The position numbers and the translations under genes are program-made. This document shows positions 1 through 64,000 of a stretch of 64,000 bases of DNA, piece by piece. This DNA comes from Chloroherpetonaceae bacterium (GTDB taxonomy: Bacteria > Bacteroidota > Chlorobiia > Chlorobiales > Thermochlorobacteraceae). The stretch lies in assembly GCA_033763895.1 (NCBI GenBank), contig JANRJQ010000004.1, positions 731,001 to 795,000 of the forward strand. The letters are read 5' to 3'. The notes beneath the pieces are model-generated. The model saw nothing but the letters and a program-made list of their open reading frames with translations. It was not told where the DNA came from and made no database searches. Positions within the stretch are counted from its first letter, which is position 1, and every line of letters starts with the position of its first letter.

Positions 1-429
1 TCCCTTCGGTTTATGATGCTTAGCACTTTATTTTGTTTACTTCTTTCAGTTCCATTTTTATTGTCTCCTTTGAAACTCAATTCAGAAAATAAGTGCATTC
101 AAACCTATACGGCTTGGGCGAAAGAATCTTATCCAGAGCGTATTTGGCTTACAAATCATAATCTGGTTCAATTTTTTGGGGGCATTCGAATCACGGATAC
201 AACCCGCGTCCGTTCAATGCGTCAGGCGGATATTGCCAAGGCACCCATTGGATCAATAATTTTGTGGGATACCCATTATGGATTCAGACCGGAGTACAAA
301 ATGGATGTGGCTTATGAATATTTTCAAAAGAACGAGCGTTCATTCAAATTGCTTCAACAATTTAATTCGGAAGACAATCGGTTTATTTGTTTAGCCTTTG
401 AAAAAATAGGCGAAGTTCCATCGCCTTAA
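1..429 (+). CDS. C-terminal part of an uncharacterised membrane protein (5' end outside the window)
   Basis: The frame is open from the first base of the window, so the gene probably begins upstream and the ATG at 13 may be internal. The visible part starts with a hydrophobic stretch of about 20 residues, followed by a soluble domain of about 110 residues containing PIGSIILWDTHYG. This resembles the soluble tail that follows the last membrane helix in some polytopic glycosyltransferase-like proteins of Bacteroidota. That resemblance is from memory and the function is not established. The gene ends 8 bp before the stop of the convergent SDR gene, and no terminator hairpin was seen between them. 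Confidence 0.5.
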   Translation, partial: SLRFMMLSTLFCLLLSVPFLLSPLKLNSENKCIQTYTAWAKESYPERIWLTNHNLVQFFGGIRITDTTRVRSMRQADIAKAPIGSIILWDTHYGFRPEYKMDVAYEYFQKNERSFKLLQQFNSEDNRFICLAFEKIGEVPSP

Positions 430-437
430 GCTTTTTG

Positions 438-1217
438 TTAGTACAGCATTCTTCCACCATCCACGGTTATAATTTGGCCGGTGATGTAATCGGAACTGAC
501 CAAAAACATAAGCGCTTTCACCACATCCTCAGGTGAGCCCAATCGTTGCAAAGGAATTTTTTGAAGAATGGCATCTTCGAAAGGTTTATCGCGCTGTTCA
601 TGAAGCAGAAGCGTTCCGGGCGCAATTCCATTGACAAGAATTTCAGGAGCAAATTCTTTCGCAAACACGCGAATTAGGTTTTCTATTCCTGCTTTCGCGG
701 CTGTGTATGGCGCATACCGCCGCCACGAGAGCCTCGCCGAGACATCGGTCATCACCACAATATGTTTATGCAAATGCCCGGTTGAATCAAGAATGTTCTT
801 CTTTTTTGCCCTGCTTTCCGTTTTCGACATTTCATGCATCCATTTGGCTGCTTCTTGCATTGTAAAGAAAGTCCCTTTCAGATTTGTATCCACCAAGGCA
901 TCGAAGTCTTTTTCTGTCACATCAGGCAAGGGTGTAGGAAAAAAATTAGACGCATTGCATATCGCCAAGTGGAGTTCATTTGTTTCAGAGCGGCATGCCC
1001 TAAAAACACGCGTTATTTCTTTTGGGCGTGAGATATCGCATTTGTAACACTCGGAGTTTACACCATACCTTCTTATTTCATCTCGGGTTGATTTCGCTTC
1101 TCTTATTGAATTTCTAAAAGTGAAGAAAACTGACCATCCTTCACGAGCCAATGCAATTGCAGAGGCTTTGCCCAGTCTTCCCGAAGCACCGGTGATAAAA
1201 CATGATTTTGGATTCAT
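438..1217 (-). CDS. SDR-family NAD(P)-dependent oxidoreductase
   Basis: A classical short-chain dehydrogenase/reductase of 259 aa. The N-terminal Rossmann motif TGASGRLG lies at about residues 9-16, NAS stands in place of the usual NNAG, the catalytic YxxxK is visible as YTAAK, and the C-terminus has the common ITGQIITVDGG ending. Length and motifs fit a soluble tetrameric SDR. The closest-looking types are pteridine-reductase or FolM-like enzymes and 3-oxoacyl-ACP reductases, but the substrate cannot be read from the sequence. It starts at an ATG at 1217 and is divergent from nadA across a gap of about 220 bp, so the two have separate promoters. Confidence 0.85.
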   Translation of the reverse strand: MNPKSCFITGASGRLGKASAIALAREGWSVFFTFRNSIREAKSTRDEIRRYGVNSECYKCDISRPKEITRVFRACRSETNELHLAICNASNFFPTPLPDVTEKDFDALVDTNLKGTFFTMQEAAKWMHEMSKTESRAKKKNILDSTGHLHKHIVVMTDVSARLSWRRYAPYTAAKAGIENLIRVFAKEFAPEILVNGIAPGTLLLHEQRDKPFEDAILQKIPLQRLGSPEDVVKALMFLVSSDYITGQIITVDGGRMLY

Positions 1218-1435
1218 TGAAGTTCGGTTGTTGTGTTAATCTTGGATAATTTTTTCATAAATGAATCATGAACTTACACGCAAAAAATTGAAGTGCTATT
1301 CCCAAAATATTATGACACCCACCAATTTATTTGTCAGTAATTGATCACCTTTTCATCTGCATATTATGTTTTAACTTTGCAGACTTTGTGTAAAGACGCA
1401 ATGTAACTTTGTAAAATGAAATTCATTTGGCTGCA

Positions 1436-2410
1436 ATGACGATTGACATAGATTCAGAAATGAAACCCTCTTCTCTTTCAACACTTGATTTATTTGAAGA
1501 AATCGAGAAGCTCAAGAAATCGATGAATGCCGTTGTGCTGGCGCATTATTATCAAGAGCCGGATATTCAGGATGTTGCCGACTTTTTGGGCGATAGCCTT
1601 CAGCTTGCGCAAGCCGCAAAAAAAACCAATGCGGATGTCATTGTCTTTGCCGGCGTTCATTTTATGGCTGAAACGGCGAAGATTCTAAACCCCAATAAGC
1701 AAGTGCTTTTGCCCGACCTTGCCGCAGGCTGTTCTCTTGCCGATAGTTGTCCGCCGCCGCTTTTCAAAACGTTTAAAGAATTGCATCCTGAGGCCGTGGT
1801 GATTAGTTATATCAACTGTACGGCAGAAATCAAAGCGCTTTCAGATATTATTTGCACTTCATCGAATGCGGAAAAAATTGTGCGCTCAATACCGCTGGAA
1901 CAAAAAATTATATTTGCACCAGATAAAAATCTTGGTGGTTACTTAATGAAGAAGCTGAATCGGCCGATGATTTTATGGGATGGGGCATGCTTTGTTCATG
2001 AATCTTACTCGGAGCGGAAACTGATTGGATTGAAGACGCACCAACCCAAGGCACTCATCATTGCACATCCCGAATCCGAAGAACCGGTTTTGAAGCATGC
2101 GGATTTTATTGGTTCCACTAAAGCGCTTTTAGAATACACCGAGAAATCGGCGCATGACTCGTTTATTGTTGTAACAGAGACCGGAATTTTGCATGAAATG
2201 AAAAAACGCTCTCCCCATAAATCTTTCTATGCAGCTCCTCCTGATGAAAAAGGATGTGCTTGCAATGAATGCCCATATATGAAACTGAATACGCTTGAAA
2301 AACTTTATCTGTGCATGAAAAATAGAACCCCAGAAATCACGATGTCTGAATCGCTACGATTGGCGGCTTTGAAGCCGATGGAGCGGATGTTGGAGCTTTC
2401 GAATGCTTGA
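1436..2410 (+). CDS. nadA: Quinolinate synthase (NadA)
   Basis: NadA condenses iminoaspartate with dihydroxyacetone phosphate to quinolinate, the second step of de novo NAD synthesis, using a [4Fe-4S] cluster. The 324-aa protein has the family's [20 protein letters not shown] motif near the N-terminus, [18 protein letters not shown], and CNECPYM near the C-terminus, which together supply the expected cluster cysteines. The start is taken at the ATG at 1436. The reading frame also allows TTG at 1427 and ATG at 1460. The stop overlaps the following DedA gene by 8 bp, so the two are co-transcribed. No nadB or nadC is in the window. Confidence 0.95.
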
Positions 2411-3035
2411 AGCTATAGGCATAATTTCACCATTTTTTTTGGATGTCAAAACACTTGACGATCTTATTCTTTGGGGCGGTTATGGGATTTTATTTTTGAT
2501 TGTTTTTGCAGAGACCGGGCTTTTTGTCGGGTTTCTTTTGCCCGGCGATTCCCTTCTTATCACCGCAGGATTAATTGCTGCGACAGGAAAATTATCATTT
2601 ACCGGGGTTTGCGCCGTCATGATTACCGCTTCTATTTTAGGGGATATCACCGGATATTTTATTGGGAAGCATTTAGGGAAGCCTTTATTTGAAAAGCAAA
2701 ACACACTCTTTTTCCGCCAAGATTACTTGCTTCGCACACAGGCTTTTTATGAAAAACACGGGGGGAAGACAATCTTTTTTGCTCGTTTTGTACCGGTCAT
2801 CCGCAGTTTTGCCACCACCGTTGCAGGTATTGCGTCTATGCCTTTCCCTGTTTTTATTTTCTTTAGTGTATCGGGTGCCATTTGCTGGATTTTATTTTTT
2901 ACCTCTTTAGGATATTACCTTGGCGCTTCGTTTCCGCAACTGGTTGAATGCTTAAATCTGATTATTCTTGTTATTGTTGGACTGATTGTGATTTCAACCA
3001 TTGTGAGAGTGATTCGATTAAGAAATCAATCTTAA
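2403..3035 (+). CDS. DedA-family membrane protein
   Basis: A 210-aa polytopic inner-membrane protein of the DedA (SNARE-associated/VTT) superfamily. The diagnostic segments are [14 protein letters not shown], the glycine-rich [13 protein letters not shown], and [21 protein letters not shown], the last being the conserved re-entrant region with its arginines. Four or five hydrophobic segments can be drawn and the length matches the family. DedA proteins act in phospholipid flipping and proton-motive-force-dependent membrane homeostasis, including undecaprenyl-phosphate recycling in some members. Which role applies here cannot be told. It overlaps nadA by 8 bp, which implies translational coupling. 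Confidence 0.9.
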
Positions 3036-3064
3036 TTGACGTGAACCGAGGCTTTGACGGTGGG

Positions 3065-4378
3065 TTAAGTGTCTGTTTTCTTTCCTGCATTTTTTCGAGC
3101 TTCTTCAGCATAACGCTCGTAGGTTTCTTTGCCAAGCAATTTTTCAATTGTTTCAAGAGACGACTCCACATATTCTTTGTGCTGCAATCCAAGTTTTTCA
3201 AATAAAGACCGTGCAGCAAAAAAATATTTTATCGCCTCTTTATAAAGTGTCTTCTCTTCATAAATACGAGCGGTAAAAAGCAAGGCAATTGCCATTCTTC
3301 GGTAGTTTGTATGCTGTTTGCCAAGTTCAAAAGATTCCCGATATTTTTCAACGGCTTTATTGAATATTCCGACCTCTTCATAGACGCTTCCTAATCTGAG
3401 CAAGGCATTTGCTGCTCGTTCAATTTTCCCCAAACCTTGTTGCTCAGTAATGGCAATGGTATAGTATTCGATGGAAAGATCAAATTCACCCAATTCTTGA
3501 TATAAACGAGCAATTTGCTGCGTGACATCTGCACGAGCCGGTTTATTTCCTGTTTCTGAAAAAAGCTGTAGAGACTCTCGGTAACTATGAACTGATTGAT
3601 CGTAACAGCCCCAGATTTGAAGGATTAAACCGATTTGATAAAGGGTTGTCGCTTTCTCGATTTTATCATTGATAGCCGTATAGTATCCGAGGATTTCATT
3701 ATAAATTTCAAACGCCTTTTCATACTGACGATCTTCGAAATAGTTTTGGCTTAAAACTTTCATCAATGAAATTGTTTCGGTTGGCACTACGCCAATTTTT
3801 TCGCGTGCTTCCTCGAGTTGAACTTCCAATGCGGTGATTCGCCGAGCCCTGCTTTCGCGTTCACCCACCAGTTCACGCTTCGTTTCGAAGATTCGTTCAA
3901 CATCATTTTGGTCATTAAAGTCGGTTACTTTTCCTCCAATGACTTTCCAGAAAAATGGCGCTCTTCGATAGAGAATATCAACGATAAACGCGGGCATCCA
4001 TATCATTAGTGGAGCAGGAATTCGTGCGGTATCTTGAATGAAGCTTTCAAATAAAAGAGATACTCGAATTTCGGTTTGCTCATCTCGAACATTTTCGTCA
4101 AAACTATTGATCAAAAAAAGTTCAGGATTTAGCATTTTTGGGTTTCCGGATTCTCGCTCCAACTGTTCAATCAATGGCTCTCTTGAGGTGAAACGAAATT
4201 CGTGAACTTTCATTCCTTTGCCTCGAGCAATTTCAGCCGCAAGACTCATTATTTTTACACGATGGACGGGTGAGTTTAAGCGAATGACATAGATTGGTGG
4301 GCGTGCAAATCGACCTTGCGACTGAAGCTCTTCAAAAAGTTCAATTAATTTATTTTTTATTTGATGCAGATATAACAT
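3065..4378 (-). CDS. TPR-repeat protein with an unassigned N-terminal domain
   Basis: A soluble protein of about 437 aa. The first 170 residues form a compact alpha/beta-looking region I cannot assign (PIYVIRLNSPVHRVKIMSLA; PLMIWMPAFIVDILYRRAPF). A short coiled coil follows, then at least five tetratricopeptide repeats from about residue 205 to 420 of the A/G/Y/A pattern, for example EKAFEIYNEILGYYTAINDK and DQSVHSYRESLQLFSETGNK. No signal peptide or membrane span is seen. The ATG at 4378 is preferred over an upstream in-frame TTG at 4399. It is convergent with nadA-dedA. TPRs suggest a scaffold or adaptor, but no function is claimed. Confidence 0.7.
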   Translation of the reverse strand: MLYLHQIKNKLIELFEELQSQGRFARPPIYVIRLNSPVHRVKIMSLAAEIARGKGMKVHEFRFTSREPLIEQLERESGNPKMLNPELFLINSFDENVRDEQTEIRVSLLFESFIQDTARIPAPLMIWMPAFIVDILYRRAPFFWKVIGGKVTDFNDQNDVERIFETKRELVGERESRARRITALEVQLEEAREKIGVVPTETISLMKVLSQNYFEDRQYEKAFEIYNEILGYYTAINDKIEKATTLYQIGLILQIWGCYDQSVHSYRESLQLFSETGNKPARADVTQQIARLYQELGEFDLSIEYYTIAITEQQGLGKIERAANALLRLGSVYEEVGIFNKAVEKYRESFELGKQHTNYRRMAIALLFTARIYEEKTLYKEAIKYFFAARSLFEKLGLQHKEYVESSLETIEKLLGKETYERYAEEARKNAGKKTDT

Positions 4379-4470
4379 TTTGAGATGAGAAGGGTTCAAA
4401 TCACAAATTAAAGTCGGCCTTATCGTTTTTTCCTATTCACTTTTAATCATTACCCTTGTGAAGGTAAATA

Positions 4471-4508
4471 AAAAAAGCGTCTTTCACTTCTGTGTAAAAG
4501 ACGCTTTT
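4471..4508 (-). terminator. Rho-independent terminator after the cytochrome gene
   Basis: A 12-bp perfect stem has arms AAAAGCGTCTTT (4473-4484) and its complement (4497-4508) around a 12-base loop. Read on the minus strand the hairpin is followed by a run of six T, as expected for the end of the cytochrome transcript that stops at 4559. Confidence 0.8.
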
Positions 4509-4558
4509 CATTAAATTTTCACCCTATTTGACTGTACTTTAGCAACAGTTGAAGTTTT

Positions 4559-6349
4559 CTAATCTTGCCTTCGGGTAAATTTATACTCTGCTTTTCCTGC
4601 ATCGCTTGTTCCATTTAGCCTTGACACCAATGTTCCTAAGGAGATTACAAGCAGTAAGACCAAAACACCCACGACACTAAACACCCAAATTTTTTGATCC
4701 TCAGCCTTTTTCATTGATTCAACAAGGTTTTGAACTGAGTCACGCTGAGTTAAGCCTTCCGCCATTGCCTCTTCAAATAGCGCATAACGCACCACATGAT
4801 GATTTCCACCGGAATTATTCACCTGCGTTTCATACGATTCTAAAAATTCTTCTTCAGGCTTTACATAATCGCCTTTCTTTTCGCGTGTGGCTAAAAATTC
4901 CTTCGCATTCTTGTATGTGGTTTCCATCGAGACGAGCGAGGCGTTTAACTTCGTTGCACTACCAAGCGCCCGAAGATTGGCTTCGTAACGGCGTGTTGAG
5001 GCGGCGTAATCAAGCACTTCTACAACCAAACCAACTGTATCTGCAAAATTTGCAAGACTTGCGATTTTATTAGCACCAACAAACGGGAAAATTTTTGGAG
5101 CGAATTTCGCCATCGCAATTGAATCTTCTCTCGTATCGATTCTAACAGCGAACATTTGAAGTTTGAAATAAAATGAAACCAATCGAAGCGAATCTTCAAA
5201 CGACTCCGGTGCTTTGCCGAGATAGAGAATTCCTGAATAGAACCCATTTCTCACTGCAAAATCAACCGAATCTCGTGCGGTTTTTGGCCAAGTCGAAGTC
5301 AGCGGATCTGATTGAACTGCCTGCATCAACTGTGAAACTTTAACTTCATAAGGAAGCGGCTCAGGAACATTTGCATTATGGCAATTGGTACACTGTGCAC
5401 CTTCATGAGCTCCAACTTTATCATGATTCCAATTCGCTATTGCATGTCCGTTTGGCGAGCCGTGGCATGAGATACATCCCGGATTGTTATTGGCAGCATA
5501 AGCGGCTTGATGCGGCCCGGCTGCATAATTTTGTGCAATTGAAACGTGGCAGGTATTGCATGCTTCAGCAACTTTTGTTGCCCCGGCAGGATAATCGGTG
5601 TGATTTCCGTGACAATCGTTGCAGGTAGGGGCAGTTAAGTCATTCTTGACATAAATCGCTTTTGCGTGAACGCTTTCCATATAAGCGGCGCTATGATCTT
5701 CATACGATTTCCCCGACTTTTCAAGCGAAGCGGTGATGTACTGCTCGTTGCTATGGCAGGAGCCGCACATATTGGAAATATTTTTTGGGTAAGTCAGAGA
5801 AGCCGGCTCAGAGGCTTTCATTGCGCCGTGACTGCCGTGACAATCAACACAGCTTGCTGAAGAAGCATTCCCCGCTTTGAGGGCTTTACCGTGTTTGCTT
5901 TCCCAAAATTCTGCATTAATTCCGGTGGTTGGGTCTTCATGAGCGAGCGTAAAGGTTTGCATTTTGCTCACATTTTCGTGGCAAGAGCCGCACATTTCCG
6001 GTTGCGATTCTCTTGAGAATTTACCAACAAAATTTCCGCCCTCGGATTTTGTTTTATGAGCCTGTTGCCAATTCGCAAGCGTTATCGAAGGATCCGGATT
6101 CCCGCCGTGACAACTGACGCACGAAGCGCCGGCTTTATGATGCGTATCGGCGCCCCAAGTTTCTTCACTTACGGCCGCGGCGCCGGTTAATTTACTATGA
6201 CAAGCAAAACATCCGCTTTCATCTTTTGGGGCTTGAACAGCCGAAATTGGTGTAGATGTTGATTCATCACCGAAAAGTAATCCAAACGAAACTGAAGCAA
6301 AAAAAAGGACTGAGGCAAGGAGAAGAACCTTATTGTGAAAATTTGTCAT
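4559..6349 (-). CDS. Membrane-anchored nonahaem cytochrome c
   Basis: The 596-aa protein contains nine CxxCH haem-binding motifs, with first cysteines at residues 47, 77, 120, 167, 195, 243, 264, 292 and 320. All lie in the N-terminal 330 residues and many histidines between them could serve as distal ligands. A signal peptide or anchor occupies residues 8-26 and a C-terminal membrane helix (about 555-577) is followed by a short basic tail, so the haem domain should sit in the periplasm. The helical 330-550 region carries no haem motif. It resembles doubled-CXXCH or octahaem-type electron carriers, but redox partner and substrate are unknown. The gene is monocistronic and ends at the hairpin at 4471-4508. 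Confidence 0.85.
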   Translation of the reverse strand: MTNFHNKVLLLASVLFFASVSFGLLFGDESTSTPISAVQAPKDESGCFACHSKLTGAAAVSEETWGADTHHKAGASCVSCHGGNPDPSITLANWQQAHKTKSEGGNFVGKFSRESQPEMCGSCHENVSKMQTFTLAHEDPTTGINAEFWESKHGKALKAGNASSASCVDCHGSHGAMKASEPASLTYPKNISNMCGSCHSNEQYITASLEKSGKSYEDHSAAYMESVHAKAIYVKNDLTAPTCNDCHGNHTDYPAGATKVAEACNTCHVSIAQNYAAGPHQAAYAANNNPGCISCHGSPNGHAIANWNHDKVGAHEGAQCTNCHNANVPEPLPYEVKVSQLMQAVQSDPLTSTWPKTARDSVDFAVRNGFYSGILYLGKAPESFEDSLRLVSFYFKLQMFAVRIDTREDSIAMAKFAPKIFPFVGANKIASLANFADTVGLVVEVLDYAASTRRYEANLRALGSATKLNASLVSMETTYKNAKEFLATREKKGDYVKPEEEFLESYETQVNNSGGNHHVVRYALFEEAMAEGLTQRDSVQNLVESMKKAEDQKIWVFSVVGVLVLLLVISLGTLVSRLNGTSDAGKAEYKFTRRQD

Positions 6350-6640
6350 AGAATGTTAGTCGAGACTGAATACCCTTTAAGATAGAGATGAACAGGCTGA
6401 AAAAATCATAATCAAGGAACGCGTGAGGAAACTTGCAATTCTTCAAATAGGGCGCATTCCTTATGTTTTCAAAACACCCTATTTGATGTCAATCGTTTCA
6501 TCAAAATCGCTTATTCAAATTTTTTTAATTCACGATTTCAAACTTACCCTTTTCAAAAAAACTTTGCAATCAATTGTCTAATTAATTCTCAAAATATTTT
6601 AAGAATTTTTTAAGAAAATATCCCTCTGCGATGCAGAACC
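6350..6640 (-). promoter_or_regulatory. AT-rich leader of the cytochrome gene with a possible LacI-type operator
   Basis: No gene is seen in these 291 bp, which are strongly A+T rich. At 6488-6501 the sequence GTCAATCGTTTCAT matches the core AATCGTTTCA of the proposed operator found before the TonB-receptor operon and the LamG gene. At 6568-6578 AATCAATTGTC is also shared with the region just upstream of the TonB-receptor operator (35539-35549). Both matches could be chance, but they fall in the leader of a gene next to the regulator itself. Confidence 0.35.
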
Positions 6641-7684
6641 TTACGCAGTTTCTCGGAGGATGAGTTCGGGGTTAATTCTAAGGACTTGAGGCTTGTGCTT
6701 CGGGTTTTCGAGTCGATTAAGCAGAAACTTCACGGCCTTGCTTCCCATTTCTTGAATTGGTTGACGCACCGTTGTTAGTGCCGGAATTGCAGTTCGGGCG
6801 ATCGGTTGATCATCGTAACCAATAACGGCAACGTCTTGGGGAACTCTTAAATTTAATGTTCCAAGCCCGCGAATGACACCGGCAGCAACTTCATCGCCAT
6901 TGGCACAAAAGACCGCATCAAATTTAGGCATCTCTTTTTTATCAATCTTCTCTTGAACCAACCTCACAATTTTCACCCCTTCGTCGAAATGGAATTTCTC
7001 TACCTCCGATGATTCAATTTCAAGAATATGTTCTTTGAGAGGAGGAATGCGATGTTTCTTCAATGCGGATAAGTAACCCTCGAGCCTCTCTTTCATGACG
7101 GTACTTTGGGAGGCATAAACAAAAATGATTTTCTTTCTCCCCATTTTGATCAGATACTCCGTCGCTTCAAAAGCACCCAAGACATTATCGACTGAAATAG
7201 AATCCAGTGATTTTAAGTCTGCTTCAATGACTACGCAAGGCAATTGAAAAGATGAGAATAGCTTTGTTCGACGCTCACTGTGATCAAAAAGCTGAACCAC
7301 GATTCCATCAACTTGTTTGCCTCTGGCGATTTCGCGGTAAATTTTTTCTTCTTCTTCCGCTTTTCCAGTGGTGCTGTAAATGACTAGATTGTAACCGCTT
7401 CCTTTCAACGCGGCTTCTACCCCGCAAAGAACTTCGATTGTAAAAGGCGCATTGATATTTGGAACCAAAAGCCCAATGAGGTTTGTCTGTTGCTTTACCA
7501 AACGGTAAGCGTTTACATTCGGAACATAATTGAGCTTTTCGGCAATCTCACGAACCTTTGCAACCGTTTCAACCTTGAACTTTCCACGGCCGTTTAAAAT
7601 CATCGATACCGCCGCCGTCGTAAGCCCAGATTGCTCTGCGAGATCTTTGAGCGTAACTGCTCTTGAACGGCGTGAATTCTGCAT
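6641..7684 (-). CDS. LacI-family transcriptional regulator
   Basis: A 347-aa LacI/GalR repressor. The N-terminal helix-turn-helix and hinge read VTLKDLAEQSGLTTAAVSMI and KVREIAEKLNYVPNVNAYRL, with the hinge by residue 60. The ligand-binding domain follows, with the usual IGLLVPNINAPF, DGIVVQLF, VDNVLGAFEATEYLI, DAVFCANGDEVAAGVI and PQDVAVIGYDDQPIA segments. It is the last gene of the GH92-GH92-GH3 block (31 bp after GH3) and is the obvious regulator of the carbohydrate region. The effector is probably a mono- or disaccharide released by the locus. Proposed operators lie at 17853-17870 and 35498-35515. A weaker match at 7684-7699, against its own start codon, would allow autoregulation. Confidence 0.9.
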   Translation of the reverse strand: MQNSRRSRAVTLKDLAEQSGLTTAAVSMILNGRGKFKVETVAKVREIAEKLNYVPNVNAYRLVKQQTNLIGLLVPNINAPFTIEVLCGVEAALKGSGYNLVIYSTTGKAEEEEKIYREIARGKQVDGIVVQLFDHSERRTKLFSSFQLPCVVIEADLKSLDSISVDNVLGAFEATEYLIKMGRKKIIFVYASQSTVMKERLEGYLSALKKHRIPPLKEHILEIESSEVEKFHFDEGVKIVRLVQEKIDKKEMPKFDAVFCANGDEVAAGVIRGLGTLNLRVPQDVAVIGYDDQPIARTAIPALTTVRQPIQEMGSKAVKFLLNRLENPKHKPQVLRINPELILRETA

Positions 7685-7715
7685 CTTAAATCGTTACTTG
7701 ATTTGATTTCGAAAT

Positions 7716-9986
7716 TTAAGGCACAAGCTCGAAACTTTCCTCTAAAACATCAGTTGAGTTTCTACCAACCATCACCGTAAATTTACCACTTTCAACGATT
7801 GGTGTCAGCGAAGCTGAAAGAAATTCGAGATCTTTACGGGTTATCATAAAATCAACGATTTTCTTTTCTCCGGGGCTCAAGGTTAATTTTCGAAACGACT
7901 TCAATTCCTTCACCGGTCTTGTCACTGAAGCTTCAAAGTCATTAATGTAAAGTTGAACAATTTCTTCTCCGTTTCGCTTACCTGTATTTTCAATTTCGAT
8001 AGACACTTTCAATGTGTCATTTTCTTTCATTGATTTTTTATCCAATTTCAGATTTCGATATGCAAATGTGGTATAAGATAATCCATAACCAAAAGGATAG
8101 AGTGGATCGCTTGGAATATCAATATATCGTGATTTGTATCGGTCTGTTGGGTTCTTTGGTTCTATGGGTCTTCCGGAGATTTTATGATTATAAAAAATGG
8201 GAATTTGCCCAGCGCTTCGTGGCACAGTGACGGTCAATTTGCCGCTAGGGTTATAATCGCCAAAAAGCACATTGGCAATTGCATTTCCCGCTTCTACACC
8301 CAATTGCCAAGTTTCAAGAACTGCCGGTACTTTAAGTGCTTCACCGTTTAATGAAATGGGACGACCGTTTGAAAGAACCAATACAATTGGCTTTCCCGTT
8401 TCTACAAGTTTTTTTAACAACTCTAATTGAACCCCGGGTAAATCAAGCGAGCTACGGCTGTGCGCCTCACCGCTCATATCTGCGGTTTCACCCATCACGG
8501 CAATCACGACATCCGAATTTTTCGCAGCTTGAATTGCAGCATTGAACCCCTTATCTGATAATGCCACTTTTTCGTCACGCGAGACGGTGCAACCTTCTGC
8601 ATAAACGACTTTTGTTTTGGAATCAACTTTTGCCCGAATACCGTCAAGAATTGTTATCGCATCTTCCGGTCTTCCGACAACTTCCCACTCACCCAGCATA
8701 TCGCGCTTTGCATTTGCAAGCGAACCGATAACAGCAATACGTTTCGTATCTCTCTTTAACGGTAAAAGATTGTTTTCATTCTTTAAAAGTACAATTGAGC
8801 GCTCTGCGACTTTTCGGGCAATTTCTCGATGCTTTGGACTTAAGACGAGTGCCTTCTCCCGTTCATTGTTGCAATAGCGAAACGGGTCGTCGAATAAACC
8901 CAATTTAAATTTGATGTATAAATTTCTGCGTACGGCTTCATCCAGAACCTCCATTTTGATTTTTCCGCTTCGAACTGCACCGGCAAGCTTGATGAAAATC
9001 TTGCTTTCCATATCCATATCAAGCCCTGCATTGAGTGCAAGAATCCCAAGGGTTTCGTCATTTTTCGAAATGCCGTGATTTCTCACTTCGCCGATTGAGC
9101 CCCAATCGCTGACAACAAAGCCTTTATACCCCCATTTTTCGCGAAGAATTTCCGTCATCAACTTGCGATTAACGCTTGAAGGCATTCCTGCAATTTCATT
9201 AAAGCTGGCCATAAAGCTCAAAACACCGGCATCAATTGCCGCTTTGAACGGTGGCAAATATGTTTCGTGAAGAGTTCGTTCAGAAATATCGACGGTGTTA
9301 TAATCTCGTCCTCCTTCTGCACCGCCGTATGCCGCGAAGTGCTTCGCGCAAGCCAAGATGGTGTTGTTCAAACTGAGATCTTCTCCTTGAAAGCCTTTTA
9401 CACGTGCGGCGGCAGCAAGCGTTCCGAAGTAAGTATCTTCTCCTGCACCTTCAATGATTCTGCCCCAGCGTGGGTCACGGGCAACATCGACCATAGGCGC
9501 AAAGGTCCAGTGAACACCCGCGGCAGAAGCTTCAATCGCTGCAATTCGGGCTGATTCCTCCAAGAGTGCCATATCCCACGAAGAGCTTTCGGCGAGTGGT
9601 GTTGGAAAAGTTGTTCGATAACCGTGAATCACATCAAGTCCAAAAAGAATGGGGATTTTAAGGCGAGACTGCATCGCATATTCCTGTGCTTTGCGAGTGA
9701 CATCAACGCCATAGATATTTAAGATCGAACCGACTTTTCCTTCACGAATCATCGGCTCAAGGTCGGGACTTAAGTAGGCACCTTTTTTGTGATCGCTAAT
9801 CCCGCTATTGACTTGATTTAACTGCCCAAGCTTTTCTTCAATGGTCATGATTCGAAGAAGGGAATCAATCTTTTGATAAATAACTTTATCATTTGCAATC
9901 TGCTCTGCCGGCGTTTTGGCATTTTGAGCGAAGCCCACCGAAAAGAGAAGGGCTGACATGAGAAATAGTACGAGTGTTTTTTTCAT
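7716..9986 (-). CDS. bglX: Secreted GH3 beta-glucosidase (BglX-like)
   Basis: A 756-aa glycoside hydrolase family 3 enzyme. A signal peptide occupies residues 1-20. The (beta/alpha)8 domain carries the conserved AKHFAAYGG (about 214-222) and the nucleophile Asp294 in KGFVVSDWGSI. The alpha/beta sandwich domain shows KPIVLVLSNGRPISL, and a fibronectin-III-like domain closes the protein. Order and length match E. coli BglX-type periplasmic beta-glucosidases that trim beta-gluco-oligosaccharides from their non-reducing end. It follows the GH92 gene by 14 bp in one transcript. It probably processes oligosaccharides made by the GH16 enzyme of the neighbouring operon. GH3 also includes xylosidases, so specificity is inferred. 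Confidence 0.9.
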   Translation of the reverse strand: MKKTLVLFLMSALLFSVGFAQNAKTPAEQIANDKVIYQKIDSLLRIMTIEEKLGQLNQVNSGISDHKKGAYLSPDLEPMIREGKVGSILNIYGVDVTRKAQEYAMQSRLKIPILFGLDVIHGYRTTFPTPLAESSSWDMALLEESARIAAIEASAAGVHWTFAPMVDVARDPRWGRIIEGAGEDTYFGTLAAAARVKGFQGEDLSLNNTILACAKHFAAYGGAEGGRDYNTVDISERTLHETYLPPFKAAIDAGVLSFMASFNEIAGMPSSVNRKLMTEILREKWGYKGFVVSDWGSIGEVRNHGISKNDETLGILALNAGLDMDMESKIFIKLAGAVRSGKIKMEVLDEAVRRNLYIKFKLGLFDDPFRYCNNEREKALVLSPKHREIARKVAERSIVLLKNENNLLPLKRDTKRIAVIGSLANAKRDMLGEWEVVGRPEDAITILDGIRAKVDSKTKVVYAEGCTVSRDEKVALSDKGFNAAIQAAKNSDVVIAVMGETADMSGEAHSRSSLDLPGVQLELLKKLVETGKPIVLVLSNGRPISLNGEALKVPAVLETWQLGVEAGNAIANVLFGDYNPSGKLTVTVPRSAGQIPIFYNHKISGRPIEPKNPTDRYKSRYIDIPSDPLYPFGYGLSYTTFAYRNLKLDKKSMKENDTLKVSIEIENTGKRNGEEIVQLYINDFEASVTRPVKELKSFRKLTLSPGEKKIVDFMITRKDLEFLSASLTPIVESGKFTVMVGRNSTDVLEESFELVP

Positions 9987-10000
9987 ATTGATTCCTGTGT

Positions 10001-12304
10001 TTAATGAATAGGATTCGGTGGCAATTCACTGTTGCCAAAATCTGTTGGAATAGAACTCAAGGTAAATTCAAGCGTTGCGCCGTTCTTTATTTCATCATGC
10101 ATGAGCCAAGCACGGTTAATGGATTTCCCATTAAGCTTAAGGCTTTTGATATAAATATTTTCCTTTGTTTTGTTTGTGCAACGAATCGTTAATTTTTTTC
10201 CATTCTCAAGTGTAAGAGAGGCATTTTGAAATTGAGGTGAAGTAAGCAAGTAAATCGGCTGACCTGCGACTGGGAAAAGCCCCAACGAAGAAAATAGAAA
10301 CCAAGCAGAAGTTGTGCCGCTATCATCATTGCCGGGAAGTCCGGCTGCTGTGGTATCGAAGTTTTCTTGTAAGATGAGATTCGTCCAAAATTGTGTTCGA
10401 TCTGCTCGCTTGGCGTAGATATAAAGAAAAGGTGCAAGCATATCGGGCTCGTTAGAGACTGAAAAGTAGCCTTTGGTATAATCGCGGTTGCTGCGATGAT
10501 TAAAAAAGAAATCCCACTTTTCAACAAAGGCACGATCACCACCAAGCCTCGAAATAAGCCCATACGGATCGTGAGGAACATATCCTAAATACTGCCACGC
10601 AGAGCCTTCATAATAGTGAACTTCAGCACTCCAAAATAATCCTTCAGGAAAAACAAACTCTGGCTTAAAATTTTCAACCCATTCTCCGTTTCGATTTTTT
10701 GGACGGAAAAATCCTGTTGTTGAATCAAAAAGCGCGAATATTTTTTGGCTTCTTTCAAAAGCAAATGCCACTTCACTTTCCTTTTTAATTTTTTTTCCAA
10801 ATGACCAAAGTGCGAAGTCGTTATAAGCAAACTCGAGCGACTTACTAACCGATTGCCACATTTCATCTGCGCCGAGCCAACCTGATTCTAAATACTGACG
10901 AGGCTTGCCACGAAAGGCTCTTGTTGATTTCAGGTTCGGTTCATCTCCCGGAATAAACCCGTTTTTCAAAACCAATTGAAACGCTTCTTCATACCGAACC
11001 CCGGGCAAATCTTTCACAGCGGCGTCCGCAAATAGCACATCTGCATTGGTTCCCCCTTGCATTGGCGTGAATGCATTTCCGGTAAAGCCGTCTGGAAGCC
11101 ACCCATATTGATTTCCAATATCAATTAATGCATTCAACATATCTCGTTGAATACTTGGTAAAATGAGACTAAGAAACGGAGAGAGGGTTCGATAAATATC
11201 CCATATTGCAAAGTAATTTGTATAGGCGTGTGTTTTTTTGAAGGTACCGGCTTTATCCTTTTCCCATTCATTGAGCCGCGTTGGCATCAAGAGTGAATGA
11301 TAAAGCGCGGTGTAGAAAATTGTTTCTGTTTCTTTTGTTGCCCCTTCAATCGAAATTCTATTTAAGTAACTTTCCCAAGTCAATTCGGCTGATTTTCTTG
11401 TTTGATCAAAAGACTGTTTTTTTCGCTTTGTGTCATCAATTTTTTTCTTAGCGCTTTCGAAATTGAGATAGGAAACAGAAGCAATCACCTCAATTGATTT
11501 CCGATTCTTTTTTGGCAGAAATGACACCACAATGCCCGATTCTTCATTGCTTTCACTCCGATTTGGTTCATTGTTGGATGTGATTATGCCGCCATTTTTC
11601 CAATAATGAACTGCTACAGGTTTTTCAGAAAAGGATGCAACAAAGTATGCGCGGAAATCGGACGGGAGTTCCCCGAATCCACCTGTATAGACGGCCGTAC
11701 ATCTCAGTTCATTTCGTTTTGGGTCATATTCACTTTCTGCGCTTGAAACCGTTTGTGGATGAGAGGCCTCCGAAGCATTGAAAATGATTTTCAGTGTATC
11801 ACTTGATGAATCGTCAAAGGTATATCGATGATACCCAATTGATTCATTTGCTGTAAGTTCTACCGTAACCTTTGGTTTCGTCAGAAACACCTTGTAATAT
11901 CCGGGGCTTGCCACCTCGCTTTCACGCGATGAATATTCTTTGTCTCGCACGAGTTCAGTTGCGCCTCGAGCCGGCATCAAAAGAAAATTTCCATATTCTC
12001 CCGAACCCACACCACTCACTTGATTGTGGACAAAACCGAGTATGAATTTATTCTCTTTCCTGTAACCCATATTTCCCCAACCTCGCTCTTCGGTTCTTGG
12101 AGTTAGCGCGATCATTCCCCAAGGGACCGTTGCCCCCGGATGAACATTGCCGCCTCCATCTGTTCCAATAAATGGATTCACCTTGGAAATTTTCGATTGA
12201 GCGAAAAGGAAATTAAACCCTGCTTTTAGCAGTAGGCTAACAGTAAGGAGAAGTGCGAATAGGCAAACTCCTTGAATCTTCTGCCTCATTCTTTCTCGTT
12301 TCAT
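10001..12304 (-). CDS. Secreted GH92 alpha-mannosidase (variant active-site motif)
   Basis: A 767-aa family GH92 calcium-dependent exo-alpha-mannosidase. An N-terminal hydrophobic signal leads into NPFIGTDGGGNVHPGATVPWG, the typical beta-sandwich start. The catalytic (alpha/alpha)6 domain has SNEPDMLAPFLY (presumed general-acid Glu619) and GNDDSGTTSAW near residues 658-668. Where the partner enzyme upstream has HGNEPSHH, this one has SNEPDML, so the two probably differ in linkage preference. Its ATG overlaps the upstream GH92 stop (ATGA), indicating translational coupling. It should release mannose in the periplasm or at the cell surface. Confidence 0.9.
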   Translation of the reverse strand: MKRERMRQKIQGVCLFALLLTVSLLLKAGFNFLFAQSKISKVNPFIGTDGGGNVHPGATVPWGMIALTPRTEERGWGNMGYRKENKFILGFVHNQVSGVGSGEYGNFLLMPARGATELVRDKEYSSRESEVASPGYYKVFLTKPKVTVELTANESIGYHRYTFDDSSSDTLKIIFNASEASHPQTVSSAESEYDPKRNELRCTAVYTGGFGELPSDFRAYFVASFSEKPVAVHYWKNGGIITSNNEPNRSESNEESGIVVSFLPKKNRKSIEVIASVSYLNFESAKKKIDDTKRKKQSFDQTRKSAELTWESYLNRISIEGATKETETIFYTALYHSLLMPTRLNEWEKDKAGTFKKTHAYTNYFAIWDIYRTLSPFLSLILPSIQRDMLNALIDIGNQYGWLPDGFTGNAFTPMQGGTNADVLFADAAVKDLPGVRYEEAFQLVLKNGFIPGDEPNLKSTRAFRGKPRQYLESGWLGADEMWQSVSKSLEFAYNDFALWSFGKKIKKESEVAFAFERSQKIFALFDSTTGFFRPKNRNGEWVENFKPEFVFPEGLFWSAEVHYYEGSAWQYLGYVPHDPYGLISRLGGDRAFVEKWDFFFNHRSNRDYTKGYFSVSNEPDMLAPFLYIYAKRADRTQFWTNLILQENFDTTAAGLPGNDDSGTTSAWFLFSSLGLFPVAGQPIYLLTSPQFQNASLTLENGKKLTIRCTNKTKENIYIKSLKLNGKSINRAWLMHDEIKNGATLEFTLSSIPTDFGNSELPPNPIH

Positions 12305-14583
12305 TTCAGCGGTCGAAAACTCATTGAAGGAGGAGCAGATTCTTTTGCTCTACCCCAAGTGGGATGGGGTTTTTCGCCCATCGTAATCGTAAGTGTAGAT
12401 GTCGCTATCAACTCTTGATGAGAAATCCATACACGGTTAAGCGGTTTTCCATCGCGGGTGATGCTCTGGATGAACCGATTTTCCGACGAATTATTTTTGA
12501 CATCAATCAAGAGTTTTTTTCCGTTTTGAAGAGAAATGGTGGCTCTTTTAATCACCGGGGAGCCAAAGACATAGTGCCCTGAAGCGGGATTGACGGGATA
12601 AAGACCTAAGGCACTCCAAATGTACCACGCTGAAAGTTGGCCGACGTCATCATTTCCACAAAGCCCATCGACCCCATCATGATAAAGCTCTTGCATAATT
12701 TGCCTGACTCTTTCGGCTGTTTTTTCGGGTGCGCCTGCATAAGAATACAAATAGGCAACATGATGGCTTGGCTCATTACCGTGTGCATATTGGCCGATTA
12801 GACCTGAGACATCAGGCGGGGCTTCGCTTCCCATTTTCCGCTCAAGCGTAAAAAGTGAATCCAGCTTAGCAATAAACTTTTCATTCCCACCCATTAATCG
12901 AATAAGTCCTGCCGGATCGTGTTGAACCGACCAGCTATACTGCCACGCATTTCCTTCGGTGAAATCGCCGGCGCGGTGATCGGCATTAAACGGGTCAAAA
13001 GGTGTGCGCCAATTTCCGAGCGAATCTTTGGCTCGCATAAAACCTGTCGCGGGGTCGAAGAGGCGCGTATAACTTAGCGCGCGATTTCGGAATTCCGTGA
13101 TATCATCCTTAATTCCGAGTGATTGCGCCATATCATAAATGCACCAATCGTCGTAAGCATATTCCAATGTTTTGGAAACCGTTTCATTTTGAACGCCAAT
13201 CGGCATAAACCCCCATTTGCGATAGGCATTGATGCCCGATTCATCGCGTGTGGCGCTATGACGCATCGCCTTGTAAAATCGAAGTGCATCCTTTTTTTGG
13301 ATAAATCCCTTTTTATAAGCTTCTGCAACGACCGGAATTGCATGATAGCCAATCATCACATAGGATTCGTTTGACATCAAAGACCATACCGGAAGTTCGC
13401 CGTATTCTTGATACTGAGCATAAAAGGATTCGAGATAATCGTTGACTTTTTGAGGGAAAAGCAGGGTAGCAAGCGGATGCCACGCTCGGTAGGTATCCCA
13501 TAATGAAAAGACGGTGTAATTCGTAAACCCTTTAGCAAGATGAATTTTCTTTTCATTTCTTTCGGAGCCGCGATACCTGCCATCAGTATCTTGATAGAGC
13601 GACGGCGCAATCATTGCATGATAAAGCGCGGTATAAAAAACATTCTTGGTTTGATCATTCGCTTCGATAGTAATATTACTCAGCGCGTTTCGCCAAAGCG
13701 ACACAGCTTCTTCTTTGGTTTTATCGAATTTCCAATGTGGAATTTCTTCTTTTAAGTTCTGTAAAGCCCCTTCTTCGCTTACAGCAGAAATTCCAACTTT
13801 GACCAATATTTCGCCCGTTCCCTCAGGATAGCTCAGAATCGCTCGTGCTTTTGGATTTTCATATTGCGTAAGGTTTGGTGAAATGAGTGAATCGGTGGTA
13901 AAAACTATTGTTATCGGTTTCTTAGAAAATGTTGCAGCAAAAAATACGCGTTGGTCTTTTGCCCATCCTGACGAATATCGAAAGCCAATCAGTGTACTGT
14001 CATTAATTTTTTTTATAGAGGCGTTTGTTGCAAAATCCCATCCGATACCGTGTAGGAGATTCAATGCGATAAACGGCTTTTTATTTTTTGGGAATGTGTA
14101 TCGATGAAACCCGCTGCGCGGTGACGCGGTCAGTTCAACTTGAACTTGGTGATCTTTTAGAAAAACTTTGTAGTAGCCGGCTTCAACAATTTCGTCTTCA
14201 TGAGTAAACCTTGAACCATAGCCATCATGCCAATTGGCGCGTTTAGCATAGGATAATTTGAGGGAATCTGTAAACGGCATTAAGGAAATATCGCCCATTT
14301 CACCGATGCCGGTGCCGGAGAAATGTGTGTGGCTAAATCCAATGATGATTGAATCTGAGTAATGATAGCCGGAACACCAATCCCATCCTTCGATAAATTG
14401 ATCAGGGCTAAGTTGAACCATTCCAAAAGGGGTTGTAGCACCCGGAAAGGTATGTCCGTGACCGCTGTTCCCAACTCGTGGATTTACAAATTCAGCATTC
14501 CCTTTGTCTTGAGCCCTAAGGTGAAATTGAAAAACAAAACAAAGAATTAAGAAGGACGCAAATGAAAGGAATCTTCTCATCAT
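12301..14583 (-). CDS. Secreted GH92 alpha-mannosidase (canonical motif)
   Basis: A GH92 enzyme of about 760 aa from the ATG at 14583. A longer reading with a TTG start at 14628 would run into a terminator hairpin and is rejected. A signal peptide (MMRRFLSFASFLILCFVF) is followed by VNPRVGNSGHGHTFPGATTP, GWDWCSGYHYSD, HGNEPSHHVAYLY with presumed general-acid Glu604, and GNDDVGQLSAWYIWSALGLY. These match Bacteroides alpha-mannosidases acting on alpha-1,2, -1,3 or -1,4 mannosides. It is the first gene of the GH92-GH92-GH3-LacI block, and its start lies only about 25 bp beyond the T-tract of the preceding gene's terminator. Expression therefore needs readthrough or a promoter inside the hairpin region. 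Confidence 0.9.
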   Translation of the reverse strand: MMRRFLSFASFLILCFVFQFHLRAQDKGNAEFVNPRVGNSGHGHTFPGATTPFGMVQLSPDQFIEGWDWCSGYHYSDSIIIGFSHTHFSGTGIGEMGDISLMPFTDSLKLSYAKRANWHDGYGSRFTHEDEIVEAGYYKVFLKDHQVQVELTASPRSGFHRYTFPKNKKPFIALNLLHGIGWDFATNASIKKINDSTLIGFRYSSGWAKDQRVFFAATFSKKPITIVFTTDSLISPNLTQYENPKARAILSYPEGTGEILVKVGISAVSEEGALQNLKEEIPHWKFDKTKEEAVSLWRNALSNITIEANDQTKNVFYTALYHAMIAPSLYQDTDGRYRGSERNEKKIHLAKGFTNYTVFSLWDTYRAWHPLATLLFPQKVNDYLESFYAQYQEYGELPVWSLMSNESYVMIGYHAIPVVAEAYKKGFIQKKDALRFYKAMRHSATRDESGINAYRKWGFMPIGVQNETVSKTLEYAYDDWCIYDMAQSLGIKDDITEFRNRALSYTRLFDPATGFMRAKDSLGNWRTPFDPFNADHRAGDFTEGNAWQYSWSVQHDPAGLIRLMGGNEKFIAKLDSLFTLERKMGSEAPPDVSGLIGQYAHGNEPSHHVAYLYSYAGAPEKTAERVRQIMQELYHDGVDGLCGNDDVGQLSAWYIWSALGLYPVNPASGHYVFGSPVIKRATISLQNGKKLLIDVKNNSSENRFIQSITRDGKPLNRVWISHQELIATSTLTITMGEKPHPTWGRAKESAPPSMSFRPLK

Positions 14584-14607
14584 CTTAAATGTTTCAGGCC
14601 TTTTGGT

Positions 14608-14647
14608 AAAAAAAAATCCGTCCGGCAAGTAACCGCCGGACGGATTT
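14608..14647 (-). terminator. Strong Rho-independent terminator between the LamG gene and the GH92 operon
   Basis: A perfect 13-bp GC-rich stem has arms AAATCCGTCCGGC (14614-14626) and its complement (14635-14647) with an 8-base loop. On the minus strand it is followed by nine T. It ends the transcript of the LamG-like gene that stops at 14670 and lies directly before the GH92 start at 14583. Confidence 0.9.
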
Positions 14648-14669
14648 CATCATCGGAGTCAAAAAATAC

Positions 14670-17600
14670 TTATTTGATAAGCATCATTTTGCGGGTCGTA
14701 GAGAACGAACCGGTTTGTAAGCGATAGAAGTAAACACCACTTGAAAGATTTGCTGCATTAAATGTAACCGAATAGTTACCAGCAGTTTGCCGTGTATTTA
14801 CAAGTGTTGCGACTTCGCGACCCAGAACATCATAAATCTTTAGGCTGACATTCTCAACACTCGGAACAGAGTAACGAATGGTTGTTGCCGGATTGAATGG
14901 ATTCGGATAGTTTTGAGCGAGTTCATAACCGGTTGGACGACCAGCTTCTTTTCTTGGCGTATTCAAGAGCGCAGCGGTCGGGTTGCGATTGGTTTTAGTT
15001 GCAATACCAAACTGTCCTAACTCAGCTGCAGACAAGTTGAATGCTTTCAAGAAATTCCCTGAACGATAAGTGCTAACTGGAGTCCATCGCGAAACGGAGC
15101 TATTGGCTCTTCTTGCGATATAAAGATTTTGCGGACGCGGAATGTTTGTTAATCCAGAAACATCGAGTGAAATATCGAAGCGTGTTTCTGCACCTAAACC
15201 GGTTTGATTGATTGTCCAAATTCTTCCCGGAATTACGATATGCGGAGCTGCATCGCCGTCATTGATACGGTACACATTTCCGAAACCAACAGTATCGATT
15301 ACATCCACAGTGTCAACCGTTGCATTGACGCCACGTGTCGTTGTAATGGTTCCGCTTGATGTTCCATTTCTTTGGATTTCGATAAAAGCGCCGGTATTAC
15401 CTAATACATAGGCACCTTCACCGGCTTCACCAGCAGCGACGGTCGGACTGGTTGCGGTTGATTTAGGTGAAGTTGGCAACGGACTATCGTTGGCTTCAAT
15501 CTTTCGAATAAAGATATCCCCTCGGAATCTTGGAGCGCTTGTGGTATAGACCGGTACATAATCACCACCAACATTATCAGGGCCACGGTTTCCAACAACA
15601 CGTGCTTCTCTATCGGTATCGTCAAAATTATGACGGAAAGTCATTCCATAAATGAGTCCGGGGTTCACGGTCATAATGACTTGGTCGATTTGAGTGCTAT
15701 CAACCGAATAAACTGCTGTGGCCCCAAACCCGAAGACATCATCATAATTCAGACCAACAAAATTGTTGTTAAAATCAAAGATGTACTCGCGGTATTTGCC
15801 ATCGGCAATCAAAGTTGCTTCGCGTGCAATTTCATTGCTAAAACGGCGGCCACCATTTGTAGCGCGTAAAGATGTATCGCGCAAAACAACCCGAAGTGTC
15901 GGAGCGATATCGCGTCCAAACGCATTCAAGTTTTCAGTTTCAGTTCTCGCCCAAACGTGAATTACTTTTGCTCGGCTTAAATTGACCGAGGTGGTATCAT
16001 TTGCATTGGCTTTAATCGTTTTCCAGAAAGAATCTCCACCACCACCAAGAGTATCTGCTAAATCACCGGGTAAGCGACGGCGACCTTGCGGAAGTCCATT
16101 GACACCGATGCTTCCTGAAACACCCACTTTAAGGGCGGGTTGGCCTAAGTCTGTTTGCCACGCAAGGGTATAACGATCACGGAAAGGTTGATCACCTGCA
16201 GGAATACCAACCGTCCATCCGTTGAGCGTTGTATCAGATACGCTGAAGTCATCGAGAACCAATGCTGTTTGCGCCACATTAGCTGGAACACCGATGTTAA
16301 ATTTTAAGCTTAAGTATCTTTCGACGGTTTCGATTTCTTGCTGTGTTAAAATTCTATTGTAAACTAGCACCTCAGCAATTTCTACCTCACCCGCTCCAGT
16401 ACCATTTAGAGCCGAAGCAAGACGAGTTCTTACACCGCTTCCTGCAGAATTTGTAACCGTTCCTGTATAGGTTGCAATTGCAAACTCATTTTGATTTAAG
16501 GATAATGTTCCTGTACCATTCTTTCGAAGTGTTGCAGCTGTACCGCCTGTTCCGGCAGCAAGTAACTGTCGATTTCCGCCGCCTGAAAGCCACATTCCAA
16601 ACCCGTTGGTTGTTCCTTGGACATCAGCCGTTGAAGCCATCAAAACATTAGGATTAGCAAGGTTTGCCGCCCGACTTGCCGCTACGGCAAATGCAGTAAT
16701 GGCACCGGAGGTTGGCAAAGCAAAACCCATCGTATCATTCACACCGTCAAAGCGAACTGAAGGATAACCATTCACTGCACCGTTGAAAAGTGTTGGGCTC
16801 GCAGAACCTGTTGATTTTGCTGTTCGACCTTTTCCTGATACATCGATCCAAGTGGTGACTGCATCACCACGATTGAATCCACTGTTACCCAATTCTTCCG
16901 GTCTTAGCCAAACTTGCAAGCCTGTTGTTGGAATTTGATTTGTAGCAACGGCAGGAAGAGAAATCGGGATATCGTATCTACCGCTGAGGTAATTTTCAAC
17001 TTGCTCGCGTTCTTCGGTTGTAAGAGAGCGGTTATAAACGATCACTTCCGCAATGTCGTTTTTACCTGCTCTCAAAGAATCTCTAAGAGCTCCGAGTACA
17101 AACGGGAAACCGCTTCCACCAGTATTGCTAAAGCCATTTGCATCGTATTGAATAATTGCATATTCGCCAAGATTTAGGGTAGCTGATATAGCAAAGCCGT
17201 TTTTACGAATGGTGACATTTCCATCTGTTCCTTCATTGATTCCACCTTCACGACGAATTTCACGGTTCCCTCGGTTCGCAAAAGTATTATAAGTTGAAAA
17301 CCCAAAGCCGCGTGATGGGAAGTCGGTTTTGCCCGCCATTACAACATCAACTGCTTGACCCGGGTCGGCTACTAAAGGATCTCGTTGGTGGGCTAAAACA
17401 ATAAAAACATTCACTGTTCCAACGGTTGAATCTTGCACAACCATTAACGGTTGATTTTTTGTCGTACCGCCGTCGCCATTAAAGCGAACGGTTGGCAGTC
17501 CATTGATGGCATTGGTTACAAGGGTAGGTCTAAAGCTACCGGTAGAAGAGGCTGCGCGCCCGTTCCCGGAGTTGTCGGGCCAAGTGCCGATAGAATCGCC

Positions 17601-17723
17601 ATTGGCACCGGTAATGTCACTTGCCCGAAGCCAGAATCTCAATCCTCCGGTGGGGATTTGAGCATAGGCTGAACCTGAGGCAATAAAAACCAGCATAAGA
17701 AGCAGTAACGCTCTTTTACTCAT
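14670..17723 (-). CDS. Large secreted protein with two LamG-like domains and a T9SS sorting domain
   Basis: From the ATG at 17723 the protein has 1017 aa. A signal peptide (residues 1-21) is followed by two homologous concanavalin/LamG-like modules of about 230 aa, each beginning IPT.GL..WLR and ending near EVIVYNRSLTTEE. A beta-rich middle region (about 490-760) resembles a carbohydrate-binding jelly roll, and a spacer leads to the type IX sorting domain (about 930-1017: AQNYPNPFNPATTIRY, DVLGREVATLVN, SGVYFYRL). The same LamG-like module is fused to the GH16 enzyme at 24390-26189. It is probably a surface glycan-binding protein or an enzyme of unknown family. It has its own operator upstream and its own terminator. 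Confidence 0.8.
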   Translation of the reverse strand: MSKRALLLLMLVFIASGSAYAQIPTGGLRFWLRASDITGANGDSIGTWPDNSGNGRAASSTGSFRPTLVTNAINGLPTVRFNGDGGTTKNQPLMVVQDSTVGTVNVFIVLAHQRDPLVADPGQAVDVVMAGKTDFPSRGFGFSTYNTFANRGNREIRREGGINEGTDGNVTIRKNGFAISATLNLGEYAIIQYDANGFSNTGGSGFPFVLGALRDSLRAGKNDIAEVIVYNRSLTTEEREQVENYLSGRYDIPISLPAVATNQIPTTGLQVWLRPEELGNSGFNRGDAVTTWIDVSGKGRTAKSTGSASPTLFNGAVNGYPSVRFDGVNDTMGFALPTSGAITAFAVAASRAANLANPNVLMASTADVQGTTNGFGMWLSGGGNRQLLAAGTGGTAATLRKNGTGTLSLNQNEFAIATYTGTVTNSAGSGVRTRLASALNGTGAGEVEIAEVLVYNRILTQQEIETVERYLSLKFNIGVPANVAQTALVLDDFSVSDTTLNGWTVGIPAGDQPFRDRYTLAWQTDLGQPALKVGVSGSIGVNGLPQGRRRLPGDLADTLGGGGDSFWKTIKANANDTTSVNLSRAKVIHVWARTETENLNAFGRDIAPTLRVVLRDTSLRATNGGRRFSNEIAREATLIADGKYREYIFDFNNNFVGLNYDDVFGFGATAVYSVDSTQIDQVIMTVNPGLIYGMTFRHNFDDTDREARVVGNRGPDNVGGDYVPVYTTSAPRFRGDIFIRKIEANDSPLPTSPKSTATSPTVAAGEAGEGAYVLGNTGAFIEIQRNGTSSGTITTTRGVNATVDTVDVIDTVGFGNVYRINDGDAAPHIVIPGRIWTINQTGLGAETRFDISLDVSGLTNIPRPQNLYIARRANSSVSRWTPVSTYRSGNFLKAFNLSAAELGQFGIATKTNRNPTAALLNTPRKEAGRPTGYELAQNYPNPFNPATTIRYSVPSVENVSLKIYDVLGREVATLVNTRQTAGNYSVTFNAANLSSGVYFYRLQTGSFSTTRKMMLIK

Positions 17724-17852
17724 TGTCGTATATGTTTGAGTTATTGGATACTTTCCTTTAGGCAAAATGATTATCCCAAAGGTTTTTAATGGTCTTGTTG
17801 CAAACGACTGAACTGACTTATGAATTCAATTGTGAAGTCATTTAATCAGTTA

Positions 17853-17870
17853 ATTTAATCGTTTCAATTA
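17853..17870. promoter_or_regulatory. Probable LacI-family operator upstream of the LamG gene
   Basis: The 18-mer ATTTAATCGTTTCAATTA is identical to one at 35498-35515 in front of the TonB-receptor operon. Its first 16 bases form a CG-centred dyad, ATTnAAnCGnTTnAAT, the form typical of LacI/CcpA-family operators. It lies 130-147 bp before the ATG at 17723. On the minus strand a TTGAAA within it could also act as a -35 element. Confidence 0.65.
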
Positions 17871-17918
17871 TTGCGTTCAAGTTTAAGTTTTTACCTTCAA
17901 TTTTCAAAATGATATTTT

Positions 17919-18809
17919 TTATGATAGAAACGCTGCCCCGAAAACCCCTGCACTATCGCCCAGTTCAGGCTTCTTGATGACCGTATCAAACCGGTGATTG
18001 AAGACATATTTTTTCACTTCTTCAATTCCTTCGATATAAAGCGAATCGATATTGCCAACGCCACCGCCGAGCACAATCACATTGGGGTCGAGCAGATTGA
18101 TGATGCTTGCAAGGGCTCGGCCAAAATAATGATGAAGCCTTTGAAGCGTTTCTTCGGCAAGTGGGTTGTGCTTACGAGAATCAACAATCTCTTTTAGGCT
18201 GCGCCTTTCACCACTTTGTGTGAAAAAATATTTTTCAAGCGCAGGGCCAGAAATAAAACTTTCCACACAACCTTTGATTCCGCTGTAACACATTTCGCCA
18301 TTTGCATCAAGCACATTATGGCCCCATTCTCCGGCAATGCCTTGCGCTCCGTTCAAAACTTTTCCGTTCACCACAATTCCACCGCCAACTCCCGTACCCA
18401 TTATGACACCGAATACCACCTCCGCTCCGCGCCCTGCGCCATAGAGTGCCTCTGCTAAGGCAAAACAATTGGCATCGTTGGCGACAATGACTTTACTCGA
18501 AAGCCTCGCCCCTAAATCGTGAGGAAGATTTTTCCCATTCAGCGCTGTGGTATTGCAATTCTTCATTGCGTTGATGAAAGGATCAAAAGTGCCGGGAGTT
18601 CCTATCCCAATTGATTCGGGAATTTTCAGCCCCGTAGATTTCTGCATCTCGCGAACCATTGCTTCAATTCTCCCCACAATATGCTCGTAGCCTTTATCGG
18701 CCTCTGTTGGAATTCGCGAACGAAACAATGGCTTTTGAATATTGCCCTCTTCAAGAACCACCCCTTCGATTTTTGTGCCGCCTAAATCAATTCCCCAATG
18801 TGTTTTCAT
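17919..18809 (-). CDS. ROK-family sugar kinase
   Basis: A 296-aa ROK (repressor/ORF/kinase) protein without the DNA-binding domain, hence a kinase. It has the phosphate-binding DLGGTK (residues 8-13), the catalytic-base region NDANCFALAE (Asp112), GTGVGGGIVVNG and the ROK zinc motif. The zinc motif reads GH(164)...C(174)YS(176)GIKGC(181)VE, so the usual second cysteine is Ser176. Homologues phosphorylate glucose, fructose, mannose or N-acetylhexosamines. In this locus glucose from the beta-glucan enzymes or mannose from GH92/GH125 are the likely substrates. It is the last gene of the ten-gene operon, 8 bp after the GH36 gene. Confidence 0.85.
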   Translation of the reverse strand: MKTHWGIDLGGTKIEGVVLEEGNIQKPLFRSRIPTEADKGYEHIVGRIEAMVREMQKSTGLKIPESIGIGTPGTFDPFINAMKNCNTTALNGKNLPHDLGARLSSKVIVANDANCFALAEALYGAGRGAEVVFGVIMGTGVGGGIVVNGKVLNGAQGIAGEWGHNVLDANGEMCYSGIKGCVESFISGPALEKYFFTQSGERRSLKEIVDSRKHNPLAEETLQRLHHYFGRALASIINLLDPNVIVLGGGVGNIDSLYIEGIEEVKKYVFNHRFDTVIKKPELGDSAGVFGAAFLS

Positions 18810-18817
18810 TTTACAGC

Positions 18818-20674
18818 TTAATAGAAAGTTACATAGCCTGAGCGTGGAATTTCAATTTCATGTACGCCCACTTTAAAATTTATTTTTCTTTTTGCAACCA
18901 CCGCTCCGAAACAGTCCCGAATTTCAATTGACCGATTCCCGCAATTCTTTTGGCACTGAACCGTGAGTTTTGTTTGATGGGTGGCATTTATGACTTTCCA
19001 ACGCTTTATTTCCTTTTGTTCGAACGGCGCTTTTAGTATGAGCGGCGCATAAACCGCTGTGAGAATTTCTCCCCCCTTTTCTGAAGAAACCACCGGATAA
19101 TTTAATTCGGGGTGAAGTGGCGTAAGTTTTCCATCCAAAAGCAGAGCACGGTTTTCTTTCCAAAATGTCATCCAATGCTGAATCATCTTAAGATGATTTT
19201 GAGGAATTTTTTCAAAACGGTTTGAAAGTTGAGGTACGCTAAAAAGCACTGCCAAAATTTGCTGCGCAGCGATTTCAACGGGTTCATTGGTATTCCAAGT
19301 AATCATATCGCTATGAACCGTAGTAGAGCCGGAAAGCAAGCGAATATCGAGGGTGCGAAGTCTGTTTTCGAGCGCGTCATTCGCGCAATCACCGGCGCGG
19401 AAGAGATTGCCGTATTGGCGCATTGGCGGAGAAATGTAGGATTGGCGGAATTCGATGAGAATTTCGGGGTTGATGGCTTTAAGGCGAGCAATGATATCGG
19501 CCATTAACTTGGCTGTTGCAACTTCAACGGATATAACATCACGTCCGTTCATCGTTTCATTTTGCGTGGCTGATGGCGAGCGCAGCATATCAATAAAATC
19601 AAGCTTAACGCCATCAAGACCAAAGTCTCTCACGCCGGCTTCAATCCGCGAAGCAATATGGTTTCTCACTTCGGGGTAGCGGACATCAAGCACATGCGTT
19701 CGCAGTCCCCAATCAGTATAAAGCATTTTATCTTTGAAAGTTTTTGCCGCCTTACTTCTTACACCGGCAAATGGAACGGCATACCACAAAAGCGCTTTGA
19801 GCCCAAGGGTGTGAATGGAATCGACGGTTTTCTTAAAGTTTGGGAAAATTTTTGGATTGACTTCCCAATCGCCACAATCTTCATAGATACTTTTTGGATC
19901 GTCGGTTTGCCATCCGTCGTCGATTATCACTGCATCGCAGCCAAAGCTTTTCGCAATTTTGCACTGTACAAGAAGCGTATCCTCATTCAAAGCTTTATGA
20001 AAAGAGTACCACGAAGAATACATCGGTTGACGGCCAACATCGGGAGTCGGGAGTGGTTTATACATCGTGCTATACCACAATGAAAAATCTGTAAGCACTT
20101 GCGAGTAGGGAAGAATCCTTGTATCGACTCTTAGCGTGACGCTGTATGTAGAGCACGGTTCTGTTTTTAGCCAAAAGAGTTCGGCCTTGCACTCCAGCGA
20201 CGAGGTTTCTTCGTCCACACCCATTCTTACGGTTATGGGCGTTTCGGCATCGCTACACGCAAAGGCCACGCGCGATTTCCCTTCGGCATTGAGCGCAATC
20301 ATCAGCGGCGCGTTGTGTGTGACATTCGAAAAAAATCCTTCCTGCCAAGTAATTCGCAAATGCCGTGTAAAGAGCATTGAAGGATGCCAATTGCTTTGGA
20401 TATCAACGATGGGAAATTTAAAGGCGAGTGTCAGTCCGGCGGGAAGTGTATCCATTCGTGCTGATGTTAGGGTAAGATTGAAATCAACGATTCCTCTTTC
20501 AATCTCGCGCGATTCAATCCGCGATTTGAATGTCCCTAATTCACCCAAAAGTTTCACTTTTGGAATCGCTGTTTCCTGCCCAATGACTTCATTCACCGGT
20601 GCGAAGCATACACAGAATCCAACGACGGCAAGAAGAATAAGGCTTCGGGTAAATTTTTGGATATTTTTTTTCAT
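18818..20674 (-). CDS. Secreted GH36-like alpha-galactosidase
   Basis: A clan GH-D enzyme of about 618 aa. The ATG at 20674 is chosen because it overlaps the galK stop (ATGA) and starts a clean signal peptide (MKKNIQKFTRSLILLAVVGF). An N-terminal beta-sandwich leads into a (beta/alpha)8 domain with PMYSSWYSF, VIIDDGWQ, LDGVKLDFIDML (nucleophile Asp359 from this start) and FRAGDCANDALENR, where Asp429 is the likely acid/base. These are the melibiase/GH36 hallmarks. The product, galactose, would be taken up and fed to the adjacent galK and galT, which supports an alpha-galactosidase role over other clan activities. Confidence 0.8.
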   Translation of the reverse strand: MKKNIQKFTRSLILLAVVGFCVCFAPVNEVIGQETAIPKVKLLGELGTFKSRIESREIERGIVDFNLTLTSARMDTLPAGLTLAFKFPIVDIQSNWHPSMLFTRHLRITWQEGFFSNVTHNAPLMIALNAEGKSRVAFACSDAETPITVRMGVDEETSSLECKAELFWLKTEPCSTYSVTLRVDTRILPYSQVLTDFSLWYSTMYKPLPTPDVGRQPMYSSWYSFHKALNEDTLLVQCKIAKSFGCDAVIIDDGWQTDDPKSIYEDCGDWEVNPKIFPNFKKTVDSIHTLGLKALLWYAVPFAGVRSKAAKTFKDKMLYTDWGLRTHVLDVRYPEVRNHIASRIEAGVRDFGLDGVKLDFIDMLRSPSATQNETMNGRDVISVEVATAKLMADIIARLKAINPEILIEFRQSYISPPMRQYGNLFRAGDCANDALENRLRTLDIRLLSGSTTVHSDMITWNTNEPVEIAAQQILAVLFSVPQLSNRFEKIPQNHLKMIQHWMTFWKENRALLLDGKLTPLHPELNYPVVSSEKGGEILTAVYAPLILKAPFEQKEIKRWKVINATHQTKLTVQCQKNCGNRSIEIRDCFGAVVAKRKINFKVGVHEIEIPRSGYVTFY

Positions 20675-21846
20675 AATGCCAATGTATTGTGTTGAAATAA
20701 TTCTGCCCCGCATTCCGACTTTGCCTCAAAAATAGTGCAGGTGACAGGCATTGCCCTTTCGTATCTCACTTTTAGTTTCTTACAAAATGTTTCAGCTGCT
20801 TCACTTTGCACAAGCGCAACGGCACAGCCGCCGAATCCTGCACCAGTCATTCGTGCACCATAACACGCCTCATCTTCTGAAGCAAGCTTTACCATTGTAT
20901 CGAGCACTTCTGCCGAAACTTCGAAATCATTCTTTAGAGACTGATGACTCTCTATCCACAATTTACCTAAGCACTTTGGGTCGTTTTGTTTCATCGCTTC
21001 TTCCGCCTTGAGAACACGGAGATTTTCAGAAACAACATGAATAGCACGTTTTTTTAATTCACTCTTGAGCTTCTTTTGCTCTATCATTTCAAAGGTGGCA
21101 TCTCGTAAAGAGCTAAGCTGAAGGGCTTTTGCGGCGGCTTCACACTCTTCTCGCCTTGTGTTATATCGCGATTCCGAAAGTGCCCGCCTTGTTCCGGTAT
21201 CTAAAATGATGATGCTTGTACCGCTTGGAAGTGGTGCGGGGCGCATCGAAAAATCTTGGCAGTCAATGAGGAGTGCACTTCCTTTTTGTGCCGAGGTGGA
21301 AATGAGCATATCCATAATACCGCAGCGCATCCCAATCCATTCATTTTCGGCCTTTTGCATTAAGCGTGCTGCATGAGTCGGCTCCCACACCAATTGAAAG
21401 GCCTCTGTAAAAGCTCTTGCCAATGCTACTTCAAGTGCTGCGGAGGAAGAAAGCCCGGCGGACATCGGTAAATCGGTATCAATCAAACATTCAAGTCCGC
21501 TTTTTGGCACATGTGAGATTTTTCCATCTTCTCCGGAAAGCAACGCCCACGCAGCGCCTTTGGCATATTCAAGCCACGAATGTGTTTCTTTGAAAATATT
21601 TTTGAGTGAAAAGCCTTTGGTTTCATCGAAGTAGGTGGAATAAAAGGTTATGATTGGGTATGATACTCTTCGGCAAGCAATCCAGACGGCGTTGCTGAGT
21701 GCCATTGGCATCACAAACCCGTTGTTATAGTCGGTATGTTCCCCTATCAAGTTTACTCTTCCGGGTGCTCGCGCAATAAATTCCGGCGGCTTTCCAAACT
21801 TGGCGTGAAACTTTGCAGCAACTTGATTCATCATCGATTCATTCAT
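20671..21846 (-). CDS. galK: Galactokinase
   Basis: GalK phosphorylates galactose to galactose-1-phosphate in the Leloir pathway. From the ATG at 21846 (7 bp after galT) the protein has 391 aa, the usual length. The frame remains open upstream, but the extra 37 residues look non-native. The galactokinase signature GRVNLIGEHTDYN lies at residues 30-42, the GHMP ATP loop as MSAGLSSSAALEVALA, and the C-terminal motif as ARMTGAGFGGCAVAL. It sits between galT and the GH36 gene with coupling on both sides. No galE or galM is in the window. Confidence 0.95.
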   Translation of the reverse strand: MNESMMNQVAAKFHAKFGKPPEFIARAPGRVNLIGEHTDYNNGFVMPMALSNAVWIACRRVSYPIITFYSTYFDETKGFSLKNIFKETHSWLEYAKGAAWALLSGEDGKISHVPKSGLECLIDTDLPMSAGLSSSAALEVALARAFTEAFQLVWEPTHAARLMQKAENEWIGMRCGIMDMLISTSAQKGSALLIDCQDFSMRPAPLPSGTSIIILDTGTRRALSESRYNTRREECEAAAKALQLSSLRDATFEMIEQKKLKSELKKRAIHVVSENLRVLKAEEAMKQNDPKCLGKLWIESHQSLKNDFEVSAEVLDTMVKLASEDEACYGARMTGAGFGGCAVALVQSEAAETFCKKLKVRYERAMPVTCTIFEAKSECGAELFQHNTLAL

Positions 21847-21853
21847 TCTTGCC

Positions 21854-22882
21854 TCACTCGCTTTTGAAGTGTTTTTGATGTGACTCGCGAAGCATTTGTG
21901 CGGCGGTTTCGGGGAGCATATCTCGCTGCAATTCAGAAAGCAATTCAAACCCAACAATATGCTTTCTCACGGTTGCAGAGCGGAGCAACGGTGGGTAAAA
22001 ATGCGCGTGCAATTGCCAATGTTTTCCTTCGGCACCAAAGGGTGCTTGATGCCACCCCATTGAGTATGGAAATGAAACATCGAAGAGCCTATCGTAACCC
22101 ATTAAAAGCTCTTTCAAAATTTTTGCCAACGACTTTTTTTCATTCTTGCTGAGGCTTAAGAGATGATGATGTGCGGCTTTTGGGAGCACCAATGTTTCAA
22201 ATGGAAATGCCGCCCAGAATGGAACCACCACGGCCCAATGTTCATTTTCTAAAATCACGCGTTCTTTGGCCTCAAGTTCTATTGAGAGATAGTTCATCAA
22301 CAGTTTCTTGTTTTCTCTTTGGAAGTATTCTTTTTGGGTGTCATCTTCTTTTTTGGCCTCCGTGGGAAGCGAATTCATTGCCCAAATTTGCCCGTGCGGA
22401 TGTGGGTTTGAACAGCCCATCATTTCACCTTTGTTTTCGAAAATCTGTATCCATCGATAGTTCTTTGAGAGTTCTTCGGTTTCCGTTTGCCATAAATCAA
22501 TAACGGCTGAAATTTCTTCGACGCTCATCTCAGCCATTGTTTGGCTATGATTGGGAGAAAAGCAAATAACCCGCGCCGTTCCTTGCACGCTTTCGGCTTT
22601 GAGTAAATCATGTTCAAAAGAACTCGGTTCTGTATTCGGGAGAATCGCGGAGAAATCGTTGGTGAAGGAATATGTGGAAGTATAATTCGGATTCATCTCC
22701 CCATTGGCTCGCGTATTTCCGGGGCAGAGATAACATAAAGGGTCGTGCGTACGCGGTGTATCGATTTTTGCAGTTTCTATTTTCCCTTGCCACGGCCGTT
22801 GATTCCGATGTGGGGAAACAAGAATGTACTCTCCGGTCAGTGGGTTATATCGCCTGTGAGGGATTGAAGAAAACTCTTTCAT
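21854..22882 (-). CDS. galT: Galactose-1-phosphate uridylyltransferase
   Basis: A 342-aa GalT that exchanges UMP between UDP-glucose and galactose-1-phosphate. It has the N-terminal HRRYNPLTGEYILVSPHR, zinc ligands C50 and C53 in CYLC, and the active-site H161-P-H163 in GCSNPHPHGQIWA, where His163 should be the uridylylated residue. The C-terminal domain shows HFYPPLLRS with its metal-type histidine. It belongs to the bacterial/eukaryotic class I group. It is placed 21 bp after the GH125 gene and 7 bp before galK. Confidence 0.95.
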   Translation of the reverse strand: MKEFSSIPHRRYNPLTGEYILVSPHRNQRPWQGKIETAKIDTPRTHDPLCYLCPGNTRANGEMNPNYTSTYSFTNDFSAILPNTEPSSFEHDLLKAESVQGTARVICFSPNHSQTMAEMSVEEISAVIDLWQTETEELSKNYRWIQIFENKGEMMGCSNPHPHGQIWAMNSLPTEAKKEDDTQKEYFQRENKKLLMNYLSIELEAKERVILENEHWAVVVPFWAAFPFETLVLPKAAHHHLLSLSKNEKKSLAKILKELLMGYDRLFDVSFPYSMGWHQAPFGAEGKHWQLHAHFYPPLLRSATVRKHIVGFELLSELQRDMLPETAAQMLRESHQKHFKSE

Positions 22883-22903
22883 CGATTATTTCATCTCATT
22901 ACT

Positions 22904-24388
22904 TCAAACTTTTTTCAAAAGGTCGGGTCGTTCGGAACGAAGTTTTAAGATGAGTTCGCCAAAGAGTGTATTGGCCCACGCAAACCAAGAGCGTGTAAAC
23001 TTTTTAGCATCGTCTTTATGGAAGGCTTCGTGCATAAATCCTGTTCCGGCGTGGGTTGATTTAAGAATTTGCAGTTGCTTCCGAATTTCCTCATTGCTCG
23101 TTGAAGTAAGTGCTACGGCAATTACGCCCAAATGCCAAATCATTTCCCATCCGGCATGTGGGCCGCCGTAGCCTTCGCCCGCCTTGCCTTTGAAGAAATA
23201 CATGTGGTCGTTTGAGAGAATAAAGCGTCGTGTGTTTTGATAAACAGGGTCGGTTACCGGAACCGCACCTAAATACGGTAAAGAAATAAGCGATGGAAGA
23301 TTCCCATCATCCATAAAGTAATGATTCCCAAAACCATCCGTTTCGAAGGCGTAGCACAAGCCGTAAGTGAGATGCTGCTTTTTGGAATGGATCTCAAGTG
23401 CGGCTGAAATTTCACTCGCAAGCCCTCTTGCGCGATCGGCAAGCAATTTTTCAGTTGTATCGGTTTGAAGCATCTCAGCCAGTTGGGTTAAGCTGGTAAC
23501 AGCAAAGAAATTAGACGGGATCAGAAATGGAAAAAGGCAAGCATCATCGGAAGGTCGGAAGGCGGAGTGAATAAGCCCCACTTTGCGCGTTGGCAACCCA
23601 AGCCCATCGTTGGCAATGAAATCGCCGTACCACGCGGCGAATTCACGCTTGAAGCGGTAAGTGCCTTCATTCTCTTTGCGCTGCTGCTCGGTGAAGACAT
23701 CCACAATGCGTTTCATTGCTTGTTTCCACGGTTTGGTCATAAATGCCGAGTTGCCTGTTGCTTTCCAATAGAGATAGGCCAAACGAATGGCGTAGCAAAG
23801 CGAATCGATTTCCCATTTTCGCTCGTGAAGCTCATTGCGCATTGCGGTTTTATCTTGATGCCACCGCGAGGCTTCTTTCCCATCGATATTAAACGCATTC
23901 GCAAAGGCATCGATGAGAATGCAATCCGTTTGCCGATGAATAACGCCTTCAATAAGCGTGGAAAGTTTTGAGTCTGCTTTCGCAAGTGGAATGTAGGGCG
24001 TTACTTGCGCGGTGCTATCGCGCAGCCACATTGCGGGAATATCGCCGGTGATAATAAAGGTATCTGGCAGACCGTTGCGTTTTCCGTGGAAAGTGATGGT
24101 GGTATCCAGCGTATTCGGGAAGCAGTTTTCAAAAAGCCATTTTAGTTCAGGGTCAATATCACTTCGCTTAATGTCCTCGATTACGGCATCAACACTTTCA
24201 CTTCGAAATTTTCTGTCTTTTGGCAGTGGCCGTTTGCTCACAAATTCTTGACCTTCAATCGGATTACCCGCTTGATGTTCAATGGAATGCATTCCCTCTG
24301 CAAGTAAATCGTGATTCATCACTTGCCCCAAGGCCATTGCAGCGGCGGCTTTGGCCAATGATTGCAAAAAATCTCGTCGTGATATCAT
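22904..24388 (-). CDS. GH125 exo-alpha-1,6-mannosidase with a Tat-like signal
   Basis: A 494-aa member of family GH125 (metal-independent exo-alpha-1,6-mannosidases, the DUF1237 fold). It has the characteristic CFPNTLDTTI, GDIPAMWLRDSTAQVTPYI, RQTDCILIDAFANAFN, SAFRPSDDACLFPFLIPSNF and a C-terminal HAGWEMIWHLG. The N-terminus SRRDFLQSLAKAAAAMAL is a twin-arginine motif, so the enzyme is probably folded before export. It would remove the alpha-1,6 backbone after GH92 enzymes strip side chains. It starts 1 bp after the GH16 stop and lies 21 bp before galT. Confidence 0.9.
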   Translation of the reverse strand: MISRRDFLQSLAKAAAAMALGQVMNHDLLAEGMHSIEHQAGNPIEGQEFVSKRPLPKDRKFRSESVDAVIEDIKRSDIDPELKWLFENCFPNTLDTTITFHGKRNGLPDTFIITGDIPAMWLRDSTAQVTPYIPLAKADSKLSTLIEGVIHRQTDCILIDAFANAFNIDGKEASRWHQDKTAMRNELHERKWEIDSLCYAIRLAYLYWKATGNSAFMTKPWKQAMKRIVDVFTEQQRKENEGTYRFKREFAAWYGDFIANDGLGLPTRKVGLIHSAFRPSDDACLFPFLIPSNFFAVTSLTQLAEMLQTDTTEKLLADRARGLASEISAALEIHSKKQHLTYGLCYAFETDGFGNHYFMDDGNLPSLISLPYLGAVPVTDPVYQNTRRFILSNDHMYFFKGKAGEGYGGPHAGWEMIWHLGVIAVALTSTSNEEIRKQLQILKSTHAGTGFMHEAFHKDDAKKFTRSWFAWANTLFGELILKLRSERPDLLKKV

Positions 24389-24389
24389 C

Positions 24390-26189
24390 TTATTTAATGA
24401 GCGTCATTTTTCTTGTTTCGATAAACCCGCGCTGCCCACCGAGAGGCGTGGCACTAAGGCGGTAGAAATACACCCCACTTGCGAGTGACGAGGCATTAAA
24501 GTTTATGTCGTAGCGGCCACTGCTTTGCAACGTGTTCACCAATGTTTCAACCTTTCTGCCCAAGAGATCATACACATCAAGCTGAACGCGCGAAATTTCG
24601 GGAAGTTGGTATCGGATGGTGGTGGTTGGGTTAAACGGATTCGGAAAGTTTTGCATCAACTCATAGTCTCGTGAAATCTCTCGCCCTCTTCGGTCAATTC
24701 TCAAGAGCTGCCCGGCTTGCTCCGGCATTGTAAGCCCCAGAAACATTCGCCCATTTTGGAAGAAGATGTTATCGGGTGTGAATTGTGCATTATTCGCGCT
24801 CCAAGTGCCTGTCCCTCGATCCCATCGGTTTGAATCAAAGCTATCGAGATTATCTTGCCAAGAAAATGTGAATCCTCGGCTTTCGCTCCAACTGGAATAC
24901 CGCACCCATTCATAAGCAGGATATAGCGGTAAAATGCGCCAATCAAATGTACCCGTCCAATCTGTCCAGATGGGTTGCCAGATATTCATCATAATTTTTT
25001 GCGCACGGCGAAGCGTGAGAATATGCGCTTGTGTTTGCCGATAAACCTCAACGCCATCCACAAACCACGCCACATACGTGGGAGTCCATTCAAAGGCATA
25101 ATCATGAAAATCTTGATGCGGGTTGAAATTCACCACTTGCCTGTAATCGTGGCTGGTTTCAAATGCCGTGATGACATTAAACTGTACCTCGTTATTATAT
25201 CTCCCCAAGATTTCAATATCAATTTCATTCCACTGCTCGGTACTGCCCACAAAATCGTGATAGGTGAAAAATGTGCTCAGCACGCCGCTGCCGGGAACGG
25301 ATTTCATTCGTACTTCAAAGCGGCCATAAAGGAAAGATTCTTTGGTGCGATACTCTGCTCCACGGTAAAACTTACCGCCACCGGGCGGTGCAACGGGTTC
25401 TGTTGCAACGGTGATATTGTACTTCTCGCTAAGGTATTTTTCAACCGCTACGGTTTCTACTGAATTCAAGGTGCGGTTGTAGAGCAAAACTTCGGCAATA
25501 TCATTGGTGCCATATAATCCTTGCGTTTCACCGACAAAGCTTCCAAGCCGTACTTGCGTTCCCGCAGTTTGACCATTCACTACGCCCTGATTGATGATTC
25601 CCGAACCGATATAGGCAGCAACCACAAACTGATTTTGATTGAGATTGATATTGGGTGCATTCTGACCATTTCGTCTTAAGCGTACCGTAGAACCATTTCC
25701 TGAAGCCTCTGCAATAAGCGTTCGTGATGCGGTTGACGCAAAACCGTTATAGGTTGAAAATCCAAATCCTGTGAATTGATTGGGGTCGCCGGATGTTTTT
25801 GAGGCTAAGATGACATCGACGGCTTGTTGAACCAATGGGGCTCTTCGATTTGCCACAACCACAAAGGCTGAAATATTTGAACCGGAGAGCATTGGAACAG
25901 TCATTGCACTTCCGCTTGATGAAAATCCACTCGTCCCTTGAAATCGCACTGCGGGCTTTCCATTGACTTGATTCGTTACATAAATGGGTTTGAAACTTCC
26001 GGTGCTGGTTGCATTACGATTTCCGCCTGAAAGATCCGGCCAAAGTGATACCGAATCGCCATCGGCCAATGCCAAAGTATCGGCACGAAGCCAAAGTTGA
26101 AGACCCGTTGTGGGAATTTGGGCATATAAATTAATAGCCAAAAAGAATGCGAAAATGGTAACTAAAGTTTTCATTCTTGAACTTTGCAT
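24390..26189 (-). CDS. Secreted LamG-GH16 beta-glucanase with a T9SS sorting domain
   Basis: A 599-aa modular surface enzyme. A signal peptide ends near residue 24. A LamG-like module (about 25-260) is closely related to the two modules of the protein at 14670-17723. The GH16 domain follows (about 270-430) with catalytic ExDxE as E322-I-D324-I-E326 in NEIDIEILG, and a T9SS sorting domain covers about 510-599 (MQNFPNPFNPTTTIRY, SGVYFYRL). GH16 members with this motif are endo-beta-1,3 or 1,3-1,4 glucanases, galactanases or transglycosylases. A glucanase is most compatible with the GH3 enzyme in the locus. It lies directly between the transporter and GH125 in the long operon. Confidence 0.85.
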   Translation of the reverse strand: MQSSRMKTLVTIFAFFLAINLYAQIPTTGLQLWLRADTLALADGDSVSLWPDLSGGNRNATSTGSFKPIYVTNQVNGKPAVRFQGTSGFSSSGSAMTVPMLSGSNISAFVVVANRRAPLVQQAVDVILASKTSGDPNQFTGFGFSTYNGFASTASRTLIAEASGNGSTVRLRRNGQNAPNINLNQNQFVVAAYIGSGIINQGVVNGQTAGTQVRLGSFVGETQGLYGTNDIAEVLLYNRTLNSVETVAVEKYLSEKYNITVATEPVAPPGGGKFYRGAEYRTKESFLYGRFEVRMKSVPGSGVLSTFFTYHDFVGSTEQWNEIDIEILGRYNNEVQFNVITAFETSHDYRQVVNFNPHQDFHDYAFEWTPTYVAWFVDGVEVYRQTQAHILTLRRAQKIMMNIWQPIWTDWTGTFDWRILPLYPAYEWVRYSSWSESRGFTFSWQDNLDSFDSNRWDRGTGTWSANNAQFTPDNIFFQNGRMFLGLTMPEQAGQLLRIDRRGREISRDYELMQNFPNPFNPTTTIRYQLPEISRVQLDVYDLLGRKVETLVNTLQSSGRYDINFNASSLASGVYFYRLSATPLGGQRGFIETRKMTLIK

Positions 26190-26198
26190 ATCAATTTA

Positions 26199-27482
26199 TT
26201 AACGATGTTGAGAGCCTATAAATCCGTAGTAAGCTATATACACATAACATAGAAGTGGCAACCAAAATGCTTGATGAAGCCCGATAGAATCAGCCATTGC
26301 CCCCATCAAGACGGGAAGAATTGCGCCACCGACAATCGCCATAATCATAATGCTTGAACCTGCATTGGTCTTTTGACCTAAGCCATCAATACCTAAGGTG
26401 AAAATGGTTGGAAACATGATGGAGTTCATTAATCCGACCGATAAAATCAAGAACATCGCCATAGAACCTTTTGTCATCAATGTTCCAAAAACTAACAACG
26501 CGGCAGTGATTGCAAATGCGCCTAATAATCTACCGGGCTTAATGACAGTCAGTAAATACGATCCGATAAACCGACCGATCATTGCACCGCCCCAATAGTA
26601 TGAGACATAAGCCGCCGCTTGATTCTCGGGCAATCCTGCAATTTCTTCAAGTCCAATAAAGTTTACGAGATAGCTTCCAATTGATACCTCACCGCCGACA
26701 TAAAGAAAAATGCCTAATGCCCCAAAGGCCAATTGTTTTTCGCGCAGGACTTCTCCAAACGAACTTTCTTCTTTTTCATTTCCCTCGACCGTTGAAATCG
26801 TAGGAAGATTAAAAAAAGCCATTGCACCGGCGAGAATGAAAAGCGCAATCGCAAGCCCGATATAAGGAAGTTGAACCAGTGTGGCTTGACTAAGTTTATA
26901 CATCGACATCGCCTCAGGGGTCATCGCTTGAAGCTCTTCTGCCGTCTTTATTGTGCCGCTCAAAATCAAAAGTCCCCCAACAGCCGGAGCAATCGTGGTT
27001 CCAAGGGAATTAAATGCTTGCGCTAAATTTAATCGGCTTGAAGCCGTTTCAGGCTTTCCTAAAACGGAGACATAAGGGTTTGCGGCAACTTGCAAAAGCG
27101 TAATTCCCGTTGCCAGTACAAACAGAGCCAAAAGAAAAAAGGGATAGTATAGAAATGCGGCTGCGGGATAAAAAAGCAAAGCACCAACGCCGGCGGTGCT
27201 CAGCCCTATTACGATTCCTGATTTGTACCCAACTTTTGCAATGACCTTTCCGGCCGGAAGCGACATAATGAAATAAGCCGAAAAAAATGTGAACTGAACC
27301 ATTGCCGCTTGCACAAAACTTAGTTCAAAGACCGACTTTAAGTGGGGGATTAAAATATCGTTTAAGCAAGTCAGAAAGCCCCACATAAAGAAGAGCGTTG
27401 TTACTGTAATAAAGGCGGGCGTGTAGTTTTTATTTGACTCTTGCGAGAGCGTTTGTGGTTGTGTTCCAATCGGTGAATTCAT
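26199..27482 (-). CDS. Sugar:proton symporter, MFS (GluP/FucP family)
   Basis: A 427-aa major-facilitator protein with about 12 hydrophobic segments. It has the family's opening FFMWGFLTCLNDILIPHLK, motif A-like GKVIAKVGYKSG, and NPYVSVLGKPETASSRLNLAQAFNSLGTTIAP, which are typical of glucose/galactose (GluP) and fucose (FucP) transporters. It sits in the inner membrane. Given galK, galT and the ROK kinase in the same operon, glucose, galactose or mannose released in the periplasm are the expected cargo. It is 25 bp downstream of the PorV-like gene. Confidence 0.9.
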   Translation of the reverse strand: MNSPIGTQPQTLSQESNKNYTPAFITVTTLFFMWGFLTCLNDILIPHLKSVFELSFVQAAMVQFTFFSAYFIMSLPAGKVIAKVGYKSGIVIGLSTAGVGALLFYPAAAFLYYPFFLLALFVLATGITLLQVAANPYVSVLGKPETASSRLNLAQAFNSLGTTIAPAVGGLLILSGTIKTAEELQAMTPEAMSMYKLSQATLVQLPYIGLAIALFILAGAMAFFNLPTISTVEGNEKEESSFGEVLREKQLAFGALGIFLYVGGEVSIGSYLVNFIGLEEIAGLPENQAAAYVSYYWGGAMIGRFIGSYLLTVIKPGRLLGAFAITAALLVFGTLMTKGSMAMFLILSVGLMNSIMFPTIFTLGIDGLGQKTNAGSSIMIMAIVGGAILPVLMGAMADSIGLHQAFWLPLLCYVYIAYYGFIGSQHR

Positions 27483-27507
27483 TGCCGGCCCTTAAGTAGT
27501 AGTAAAA

Positions 27508-28551
27508 TTAAAATTGAAGTGAAAGCGAAAGCCATTGCGGCGCGCTCAAGCGTCCGAAGGTTTGATAAGAGTAGTCGAATCGGAAGTTTAGGCCTGCAAG
27601 CATATACTTGACCCCAAGTCCAAATGCTAAACCGGTTTCAGCTTCGTTTAAGAAAAGGGTGTTATAACCGACACGAAAATACAGTAAATCATGCCACCCA
27701 TATTCTGCACCTAAGTTGAAGTATGAATCGTTATCATTCGGTGCAACACCATCAAGTGCAATGATGAGAAGATTCTCATTGTCTTTGATGAGATCATAGG
27801 AAAGACCAATCTTAAAGACGAGGGGAAGATTCCAACTTTCAGTACCTAACATCGCGGGGATCCCGTTATTTTCCCCTGCAGCGCCAGTTCCGGAAGACGC
27901 GGTAATCAACAGTCCATTGCCGCTCATAGCCATTTGTGTTCCAAAATTATACATTGTTGCCGCAACGCGAAGCCGATCTTCAATATTATAAAGAAGCCCC
28001 AAATCAAGCGCGACGCCTTGCGCCGAAGCTCGCCAAATGGATTGGTTGATAAACTTCAAACTTCCTCCAATCGAAAACTGATCGGTGAGTGAAACAGCAT
28101 AGCTAAATTGAATAGCGAGATCGTTGGTTGAAAAGAATTCGCCCGTGCCATCGGGTTGCGCTTCTGTTGTGCGTTCAATATCTCCTGAACTGAGCAACGT
28201 TGCGCCTATTCCAAATGTGCCAAAGCCTGTCTTGGCAGTTAACCCGGCCCAATTGATACTTGTCCCTGCAAGCCACACGGAGTGGACCGATCCGATTTGA
28301 AGACCGTCATTTCTTGCAATGCCCGCCGGATTCCAATAGAGCGACATCACATCGGGGCGAGAGGCAATTTGTGCACCGCCCATCGCTACGGCTCTTGGTC
28401 CAATCCCAATGCCTAAAAATTGCGCTGCCGTTGTCGCCACTCGCGATTGTGCATGAATCTCTTGACGATTCATTCCACCTATAATCGCAATAATCATTGC
28501 GAGGAAGAGTGCTGAAGTTCGTTTCATTCTACCATTAACTTTTAATCTCAT
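27508..28551 (-). CDS. PorV/PorQ-like outer-membrane protein
   Basis: A 347-aa protein with a signal peptide and the PorV/UPF0164-type beginning AAQFLGIGIGPRAVAMGGA followed by DVMSLYWNPAGIA, then alternating hydrophobic strands ending in an aromatic C-terminus (LSLSLQF), as expected for a 14-strand-type barrel. PorV is the outer-membrane shuttle that carries sorting-domain proteins from the T9SS translocon to the attachment complex. The start at 28551 is supported by a GAGGAG Shine-Dalgarno sequence seven bases upstream. It directly follows the 1280-aa sorted protein and may be its dedicated partner. Confidence 0.75.
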   Translation of the reverse strand: MRLKVNGRMKRTSALFLAMIIAIIGGMNRQEIHAQSRVATTAAQFLGIGIGPRAVAMGGAQIASRPDVMSLYWNPAGIARNDGLQIGSVHSVWLAGTSINWAGLTAKTGFGTFGIGATLLSSGDIERTTEAQPDGTGEFFSTNDLAIQFSYAVSLTDQFSIGGSLKFINQSIWRASAQGVALDLGLLYNIEDRLRVAATMYNFGTQMAMSGNGLLITASSGTGAAGENNGIPAMLGTESWNLPLVFKIGLSYDLIKDNENLLIIALDGVAPNDNDSYFNLGAEYGWHDLLYFRVGYNTLFLNEAETGLAFGLGVKYMLAGLNFRFDYSYQTFGRLSAPQWLSLSLQF

Positions 28552-28561
28552 CTCACACTCC

Positions 28562-31500
28562 TCATTTAATTATGGCGAACTTTCCGGTCTTGCTACCAAT
28601 CCCGGGAGCATCCAAGTAGTAGATGTATAGCCCGTATGCGGCATCTAGCCCATCTCTTGTTCTCAGGTTCCAATACACCGTTCCTTCCAAACTTCCGCTT
28701 TGCCTGATTTCCTGCACAAATTCGCCGCGAACATTATAAATTCGAATTGTTGCATTTTGTGGAACATTGGTAAAGCTGATTCGCCTTTCCCCACGGCCGG
28801 TCTGTACACCTACGGGCAATGAGGGTTCATATAAACTTCTCGCGACATATGGGTTAGGCACAACCTTCACACGGTCAAGTGCGGTTTTTTCGATCTCGGA
28901 TGCAATTCCAACCGATTGCGCTGTTAATTTGAACCGATCACCTGAGACAAATGGCTTGACAAACCGAACCACGAACTTATCCCCGACTTTCGGTTTCACC
29001 GCACCCGGCACACGGGTTGGCGAAAAGGTTATCACCCAACTGTAAAGAGAATCCACACCACTTGCCGGAGCAACAGGAAGAAATGGTAAAGCAATTTGTA
29101 CAAGATTGGAATCTAATCGCGTGTTGACCGTATTAACGGGGAAAAAGAAGCGTGCGACTTGACCCGTCGAAAGATTTCGAACCACAAAATTACACGGCTG
29201 TGAATTAATCGTCCGATTTGCGTTGCCACGCCGAAATACCACTCGGTCACTATTTGAAGTTTCAACCACTTCAATTTCAAAATCATTGGCTTGTGCAATG
29301 GTATCAAAAGCAACATTACCAGCATCAAATGTGCCATTGTTCACTTGCTGAATACTCACTGTATATGCATTAGGCAACGGTTCACTCCCTCGAGCAACCC
29401 AACCGGATTGCTGCGGTTGATATCGAATATTGATATCATTTTCAATTGAGAGCATTAGCCCGTTAAAAATCTGACTATCTCCTACATAAAGGGTTGAATT
29501 CCTCCGATATGAACTCTGCACATTCAATGGGAAACGACTTTGTTTGATAATCGTATCAGGGCTATTGGCATTGGTCACATCGATGACTCTGAACGACGTG
29601 GTAACACGTGAAAGCTCGCGCGCATCTTGAGTATCAATTCGTCCGTTGCCATTGTTATCGATTCCATCGGTACCGGCATCACTAAATTCTACCACATATT
29701 CTTTATTCCGTACGGCCTTGGGGTCAAGTGTTGTATATCGCACACTCCCGCCGCCTATCGGAGGTTTTCCATCCGTAAGCAAAGGAGTTAATGAACCGCC
29801 GCTTCCCATTGGGGATTCAAATCCAGAAACTTTCGCTCCCGGGACAACCACAACCACATTTTGACCAAGCAGGAAATTTCCATTCCCATCAGGGCGCGCG
29901 CTGACCGGATTCTCTGCCGGATATAGCCCAAGCGCTGTATCACCACGGTTGTAAGCGACTACCGCATAGAAATAGGTTTTTCCGTTGATAACCGAAGTAT
30001 CGGTATATGAGCGAACAAGTCCGGTATTGTTACCCAAATAAAAGGCGATACCTCTCGATTGTTCAAGCAAAATGGTGGTTGCAAGTGGGAAATTTCCTCG
30101 GATATCATTATCCAAGTCAAACTGGGCCAATGCCTTTAACTGCTGTGCAGGCTGCCCTCGTGAATCCGTAATGAGTAAAGCATCTGAAAAATTTGGATCC
30201 GTTGCTTTATATATTTTATATCCTTCAAAATTCTTCACTCTTAAATCAGTTGTACCTTGTGGTAGGTTTAGCCTTCGGCGAATAAATTCATCGCGATATT
30301 CTTCCGATTCACTTTCCCAATACAGAGTCACTCGTCCGTTATCGGTATAAGCTCTTACAACAGGCACTGGCTGTGGGGGACGGGCAAAATTGTAATTAGC
30401 ATCATAAATCGCTTGAACAATATCGCGGTTGCTGAGGATATTGATTTCATCTGTTCCATATACTTGCGCAATCGAAAAGCGCTCGGTTTGCCCTGAACCC
30501 AAGGGGAAGTAACCTGCGCCATACATATAATCGCCATCGATGATGTTTGGCTGAATCAAATCAAAACGGCCGGGGCGGGTTGAGCGAATCATTTCAGGGA
30601 TATTTCCCAAATCAAAATCGTTGTTGGTTCCAAAAGCAAAACTTGTAAGCCCAATTTGATCGGCTTCATTGACATCACGGGCATCTATGAAGAGTTCACT
30701 GCCATCTTCATTGCCGTTGTTATCAAAGGTGTCGTCACGGCGTTCGTCAATCATTGGGTAAAGTTTTTGATTGATTTCAAGAGGATCTAAAATTCCTGAA
30801 CCTGCGGGGTAGCCTGTGGGATTATCGACACCAAGTTGAATATAATCGATGTACCGAAGTGGTGTAAGATTTCGTGAACGTGATTGTTGAGTAATTAAAT
30901 CAAATTCCGTTACTCTTCTGTCCACATGAAGGATATAATTTTCATCGATGAGTCCGTTAAGGTTATCATCAAATGAATTGTTAGAAACTTCTGATAGTAC
31001 TTTGCCGGGACCAATCACATACGATTTTCCAAGTGAAACAACGGTGGTATCATTAGAAGGAACTCGGAGAAACCTCCGTTGATAAACAGTAATTTCGCTG
31101 TTGTATTTTACAATTGGCTTCCGAACCCGTTCAATCACAATTACCGGATCACCGGCTTGCAATACCCGTCGGAATTGAAATTCATCTCGACCACTTTCGG
31201 GGTTTGTGGTTTTGGTATTGACATCATAATCATAGGGACCTGAACCGCCGTTTATATTGAATTGTGCCGGTGTGAGTGAAGTATTTCGACCCGAGAGCGT
31301 CCAATCATCATCATTATCTATTCCATCAAATGAATTTCCGGGGCTTTCCAAAAAGGCAAGTCCTAATAAACCGGGCGGGAATCGAGCATCCCAAGTTCCG
31401 GGGACATTTTGCGGAGAGGTGGCGCGGCTATAAGTAATCGAGCGACTTTGATCAAAGAAGGTAACTCCTCCCGCTGCTGGTCCACCGCCAATATTAGTTC

Positions 31501-32404
31501 CTACAACCGATCCGAAGAAGACTTTATCATAGTCAAACTTCGAATCGTTCTTAATATCATAAATCCAGAAGATATTGTCTTGAGCAAGAAAGTTGGAGAA
31601 TTGAAGGCCGCGGATTGAGACGACAAGCCCTGCGCCATAACGGCGAGTATCGCCCGGGTAGGGTTGATAACCGTAGGCATCAAACCATTGCCGATCTGTT
31701 CCATCGGTTGTCACAAAATAGCTTTCTTGATCGGCATTAGTAATTCCTCGGCCAAAGTAACCGTTCCATTGTGCAAGACCGGTTCGATCATCAATCCAAG
31801 TCGGTTGATCAGGCCAACGGTCGGGCCAAGTGTTCGTGAGGTGACTCATCGCCACTCGGTCTTGACGCGGATTGCTAAATCCGGTAAAAGGGGTGAGGCC
31901 ATAGAAAATCCCGCCCGGATTTTTTTCCGTCCTTCTAAAGCGTACGCTTGGATTTCCGGTGACATACCAAGATGTATCTGAGATTGAAACACCACTATCC
32001 CCATTGACGACAATATTTGGATTGATGATTGAATTTGTTGGAATACGAACGCCAGTTCTATTATCGCGAAGCCGCCTGCCGGTTGCACGAGTTGGATCAC
32101 TCGCGTCATAAAGAATGGTATCTGCAAAGATTTTTTCAATACCAATCACCACATTTAAGTCACCGACATAAGTATTGTTTTCTACCGGCCAAGCACCATT
32201 GGGAGCTAAACCACCCGCGACTCTACCTTGATTAAAAAAGGTGGTTTTCACACGGTTTCCATTGTGAATATTGCTGCGTTGAAATTGCAATCCGTATTGC
32301 TGTTCAAGCGGAAGATTGATGCCCTGTGCATTTAATTCAGTCGATAATACGCTGAACAAGACGACCAATGCCGTCAAGAGTGAAAATTGTGAACCCTTTT
32401 TCAT
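28562..32404 (-). CDS. Very large secreted protein with a C-terminal sorting/FlgD-like domain
   Basis: A 1280-aa protein with a signal peptide (residues 1-26). The body is beta-rich, with Ca-binding-like acidic loops (FDGIDNDDDW, FDDNLNGLIDEN, GIDNNGNGRIDTQDA), a fibronectin-III-like segment (about 680-760, VTLYWESESEE) and a C-terminal domain VVPNPYVARS...IRIYNVRGEFVQEI...YGLYIYYLDAPG resembling Por-secretion/FlgD Ig-like sorting domains. No catalytic family is recognised. It is sandwiched between the TonB receptor (1 bp away) and the PorV-like gene, the place where SusD stands in classical loci. It may be a surface partner of the receptor. That role is inference. Confidence 0.7.
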   Translation of the reverse strand: MKKGSQFSLLTALVVLFSVLSTELNAQGINLPLEQQYGLQFQRSNIHNGNRVKTTFFNQGRVAGGLAPNGAWPVENNTYVGDLNVVIGIEKIFADTILYDASDPTRATGRRLRDNRTGVRIPTNSIINPNIVVNGDSGVSISDTSWYVTGNPSVRFRRTEKNPGGIFYGLTPFTGFSNPRQDRVAMSHLTNTWPDRWPDQPTWIDDRTGLAQWNGYFGRGITNADQESYFVTTDGTDRQWFDAYGYQPYPGDTRRYGAGLVVSIRGLQFSNFLAQDNIFWIYDIKNDSKFDYDKVFFGSVVGTNIGGGPAAGGVTFFDQSRSITYSRATSPQNVPGTWDARFPPGLLGLAFLESPGNSFDGIDNDDDWTLSGRNTSLTPAQFNINGGSGPYDYDVNTKTTNPESGRDEFQFRRVLQAGDPVIVIERVRKPIVKYNSEITVYQRRFLRVPSNDTTVVSLGKSYVIGPGKVLSEVSNNSFDDNLNGLIDENYILHVDRRVTEFDLITQQSRSRNLTPLRYIDYIQLGVDNPTGYPAGSGILDPLEINQKLYPMIDERRDDTFDNNGNEDGSELFIDARDVNEADQIGLTSFAFGTNNDFDLGNIPEMIRSTRPGRFDLIQPNIIDGDYMYGAGYFPLGSGQTERFSIAQVYGTDEINILSNRDIVQAIYDANYNFARPPQPVPVVRAYTDNGRVTLYWESESEEYRDEFIRRRLNLPQGTTDLRVKNFEGYKIYKATDPNFSDALLITDSRGQPAQQLKALAQFDLDNDIRGNFPLATTILLEQSRGIAFYLGNNTGLVRSYTDTSVINGKTYFYAVVAYNRGDTALGLYPAENPVSARPDGNGNFLLGQNVVVVVPGAKVSGFESPMGSGGSLTPLLTDGKPPIGGGSVRYTTLDPKAVRNKEYVVEFSDAGTDGIDNNGNGRIDTQDARELSRVTTSFRVIDVTNANSPDTIIKQSRFPLNVQSSYRRNSTLYVGDSQIFNGLMLSIENDINIRYQPQQSGWVARGSEPLPNAYTVSIQQVNNGTFDAGNVAFDTIAQANDFEIEVVETSNSDRVVFRRGNANRTINSQPCNFVVRNLSTGQVARFFFPVNTVNTRLDSNLVQIALPFLPVAPASGVDSLYSWVITFSPTRVPGAVKPKVGDKFVVRFVKPFVSGDRFKLTAQSVGIASEIEKTALDRVKVVPNPYVARSLYEPSLPVGVQTGRGERRISFTNVPQNATIRIYNVRGEFVQEIRQSGSLEGTVYWNLRTRDGLDAAYGLYIYYLDAPGIGSKTGKFAIIK

Positions 32405-32405
32405 A

Positions 32406-35400
32406 TTAAAAATTAAGTGTCATTCCAAGCGATAAGCGCCGCGGTTCAGAAAGTCTGCCGGGCTGTTGGAAAAATTCTTCAACGGTATTGAGTGTATTGA
32501 ATTGATTGTTCTGAATCGGGAGTAAAATATTATTGACGGCGCTTCCGGTGCGTGCATACACACCAAGCTCATTGGCCGCATCTAAGAGATTGAAAACTTG
32601 CAAAAACAATCCTATCCCGACGCCATCGAAATTGAAATTTTTCGATGCCCGTAAATCCATTGTAAAAGTAGCAGGGCTGGTTGCGGTGTTTGTAATCAGC
32701 CGTGCAACACCGCCACTTGGTGCGGGAATCAATTCAGGTGTGAATGGAAAGCCTGAGCCGTAACGTGCGATAACTCCCACATTCCAATCATCAGAAGCGT
32801 AGTTGGCCGTGATGTTTAAGGTGTGACGCTGATCCCAAGGCAATGGTAAAAGTTGTGTTTCAACTTCTGCCCCTCCTCGACGTTGATTAGCAGCTGAACC
32901 CGGATCGGCAGAGTTGCCTTGGGCAATTTGAAGCGTATAATCGACGCCAAAACTTATGGCATTTGATACCTGCTGTGTTACTGAAAGTGTAATCCCACGA
33001 ACAAATCCGTAATCGAAATTATCAAATATAAAATATTGTGCGCCGTTTACGAGGTCACGAATAAAGGCCGAACTGGCAAGGTCGCGAATATCACGGAAGT
33101 AAGCCGTTAGGTTTATCCCAATTGATTCTCCGATTTGCTGTTGAAGCCCGATTTCACCACTGGTTGTTCGCTGCGGTTTAATATCCGGATTTCCGAATGG
33201 GCCAATGAACCCGCCGGCGCCGGCCTGCTCTCCATATTTATAACGCGAGTTTTCATAAAGCAGAGATAACTGTGGCATTTGAAAAAATTGACCAAATGAA
33301 AAATAAACCAACCCGTTTTCGGTAATCGGAAATGAAACGCCAAGCCGTGGGCTTATGGCATATTTTGGTGTTGCATCAATTTGGCGATTGGTTGTTCCAT
33401 TCCGCTCAGCATAAATACTATCGGGCAGGAGCTTAATAAATTCGCTGGGGTCACTGGGATCTCTTGGGATTGTAGTTCTTGAGTTGAAGTAATCGAACCG
33501 GATGCCTAAGTTGATGACTAAACTGCCGAATTCAATTTTATCCTGTAAATAAGCCGCAAGTTCAAACGGCGTTCTTTGGTAAACATCGCCCCCTCCAAGC
33601 TCTGTCACAGGGTCGGCAAGTTCGGGTTGAAATCCATTGACAAGGTTTGGAACCCCATTTTCAAATTGATCTCTAACGACAAGGGCATTGAAATCGAGAC
33701 GATGAAATTTCACATCAACGCCCATTTTCACAAGATGAATATCGGTCATTTGACTGGTCAGGTCGGCTCTGAAGTGATTGGTATTTGTCGTGCGGTCAAA
33801 GCGATCATTTTTTGTACCACCGGCTAAAAAGAAATCGCCTTGCCCGACATTGCCTCCCAGACCCGGAAATTGATAGCGAGGGTCAAGTGGGTTTTCGAAA
33901 ACATAATTGAATGACCGCGTGTTGTAATTGGAGTAAGTTGCTTCAATAAAGGTTGTATTTGAAGCAGTGTAAGTGATTTTGCCGATATGATTCAGTGTGT
34001 TTCGAAAGAACCGCTGATCGCCATCCGGATTTAATGACCAGCCGTGATCATACGATCTGAAATTTTCATCCTCATAATTCAAACTATAGGTGAGTTTAAG
34101 GATAGCAGATCCCTTAAAAGCCAATTTGGTTTGAAATGAACGGCGCTCGTAGTTGCTCAGCGGAACAACCGCATCATCGCCAGTCCCTAAATTTCTATAG
34201 TTATTAAAGATCGCAAGGTTTGAAGTCGTTGGGTTGTATGGTACCGCGACCGGGATGCCATTGGCACGGTCAACGATTGCACGGCCATTTTGGTCAAGTG
34301 CAATCGGTGGGGAGGTTGGGTTTCCCGGAAATGAAATCGTACCAAAGCCTTGATTGCCGATAACGAATCGACCCCGAATTGCCGGAAAAGGGGTTTGTAA
34401 TAAGGCATATGGATTATTGACAACATCCAAAAGCGAGAGGACATCGCCGGGTTGATATTGACGAATCCCGTTCAGAAATCCATCGTTCGCGAAATACCGA
34501 CCTGCCGCATAAAATGTTAAATCGTTTCCCGTAAAAGGAACGGGGCCACTGATATTAGCCTGCATATTTGGGATTGCTAAGGGAGAAACTGAAGAAAGCC
34601 CACGGTACGAAGAAGCACGTGAAGTCAGATAGTCTCCACCATAAAGCATCATTTGACCGGTATATTTTTCACTTCCGTCTTTGGTAATGATGTTCACAAT
34701 ACCCGACATCGCTTGGCCGTACTCGGCATTAAACGCACCGGAAATGACTTGCACTTCTTGAATCGTTTGCGGGTCAATAAAATTCGAAGCCCCGGCTTGA
34801 AAGGTACGACTGAAATTACCGTCGAAAACATCGGTTACAGAAATGCCGTCCACCAAATAAGCGACTTCATTTCGACGGCCACCTCGGAAACTTCCACCGA
34901 CAACCCCCGCTTGAATGCCAATGACTTGGTTGATGTCTTCCACCGGCAACGCTTGAATTTCTTCCGAACTTACAACCGCAGCTGAATAAGTTTGATCTTT
35001 GACCACAATCGGACGCTCAGCTCGAATCACGATTTCATCACTTCTGATTTCATCGGTGTTCAAAACAAAATCAAGCCTTTCGGTATAATCAGCTTTGATT
35101 CGAATATTGGTTACAGTTTTGGGTTGATACCCAAGATAAGAGGCTTTAATGGTATAAGTCCCGGGAGGAATATTAAGAATGGTATAATTCCCGTTGGCAT
35201 CTGTGGTGCCGCCGTATCGCGTCCCATCAATTTTAATATTGGCACCAATCAATGGTTCTTTCGTATTTACATCGATGACCGAACCGGTCAATTTTCCTGT
35301 CGTGCCTAAAACGGTCGCGGGCTTTTCAATGGCTGCCCCAATGCTTTCTTTGGCAGAGAATGATGCTAAACATACCAATGCCAAAAATGCCGAGATCAAT

Positions 35401-35408
35401 GACTTCAT
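32406..35408 (-). CDS. TonB-dependent outer-membrane receptor (SusC-like, without SusD)
   Basis: A 1000-aa receptor. A signal peptide is followed by a carboxypeptidase-regulatory-like domain (about 38-115, GSVIDVNTKEPLIGANIKID and GTTDANGNYTILNIPPGTYT), a plug domain (about 130-245, IQALPVEDINQVIGIQAGV, RRNEVAYLVDGISVTDVFDG, EVQVISGAFNAEYG) and a 22-strand-type barrel ending in the aromatic SLGMTLNF. It should import oligosaccharides released at the surface. It is the first gene of the ten-gene operon, with a promoter and operator 90-150 bp upstream. No SusD homologue is adjacent. Confidence 0.9.
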   Translation of the reverse strand: MKSLISAFLALVCLASFSAKESIGAAIEKPATVLGTTGKLTGSVIDVNTKEPLIGANIKIDGTRYGGTTDANGNYTILNIPPGTYTIKASYLGYQPKTVTNIRIKADYTERLDFVLNTDEIRSDEIVIRAERPIVVKDQTYSAAVVSSEEIQALPVEDINQVIGIQAGVVGGSFRGGRRNEVAYLVDGISVTDVFDGNFSRTFQAGASNFIDPQTIQEVQVISGAFNAEYGQAMSGIVNIITKDGSEKYTGQMMLYGGDYLTSRASSYRGLSSVSPLAIPNMQANISGPVPFTGNDLTFYAAGRYFANDGFLNGIRQYQPGDVLSLLDVVNNPYALLQTPFPAIRGRFVIGNQGFGTISFPGNPTSPPIALDQNGRAIVDRANGIPVAVPYNPTTSNLAIFNNYRNLGTGDDAVVPLSNYERRSFQTKLAFKGSAILKLTYSLNYEDENFRSYDHGWSLNPDGDQRFFRNTLNHIGKITYTASNTTFIEATYSNYNTRSFNYVFENPLDPRYQFPGLGGNVGQGDFFLAGGTKNDRFDRTTNTNHFRADLTSQMTDIHLVKMGVDVKFHRLDFNALVVRDQFENGVPNLVNGFQPELADPVTELGGGDVYQRTPFELAAYLQDKIEFGSLVINLGIRFDYFNSRTTIPRDPSDPSEFIKLLPDSIYAERNGTTNRQIDATPKYAISPRLGVSFPITENGLVYFSFGQFFQMPQLSLLYENSRYKYGEQAGAGGFIGPFGNPDIKPQRTTSGEIGLQQQIGESIGINLTAYFRDIRDLASSAFIRDLVNGAQYFIFDNFDYGFVRGITLSVTQQVSNAISFGVDYTLQIAQGNSADPGSAANQRRGGAEVETQLLPLPWDQRHTLNITANYASDDWNVGVIARYGSGFPFTPELIPAPSGGVARLITNTATSPATFTMDLRASKNFNFDGVGIGLFLQVFNLLDAANELGVYARTGSAVNNILLPIQNNQFNTLNTVEEFFQQPGRLSEPRRLSLGMTLNF

Positions 35409-35497
35409 ATTGGTGAAGAGGCGATTTTGCCCCTGTCATTCGTTATTGGATTAATGAACTTGATTTATTTCGGCTTTGAACTGCCGTTGAAACAACT

Positions 35498-35515
35498 ATT
35501 TAATCGTTTCAATTA
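35498..35515. promoter_or_regulatory. Probable LacI-family operator of the TonB-receptor operon
   Basis: ATTTAATCGTTTCAATTA, identical over 18 bp to the site at 17853-17870. The first 16 bases form the CG-centred dyad ATTnAAnCGnTTnAAT. It lies 90-107 bp before the receptor ATG and just downstream of a likely promoter, a position where a bound repressor would block transcription start. Confidence 0.7.
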
Positions 35516-35523
35516 AGTTTTTG

Positions 35524-35551
35524 AACATAGTTTTTTTTAATCAATTGTCAA
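35524..35551 (-). promoter_or_regulatory. Candidate promoter of the ten-gene operon
   Basis: On the minus strand TTGACA (35551-35546) is followed after 16 bp by TATGTT (35529-35524), a fair sigma70-type pair. Transcription would start near 35517, so the adjacent operator overlaps the first transcribed bases. Chlorobi promoters are less well known than those of E. coli, so this is a moderate call. Confidence 0.45.
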
Positions 35552-35579
35552 AAAAACTTTTTTCTTTAGTTGAATTCCT

Positions 35580-36626
35580 TTAGAAACCAATAAGAACCAA
35601 TAGGGCTGCAACCCCCATTCCAATGACCAAAGCGAAAGAATAAATTGAATTGAGCAAAAAAAACTTTACAAAAGTTTTTAATCGGCTTTGACCATAAACC
35701 CGCCTCATCGCAAGAAATAAATAGACGGGTGGATAGATATACATCCAATTTGAAATGGTTTCCAACCATTCAAGATGAAGCCGCTCACCCAATTCACTAA
35801 ACAAGATATTGAAGAGAAAAACCAAGAAGAGCAGTGCATGAACATGCAATGAAAAAACCAAATGCTCGGTATAAGCCATCACGGACTTTCTAAATAACAC
35901 TCTTAAGACAAGTGCAAAAAGAGGCATTAAAAAAAACAGCATGTGAGTAAACCTTCTTAAAATCAGTTCACTAACCCCATTCGGTCTTTCCTCAAGAGCT
36001 TTATAGTTTTTCTCGATTCGTTTAACAAACCAATTTTCACTTGAGTCAGAAGAAATGTCAATAAGTTTTTTTCCTTCCTTCTTCGAATTGAGAATTGATT
36101 TTTGTTTGCTTTCACCTTTCTTCGCTTCACTTTGCGAGATCTTACCGTTTAATCCGATTTGCCACTCATCATCAACTTCTTGTTCATTTGTGGTATCTGA
36201 TAAAAGAGAATCAAGTTTCCCGCCTTCTCTCAATCCCTGTTCAAACTCACGAAATTTGCTTTTTCCTTCTTCGGTTTCGTCTTTTGAACCATTTAAGAAC
36301 CCGTTCAGAATAAAGAATACAATTGTCGAGAAAAGGAAAAAACGAAATGGTGGCAAATACCCAATTCGCTTTCCTTGATTATACTCTTGCGTTAATGCAC
36401 CCGGAAATCGAAAAAAAATGCGCAAGGTTTTGACGAGTCTTGAATCCCACATAAAGAAATCCAAAACACTTTCTTTAATAAATTTTCCAAAAGACGTTTT
36501 CAAACCTTCACGCGCAGGCTGCCCGCAATTGGGGCAAAAATTGCCTTGATACACCGTGCCACAGTTCAAACAGGTTTGTTCTGAACTTTCACGCACGGTG
36601 ATATCTGAGGTTTGAAGTTGATCCAT
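35580..36626 (-). CDS. DUF3667-type membrane protein with an N-terminal zinc ribbon
   Basis: A 348-aa protein starting with a four-cysteine zinc ribbon (C19xxC22 and C31xxC34: CLNCGTVYQGNFCPNCG), followed by the DUF3667 core (FMWDSRLVKTLRIFFRFPGA, GKRIGYLPPFRFFLFSTIVFF). A long charged linker (about 125-215) and a C-terminal group of about four membrane helices complete it. The architecture is common in Bacteroidota and Chlorobi, and no function has been assigned to it. It stands alone between the receptor promoter and the DUF5683 gene. Confidence 0.8.
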   Translation of the reverse strand: MDQLQTSDITVRESSEQTCLNCGTVYQGNFCPNCGQPAREGLKTSFGKFIKESVLDFFMWDSRLVKTLRIFFRFPGALTQEYNQGKRIGYLPPFRFFLFSTIVFFILNGFLNGSKDETEEGKSKFREFEQGLREGGKLDSLLSDTTNEQEVDDEWQIGLNGKISQSEAKKGESKQKSILNSKKEGKKLIDISSDSSENWFVKRIEKNYKALEERPNGVSELILRRFTHMLFFLMPLFALVLRVLFRKSVMAYTEHLVFSLHVHALLFLVFLFNILFSELGERLHLEWLETISNWMYIYPPVYLFLAMRRVYGQSRLKTFVKFFLLNSIYSFALVIGMGVAALLVLIGF

Positions 36627-36721
36627 ATCGTTCGGATGGTTAATGTTATTTTTTATTCTTTTGGTTTAAGCCTACTGTAAAAACCGCATTAAATAGGCTT
36701 TGTTAGAGTCAAAGAAACGTT

Positions 36722-37435
36722 CTAAAATCCTATTTGTATCCCGACTGATGCACCTTGGGGAATCGATGGGATTAATTCATTTTGATTAGGGCCAAATTGA
36801 GGGGCGATTCGAATAGAGAGATTATCAGAAGTTTCAAACCCGAAAAAATGCGCATCGATATAGGCATCAAGCAAGGCAAGCGCGTATGCCGCAACAAAAA
36901 AAATGTAATATTGATCGCGATTGGTTCGGTAAAAATCACGAAGCCGCCGGTTTGATTCTGCAAGCGGGTCATTTGTGGCTAAGCTGTTGATATATCGCTC
37001 TCGGTAGTCCAAGTAAAGCGTATTGTTTGTCAGTGCGAGGTACATCATTGCCCCAAGTCCTCCATAAACAATGGGTATTTTCCAATACGACTCGTTATAG
37101 AATTGCCCGAAGCCCGGAAACGGAATGGACCATAACACCACTTGCCAAGGCTCCATCCGAGAGGCTGTATCTTGCCTTTCAGAAACAATTTGATTCGCAA
37201 TAACGAATCGAGAGGAATCTGAAAGCACCTGAAGCGAATCATCTTCAAAACTATTTACTCGTTTTCTTTCAATTAAGGAATCCGCCGATACCAAAGGAAG
37301 TGACCGTTCAACAGGAATTGAAATCGAATGGGCAAATAAATTTGAACACGGGTGATTAACGCAAAAAAAAATCAAAAAAATAATGGCATCTTTTAGCGAT
37401 TCAAGCCATTTGAAAGGACGCTTTTTGAAAGGCAA
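36722..37435 (-). CDS. DUF5683-like membrane protein
   Basis: A protein of about 237 aa. An N-terminal hydrophobic signal or anchor is followed by a variable region and then the DUF5683 core: WQVVLWSIPFPGFGQFYNESYWKIP, a glycine-rich helix, YRERYINSLA, RRLRDFYRTNRDQYYIFF and ALALLDAYIDAHFFGFE. The visible start is a TTG at 37435. No ATG is available before the signal-like segment, so the exact start is uncertain. The gene lies just downstream of parB on the same strand (96 bp gap), a neighbourhood in which this family is often found in Bacteroidota. Its role is unknown. Confidence 0.7.
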   Translation of the reverse strand: MPFKKRPFKWLESLKDAIIFLIFFCVNHPCSNLFAHSISIPVERSLPLVSADSLIERKRVNSFEDDSLQVLSDSSRFVIANQIVSERQDTASRMEPWQVVLWSIPFPGFGQFYNESYWKIPIVYGGLGAMMYLALTNNTLYLDYRERYINSLATNDPLAESNRRLRDFYRTNRDQYYIFFVAAYALALLDAYIDAHFFGFETSDNLSIRIAPQFGPNQNELIPSIPQGASVGIQIGF

Positions 37436-37531
37436 GCTAGGTTAGGATTAAGGTTGTCAAAGCAAGGCAGAAAATATTCAACATCCCAATTTCTTTTTTC
37501 CACAAACTGCATTGAAACGGAAAATGAAGAA

Positions 37532-38470
37532 TTATTGCGGTATGGAGGAAATCGCTTCTACAATCCGATCCAATTCATCGGTTGAAAAATATTCAATTAC
37601 GATTTCGCCGTTACCTTTTGCGGTATGATTAATTTTAATTTTTGTTGCCAATTTTTGCCTTAAAAGATTTTCATATTCGGCGGCACTTTCTGCACCCTTC
37701 ATCAATTTGGGTTGCGGTTTTTCACCTTTTTCTATCGCGGCTTCTCGAACGGCTTTCCCTACCAATTGCTCCACTTTGCGAACAGAGTGCTGCTGTTCAA
37801 GGGTTTGTTTCCAAATCTCAAGTTGCTTTCGTGTGCTTTCCAGTGCAAGCAAGGCACGGGCATGCCCCATCGTGATTTCACCGATGCGAAGGCTTTGGAG
37901 TATGTCGTTGGGTAATTTAAGGAGTCTTAAAAAATTTGTGACAGTTGAACGGTCTTTCCCTACACGCTGCGAAATTTGCTCTTGCGTAAGCCCGCATTCC
38001 TCCATTAAGCGTTTATAGCCATTGGCAATTTCAATGGGGTTTAGCTTTTCGCGCTGAACGTTTTCGATGAGTGCAAGCTCAAGCATTTCGCGGTCTGAGC
38101 GGATATCAAGGATATAAGCGGGAATCTCTTTTATTCCGGCAAGGGTTGACGCACGAAGCCGCCTTTCGCCGCTGATGAGTTCATAGCCCGAATCGGTTTT
38201 TCGAACGGTAATGGGCTGAATGACCCCTTTTTCAATAATCGAGTTTTTTAACTCTTCAAGCGCCACGGGGTCGAAATCGACACGCGGTTGAAACGGATTT
38301 GGGCGAACCAAGGCCACTTCAATTTTGCCGATGGTTCCGGTCGCTCCTGTGGCTACTTCGCGAACAATAGTAGTGGTTTCGCCTGTCTCGGTTTTTTTTT
38401 CAAAGACTTCCATCCCGCCTGTTGGAATCAAAGCTTGAAGCCCTCTGCCTAATGGTGGTTTTTGTGCCAT
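37532..38470 (-). CDS. parB: Chromosome-partitioning protein ParB
   Basis: A 312-aa ParB/Spo0J clamp. It has the N-terminal GRGLQALIP, the CTP-binding boxes PNPFQPR, GYELISGERRLRAS and ALIENVQREKLNPIEIA, a helix-turn-helix (LTQEQISQRVGKDRSTVTNFL) that reads parS, and a C-terminal dimerisation domain. ParB loads at parS and recruits ParA and SMC for chromosome segregation. It starts 11 bp after parA and is translated from the same transcript. No canonical parS palindrome was noticed inside the window. Confidence 0.95.
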   Translation of the reverse strand: MAQKPPLGRGLQALIPTGGMEVFEKKTETGETTTIVREVATGATGTIGKIEVALVRPNPFQPRVDFDPVALEELKNSIIEKGVIQPITVRKTDSGYELISGERRLRASTLAGIKEIPAYILDIRSDREMLELALIENVQREKLNPIEIANGYKRLMEECGLTQEQISQRVGKDRSTVTNFLRLLKLPNDILQSLRIGEITMGHARALLALESTRKQLEIWKQTLEQQHSVRKVEQLVGKAVREAAIEKGEKPQPKLMKGAESAAEYENLLRQKLATKIKINHTAKGNGEIVIEYFSTDELDRIVEAISSIPQ

Positions 38471-38481
38471 AATTTCGCTCG

Positions 38482-39333
38482 CTATTCGTTGATTGGATCA
38501 GTTGTGCCGGCGCCGGGTGTGTTTTTCTCACTGCCTTTTGTTTTCGTATTCACGCGCTTAAAGCGGCGGATGCCATCGCGCTCAAACATTTCGTAGGCCA
38601 AGTCGAGATAATCTTTGCTGCCCAAACTTTGCGCATCATAAAGCAAAATCGGCTTTCCGTGGCTTGGGGCTTCAGAAATTTTTACATTTCTGCGTATCAC
38701 CGTATTGAACACTTTTTCTTTGAAATACTTTCGAACTTCTTCGGAAACTAAATTTGAAAGGCGAAGCCGGCTATCGAACATCGTAAGCAAAACGCCTTCA
38801 ATTTCAAGTTCAGGGTTTAAGTGCTTGCGAACGATATTGATGGTATTGAGCAATTGCCCAAGCCCTTCAAGCGCGTAGTATTCGGTTTGAACCGGAATAA
38901 GAACGGCATCGGCTGCGGTGAGCGAATTAACGGTTATCAAACCCAAAGAAGGCGGGCAATCGATTAGCACATAATCATATTTCTTCCGAACTTTTGCGAG
39001 CGCTTCTTGCATCACGCGTTCGCGATTCGGGACATCCACAAGCTCAATCTCAGTTCCTACCAGATTGATATGAGAAGGTACAATATCAAGATACGGGATG
39101 TTGGAAGAGTGAATTACATTTTCGATATCGACCTTATCGATGAGCACTTCGTAGATTGTTTTACTTTCCTCAGTCATTTTTGTACCTGAGCCCGAAGTTG
39201 CATTGGCCTGCGGGTCAATATCGATTAAAAGAGTTGTCAATTCTGCTGCCGCAATGGCCGAGGCAAGATTGACAGCGGTGGTTGTTTTTCCCACGCCCCC
39301 TTTTTGGTTTACAATAGCGATAACTTTTCCCAT
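38482..39333 (-). CDS. parA: Chromosome-partitioning ATPase ParA (Soj)
   Basis: A 283-aa deviant Walker ATPase. [13 protein letters not shown] (residues 11-23) contains the signature lysine of the deviant Walker A, followed by [11 protein letters not shown] (Walker A') and [13 protein letters not shown] (Walker B). There is no N-terminal DNA-binding extension, as in chromosomal Soj-type proteins. It drives the movement of ParB-parS complexes over the nucleoid. It is the first gene of the parA-parB pair and divergent from the DNA glycosylase gene, with only 32 bp between the ATGs. Confidence 0.95.
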
Positions 39334-39365
39334 CGAAACAGACGAATGATTAAAATTCGGTTGGT

Positions 39366-40127
39366 ATGCCTCTGGCTTTTCTTTGTTTGCCTTTTTTCGA
39401 CATAAACATTAAATATAAGGATTCATCACCATATTTAATTTTTAACGACATATCGTTCATTTTCGATAACACTCATTCTGTGAATTCACGGTTTTCATCT
39501 CTGTATCATCCTTTGCCGGAATCGTATTTTTCTATGCCAACGGTGAGTCTGGCAAAGTCGCTGCTTGGGAAAGTGCTAGTTCATCAAACACCGGAAGGAA
39601 CACGCTCGGGGGTCATAGTTGAAACTGAAGCATATATCGCTCTTGAGGATGAGGCTTGCCACGCCTACCGGGGAATCACGCCACGAAATGCCGTCATGTT
39701 TGGTGCACCCGGGTTGGCGTATGTGTATTTCACTTACGGCAATCACTTTATGCTGAATGTGGTTTCAGAACCTGAAGGCATTGCCGCGGCAGTCCTCATT
39801 CGCGCGGTTGAACCGATGATGGGCTTTGAAGCGATGAAATCGTTTCGAAATAACATTGAAAAAGAGATTGACCTCACGAATGGGCCGGGGAAACTCACTG
39901 CCGCGTTCAGTATCGGGAAAAAGGAAAACGGGCTTGAGCTCTTTCAATCTCCCTTGTTTATCGCAGAAAACCCTCACGCCAAGAGGAAATTCGAGATCTC
40001 GGTTTCTACTCGAATCGGTATTACTCGGAGTGTTGAATTACCGTGGCGGTTTTTTATCAAAGGCAATCCGTTTGTTTCGAAAGCAACACCTTCAGGAAGC
40101 GATGGAAAGTTGAAGTTCAAAAAATAA
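39366..40127 (+). CDS. 3-methyladenine DNA glycosylase (AAG/MPG family)
   Basis: An alkyladenine DNA glycosylase of the AAG fold, which removes alkylated and deaminated purines in base-excision repair. The motifs are [42 protein letters not shown] (catalytic Glu in ETEAY), [28 protein letters not shown] and [13 protein letters not shown]. The ATG at 39366 gives 253 aa with a poorly conserved 45-residue leader. A GTG at 39480 would give 215 aa, closer to the family length, and may be the true start. It is divergent from parA and convergent with the YdeI-like gene. Confidence 0.9.
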
Positions 40128-40165
40128 CTTCTCCTTTTATTATTGCCTTGGCTACAAATGAGGGC

Positions 40166-40771
40166 TTACTGACGGTAATGATTGGCTTTGATATTTTTTT
40201 CTGCCAGCGAAACGGTTTCATCGATGCGTTTCGTTCGGGTTTCAACTTTTTTCGCTGCTTGTATCCATTCTAAGATGCCCCGCTTAGACGACGGCGGAAA
40301 TTTTTCCCAGTTGCTATAAGCCACTTGATTGGATTGAAATCGCGAGAGAAGATCTTCGGGAAGAATAAGGGCATCTACTTTTTCCAAGGCTTCCCACGTT
40401 CCGGTTTGCTTTGCCAAAGCAACCATTTCAAGCCCTGCGGGCATCATTTTTCCTTCTGCAATAAGGCGCTCCACTTTCTTTTTATTGATTGCACTCCAGT
40501 TGCTTTTGGGGTTTCGCTTTGCAAAGAATTGATAATAACTCACGTCGTCTCGTTTGTTTGGCTTGCTATCCACCCAACCAAAGCACAACGCTTCATCCAC
40601 CGCTTCGGGATAGTAAACCGAGGGAATGCCGCTTTCTTTTCGGTAGATGATCAGCCATACTGATTTATGCGTTTGATGATGCGCTTGAAGCCACGCTCGC
40701 CACGCAGCAGCAGAATTGGCTTCTACCGCCAAGACGCCATCCTTCATTTCGGGTTTTCGAGAAGTTTTCAC
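40166..40771 (-). CDS. YdeI/OmdA-family protein
   Basis: A 201-aa soluble protein with the features of the YdeI/OmpD-associated (bacteriocin-protection, OmdA) family: WRAWLQAHHQTHKSVWLIIYRKESG, YPEAVDEALCFGWVDSKPNK, YYQFFAKRNPKSNWSAINKKKVERLI and the C-terminal helical SKRGILEWIQAAKKVETRTKRI. The start is a GTG at 40771. An ATG at 40747 is also in frame and removes eight residues. The biochemical role of the family is poorly known, with links to antimicrobial-peptide tolerance in enterics. It is convergent with the glycosylase gene. Confidence 0.8.
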   Translation of the reverse strand: MKTSRKPEMKDGVLAVEANSAAAWRAWLQAHHQTHKSVWLIIYRKESGIPSVYYPEAVDEALCFGWVDSKPNKRDDVSYYQFFAKRNPKSNWSAINKKKVERLIAEGKMMPAGLEMVALAKQTGTWEALEKVDALILPEDLLSRFQSNQVAYSNWEKFPPSSKRGILEWIQAAKKVETRTKRIDETVSLAEKNIKANHYRQ

Positions 40772-40886
40772 AGTTCAATTATATCATAAACGACATCCCA
40801 GAACCGCGCCAAATACATACGAGAGGTAATGATTTCCCAGATATATAGCATCTTGAATTTTTCTCTTTTATTCGAATGGAATAGAA

Positions 40887-42185
40887 TTATCGCTCTACCT
40901 TTTCTAATTCGAAGAGGGCGCGAATGAGATTGATTTTTCCGGCGGTGGATTGCGCGGTATCGAGCGGTGACTTGAGGCTTGAGATGGGAAGATGAAGAAA
41001 TTTACGCATCATTCGCTCCGCAACTTGCGCCGTGCGCTTGTACTCTTCCTCCGACACCTTTCCCTTGATTCGCTCTAATTCCTCATTGAGAATGCTCTGA
41101 AACTTCGCGTTTAAGTCTCGTATTGTAGGTGCAACTTGCAGGCTATTAAACCACGTTTCAAACTCGACTAATTCCTCGCCTACAATCTTTTCAACCTTGG
41201 GCAACTCGGCACGGCGGGCTTCAAGATTCTTGCTTACAATGCCTTGAAGGTCATCGACATCTTTGAGAAAAACATTGTAAATCGAGCCGGCTTTTGGGCT
41301 GATATTGCGCGGGACGCCTAAATCCAAAAAGAGAATTGGCTCGTGCTTGCGGGCTTGCATTCCTTTTTCAATAGCGCTTTCTGAAATCACTTCACCGGTG
41401 CCACCTACTGCGGTGATCACAATATCATATTCACCCAAGTATTGACTAAAACTTGTGAATGGAATTACAGATGAGGTGCCTAAATCTCGTGCGAGTTCTT
41501 CGGCGCGTTCGGTGGTTCGATTGGTGATTGAAATATGCGTGACCCGCTTTTCAAGCAAGTGTTTGGCGGCAAGGGCGGCGGTTTCGCCGGCACCCACAAG
41601 CAAGACACGCTTTGCGGAAAGATCTGAAAATATTTTTTTCGCCAATTCAACCGCCGCGTAACTCACCGAGATAGCCCCGTCTGTCAGTTTAGTTTCAGTT
41701 CGCACCCGCTTCGCCACTGAAAAGGCTTGATGACAGAGCCGATTCAGTACCGTTCCCGTTGCCTCGGTTTCAGCAGCAATGCGGTAGGCATCCTTCACTT
41801 GCCCTAAAATTTGCGATTCGCCTAAAATCATCGAATCGGCACCCGAAGTCACCTCAAAAAGATGCTTCACCGCACCGCAAGCGAAGCGTGAGAAAAAGTG
41901 CTCAGGCCGAACTTCTTTACGCGCGTGTTTTCGCTCGATAATCAATTCCTTCAAGTGCTCTGCCGTAACCTCTTCGCGGGCGGGCACGGCATAAAGCTCC
42001 GTACGGTTGCATGTCGAAACAAGGAAAGATTCTGTAACAAGACCCGATTGAGAAAGCTCTTCAAGCAATGCTTTCGCCTCTGTCTCAGTAAAAGACAGAC
42101 GCTCACGAATCTCAACCGGCGCGGTTTGATGCGTTGCGCCAATTGAAATCAGATTCATAACACTATGCGAAGAACTTTTTTCCAT
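40887..42185 (-). CDS. hemA: Glutamyl-tRNA reductase
   Basis: HemA reduces glutamyl-tRNA to glutamate-1-semialdehyde, the first committed step of tetrapyrrole synthesis by the C5 route. The 432-aa protein has the N-terminal ISIGATHQTAPVEIRERL, the catalytic cysteine in LVSTCNRTELYAV, GADSMILGESQILGQVKDAY, the NADPH site VLLVGAGETAALAAKHL and the C-terminal dimerisation helices. The ATG at 42158 (MNLISIG) matches the usual family start and is a plausible alternative to 42185. A C5 pathway fits the Chlorobi, where tetrapyrroles are made from glutamate. No other hem gene is nearby. Confidence 0.95.
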   Translation of the reverse strand: MEKSSSHSVMNLISIGATHQTAPVEIRERLSFTETEAKALLEELSQSGLVTESFLVSTCNRTELYAVPAREEVTAEHLKELIIERKHARKEVRPEHFFSRFACGAVKHLFEVTSGADSMILGESQILGQVKDAYRIAAETEATGTVLNRLCHQAFSVAKRVRTETKLTDGAISVSYAAVELAKKIFSDLSAKRVLLVGAGETAALAAKHLLEKRVTHISITNRTTERAEELARDLGTSSVIPFTSFSQYLGEYDIVITAVGGTGEVISESAIEKGMQARKHEPILFLDLGVPRNISPKAGSIYNVFLKDVDDLQGIVSKNLEARRAELPKVEKIVGEELVEFETWFNSLQVAPTIRDLNAKFQSILNEELERIKGKVSEEEYKRTAQVAERMMRKFLHLPISSLKSPLDTAQSTAGKINLIRALFELEKVER

Positions 42186-42203
42186 TTAAATTTGAATTCC
42201 ATT

Positions 42204-42594
42204 TCAATCCCAAATAACGACTAATCCCTTAATCCCCTTAAATGATTCGTCGCTTGAAATTATTGCTGCATCAACCCAAATAGCAGAGGCAACAATCATT
42301 CGGTCGTGCAGTTCACTCAATTTCAATTTTTGAGCCTCATTAAGTATTTCAACATTTAAATCAATAACATTATATAAACCCGATTCCTTTATTGATTCAA
42401 GAACTGAATCTAAAGTCAAGTGAATTCGCTTTTTTTCTGAGAGATACAGAATTTCCATCAAAGAAACTGCCGAAATAAAGTAGTTATCTCTAGATGATTC
42501 AATGTTGGCTAAAATTCTTTTTTGCTCTTTTACCAATATCTCCTTTTCCAGATAAGTGACGAATAATCGTTACGGTATCAAGGAGGTAATTCAC
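42204..42594 (-). pseudogene. VapC-like PIN-domain toxin, frameshifted at a homopolymer
   Basis: A PIN ribonuclease gene that reads through only if one base is removed from an A6 run (minus strand; T6 at 42518-42523 on plus). The first frame starts with a GTG at 42594 and encodes VNYLLDTVTIIRHLSGKGDI, carrying the first acidic residue (Asp6). The second frame continues ILANIESSRDNYFISAVSLM, then MEILYL (Glu), LHDRMIVASA (Asp) and ISSDESF (Asp). All four PIN acidic residues are present once the frames are joined, giving 129 aa. The GTG overlaps the antitoxin stop (GTGA), the usual toxin-antitoxin coupling. It is either inactivated, made by frameshifting, or mis-sequenced. Confidence 0.75.
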
Positions 42595-42833
42595 TGTGCT
42601 CTTTTAAGAATTTTTTCTTGCAGCTCTATTCTTAGTCCTGTTAAATCTTCTTTTAATTCTTCATCACTTCCAAAATCAACATCTTTCCAAATACCTTTTA
42701 GTGAAATACGTTTCTTTTTGCGTTTTGGCTTAAGGATACTTTTAACTTCCTTATCAAACTCTTTAAACTGTTCATCCGATAATTCCCTAATCTCCTCGAT
42801 GAGCAACTGCTTTTTTACATTAATAGATAACAT
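42591..42833 (-). CDS. Putative antitoxin partner of the PIN toxin
   Basis: An 80-aa highly charged protein (MLSINVKKQLLIEEIRELSD...). Its N-terminal helical half is followed by a lysine-rich stretch (KPKRKKKRISLKGIWKDV) and an acidic C-terminal tail, the shape of antitoxins that wrap around a PIN toxin. The stop TGA overlaps the toxin's GTG. No named antitoxin family is recognised with certainty, so the assignment is from position, size and charge. It probably binds its own promoter, as such antitoxins do. Confidence 0.65.
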   Translation of the reverse strand: MLSINVKKQLLIEEIRELSDEQFKEFDKEVKSILKPKRKKKRISLKGIWKDVDFGSDEELKEDLTGLRIELQEKILKRAQ

Positions 42834-43020
42834 GCCTTCTCATTTTATTTTGATTTCAAAATTAACACTTCTTTCTCGTATTCATATTCCAACGTTTACC
42901 ATCCTCTCAATCATCAAAAGATTTTTTAAATGAAGCTTAGGAACATTTCTTTGAGAATGAATCTATTCTTAATATCGTTTTTAGTTTTCATTTACATTAT
43001 AACCAATTCACAACGGCAAA

Positions 43021-44691
43021 ATGCTGACTGACCTTGAGATTGCGCGTGCCGCAACACTTCACCCGATTCAATCCATCGCTCAAAAACTAAACATCCCACT
43101 CGATGAATTGGAACTCTACGGAAAATTCAAAGCCAAACTCCCGCTTCACCTTATCAATAGTGATAAGCTAAACACTTGTAAACTCATCTTGGTTTCCGCC
43201 ATTACGCCGACGCCTGCCGGGGAAGGCAAAACCACCAATAGTATTGGCCTAACCGACGGGCTTAACCGAATTGGAAAACGCGCAACCGCCGTTTTGCGCG
43301 AGCCCTCGCTTGGGCCTGTTTTTGGAATTAAAGGCGGTGCAACCGGCGGCGGTAAAGCGCAAGTGGTGCCAATGGAAGATATCAACCTGCATTTCACCGG
43401 CGATTTCTCCGCAATCGAAAAAGCCCACAACTTGCTGGCCGCAATCATCGATAATAATCTTCAAAACAAAAAAAATAAGCTCGGCCTTGAAGCGCGCAGC
43501 ATTCGTTGGAAACGCGTGATGGATATGAACGATCGCTCACTGCGAAAAATCTTGGTTGGGCTTGGCGGCACGGCGCAAGGCATTCCACGCGAAACGGGAT
43601 TCGATATCACCGCGGCTTCGGAGGTGATGGCCATTCTTTGCCTTTCTCGCTCTTTCGCCGATTTGAAACAGCGGCTTGGAAACATTTTTGTGGGGATGAC
43701 CACTGAAAAAAAACCCGTATTCGCCCGCGACCTCAAAGCGCACGGGGCTATGGCCGCTTTGCTTAAAGACGCCGTAAAACCAAACTTGGTTCAAACCTTG
43801 GAAGGAAACCCTGCAATATTGCACTGCGGCCCATTTGCCAATATCGCACAAGGCACCAACACCATTTTTGCAACCAAAATGGGAATGAGCCTTTCGGAGT
43901 ATGTGGTTACGGAGGCAGGTTTTGGCTTCGACTTGGGCGGTGAAAAGTTCTTGGACATCAAGTGCGGGTATGCAGGAATATCACCTTCGGCGGTGGTGAT
44001 TGTCGCCACCGTTCGCGCGCTGAAATATCACGGCGGAGGCGATTTGAAAGAACTCAAAACACCAAACCCAAAAGCAGTTGAAAATGGACTCGCCAATTTG
44101 GAAAAGCATTTGGAGAATGTGAAGAAGTTTGGGCTTGAACCGATTGTCGCCATCAATAAATTTTACACCGATACCCCGGAAGAACTTTCGTTGATTAAAG
44201 AGCGATGCGCCGCCTTGGGCGTGAACGTCTCGCTTTCGGAAGTATGGGAAAAGGGCGGCGAAGGTGCGGTTGAACTCGCAACCTTTGTTGCAGAAGCGGC
44301 TGAAAAGAAACGCGGGAAGCATCAACCGCTTTATGATTGGGCTGCACCGGTTGAAGAAAAAATCAAAACCATTGCACGTGAAATTTATGGAGCTTCGGGC
44401 GTTGAATTTCAATCAAAGGCCAAGAGCGACCTTAAACTCATCGAATCGATTGGTCTTCAAGCTTTGCCTATTTGCATTGCCAAAACACAGAAATCGCTTT
44501 CCGATAACCCTGATCTTTTGGGCAGACCCACGGGCTTTACACTCTCGATTCGTGAAATTGAAATCGCCGCAGGCGCAGGATTTTTGGTTCCGATTGCCGG
44601 CGAGATGATGCGTATGCCGGGCTTGCCGGAAACACCGGCTTCGGAGATGATTGATATTGATGATGAAGGAAATATAACGGGGCTTTTTTAG
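43021..44691 (+). CDS. fhs: Formate-tetrahydrofolate ligase
   Basis: Fhs makes 10-formyltetrahydrofolate from formate, ATP and tetrahydrofolate. The 556-aa protein has the P-loop ITPTPAGEGKTT (61-72), EPSLGPVFGIKGGATGGGKAQV, INLHFTGDFSAIEKAHNLLAA, the C-terminal KTQKSLSDNP and the end motif GEMMRMPGLPETPASEMIDI, all hallmarks of the family at normal length. In a heterotroph it supplies one-carbon units for purines and other reactions. It stands alone, is read on the plus strand, and is convergent with the HxlR gene. Confidence 0.97.
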   Translation: MLTDLEIARAATLHPIQSIAQKLNIPLDELELYGKFKAKLPLHLINSDKLNTCKLILVSAITPTPAGEGKTTNSIGLTDGLNRIGKRATAVLREPSLGPVFGIKGGATGGGKAQVVPMEDINLHFTGDFSAIEKAHNLLAAIIDNNLQNKKNKLGLEARSIRWKRVMDMNDRSLRKILVGLGGTAQGIPRETGFDITAASEVMAILCLSRSFADLKQRLGNIFVGMTTEKKPVFARDLKAHGAMAALLKDAVKPNLVQTLEGNPAILHCGPFANIAQGTNTIFATKMGMSLSEYVVTEAGFGFDLGGEKFLDIKCGYAGISPSAVVIVATVRALKYHGGGDLKELKTPNPKAVENGLANLEKHLENVKKFGLEPIVAINKFYTDTPEELSLIKERCAALGVNVSLSEVWEKGGEGAVELATFVAEAAEKKRGKHQPLYDWAAPVEEKIKTIAREIYGASGVEFQSKAKSDLKLIESIGLQALPICIAKTQKSLSDNPDLLGRPTGFTLSIREIEIAAGAGFLVPIAGEMMRMPGLPETPASEMIDIDDEGNITGLF

Positions 44692-44757
44692 AAAGGCTTT
44701 CCCCCACCTTCTTCCAAATTCAAAGCATTTACTTCTTCACTAATACTCTGATTAGTC

Positions 44758-45123
44758 TTACTTCCTTTTTGGCTCGGAAACCACCCCAACCAACGTCTCG
44801 TTCTTAAATGCATCGCCCCAAGTGCGGAGAGATTTGATGAGGGGAACGGCGGTTTTTCCTTTTTTGGTGAGGCTGTATTCCACCTTCGGCGGCACTTCAT
44901 TATAGACTTTGCGCGAAATCAAGCCGTCTTTTTCAAGGTCGCGAAGTTGCTCGGCAAGCATTTTATGTGTGATTCTGCCCAAGTCTTTTTTCAGTTCACC
45001 ATATCGCCAAACCCGATCTTTAAGACGCCACAAAATGGGCATCTTCCATCGCCCGCCTAAAACATCAAGTGCTAATTCAACAGGGTTGTTATAAAATTTT
45101 TTTCGAAACTCGAATCTTGGCAT
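44758..45123 (-). CDS. HxlR-family winged-helix regulator (cysteine-free)
   Basis: A 121-aa HxlR/MarR-like regulator. It has the conserved NPVELALDVLGGRWKMPILWRL, the recognition segment YGELKKDLGRITHKMLAEQL, LRDLEKDGLISRKVY, and the wing PPKVEYSLTKKGKTAVPLIK. Many HxlR proteins carry a redox- or electrophile-sensing cysteine before PVE. Here that position is Asn and the protein has no cysteine at all, so a thiol switch is unlikely. It is divergent from the DJ-1/SnoaL/NADP-reductase operon with 136 bp between starts, including a 12-bp palindrome, and probably controls that operon. Confidence 0.9.
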   Translation of the reverse strand: MPRFEFRKKFYNNPVELALDVLGGRWKMPILWRLKDRVWRYGELKKDLGRITHKMLAEQLRDLEKDGLISRKVYNEVPPKVEYSLTKKGKTAVPLIKSLRTWGDAFKNETLVGVVSEPKRK

Positions 45124-45175
45124 TGCTTTAATTCTCTTAATTCCTCAATTCTTCCCGAAAGGGTAGTTACTCACA

Positions 45176-45219
45176 GCAAAGTGCGTTCTTGACGCGCGTC
45201 ATTTTTGCGGCTACTTTGC
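45176..45219. promoter_or_regulatory. Nested palindromes between HxlR and the DJ-1 operon
   Basis: The perfect 12-bp palindrome TGACGCGCGTCA (45190-45201) is flanked by a second inverted repeat, GCAAAGT (45176-45182) and ACTTTGC (45213-45219), with nearly the same centre. The position between divergent starts is that expected for an HxlR operator. Confidence 0.5.
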
Positions 45220-45259
45220 GGCGCACAAAGATTTTTTTTCAATTTATGCTAAATACAAA

Positions 45260-46006
45260 ATGAGCGCATCGCTAAATGTCCTTAACCCCAATCAGCCCAA
45301 AAAAATTGCTTTGATTGCCGCTAATCCTTCAACTTCTCCCACCACCGGATGGCCAATTGGCTTTTGGTGGGCTGAACTGACGCATCCGTATTGGGAATTT
45401 AGTGAACGCGGTTACCACATTGATATCTTTTCACCAAAGGGCGGCGATTTAGTAGCCGATGGTTACAGCGACCCCGAAGACGCAAGTGGTTACTCCGCTC
45501 ACGATTTGCTATCGCTTGGGTTTAAGAAATCTCCCAAGCATGCAGCACTGATTCAAAATACACGACCCATCTCACAGATTAAAGTTGCCGACTATGACGC
45601 CATTTTTATCACCGGTGGGCAATCACCAATGGTAACTTTTGTGAATGATTCTGAACTTCACACGCTCTTTTCATCATTTTATGACGCGGGAAAGGTTGTG
45701 GCTGCGATATGCCACGGCACTTGTATCCTGCTTAAAGTAAAAGGCTCCGATGGCAAACTTCTTATTGAAGGAAAAACGTGGACGGGCTTTGCCAATAGTG
45801 AAGAGCAATTTGCCGATAACTTTGTAGGCAAACGCATTCAGCCTTTTTGGATTGAAGAAGAAGCTAAAAAGATTTCTAACACAAACTATATCAACGGCGG
45901 TATGTTCAAGGCCTTTGCCGTTCGCGATGGCCGCTTGATTACCGGTCAGCAACAGTTTTCGGGTGCAGCGGCTGCACGTTTGGTTATTGAAGCATTAGGC
46001 GTCTAA
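45260..46006 (+). CDS. DJ-1/PfpI-family protein (Hsp31-like glyoxalase/deglycase type)
   Basis: A 248-aa class I glutamine-amidotransferase-like protein. The nucleophilic elbow AAICHGTC contains Cys151, with His152 next to it. The segments ITGGQSPMVTF, GKTWTGFANSEEQF and the C-terminal YINGGMFKAFAVRDGRLITGQ fit the larger Hsp31/YhbO-like subgroup that acts on methylglyoxal or as a chaperone or deglycase. It is soluble and has no signal peptide. It is the first gene of a three-gene operon controlled from the HxlR intergenic region. Together with an NADP-linked oxidoreductase this suggests defence against reactive carbonyls, which is inference. Confidence 0.85.
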   Translation: MSASLNVLNPNQPKKIALIAANPSTSPTTGWPIGFWWAELTHPYWEFSERGYHIDIFSPKGGDLVADGYSDPEDASGYSAHDLLSLGFKKSPKHAALIQNTRPISQIKVADYDAIFITGGQSPMVTFVNDSELHTLFSSFYDAGKVVAAICHGTCILLKVKGSDGKLLIEGKTWTGFANSEEQFADNFVGKRIQPFWIEEEAKKISNTNYINGGMFKAFAVRDGRLITGQQQFSGAAAARLVIEALGV

Positions 46007-46029
46007 TTCTTAATCCATATCAACATCAG

Positions 46030-46383
46030 ATGAATATTAACGAAATCGCATCTTCATTAGTAGCTTATTGCCGCAAAGGGAATTTTCAAGCAGCACAGCA
46101 AGCGCTTTACGCTGAAGACGCCGTTAGCTTTGAGCCACAAACTTCCGCTCAGCCCGTGACACGCGGCTTGGAGGGCATTCGCCAAAAAGGGATTTATTTT
46201 CAAAGCACATTAACGGTTCACGGAATTGAGGTTTCAGAGCCGTTAATTGCAGGAAGATTTTTCTCACTGCGAATCGCAATGGATGTTACCGTTAAAGAAA
46301 ACGGACAGCGAATGATAATGGAAGAAGTTTGTGTGTATGAAGTGAAGGACGGAAAAATTCAAAACGAAACTTTCTATTACTAA
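46030..46383 (+). CDS. SnoaL-like/NTF2-fold protein
   Basis: A 117-aa protein with the pattern of the NTF2-like SnoaL superfamily: an N-terminal helix (IASSLVAYCRKGNFQAAQQALYAEDAVSFEP), a GLEGIRQKGIYFQ helix and C-terminal strands ending in YEVKDGKIQNETFYY. Members are small cone-shaped dimers that act as isomerases, hydrolases or ligand-binding domains. It lies 23 bp after the DJ-1 gene and its stop overlaps the next start by one base (TAATG). The substrate is unknown. Confidence 0.75.
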   Translation: MNINEIASSLVAYCRKGNFQAAQQALYAEDAVSFEPQTSAQPVTRGLEGIRQKGIYFQSTLTVHGIEVSEPLIAGRFFSLRIAMDVTVKENGQRMIMEEVCVYEVKDGKIQNETFYY

Positions 46384-47015
46384 TGAAGCAGATTGCAATT
46401 ATTGGCGCAGGAAATGTGGGGAGCGCACTTGCGCGCGCGTGGGCAAATGCAGGGCATCGTGTGCTGATTGGAACGCGCGATACCACTCAACCCGATCTTC
46501 AATCCCTTTCGTCTCAAAAAGGGATTTCACTTCACACGCATCAAGATGCCGCCGCCGCTGCGGAAGCTATTCTCTTTTCAATTCCTGCTGCCGTAATGCC
46601 CACACTTGTACCCACTTTAGGAAATCTTTCCGGCAAAGTGCTTATTGATGCCACCAATTCAATTCGCGAGAAACCTCATCCGTATGCTAATGGTTTCGAG
46701 GCCTTAAAAGCACTTGCGCCGCAAAGCCTTGTGGTGAAGTGCTTTAATTCCACCGGCTTTGAAAATATGGAACACCCCATATCAGAGACGAAGTATGGTT
46801 CAATTGCGCTGGATATGTTTATGGCGGGCTCGAGTCTCGCTGCAAAACAAGTGGCGGAAAGCTTAGCCACAGATGCCGGCTTTGAAGCATGTTATGATTT
46901 CGGAGGCGATGATAAAGTAGAACTCTTGGAGCACTTTGCGATGGCGTGGATTAACCTCGCGATTATGCAAAAGCAAGGCCGCTCGATTGGGTTCAAAGTT
47001 CTGAAACGTCGATAA
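46383..47015 (+). CDS. NADPH-dependent F420-reductase-like oxidoreductase (NAD-binding)
   Basis: A 210-aa Rossmann protein opening with IAIIGAGNVGSALARAWANAGHRVLIGTRDT, where the GxGxxG site is followed by the Thr-Arg pair that prefers NADPH. It continues with LFSIPAAVMPTLVPTL, KVLIDATNSI and LVVKCFNSTGFENM. This is the F420-dependent NADP-reductase/YrbE-like family, in which many bacterial members do not use F420. It is the last gene of the DJ-1 operon, overlapping the SnoaL-like gene by one base. The real acceptor is unknown. Confidence 0.85.
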   Translation: MKQIAIIGAGNVGSALARAWANAGHRVLIGTRDTTQPDLQSLSSQKGISLHTHQDAAAAAEAILFSIPAAVMPTLVPTLGNLSGKVLIDATNSIREKPHPYANGFEALKALAPQSLVVKCFNSTGFENMEHPISETKYGSIALDMFMAGSSLAAKQVAESLATDAGFEACYDFGGDDKVELLEHFAMAWINLAIMQKQGRSIGFKVLKRR

Positions 47016-47025
47016 TCCTTTCATA

Positions 47026-47184
47026 ATGATTCTTAAACGCCAATTTAACCCGCTGAAAGTGCTCACTTATGTTTGGCGTGAACAGCTTTATGTGCTGCTT
47101 GTTGTTATGAATCAATTGTTGAATCGGGTGTTGCGCCACTCGATCAGCCTTTTGTACTTGGTGGGCGAGTATCATTCTGATTGA
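47026..47184 (+). pseudogene. Short remnant, possibly the N-terminus of a bestrophin-like channel
   Basis: A 52-codon plus-strand reading frame encodes MILKRQFNPLKVLTYVWREQ then a hydrophobic LYVLLVVMNQLL stretch and stops. The pattern of a basic N-terminus, a Trp-containing helix and a hydrophobic run resembles the start of bacterial bestrophin-like (RFP-TM) channels, but the rest of such a gene is missing. It may be a decayed fragment or chance. It lies just after the NADP-reductase gene. Confidence 0.2.
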
Positions 47185-47295
47185 TCCCTTCATTTTTTTT
47201 CAACCCATTTTTATTTCCCTTTAAGATTCCCTTAAATTGGAACAGGTCTCAGGCTCAAAACTCACCTTTTTTCAAACAAAAAAATCATACATAAA

Positions 47296-47829
47296 ATGAA
47301 AAAACTGCTTGCACTTATCGGGCTTTTTCTCATTCTATTTTCAGCCAAGGCTTCTGCTCAATTTGAGTTGACGGTCGGAAATGGCTTTAAGGATGGGTAT
47401 AATTTGGGAGGTGGCGCGCGCTATCTCTTTAGTTTACCGGTCTTACCGGTTTCGTTTGGCGGAGAATTCATTTGGTATAATGGTAAAGCGGAAGGAAGCA
47501 CCATAGAAGATGAAGATGGAAATTCGATTGCAGTGGGTGCTGCGGCACGAATTGCCACTTTTGGCGCATACGGGGCTTACTCTTTCAATGCCGGTCTTTT
47601 AAGGATTCGTCCGCACTTAACTGTTGGTACAGCTCGCGCTGAGGGTGCTGTGTTGATTGCGATTGAAGATGCATCTGTTGGAGCATCCGAAACCGCCTTC
47701 AAGATGATGGCTGCACCGGGGCTCGATGTCATTTTACCTCTCGGCCCAATTCGACTTGGCGTGGATGTTCGTTATATCTATATCCCAAATTTTTCAACTG
47801 TTGCCGCGCATGTCTTTATTGGCTTTTAA
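47296..47829 (+). CDS. Small outer-membrane beta-barrel-like protein
   Basis: A 177-aa protein with a clear signal peptide (KLLALIGLFLILFSAKASAQ, cleaved near 21). The mature part is made of alternating amphipathic strands rich in Gly and aromatic residues, ending in the aromatic AAHVFIGF, the usual C-terminus of a small outer-membrane barrel. It probably belongs to the OmpA/OmpX-like superfamily with about eight strands, but no signature is certain. It is monocistronic and followed after 21 bp by a REP-like hairpin with a T tract. Confidence 0.65.
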   Translation: MKKLLALIGLFLILFSAKASAQFELTVGNGFKDGYNLGGGARYLFSLPVLPVSFGGEFIWYNGKAEGSTIEDEDGNSIAVGAAARIATFGAYGAYSFNAGLLRIRPHLTVGTARAEGAVLIAIEDASVGASETAFKMMAAPGLDVILPLGPIRLGVDVRYIYIPNFSTVAAHVFIGF

Positions 47830-47850
47830 GCGCTAATTAAACGCTGCTCT

Positions 47851-47883
47851 AATACGGCCCCTTAACGGGGTCGTATTTTTTTT
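47851..47883 (+). terminator. REP-like hairpin acting as terminator
   Basis: AATACGGCCCC (47851-47861) pairs with CGGGGTCGTATT across a TTAA loop, with one G-T wobble in the stem, and is followed by an uninterrupted run of nine T (47875-47883). The core CCCCTTAACGGGGTCG is almost the same as the CCCCTAACGGGGTCG of the REP elements around the RAYT gene 5 kb away. Confidence 0.8.
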
Positions 47884-48039
47884 GTGAATTGAATATCTAT
47901 ATGTCAACTCCCTTGAAGCATTTCCCCAATTCATGAATACCCTGCATTCTGGTTTTATTTCCATTTGCATTTGACTCTCGCTCCTTCGGTTCTTACTTTG
48001 CGACATATCAAACGCTCAATCCATTTATTCATCACACTA

Positions 48040-49119
48040 ATGCAAACACTTGATTCACTTTCAGAAGAATTACGGCGCAGGATATTTACACTGATTTTAT
48101 TCATTATGGTGATTTCGTCTTTTGTTATCACTTGCATTCATTTTCTTGATTCAAAACATTCTCATTTCATCGATTTCATTGTTCCACCCTTTGGTTTTAT
48201 TGTGAGCACATTTCTTTTGATTCGCCTTCTACGAGATCCAAATCGGATAGCGGCTACCATTAATCACATTGCACTCTTTTCACTTTCTGCCATTGTGATT
48301 CCAATTTACTTCTACACTTTTCAATCTTTGTTTTTTTCGAGTTCGAGCTTGCTTGATCTTTTGCCACCAATCTCTGCGGGGCCATTTCTGCTCACCACCA
48401 TTATTATTGTTTTTCTTCGACCACGCTCAAGCCTTCGGCGCGCTCTTGGAATTTGGGTGATCACGGCGTTTCCAATCGTCATTTACTTCGCCTTTATACC
48501 CGAAGAAATTTTCACACCCCGTGGAAAAGACCTGTTTATGACTTTAGGTCCTTTTATGGCGGTCAATACTTGTATGGTGTATTATCACTCTAAAATGAAT
48601 GTTGCGGTGATGCGCTTGCAAGACGAGCGAATGCGTTTTAAGATTGCCTCTGAAACGGATATGCTTACCGGCGCTTTTAACAGAAGAGCCGGAGAAATAC
48701 TTCTTAATGAACTTACCGCCTTACCGCAGTCGCGAACGGGATTAATCGTTGCCGATATTGATCACTTCAAAAGAATCAATGATACTTATGGTCATCCGGC
48801 GGGAGATCGTGTAATACAACTGTTTGCGAATTGCATTCAACATTCACTTCGCGAGTCTGATACATTGGTAAGGTGGGGTGGTGAGGAATTTATCATCATC
48901 GTGCGGGATAGCAACTTAAAGGAGTTGCAGCAATTAGGCGAACGGCTTCGTCAGCAGGTTCTGAATTGTAATGTTGAAGACGTTGGGCGGTTTACGGCCT
49001 CGTTTGGTATTACACTGTCTTCCTTTCCTGAATCGCCCACAATTCTTTTCCAGAGAGCGGATCAAGCTCTTTATAAAGCCAAGCAAAATGGAAGAAACCG
49101 AATCGAGATAATGGATTAA
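48040..49119 (+). CDS. Membrane diguanylate cyclase (GGDEF)
   Basis: From the ATG at 48040 (a TTG-like upstream extension to 47965 is not supported) the protein has 359 aa. An N-terminal region of about six membrane helices (to about residue 180) is joined by a coiled coil to a GGDEF domain: DMLTGAFNRRAGE, GLIVADIDHFKRINDTYGH, and the active loop as RWGGEEF. The inhibitory I-site RxxD is present as RESD, five residues before GGEEF. The enzyme should therefore make cyclic di-GMP and be product-inhibited. The sensed signal, through the membrane part, is unknown. Confidence 0.9.
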   Translation: MQTLDSLSEELRRRIFTLILFIMVISSFVITCIHFLDSKHSHFIDFIVPPFGFIVSTFLLIRLLRDPNRIAATINHIALFSLSAIVIPIYFYTFQSLFFSSSSLLDLLPPISAGPFLLTTIIIVFLRPRSSLRRALGIWVITAFPIVIYFAFIPEEIFTPRGKDLFMTLGPFMAVNTCMVYYHSKMNVAVMRLQDERMRFKIASETDMLTGAFNRRAGEILLNELTALPQSRTGLIVADIDHFKRINDTYGHPAGDRVIQLFANCIQHSLRESDTLVRWGGEEFIIIVRDSNLKELQQLGERLRQQVLNCNVEDVGRFTASFGITLSSFPESPTILFQRADQALYKAKQNGRNRIEIMD

Positions 49120-49161
49120 TTTTTGTTCCCCCTTTTCAACTACCTCTATTTCTTTCAATTG

Positions 49162-50394
49162 TCACTTGATACTTAGAATCTCCTTAGTGCGTTTAAGAGA
49201 ACTTTCCATTCTCTGCTTTTGGGCCTTTGAAAATCGTTTTAAGGAAAGCGAATCATTCAGAATCGATTCAAGAGGTACTACTTCAAAATGATTTCTTCCA
49301 TTATTCCAATACTTATTTACCCAAAGCGGAATTGTATTTACTGCTTTAAGTCTCGGCTTTGCTTCGCCAATCTTTTCAATCTCTACAACCACAAAAAGAC
49401 CATCTTCGGTGTAGTAATTGCCTTTGGTTTCGAATCGGTGATTGCTGATAAAATTGCCAGAGGAGTACGCCACAAGAAAATCTTTTCCCTGAATCGGATC
49501 CCTTTCGAATACCACCGGCTGAATGACATGCGGGTGGCTTCCCAGAACAATATCAATACCCATTTTTCGCAGGCTATCCGCCAACGCTTGTTGAACGGTA
49601 TTCGGTTTTGTTTTGTATTCATCGCCCCAATGCATAATCATCACTTGCAATTCGGAGCTATCGGCCATCATTGCATTGGTTACAATTCGAAGCGAATCTG
49701 TAGCGTCTTGCAGGTTAAACGGCGTAAAGGAATTGACGAGAAGTTTATCGTCCTTTTTTATTTTGAGCCCGTTGATGAGCACTTCACCTTTGACTCGATC
49801 TGATTCATAAGTAAATGCGGCAATGGAAATTTTGATTCCTTGAATCGTTTGCACAAAGTAACGCAGTTCATCGGAAGAGAGCCTTGAGCCGGTGGAATTC
49901 ATTGCATGATTCCGAATCACAGAAATCGTGCGTTTCATTCCTTCGATTCCCTGATCCATCATGTGATTATTGGCTGTTGAAAGCAGATCAAAACCTGCAT
50001 CGCGCAAAGCTGCTGCAAGTGCATCGGGTGTATTGAAGCGCGGGTGTGTTGAATAGGCAATACCTGACCCGCCAAAGACGGTTTCTAAATTCCCTATCAT
50101 CAAATCAATCGGTGTGAACAGTGGTTTCATCAACTGAAAATTATCGTTGAAGTCGTAGGTTGTGTCGTTCACTTTTTGCGCTTTCACTTGGGTGATATGG
50201 GCCATAATATCGCCCACGAATCCGATAGTCATTCGAATGGTATCCGTTGCTTGAGTGAATCGATTTGAATCGCGTTCTGTATTTAATTTGCTTGGCTTTG
50301 CGTATGAATGTGATATCCACCATATCCACACTATTGAAAAACAACCAAACACAACCGCTGCAGAAATCTGTTTTATGTTATGATGTAACTGCAT
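49162..50394 (-). CDS. CapA-family metallophosphatase-like protein
   Basis: A 410-aa protein with an N-terminal signal anchor (AAVVFGCFSIVWIWWI) and a PGA_cap domain. Its metallo-dependent phosphatase-like motifs are GFVGDIMAH, IGNLETVFGG, LLSTANNHMMDQG, MIMHWGDEY and LGSHPHVIQP. CapA proteins take part in poly-gamma-glutamate synthesis or in surface-polymer handling. No capB or capC is near, so a capsule role cannot be claimed. It is convergent with the cyclase gene and 34 bp after the isochorismatase-like gene, so probably in the same transcript. Confidence 0.85.
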   Translation of the reverse strand: MQLHHNIKQISAAVVFGCFSIVWIWWISHSYAKPSKLNTERDSNRFTQATDTIRMTIGFVGDIMAHITQVKAQKVNDTTYDFNDNFQLMKPLFTPIDLMIGNLETVFGGSGIAYSTHPRFNTPDALAAALRDAGFDLLSTANNHMMDQGIEGMKRTISVIRNHAMNSTGSRLSSDELRYFVQTIQGIKISIAAFTYESDRVKGEVLINGLKIKKDDKLLVNSFTPFNLQDATDSLRIVTNAMMADSSELQVMIMHWGDEYKTKPNTVQQALADSLRKMGIDIVLGSHPHVIQPVVFERDPIQGKDFLVAYSSGNFISNHRFETKGNYYTEDGLFVVVEIEKIGEAKPRLKAVNTIPLWVNKYWNNGRNHFEVVPLESILNDSLSLKRFSKAQKQRMESSLKRTKEILSIK

Positions 50395-50428
50395 TCACTT
50401 AGAAGGATATGGTTTAAAACCAACTCTC

Positions 50429-50968
50429 TTATTTGATCAGAGATAGAATTGATTTAAAGTGTTCGCTTTGCGCATCTTTAATAAGTTCATACAGACACAT
50501 TTCTACAGTTGTAATTCCAATTCCATTTTGAATCAACTTTTGAAGCGCACGCTCTTTATTCTCCACGGTTCTCGAACCCACAGCATCTCCAATTACTTCC
50601 ACATTTTTTCCCAATTCCTTTACCCCAAGGGCGGTTTGGTAAACACAAATGTGCGCCTCAATACCACAGATTAACCAAGTGCTTACATTTTCTTTAAGGA
50701 TAGCCTCTTTAATGTGCGCGGTATCGCAGGCATTAAATGTCGATTTGGTAAGCGGCTTTTTTTCGGTGAGCAAACCCGCAATTTCGGGTACGGTGATTCC
50801 TAATTTTTCCGGTGTTTGCTCTAACCAAATCAGCGGTAATCCTAAGATGCTTGCTGCACGCACTAAGTTTGAACTATTGGCAATGAGCCGTTCGCTGCCA
50901 TCAACCACACGCGCCAATTTGCCTTGCATATCAATTAATATCAAACCGGTATCAACACGCGATATCAT
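50429..50968 (-). CDS. Isochorismatase-family hydrolase
   Basis: A 179-aa cysteine hydrolase of the isochorismatase-like fold, YcaC/nicotinamidase-like. The N-terminal Asp lies in GLILIDMQGKL, a conserved basic region around LTKSTFNACDT follows, and the nucleophilic Cys is in ICGIEAHICVYQTAL. Size and motifs match small single-domain members of unknown substrate. It starts divergently from the secreted esterase-like gene. Confidence 0.85.
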   Translation of the reverse strand: MISRVDTGLILIDMQGKLARVVDGSERLIANSSNLVRAASILGLPLIWLEQTPEKLGITVPEIAGLLTEKKPLTKSTFNACDTAHIKEAILKENVSTWLICGIEAHICVYQTALGVKELGKNVEVIGDAVGSRTVENKERALQKLIQNGIGITTVEMCLYELIKDAQSEHFKSILSLIK

Positions 50969-51061
50969 CGTATTTCTTTGAATGGTTTATGGAAGAAATT
51001 TTTGAACATCCGATTTTTGAATTATACTATTCCTCTTTCTGATCACCAATCAACTGAATGT

Positions 51062-52810
51062 ATGACGCCTTTCATTTCAAAAAATACCAATCACCTTATT
51101 CGTCAATTCATTTTGGGAATGTTGCTTTTTTCAAGTGTCGCTCTTCAAGCACAGCAACGAATTTCGGTTACCTTCCCGAAATCACTTGAAAGTGCGGCGC
51201 AAGATGGGCGACTCTTGGTGATGATTTCTGCAGATAGCAGCAGTGAACCGCGCTTTCAAATTCGAGATGAAGTAAGCACCGCGCAAATTTTCGGAATCGA
51301 TGTTGACGCGTGGCAACCCAGAAAGCCCGCGATCATTGACGCCACTGTTCTTGGTTATCCCGCAAAAAGTATTTCAGAGCTCAAAGCGGGGAATTATTTT
51401 GTTCAGGCACTCTTGCACAAATATGAAACCTTTCGTTTGAAGGATGGGCGAGTGCTTAAACTCCCTGCCGACCGCGGCGAAGGTCAGAACTTCCGAATCG
51501 CACCCGGAAACCTTGTAAGCAAACCCATTCGTGTTTCGCTCGACCCCAAGATGAAAGGAGACTTAAAGCTCGAACTCTCTTTTGCAAATCCCCCAATTGC
51601 AGAACCAAAAGACACGAAGTATATCAAGCATATTAAAATTCAAAGCAAACTCTTGAGCGACTTTTGGGGAAGACCAATGTATTTGGGCGCTCATATTCTT
51701 CTTCCCGAAGGCTTTGATGAACATCCTGAAGCGCGTTACCCATTGTGTGTGTTTCACGGCCACTTCCCTTCCGATTTCGGCGGATTCAGCGAAACCCCGC
51801 CACCCGCGAATATGGATACGTCCGATTATATCGATCGGTTCAAAATATATGGATACAAAAAAATTCAAGCGCAAGAAGCGTATGATTTTTATAAAACGTG
51901 GACAAGCAAAAATTTCCCCCGATTCATCGTCATCGAAATTCAACATGCCAACCCATATTACGACGATTCTTACGCCGTGAATTCCGCCAACCTTGGCCCC
52001 TACGGCGATGCCATCACGTATGAGCTGATTCCTGCCATCGAAAAGCAGTTTCGCGGCATCGGACAAGGTTGGGCGAGATTCCTTTACGGAGGCTCAACCG
52101 GCGGTTGGGAAGCAATCGCGGCGCAAGTCTTCTATCCAACAGAGTATAACGGCTGCTTTGCCGCCTGCCCCGACCCGATAGACTTCCGCGCCTACACGGT
52201 GGTGAATTTATATCAAGATAAAAATGCTTATTTCGATGAAGGCGCATTTCGCCGAACACCACGACCCGGAAAGCGAAATTACTTGGGTCATGTGGCGGCT
52301 ACACTCGAAGAAGTGAATATGAAGGAATTGGTGCTCGGAACGAAGTCGCGCTCCGGCGATCAATATGATATTTGGGAAGCGGTGTATTCACCCGTTGGGC
52401 CTGATGGCTACCCTGCACGCATTTGGGATAAGCGCACGGGCGTGATTGATCCTAAAGTTGCAGCATACTGGAAAGAAAACTACGATTTGCAACATATCCT
52501 CAAACGCGATTGGGCATCACTTGGGCCAAAACTCACCGGCAAAATTCATCTCTATTGCGGCGATATGGATAATTTTTATTTGAATAATGCCGTGTATTTG
52601 ATGGAAGAAACGCTAAAATCGCTTGTGAATCCAAAGGCCAATGCCGAGGTCAAGTATGGCGATCGTTTTGAACATTGCTGGAATGGCGACCCGAATTTGC
52701 CGAATTATATCACGCGGCTTCGCTACAACACAATGTATTTACCGAAAATTTTAGAACGCATTCGCACCACTGCCCCACCCGGCGCCGATTTAACCAGCTG
52801 GCGGTATTGA
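51062..52810 (+). CDS. Secreted alpha/beta-hydrolase (putative esterase)
   Basis: From the ATG at 51062 the protein has 582 aa. A signal peptide (IRQFILGMLLFSSVALQAQ) precedes an N-terminal beta-rich domain (about 25-215) and an alpha/beta-hydrolase domain with YPLCVFHGHFPSDFGGF, a nucleophile elbow FLYGGSTGGWE whose Ser is the presumed nucleophile, and a C-terminal DRFEHCWNG with the likely catalytic His. It looks like an Esterase_D-type enzyme, but I do not recognise the specific family. It is followed within 10 bp by the first REP hairpin, which may stabilise or end its mRNA. Confidence 0.75.
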   Translation: MTPFISKNTNHLIRQFILGMLLFSSVALQAQQRISVTFPKSLESAAQDGRLLVMISADSSSEPRFQIRDEVSTAQIFGIDVDAWQPRKPAIIDATVLGYPAKSISELKAGNYFVQALLHKYETFRLKDGRVLKLPADRGEGQNFRIAPGNLVSKPIRVSLDPKMKGDLKLELSFANPPIAEPKDTKYIKHIKIQSKLLSDFWGRPMYLGAHILLPEGFDEHPEARYPLCVFHGHFPSDFGGFSETPPPANMDTSDYIDRFKIYGYKKIQAQEAYDFYKTWTSKNFPRFIVIEIQHANPYYDDSYAVNSANLGPYGDAITYELIPAIEKQFRGIGQGWARFLYGGSTGGWEAIAAQVFYPTEYNGCFAACPDPIDFRAYTVVNLYQDKNAYFDEGAFRRTPRPGKRNYLGHVAATLEEVNMKELVLGTKSRSGDQYDIWEAVYSPVGPDGYPARIWDKRTGVIDPKVAAYWKENYDLQHILKRDWASLGPKLTGKIHLYCGDMDNFYLNNAVYLMEETLKSLVNPKANAEVKYGDRFEHCWNGDPNLPNYITRLRYNTMYLPKILERIRTTAPPGADLTSWRY

Positions 52811-52817
52811 TTGTTTT

Positions 52818-53093
52818 GACCCCGCTGGGGTCGGTTAATGATTTTGTTTTTGTTCTACAAACATTCGACCCCTAACGGGGTCGTGATTTTTTTTCACCAA
52901 TGAACAATGATGATTTAATTTCCTAGGTTTTAAACCATTATTGATACCATTGAATTCTTTAGCGTCGAGGTTACAATAATTTTATAAACGCGCCGCATCC
53001 CATAAAACCCGGTATTCATGACCCCAGAGGGGTCACATATTTATAGAATGAAAATGAAAAAAAAATCCCCGACCCCGTAGGGGTCGTATGTTC
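52818..53093. repeat. REP palindrome cluster, left side of the RAYT gene (four copies)
   Basis: Four short hairpins of the form GACCCC-loop-GGGGTC at 52818-52832 (loop GCT), 52867-52882 (TAAC), 53020-53034 (AGA) and 53071-53085 (GTA). Copies are oriented by a GAACAT-type head. The last two point in the minus direction, so the head GTATGTTC of the fourth copy (53086-53093) faces the RAYT gene. The stretch 52883-53019 between copies is AT-rich and holds no recognisable gene. Confidence 0.85.
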
Positions 53094-53110
53094 TATTCAT
53101 ATTTCATGAT

Positions 53111-53572
53111 TTATTGAATCCAATCAAAGAGATATTCATCTTTGTATTCAATCATAAATCGCTCTAAAAACTCAACATATTCCTCGCGAAAACTTTGTTT
53201 CGTGTGATGATACTTTTGATTTTGGATATATCGAATCACCTGATCTAAAGAAGAATGGCTATATGAAAATGCCCCATACCCTTCTTGCCAATAAAATGGA
53301 TGGTTTACGTATTTTTTTTCTCGGATAAATTCATTCGATGATTTCTTTATTTCTCTCACCAAATCGGACAAAGAAAAAGACGGATTTAATCCGATTAGAA
53401 TATGAATGTGATCAGGCATTCCATTTATTGCCAAAAGTTTATGCCCTTTTTTCGTCACGATACCTGTTATGTATTTGTATAATTCTTCTTCCCAAGTGGT
53501 ATGAATAGAATTTTCACGACCTTTCACTGCAAAAACGATTTGGATATAAATCTGTGAATAACAATTTGCCAT
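53111..53572 (-). CDS. REP-associated tyrosine transposase (RAYT, Y1/IS200-like)
   Basis: A 153-aa single-domain Y1 transposase of the IS200/IS605 TnpA superfamily. The metal-binding HxH is H55-I-H57 in GMPDHIHILIG, and the catalytic tyrosine is probably Y115 in QVIRYIQNQKYHH. The N-terminus ANCYSQIYIQIVFAVKGRE is typical of the group. There is no TnpB partner and no second transposase gene. It is bracketed by inverted REP hairpins, with heads ending 17 bp after the stop and starting 5 bp before the ATG, the REPtron arrangement of domesticated RAYTs. It likely cuts and rejoins single-stranded REP DNA and may have spread the REP copies seen here. Confidence 0.9.
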   Translation of the reverse strand: MANCYSQIYIQIVFAVKGRENSIHTTWEEELYKYITGIVTKKGHKLLAINGMPDHIHILIGLNPSFSLSDLVREIKKSSNEFIREKKYVNHPFYWQEGYGAFSYSHSSLDQVIRYIQNQKYHHTKQSFREEYVEFLERFMIEYKDEYLFDWIQ

Positions 53573-53576
53573 TGAT

Positions 53577-53987
53577 GAACATTCGACCCCGATGGGGTCG
53601 GTTTATTTTTGGAATTCCTTTGCTATTAACATGCGACCCCTAACGGGGTCGGTATAATATACTCCACACACGATCTACTATCTTGATTCTGTTACGAACA
53701 TTCGACCCCGCTGGGGTCGGCTAATGATTTTGTTTTTGTTCTACAAACATTCTACCCCGCTGGGGTCGTATTAATTGTGGGATCCCTTTGCTATCAACAT
53801 GCGACCCCTAATGGGGTCGAGATTATTTGGAACGATAAATGATGACCCCGCATAAAATATCATTCAAATCGTTGATAATATGTTGCTTTTGAATCACCTG
53901 ACAACCGCGATTTCATAATTTATGACCCCGTAGGGGTCACATGTTTATAGAACGATGTTATTAAGTTTCCCCGACCCCGTAGGGGTC
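53577..53987. repeat. REP palindrome cluster, right side of the RAYT gene (seven copies and a half-site)
   Basis: Hairpins lie at 53585-53599, 53635-53650, 53704-53718, 53753-53767 (left arm degenerate, TACCCC), 53803-53818, 53924-53938 and 53973-53987. There is also a half-site GACCCC at 53844-53849. The first five carry the ACATTC or ACATGC head on the plus strand, and the last two are inverted. Two longer direct repeats are visible: 53704-53752 repeats 52818-52866 with one difference, and 53779-53818 repeats 53611-53650 with four. The whole 53573-54020 gap is filled by this array, with no gene. Confidence 0.85.
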
Positions 53988-54020
53988 GAATGTTCTGATT
54001 CACGAAGAACATTCACCATA

Positions 54021-55912
54021 TCAACAATCCGCAAGGGTGGATAAATCGCCTGCGTCTTGACCTAAAGATTCCGCTTTGAGTAACCTTCGTACAATCTTCC
54101 CGCTTCGTGTTTTGGGAAGTGTAGTTCGAAATTCAATTTCACTTGGTGTAGCAATTGGCCCAAGCTCGCGGCGAATATGATCGCGCAATACATTTTTCAA
54201 ATGCTCATTGGCTTCATGCCCGGCACGAATCACCACAAAGGCTTTGATCCGCTCACCCTTTAATTCATCGGGCAATCCCACCACGGCTGCCTCTGCCACA
54301 GCACTATGCGTGATAAAGGCACTCTCCACTTCCGCCGTCCCGATGCGGTGCCCTGCCACATTCATGACATCATCGGCTCTGCCAAGCACACAGATGTAAC
54401 CTTCTTCATCATAAAACGCGACATCGCCCGAAGTGTAGCAGCCGGGGAAATCTTCCCAATATTTTTTGTATCGGCTGTCATCGCCCCAAATCGTCCGAAG
54501 CATATAAGGAAGCGGTCGGCGCAAAATGAGCAACCCGCCTTGATTAGGGCCTACGGGTACCCCGTCGGGCGAAACGACTTCAGCCACCACGCCGGGCAAA
54601 GGTTTTCCTGCTTTACCGAGTTTTGCTTTGAAGGCAGGAAGCGTTCCAATCACCGGCGAAGCGATTTCGGTTTGCCACCAATTATCGACCACATATCCAC
54701 TATCTCCCAAAATGACATCTTGCGCCCACTGATGCGCTTCAGGGTTTAAGGGCTCGCCGGCGCACGCCATAAGCCGTAGTGACGATACATCGTATTTCTT
54801 CACATGATCTGAACCGTATTTCATAAAGAGGCGAATGGCTGTTGGCGCCGTGAACATCACATTCACGCCGTGGCGCTCTACGGTTTGCCAGATGATACCG
54901 GGGTGAGGGAAATCGACGGCACCTTCGCGAGCGAGTACGGTTGCGCCATTGAGCAGCGGGCCGTAAACGATATAACTATGCCCCACAATCCACCCGATAT
55001 CGGAGGTTGACCAAAAAATGTCTGTTTCTTTGATATCGTAAAATGCGCGTGATAAATAATATGTACCAACCATATACCCGCCGTGAACATGCACCACGCC
55101 TTTCGGCTTTCCGGTTGTTCCACTTGTGTATAGAATAAACAGCGGATGCTCGGCATCAACGATTTCAGGCTCGCACCACTGAGGCTGATGTTCAAAAAAT
55201 CAAAGAAATCCACTTCTCGTGATGAAGTGAATTCTTGCTTTGGCTCTTGACGCCGCAGCACCACAATTTTTTCCACGAACTCGCACGATGACACCGCTTC
55301 ATCCACAATCCCTTTCAAATTCACCGTCTTCCCCGCTCGGTAAGTGACATCGGCACAAAAGACAACCTTTGCACGGCAATCTTCCAATCGATTGCGCAGT
55401 GCGGCGACGCCCATTCCTGCATACACTACCGAGTGAATTGCCCCAAGACGTGCGCATGCGAGCATTGCGTAAATTCCTTCGACGGTGAGCGGCATATAAA
55501 TAATCACACGATCACCTTTCTTCACTCCTGCTTCCTTGAGAGCATTCGCGACTTGGCAGACACGGCGCAAAAGCCGATCGTAAGTCACCACCACTTCTTT
55601 GCCGCTTTCCGTTGTCCAAATCAGCGCGACTTTGTTGCGGCGATGCGTTGCCACATGCCGATCAAGCGCGTTAATGGTGATGTTTGTTTTTCCGCCCACA
55701 AACCACTCATGATGTGGCGGCTGAAAATTTAGGACGGTATGCCACCGCTCCTTCCAAATAAGCTCTTCGGCAATGGTTGACCAAAATTTTTCGGGTGAGG
55801 AAATGCTATATCGGTAAAGCGCATCGTAATCTTGAATGAGTGCATTTCGATAGAGCGATTCGGGCGGGGTAATGCTTCGGTGCTCGGCAGTGAGCGTTTG
55901 AATGGATGACAT
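54021..55912 (-). pseudogene. acs: Acetyl-CoA synthetase, frameshifted at a homopolymer
   Basis: Two adjoining frames make one AMP-forming acetyl-CoA synthetase. The first (55912 to about 55200) has PEKFWSTIAEELIWKERWHT, GDRVIIYMPLTVEGIYAMLA and GAIHSVVYAGMG, then leaves frame after EVDFFDF. The second resumes with EHQPQWCEPEIVDAEHPLF, ILYTSGTTGKPKGVVHVHGG, DNWWQTEIASPVIG, YTSGDVAFYDEEGY, VLGRADDVMNVAGHRI and LPKTRSGKIVRR, whose Lys is the usual acetylation site. One extra base in the A6 run at 55194-55199 restores a 630-aa protein of normal length. With every motif intact, sequencing error, recent mutation and frameshifting are all possible. Acs activates acetate for central metabolism. Confidence 0.85.
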
Positions 55913-56117
55913 CGTTACTTCTCCTTTTTCGATTGGTCGTTAATGGAAAATGTGCAAATAAAACTCCTTAAAATTAACCCTCATTCTGTTGACCTGAAAG
56001 CAGTTTTTTGAGGTCATTATCAAGGGTTTGTTAATTCTTGAATTGCACTTGATTTTTCTTCAATTGAACTTGTATGTTTGGATTAACAAACCAATGAACA
56101 ATTCAACTTTTTTAAAA

Positions 56118-57158
56118 ATGAAATTCAAAACTTTTGGCCGCTCAGGGCTTCGTGTGTCTGAAATCTCCCTTGGAACAATGACCTTCGGGGAAGACTGGGG
56201 TTGGGGCTCCGGCCGTGATGAATCGGAACGCATCTTCAATTCCTACACCGATTTGGGTGGAAATTTTATTGATACCGCCGATGGCTATACTTCAGGTACC
56301 TCCGAAAAGATGGTTGGTGAATTTATGAAAGGGCGCCGTACGGGTTATGTCATTGCCACGAAATACACCTTCAATTTTATGAATTCAGGCAGTGCCAATG
56401 GCGGAGGCAACCACCGAAAAAATATGATTGAATCACTTCACGGCAGCTTAAAGCGGCTCGCGACAGATTACATCGATGTGTATTGGGTTCACCGCTACGA
56501 CCCGCTTACACCCATCGATGAAATGATGCGTGCTTTAGATGATATGGTTAAACAAGGCAAGGTGCTTTATATCGGAATCTCTGATGCGCCGGCGTGGACT
56601 GTTTCATACGCCAACGCGTTGGCGGAACTTCGCGGCTGGTCGTCGTTCTTGGGGCTTCAGATCGAGTATAGCCTTGCCGAGCGAACGGTTGAGCGTGAAC
56701 TCTTGCCAATGGCGGAGTATTTCAAGATGGCGGTTGCGGCGTGGTCGCCGCTTGCAGGCGGATTGCTTTCGGGCAAATACACGAGTGGCGGAAAAACCGA
56801 GGTAAAATCGGATGGCGGAAACGATCGCTTGCATGTTGCTCCTTTTACACACACCACACCTCACAAATTAAAAATTGCCGATTCGGTTGTGAGCATTTCA
56901 AAAGAAACCGGACTATCGGCGGCGCAGGTTTCGCTTCGGTGGCTGATGCAAAAAAGCCCGCTTGTGATTCCTATTATCGGCGCCCGAAAAATGGCACAGT
57001 TCACCGATAATATGAAAGCGGCTGAAATTACTTTAAGCGAAGAACAGATGAACCGGCTTAGCGAGGTCAGCGCCGTGGAACTTGGATTCCCGCATAATTT
57101 CTTAAAACTCACAGCGCCTTCGGTTTATGGTGATCGGGTGATTGAAAAGCTGTTTTAA
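56118..57158 (+). CDS. Aldo/keto reductase
   Basis: A 346-aa NADPH-dependent aldo/keto reductase from the ATG at 56118 (MKFKTFGRSGLRVSEISLG). An ATG at 56094 is possible, and the longer TTG frame from 56028 is not supported. The (beta/alpha)8 barrel shows the catalytic tetrad in NFIDTADGYTSG (Asp, Tyr), VIATKYTF (Lys) and VYWVHRYDPL (His), and the C-terminal IPIIGARKMAQFTDNMKA cofactor site. It is close to the AKR11/12 and YajO-like groups, with unknown substrate. It has its own bidirectional terminator 45 bp downstream. Confidence 0.9.
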   Translation: MKFKTFGRSGLRVSEISLGTMTFGEDWGWGSGRDESERIFNSYTDLGGNFIDTADGYTSGTSEKMVGEFMKGRRTGYVIATKYTFNFMNSGSANGGGNHRKNMIESLHGSLKRLATDYIDVYWVHRYDPLTPIDEMMRALDDMVKQGKVLYIGISDAPAWTVSYANALAELRGWSSFLGLQIEYSLAERTVERELLPMAEYFKMAVAAWSPLAGGLLSGKYTSGGKTEVKSDGGNDRLHVAPFTHTTPHKLKIADSVVSISKETGLSAAQVSLRWLMQKSPLVIPIIGARKMAQFTDNMKAAEITLSEEQMNRLSEVSAVELGFPHNFLKLTAPSVYGDRVIEKLF

Positions 57159-57203
57159 TGTTTAGGTAAATCAATCCCCCATATTTTCATTTACTTTGGA
57201 TAT

Positions 57204-57235
57204 AAAAAGGGTCGAGATTTCTCTCGACCCTTTTT
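57204..57235. terminator. Bidirectional terminator between the aldo/keto reductase and delta-60 genes
   Basis: A perfect 14-bp stem (AAAAAGGGTCGAGA and its complement at 57222-57235) with a four-base loop has A5 on one side and T5 on the other. It serves both the plus-strand gene ending at 57158 and the minus-strand gene ending at 57259. The arm GGGTC recalls the REP core but the flanks differ. Confidence 0.85.
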
Positions 57236-57258
57236 GCATTTCTTTCAATGATCCTCTC

Positions 57259-60054
57259 TTATTTCACCAACATCATTTTCATTGTTTTGGTAAAACTGCC
57301 TGCTTGCAAGCGATAGAAATACACGCCACTTGAAAGTTGTGAGGCGTTGAAATTCACTTCATAGCTGCCAGACTCTTGACGCGCGTTAATCAAGGTTGCC
57401 ACTTTGCGACCCAAAAGATCAAAGACTTCAAGCTGCACCAATCCGCTTTGCGGCAGTTGAAAGCGAATGCTCGTGCTCGGGTTGAATGGGTTCGGGTAGT
57501 TTTGTTGGAGTTCAAAATTATTGACTCTTGATTTTCCCTCTATTCGAGTTGAAAGAGGAGAGGTCGTTCCATTTAGTGCGAGTAGTGTTAAATCTTGGTC
57601 AACACGACGCGAATAACCTCCTACGATAATTCTTCCATTAGATTGAACGAGAAGTGAGTATCCGAGATCTTCTCGTTGAAACCCGCCTGCATCAATTTGT
57701 ACTTTTCCATTGGTTCCAAATGTATTATCAAGCGCACCGGTTGATAAATAGCGAGCAACAGCAATCTCGCGTGAGTCATTCGTGGTACCGGTTACAGCAT
57801 AACCGGCTGCAAGAATTTTTCCATCCGATAAAACCTTGATATCCAAGCATCCGTCTTCGCGGGTATTAAAATCGGTGACAACAGTTCCATTCGTTCCAAA
57901 TGTGTTATCCAAAGAACCGTTGGAATTTAGGCGAGCTAAAGCAAAGTTGTTATGAATACCACTGGTGGTACTGGCAACCGTTCCACCAACAACGATTTTA
58001 CCATCTGTTTGAAGTTGAATGGCATAGATACTTTCATTATTGGTATTGGCCGAAACGATATCAATTGTCACCTTTCCATCAGTATCGAAGGTATTATCCA
58101 ATGTACCGTCTGCATTTATGCGAGCAATTGCGAACTGTCCACCTGCCGTATTGGTTGTTCCCCCAACCAAAATTTTCCCATCAGCCTGACGAGCTAAAGC
58201 GTAAGCAACTTGACGCGAAGTTCCAACAATATCAATCGATACTTGACCTGCAGAACCGAATCCTAAATCCGGGCTTCCATCGCTATTGTATTGAAAGACT
58301 TCAAAATCATCTTGAGTGTCATCGTTCCAACCCGCAACGATAATTTTCCCATTAGGGAGCGCAAGCACATCATAGATTTCAGAACTTGCCAGTGTTGAAA
58401 TAATATAGCCTTGTCCGCCGGCAAATGAATTATCTAAACCACCATTGGCATTAAAGCGCGCGAGAGCAAAACGATTTGTTCCTGAAACCTGTGTGTATCC
58501 ACCAACCAAAATTTTATCATCCGATTGAACCACAACACAGGTGGCGGATTCAGAAACGCCATTTGCAAATGAGAAATAAACATTGCTATTTCCAGAGGTA
58601 ATGAACGTGGTATCTGTACTACCATCCTGATTGTAGCGCGTCACACACCAATCGAGATTTCCAAAAAGCGAACCTACTGCAATAATCTTTCCATTGCTTT
58701 GCTGAGCAAGATCACGGATAATCTCAGAGCCGGCACCGGCATCTCGAATATTCGTCGAGCCTGTTGTTTGAATAGCAAATGAGTTATCGAGTGTTCCATT
58801 GCTGTTGTAGCGTGCAACACCCACATTCACATTTCCCACAAAATCATCGACAAGTCCGGCAACGACCAATTTGCCCGTTCCATCAATGGCAAGTCCTCTT
58901 GCTTGATCGGTATTTGCATTGAAATCTGTTAAAACTCGTCCGTTGGTATTGAAGGTGTTATCAAATGCACCGGAGGGTTGCAAACGAATAACAAAAAAGT
59001 CATCTTTATCAAGGTTCGCCCCCGCATAGCCTGAGCAAACTATATTTCCATCGATTTGCAGTTCAAGTTTTGTAAACGCTTGACGGGTTGAAATTGCACT
59101 GATTGTGACTCTTCCATCGTTATCGAATGAATTGTCATTAGTGCCGTTTGTGTTGTATCGCCCAACAATTGCAGTAGCAGTTGCCCCGCTTGAAAATGCT
59201 CCGGCCGCGATAATTTTTCCATCTGCTTGAATTTTTACACTATTAAAATTCTGCGAGCCAATGCCGTAATCATCAATCCTTGTACCATCCGCATCAAATG
59301 TGGAATCACGAACACCATTTGAATTAAACCGACCTAATGCCGCTCTCTGTTCCGAACTTTCTACAACATAACCGGCAACCACTATTTTGCCATCACTTTG
59401 TAGCGTTACAGCATAAAGCCCATCGTTGCTTGCCGTTTGAGTGATTTGTCCGTTTGTGAAAGTTCCATCAAGTGTTCCATCAGTATTCACTCGAATCATT
59501 CCCCAATCAGTACCATTGGCAGAAGTTGTGCCAACAGCCACAATCTTCCCATCTGGTTGAATGGCTAACCCGTAGGCCACATCTTGCGCTCCTGTTGCAA
59601 TTCCAAACATTGCAACACCATCTCCTGAAAATGAAAGATCGGCACCACCATTGGCATTGAATCTTGCAATGACAAAATCATCGGTACCAAATGAATTTGC
59701 CTTTCCGGCAACAACAATCTTTCCGTCGCTCTGTATCGCGATTGCCCACAGTTCGGGGTTTGATCCCAGTAAAATCGAAGAGTATCCATTCGTTCCAAAT
59801 GTGCTATCTACGGCCCCATTGGAATTCAATCGGAACAGTCCATTGGAGTTTGTTAAAACAATTATTTTTCCATCGGTTTGAATTGCAACATCGCGCCCTT
59901 GCAATTGAGCTGAAGGGATAATGGTTGTCCCACTTAATGTTTTCGGGTTAAAGCTAAAATCACGCGTGCCATCCTGCGCGTTTAATCGAATTGCGGTGAA
60001 GAACAGCACCACAAGTAGTGTTAACATTTTTTTCATTTTGACACTTTGTTTCAT
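57259..60054 (-). CDS. Secreted delta-60-repeat protein with a T9SS sorting domain
   Basis: A 931-aa exported protein. A signal peptide (residues 1-26) is followed by about 14 repeats of 55-65 residues, each with a (Q/L)xDGKI(I/V)V core and an ending like RxNxNGxLDNTFGTNG (the delta-60, propeller-like repeat), and by a T9SS sorting domain (about 845-931: QQNYPNPFNPSTSIRF, DLLGRKVATLIN, SGVYFYRLQAG). Such repeats probably build a beta-propeller or solenoid at the surface. Ligand and role are unknown. The promoter region carries an 18-bp palindrome (60123-60140) also found before the response-regulator gene, so the two-component system upstream probably controls it. Confidence 0.85.
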   Translation of the reverse strand: MKQSVKMKKMLTLLVVLFFTAIRLNAQDGTRDFSFNPKTLSGTTIIPSAQLQGRDVAIQTDGKIIVLTNSNGLFRLNSNGAVDSTFGTNGYSSILLGSNPELWAIAIQSDGKIVVAGKANSFGTDDFVIARFNANGGADLSFSGDGVAMFGIATGAQDVAYGLAIQPDGKIVAVGTTSANGTDWGMIRVNTDGTLDGTFTNGQITQTASNDGLYAVTLQSDGKIVVAGYVVESSEQRAALGRFNSNGVRDSTFDADGTRIDDYGIGSQNFNSVKIQADGKIIAAGAFSSGATATAIVGRYNTNGTNDNSFDNDGRVTISAISTRQAFTKLELQIDGNIVCSGYAGANLDKDDFFVIRLQPSGAFDNTFNTNGRVLTDFNANTDQARGLAIDGTGKLVVAGLVDDFVGNVNVGVARYNSNGTLDNSFAIQTTGSTNIRDAGAGSEIIRDLAQQSNGKIIAVGSLFGNLDWCVTRYNQDGSTDTTFITSGNSNVYFSFANGVSESATCVVVQSDDKILVGGYTQVSGTNRFALARFNANGGLDNSFAGGQGYIISTLASSEIYDVLALPNGKIIVAGWNDDTQDDFEVFQYNSDGSPDLGFGSAGQVSIDIVGTSRQVAYALARQADGKILVGGTTNTAGGQFAIARINADGTLDNTFDTDGKVTIDIVSANTNNESIYAIQLQTDGKIVVGGTVASTTSGIHNNFALARLNSNGSLDNTFGTNGTVVTDFNTREDGCLDIKVLSDGKILAAGYAVTGTTNDSREIAVARYLSTGALDNTFGTNGKVQIDAGGFQREDLGYSLLVQSNGRIIVGGYSRRVDQDLTLLALNGTTSPLSTRIEGKSRVNNFELQQNYPNPFNPSTSIRFQLPQSGLVQLEVFDLLGRKVATLINARQESGSYEVNFNASQLSSGVYFYRLQAGSFTKTMKMMLVK

Positions 60055-60122
60055 TTGATAAGGCTTTCAAAAATTCTTGTGAAAGAACCTTACAAAAATC
60101 TTTATTCAAAGAGAGCTTTGAA

Positions 60123-60140
60123 ATGACCAACGTGTGTCAT
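60123..60140. promoter_or_regulatory. Palindromic site upstream of the delta-60 gene (probable response-regulator box)
   Basis: ATGACCAACGTGTGTCAT is an imperfect dyad, ATGACnnACGTnnGTCAT, identical to the site at 60859-60876 and followed in both places by TTTT. It ends 18 bp before the response-regulator stop and begins 69 bp before the ATG at 60054. Confidence 0.65.
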
Positions 60141-60158
60141 TTTTCAGAAGAAGGGAGT

Positions 60159-60812
60159 TTAAATCAATCCTTGTTTGATGGCCTTTGACACGGCTTCGGA
60201 TTTGGAGTGGACGTGGAGTTTATCGTAAATCTTGCGGGTATGATTGCGTACGGTTTCAAAGCTTATAAAGAGCTTTTCGGCAATCATTGTAAAGTTGAGC
60301 CCATCGACAAGCAGGGAAAGGATTTCCTTTTCACGCGGCGTGAGATCAACGCCGGTATGCTCTTCGGGGGCAAATTGCACATACAGTTGGGAGATTTTTT
60401 TTGCAACCGCCGGCGACATCGGCATTCCGCCATCTGCCGCATCTTGAATCGCTTGAATCAGACGCGCCGGTGCCGTGCGCTTTAAGATATAGCCACTCGC
60501 GCCAGCAATGATTGATTTTGAAATGTGCGATTCATCATCGAAAACCGTCATCATCACAATTTGAGCCGCAGGGAATCGCGCTTTCATTTCAGTTATGCCT
60601 TCAATCCCCGATTTCCCCGGCAAATGAATATCCATTAAAATCACATCACACTCCGGCATTAAACCCATTGCCAATTCAAGGGATTCATATTTCCCAACCA
60701 GTTCAAACCCCTCCGTCGATTCAATCATATACCCCACACCCTGCCGAAAGGCCTCATTATCTTCAACGATTCCGACTCTTATCACTCGGCCTTTCAATTC
60801 ACTTTGCTGCAT
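60159..60812 (-). CDS. NarL/LuxR-type response regulator
   Basis: A 217-aa two-domain regulator. The receiver domain has the acidic pair E17-D18, phospho-acceptor Asp61 in CDVILMDIHLPG, a Thr/Ser switch and Lys in LKRTAP. The C-terminal LuxR helix-turn-helix runs from about 150 to 212: LTPREKEILSLLVDGLNFTM then IAEKLFISFETVRNHTRKIY. Its partner is the histidine kinase immediately upstream (60882-62954). The 69-bp gap between the two genes contains an 18-bp palindrome, so it is likely autoregulated from its own promoter. Confidence 0.93.
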   Translation of the reverse strand: MQQSELKGRVIRVGIVEDNEAFRQGVGYMIESTEGFELVGKYESLELAMGLMPECDVILMDIHLPGKSGIEGITEMKARFPAAQIVMMTVFDDESHISKSIIAGASGYILKRTAPARLIQAIQDAADGGMPMSPAVAKKISQLYVQFAPEEHTGVDLTPREKEILSLLVDGLNFTMIAEKLFISFETVRNHTRKIYDKLHVHSKSEAVSKAIKQGLI

Positions 60813-60858
60813 ATCTTTTTGCTTTATAGAATATTAACTCAACCGAGCAAACTTGGAT

Positions 60859-60876
60859 ATGACCAACGTGTGTCAT
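60859..60876. promoter_or_regulatory. Palindromic site upstream of the response-regulator gene
   Basis: A second copy of ATGACCAACGTGTGTCAT, 47-64 bp before the ATG at 60812, between the kinase stop and the regulator start. Identity over 18 bp plus a following TTTT with the copy at 60123-60140 is unlikely by chance in non-coding DNA. Confidence 0.65.
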
Positions 60877-60881
60877 TTTCA

Positions 60882-62954
60882 TTAGAATTTTCCGAGAGGC
60901 AGTTCCACCCAAAAAGTGCTTCCCTTGCCAAGCCCTTCAGAGGTGGCCCAAATTTTTCCGCCGTGATGTTCAATAATTTGTTTGGTGATATAAAGCCCCA
61001 AGCCTGTAGAAGTTTCGCCACCTGTCGGCTTTGCAGAAAGGCGCTGAAACTTTCCAAAGAGTTTGGATAAATCTTCCTCAGTCATGCCTTGTCCTTCATC
61101 ATGAACAGAAAACAGAAGGCTCGCGGGTTTGATGCCATTTGGATTCACATCCAATTTTTCTGAAAGTGATATTTGGATGGTGCTGCACCGAGGAGAATAC
61201 TTCACGGCATTCCCAATAATGTTTTCCAAAACTTCGCGGAGCTTATCAGGGTCTCCTTCAACATCACCCACTGTTGCGAGTGATCTTTTTATTTGCTGCG
61301 ATTTCCGCTCTGCCCCAGAAGTTACAAGGCACTCTTCTATCAAGACTTTCAGATTCACCCGTTCGCGCATCATTTCGCTACTGCTTTTTTCGGAGGCTGC
61401 ATTGAGTAAATTCACCGTTTGGCGAAGCATTGCTTTTGATACGGATTCGATATACCCCAACATTTCGCGTTGCTTTTCATTTAAGGCAGGGGCTGATTTT
61501 AAGAGGTATGAAAAATTCAACACCGAGCTGATTGGCGTTTGAAGGTCGTGCGCCACAATATTAAGCACTTCCGTTTTCACACGGTTGGCTTCTTCTGCGG
61601 ATTTCAGTGCCGCAGTTAAGGCTGTGCTTCGTTCGCGTTCGGCTTCGGCTTCGCGGCGAATTCGTTCGCTTTCAAATTTAATTTCCAAACTTTCAATCGA
61701 GCGTTTACGCTCCTTGCTTTGCAATTCGCGTTCCAAAACGAGATGCTGCTTCAAGTAGTCCAGTGCGAATAGAGGCTTCTGGGTTGATTCGTAGAATGCG
61801 CTCAGTGCTGCGGTAGCGGTTGATTGTAACCGAAGTTCGCCCAAGTCAAGCCCGATGTGATGAGCCTCTAAATAGGCTTCTTCCGCTTCTGATTCCCGAT
61901 TGGTTTTGGCAAGCAAAGCAGCCAATGCTAAACGGACTTGCGCTTCCTTTTTGCGCTCTTTGATTTCGCAGGCAAGCGAAAGCGCGTCACGTAAGTATGA
62001 CTCAGCTTCCGTAAAATTACTTTGCTCGAATGCGGCTTCGCCCAGATTGTGCAAAAGCGAAACGCGTGCATCAAGGTTTGAACTTTTTCTTGATTTCTCT
62101 AATGCCTCCTCAGCCACAAACCGAAATGCATTGTAATCTTTCAGTTTGAGGTAGGCCAAAGCAAGATTTGACGCGGCGGAAATTTCGCGGGTTTCGTTTC
62201 CAAGGGAGCGGTAAATGCCCATTGCTTTTGCAAAGACATCTTTCGCCTTTTCAAATTGCTCTCGCTCTAAAAGCACTGTTCCTATGTTAATGAGGGTTTT
62301 CCCGGTGTTGAGCTGGCTTTTCATTTGCTCAAAGATCGCAAGGGCTTGATAAAGCGATTCGATTGCTTCGGCAGTTTCGCCAATACGTGAAAAAATGATG
62401 CCTCGCCCCATTATCGCCAGCGCCGCACCTTCTTCATCAATTAACTCCCGATTAAGAGACTCCGCTTTCAGGTAATTAATCAAGGCATGCTTGTAATTGC
62501 CAATTCGCCCGTAGGCATTGGCTAAGCCTAAGGTGGAAGCCGCTTCATCTTTCACTTCCCCTGCTTCTTCCAAAAGCGGCAACGCCCGCTCGTGAGCATC
62601 TATCGCCTTTTCAGGCTCCCCCTGATGCTCATAAAAAAAGCCTTTTGTTTTTAAGATTTTCCCGCGAAGCACCCTTTCGAGATTGGGTGAACTACGGTTT
62701 ATTTCGAGCGTCTCGATAGCCGCTTCGGATTCGCTCAATGCCAAGAAAGCAAGGGAAAAATCGCCTAAGAGAATGGCGGAAAAAGCTTTCCCGATTTTAG
62801 CTAAGATGCAAAGTTCAATGTTACTTGTGCAATGAGACTTTTCCAGTGCCGAGTAAATTTCCATCGCACCAGCAGCATGATGATAACGCATCGCGTCAGC
62901 CGAGCTCAAAAGTGCACGGTCGTTGTTTTGCGTGTCGAGACTTTCACGATTCAT
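60882..62954 (-). CDS. Cytosolic TPR histidine kinase
   Basis: A 690-aa kinase without membrane helices or signal peptide. About ten tetratricopeptide repeats fill residues 20-400 (for example EKAIDAHERALPLLEEAGEV and KHALINYLKAESLNRELIDE). A charged coiled coil (about 410-460) and the HisKA domain follow, with phospho-acceptor His469 in LNIVAHDLQTPISSV. The HATPase domain has the N box ENIIGNAVKYSP, G1 HDEGQGMTEEDLSKLFGKFQ and G2 GLGLYITKQIIEHHGG. The TPRs probably sense or bind a cytoplasmic partner. The cognate regulator is the next gene. Confidence 0.93.
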   Translation of the reverse strand: MNRESLDTQNNDRALLSSADAMRYHHAAGAMEIYSALEKSHCTSNIELCILAKIGKAFSAILLGDFSLAFLALSESEAAIETLEINRSSPNLERVLRGKILKTKGFFYEHQGEPEKAIDAHERALPLLEEAGEVKDEAASTLGLANAYGRIGNYKHALINYLKAESLNRELIDEEGAALAIMGRGIIFSRIGETAEAIESLYQALAIFEQMKSQLNTGKTLINIGTVLLEREQFEKAKDVFAKAMGIYRSLGNETREISAASNLALAYLKLKDYNAFRFVAEEALEKSRKSSNLDARVSLLHNLGEAAFEQSNFTEAESYLRDALSLACEIKERKKEAQVRLALAALLAKTNRESEAEEAYLEAHHIGLDLGELRLQSTATAALSAFYESTQKPLFALDYLKQHLVLERELQSKERKRSIESLEIKFESERIRREAEAERERSTALTAALKSAEEANRVKTEVLNIVAHDLQTPISSVLNFSYLLKSAPALNEKQREMLGYIESVSKAMLRQTVNLLNAASEKSSSEMMRERVNLKVLIEECLVTSGAERKSQQIKRSLATVGDVEGDPDKLREVLENIIGNAVKYSPRCSTIQISLSEKLDVNPNGIKPASLLFSVHDEGQGMTEEDLSKLFGKFQRLSAKPTGGETSTGLGLYITKQIIEHHGGKIWATSEGLGKGSTFWVELPLGKF

Positions 62955-63170
62955 TTTATCTCACAGTTATTGCCTTTGTGATAAAAATAATCGAAGTGAA
63001 GTGAAAGAATGACTCTTTAACATTTGGTAATATTTACTCCTTCTTCAAAAGTGAAGTGTGAGGTAATAGATGCAATAATTCGCGAATCGACTGCACACCA
63101 AAGTTCAACTGCCGATATACTTCATTTTCTATATTTATCTTATCCGATTTATAAATCATTCATCCTATTT

Positions 63171-63959
63171 ATGTCTTCATCACATTCACGGTGGCGGCTT
63201 GACGGCCACAAAACCTTAGTAACAGGCGGTACAAAAGGCATCGGCCGTGCGATTGCCGAAGAATTTTTAGCTCTTGGAGCAGAGGTTTTTATTGTAGCCC
63301 GCACCGGAAAAGATGTCTTTGAATTGATTAACGCGTGGCAAGCCAAAGGCTTGAAAGCCGAGGGACTCGCGCTTGATCTCACGCTCGCCCCTTCGCTAGA
63401 GCATTTGTCAACCGCGGTTCAAAACAAATGGGGAAAGCTCGATGCTCTTGTGCTCAATACCGGCACCAATATTCGCAAAGCAACAACCGAATACTCCGAT
63501 GCCGACATTGAAAAAATTTTTCAAACCAATCTTTTTTCTGCCTTTGAACTTGCACGACTTTTTAAGCCACTTCTGAGCGGTTCTCCGAATCCTTCGCTCA
63601 CTTTCATTGGGTCTGTTGCCGGCGAACGTGTGGTGAAAACCGGCGCCCCTTACGCGATGACGAAATCGGCTCTTGCACAACTTTCACGGTATCTATCGGT
63701 AGAGTGGTCGAAAGATAAAATTCGTGTGAACACCCTTCAGCCTTGGTACATTCAAACCCCACTTGCCGAAGCCGTGCTGCAAAATCCAATTTATCTCTCC
63801 GAAGTTCTTGCACGCACACCGCTGGGAAGAATTGGAACTCCTGAAGAAGTGTCCGCTGCCGCCGCGTTTTTAGCAATGCCTGCTGCCTCATATATCACCG
63901 GCGAGGTCATTTCAATTGACGGTGGGTTTATGAAATACGGATTTTCCTTTTCGGGGTAA
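63171..63959 (+). CDS. SDR-family oxidoreductase (tropinone-reductase-like)
   Basis: A 262-aa SDR from the ATG at 63171 (MSSSHSRWRLDGHKTLVTGG). The open frame back to 63024 has only a TTG start and no conserved sequence. The cofactor site is TGGTKGIG, NTGT stands for NNAG, the catalytic Ser is in TFIGSVAGE and YxxxK is YAMTK, followed by VNTLQPWYIQTPLAE and the C-terminal YITGEVISIDGGF. Order and length match plant and bacterial tropinone-reductase-like or 3-ketoacyl reductases, and the substrate is unknown. It is divergent from the kinase gene. Confidence 0.88.
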   Translation: MSSSHSRWRLDGHKTLVTGGTKGIGRAIAEEFLALGAEVFIVARTGKDVFELINAWQAKGLKAEGLALDLTLAPSLEHLSTAVQNKWGKLDALVLNTGTNIRKATTEYSDADIEKIFQTNLFSAFELARLFKPLLSGSPNPSLTFIGSVAGERVVKTGAPYAMTKSALAQLSRYLSVEWSKDKIRVNTLQPWYIQTPLAEAVLQNPIYLSEVLARTPLGRIGTPEEVSAAAAFLAMPAASYITGEVISIDGGFMKYGFSFSG

Positions 63960-63969
63960 GGTATAAAAA

Positions 63970-63990
63970 AAGGACGCTTTCGGCGTCCTT
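63970..63990 (-). terminator. Hairpin after the SDR gene, best placed for a minus-strand transcript
   Basis: AAGGACGC pairs with GCGTCCTT (63983-63990) over a five-base loop. A T7 run follows only when it is read on the minus strand (from 63971 down), so it probably ends a minus-strand gene beyond the window, with weaker use by the SDR transcript. Confidence 0.6.
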
Positions 63991-64000
63991 ATAAACTTAC

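Follow-up and report, generated by a model that had tools for sequence, protein, structure and literature searches.

A conserved palindromic dyad as the putative operator of a TPR-kinase/LuxR-type response regulator system in Ca. Thermochlorobacteriaceae

Among the closest described systems is FimS/FimR of Porphyromonas gingivalis, in which a TPR sensor kinase and a response regulator exert positive control over surface-protein genes (PMC5706477, PMC11053733). The locus studied here, in a window of 64,000 nucleotides (the whole stretch of DNA that was analysed), likewise pairs a TPR kinase with a response regulator, and its kinase has its best NCBIfam hit in FimS (2.5e-37), although the score of 128.4 bits falls far short of the equivalog cut-off of at least 600. 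In FimS the TPR domain is periplasmic and flanked by two transmembrane helices, whereas the window kinase looks soluble, since a search for a clear transmembrane stretch found none, the mean hydropathy nowhere exceeding 1.63. The targets also differ, being fimbriae for FimS/FimR and a delta-60/T9SS protein in the window, and the papers that we consulted gave no FimR operator. Judged from its sequence, the window system may work like FimS/FimR without being a member of it by the features compared, and a FimS/FimR-like TPR-kinase/LuxR-type system appears to be the best reading of the locus. The kinase orthologue of one relative (G001, L062:3827-6022) has a hydrophobic N-terminus that is absent from the other four, and there the TPR sensor may be exported, as in FimS.

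The usual partners of NarL-type regulators are HisKA_3 kinases, but the kinase beside the regulator of this locus (hereafter RR-A) is of the HisKA type. RR-A consists of a REC domain followed by a GerE helix-turn-helix, both Pfam matches lying above cut-off, and shares this architecture along its full length with the NarL/LuxR-family regulators VraR, NarL and DesR, its closest solved structures; these bind dyads as dimers, as is predicted for RR-A, although all NCBIfam equivalog models score it far below cut-off. LuxR at the lux box is an example of class II activation from a site centred near -42.5, and the sites described below resemble the lux box in being dyads of ~20-22 bp that touch the -35/-33 region; RR-A differs from LuxR in lacking an autoinducer domain, in its site sequence and in its Bacteroidota-type -7 box. 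PorX/PorY also touches T9SS biology in the FCB group, but RR-A has a GerE DNA-binding domain, and PorX is absent among the best 25 models for RR-A. We found nothing in the literature on this operator, on delta-60 regulation or on Thermochlorobacter regulators.

The third gene of the locus codes for a 931-aa protein with 12-13 delta-60/DUF5122 repeats, whose T9SS tail matches TIGR04183 (2.4e-12, 46.7 bits against a cut-off of 23) and PF18962 (1.5e-11). By eye its N-terminus is hydrophobic, with the second ATG (60036) as the probable start of the signal peptide. The features of the locus are collected in Table 1.

Table 1. Genes, dyads and predicted promoter elements of the locus (window coordinates).
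Feature	Position	Strand	Basis or remarks
931-aa secreted delta-60 (DUF5122) beta-propeller with T9SS type A sorting domain	57259..60054	-	TIGR02608 x13, TIGR04183, PF17164 x12, PF18962
Delta-60 gene promoter, -7 box GATTTTTG (5/6)	60093..60100	-	offset 21-28; predicted +1 ~60088
Dyad copy 1, AAATGACACACGTTGGTCATTT	60121..60142	-	putative delta-60/T9SS gene operator; in G010 a dyad also precedes the shortened DUF5122/T9SS gene
RR-A, LuxR/NarL-type response regulator, 217 aa, REC + GerE	60159..60812	-	PF00072 1.9e-20, PF00196 1.2e-16
RR-A gene promoter, -7 box TAATATTC (4/6 to TAnnTTTG)	60829..60836	-	offset 21-28; predicted +1 ~60824, 12-nt leader
Dyad copy 2, 22 bp, AAATGACACACGTTGGTCATAT	60857..60878	-	proposed operator of the RR-A gene; equivalent dyad before the regulator gene in 4/4 orthologous loci
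TPR histidine kinase, 690 aa, TPR + HisKA + HATPase_c, H-box His469	60882..62954	-	domain search

The original prediction had pointed to identical 18-bp palindromes before the regulator and delta-60 genes. Both copies are indeed there, at 60123-60140 and 60859-60876, identical to each other and with nothing alike elsewhere in the window, where shuffled sequences give 0.02 matches at up to three mismatches. Copy 2 falls in the gap from the kinase stop (60882) to the RR-A start (60812), and copy 1 in that from the RR-A stop (60159) to the 931-aa gene's start (60054). In the 3.55-Mb genome (3,546,824 bases), ATGACCAACGTGTGTCAT occurs exactly twice, ahead of the RR-A gene and ahead of the T9SS delta-60 gene, and a pattern search for the dyad ATGACNNACGTNNGTCAT returned these two sites only; at three mismatches to the 18-mer the genome holds one extra match, inside an unrelated gene. 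The genome scan for which the prediction had called speaks for it, as the motif is not common away from promoters and each of its two copies precedes a gene. The TTTT described as following the site is present on the + strand; on the - strand, which codes for the kinase, RR-A and the 931-aa protein, the site reads AAATGACACACGTTGGTCAT(T/A)T and shows AAAA before it instead. Only one of the 58 T9SS-tail matches above cut-off in the genome belongs to a gene with such a dyad (class A), and by sequence the regulon is apparently local.

Orthologues of RR-A (75-84% identity) were found in four other genomes, all of the same class: G008, G003 and G001 belong to the family of the window (Chlorobiales/Ca. 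Thermochlorobacteriaceae) and G010 to another family of the order. A search of 98 genomes of the class gave no further orthologue at E <= 1e-58, only paralogues at 51-58%. In all five RR-A genomes the regulator gene has a dyad before it, and so have one or two of its neighbours, which mostly code for secreted proteins; the sites number 13, all no more than ~4 kb from the regulator. A two-fold symmetric site before candidate regulated genes is conserved; the G001 regulator gene is preceded by a weaker version, GACTAACACACATTGGTCATTT. What is kept across these relatives is AAATGAC-N8-GTCATTT. The N8 letters differ between genomes, and the ACGT centre, taken in the prediction as part of the dyad, falls outside the conserved element. 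A three-mismatch scan of 13 genomes, with the reversed pattern as control, gave 11 matches against 1 in the window's genome (G000), 4 against 0 in G003, 3 against 0 in G001, 2 against 0 in G008 and 4 against 2 in G010, and values at or near the control level in the genomes without RR-A. A single exact match in one of the latter (G007) lies in an apparently dispersed GTCATTTCGAGC repeat and was judged unrelated.

On the gene side of the dyad stands a TAnnTTTG-like box at a fixed distance, offset 21-28. TAnnTTTG is the -7 box of Bacteroidota (PMC7366714). At offset 21 the box is matched by 42 of 60 letters across the 10 non-redundant class A sites (next best offset, 30), against a shuffled maximum of 24.4 +/- 1.65, and none of 3000 shuffles reached 42. 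The nine sites of a sister class (class B, see below) again gave 21 as the best offset, with 32 of 54 letters (5/3000 across all offsets; p = 0.0001 when the offset is preset from class A), and the site before the G001 regulator gene, outside the first test set, has TAGATTTT exactly at offset 21. The spacing was spotted by eye in the same sites on which it was then tested, the class B and G001 tests being partly independent. The box at offset 21 is poor or shifted in 2/13 class A sites (that of the G010 DUF5122 gene, shifted by one, and that of the G001 secreted gene, 3/6) and in 4/9 class B sites (RR-B, merC, 594 and 175aa). Since the -7 box spans -12 to -5 in Flavobacterium (PMC9723704), the centre of the dyad would lie near -43.5, which is class II activator geometry; the start sites here are predicted, with a -7 consensus borrowed from the sister phylum Bacteroidota. 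With the start site so placed, the dyad is a fixed site beside the promoter, its centre within the -41 to -44 range of class II spacing. A composite scan for dyad plus -7 box with two mismatches was too noisy and added no targets.

We propose that the palindromes are operators of the LuxR/NarL-type regulator encoded between them, whose phosphorylated dimer would act as a class II-style activator on its own gene and on the adjacent secreted gene, with the TPR kinase supplying the phosphate; we put the probability of this reading at roughly three in four. In this proposal the TPR histidine kinase, encoded just upstream, would phosphorylate RR-A, and the RR-A dimer, bound to AAATGAC-N8-GTCATTT near -43.5, would sit next to RNA polymerase on a TAnnTTTG promoter and switch on the two genes. 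A signal sensed by the TPR domain would in this way yield more regulator and more exported delta-60 protein, very probably as a self-reinforcing genetic switch of a familiar kind. Our computational analyses show the sites, their association with the regulator and the fixed dyad/-7 geometry, and an autoregulated operator-promoter module of a TPR-kinase/LuxR-type system is, as a sequence-based assignment, well supported. From these observations we infer binding, its dependence on phosphorylation, the partnership with the kinase and activation over repression, the module being most likely an activating one. That the dyad is the operator of a LuxR-type dimer, as originally predicted, is supported by its retention with the regulator in five genomes, by the -7 box at fixed spacing and by the sister dyad at the gene of the paralogous regulator RR-B. 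The prediction had also joined the kinase, the regulator and the 931-aa protein in one circuit. The dyads before the RR-A and delta-60 genes support this for those two genes, but the 931-aa protein does not hold as a conserved target, since the target varies. Since the window has no dyad ahead of the kinase gene, we can only infer how the kinase fits into the circuit; that the TPR kinase pairs with a regulator of this kind is supported by a third paralogue in the same genome, in which both are fused in one polypeptide, TPR-HisKA-HATPase-REC-GerE (L015:1498-3633, G000:C7, - strand).

The same regulator could instead repress from these operators, its bound dimer covering the -33 region and blocking polymerase until the kinase acts, in negative autoregulation. 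Overlapping sites are capable of repression, and the promoter-proximal edge of the dyad does overlap the -33 region. Repressor sites, however, occupy varying positions, and it is class II activators that typically have a fixed site near -43.5; here a single site keeps that position at many promoters. As in activator-dependent promoters, the -7 boxes are imperfect and a -33 TTTG is not evident. FimR, the response regulator that goes with the most similar kinase family, acts as an activator (PMC5706477), and we regard repression as unlikely. We hold it more improbable still that another palindrome-binding regulator, for instance of the CRP/FNR or TetR type, reads the dyads and controls the locus by chance: the TGAC-N8-GTCA arrangement of half-sites and spacer may be readable by several families, but nothing in our results points to such a regulator, the sites occur around RR-A orthologues and fall to near background in family members without RR-A, and a sister version of the dyad stands before the paralogous RR-B gene.

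Both copies are palindromic and lie 5-18 bp past a stop codon, as might an RNA hairpin or a terminator/processing element 3′ of the kinase and RR-A genes. On the gene strand, however, the predicted RNA folds no better than shuffles do (z -0.1 and -1.1) and the dyad is not followed by a T run. Its distance to the next promoter is constant, whereas the preceding stop codon lies at varying distances and can even overlap it. We rejected the terminator/hairpin reading on folding and spacing and give it very little weight, although the location just 3′ of the stops leaves formal room for some role of the dyad in the upstream transcript. Least probable of all is a dispersed repeat or recent local duplication present twice by chance; copies within a genome are often identical, as are the three 22-mers of G010, but in the window the identity stops at the dyad, there are no copies elsewhere in the genome, and the element is kept across genera at orthologous places, which contradicts this reading.

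The gene under the second dyad varies between genomes. It codes for the 931-aa delta-60/T9SS protein in the window, for a secreted beta-propeller of ~400 aa in G003 and G010, and for a secreted family of ~330-370 aa with no known domain in G008 and G001, whose predicted structure is of low quality (pLDDT 54); G001 has in addition an 85-aa secreted peptide as a candidate target. The G003 kinase and secreted genes form one unit, with the kinase gene in the downstream position. Since the 931-aa protein has no relative at 1e-50 in nine genomes, it appears to be a local case of a general arrangement. G010 also holds an internally shortened relative, a 143-aa delta-60/T9SS ORF (L061:10683-11114, G010:C181) in which the N-terminus is joined to the T9SS tail with nearly all repeats gone and which has its own dyad; possibly it reflects an internal deletion or an assembly collapse. 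In G003 a third dyad is followed by an open frame without a usual start codon (L063:4266-4982, - strand), near phage-like genes, and by eye the C-terminal part of this frame resembles an ADP-ribosyltransferase fold.

RR-B, a second stand-alone regulator of the window's genome (C11:45979-46599), is 55% identical to RR-A, and its own gene is preceded by the sister dyad AAATAACACAAATGTGTCATTG. The class B dyad, approximately AAATRACAC-N4-GTGTYATTG, is found at L058:6706-6727 and at eight further places in this genome (loci L053-L060). Besides the RR-B gene, class B dyads precede a gene for a secreted WD40 beta-propeller and one for a TIG/FG-GAP protein, a small lipoprotein-like gene, the genes of a 175-aa secreted protein and of two further secreted proteins that match no family, a MerC/TonB-receptor pair and an enoyl-CoA hydratase gene; most of these are secreted or envelope genes. 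The class B sites may belong to RR-B, to which its autoregulatory site points; cross-binding of RR-A and RR-B is possible, because their recognition regions are nearly identical. No such dyad was found within 300 bp of the other paralogous regulators (mostly kinase fusions), and around the fused kinase-regulator of this genome the best match has four mismatches. As a tentative model, these loci could represent a cassette with swappable cargo, in which an invariant operator-promoter module stays beside the TPR-kinase/LuxR-type regulator while the secreted cargo is exchanged between species, and in which, within the same genome, a paralogue whose dyad differs slightly has acquired a larger regulon of secreted and envelope proteins.

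What do these findings mean for the family? They suggest that Chlorobiota, too, use the TAnnTTTG -7 box of the Bacteroidota type. The RR-A/RR-B pair, with its related operators, offers a case for how LuxR-type specificity diverges. With an operator, a promoter spacing and predicted start sites, the uncultured Chlorobiota family Ca. Thermochlorobacteriaceae gains a concrete, testable regulon.
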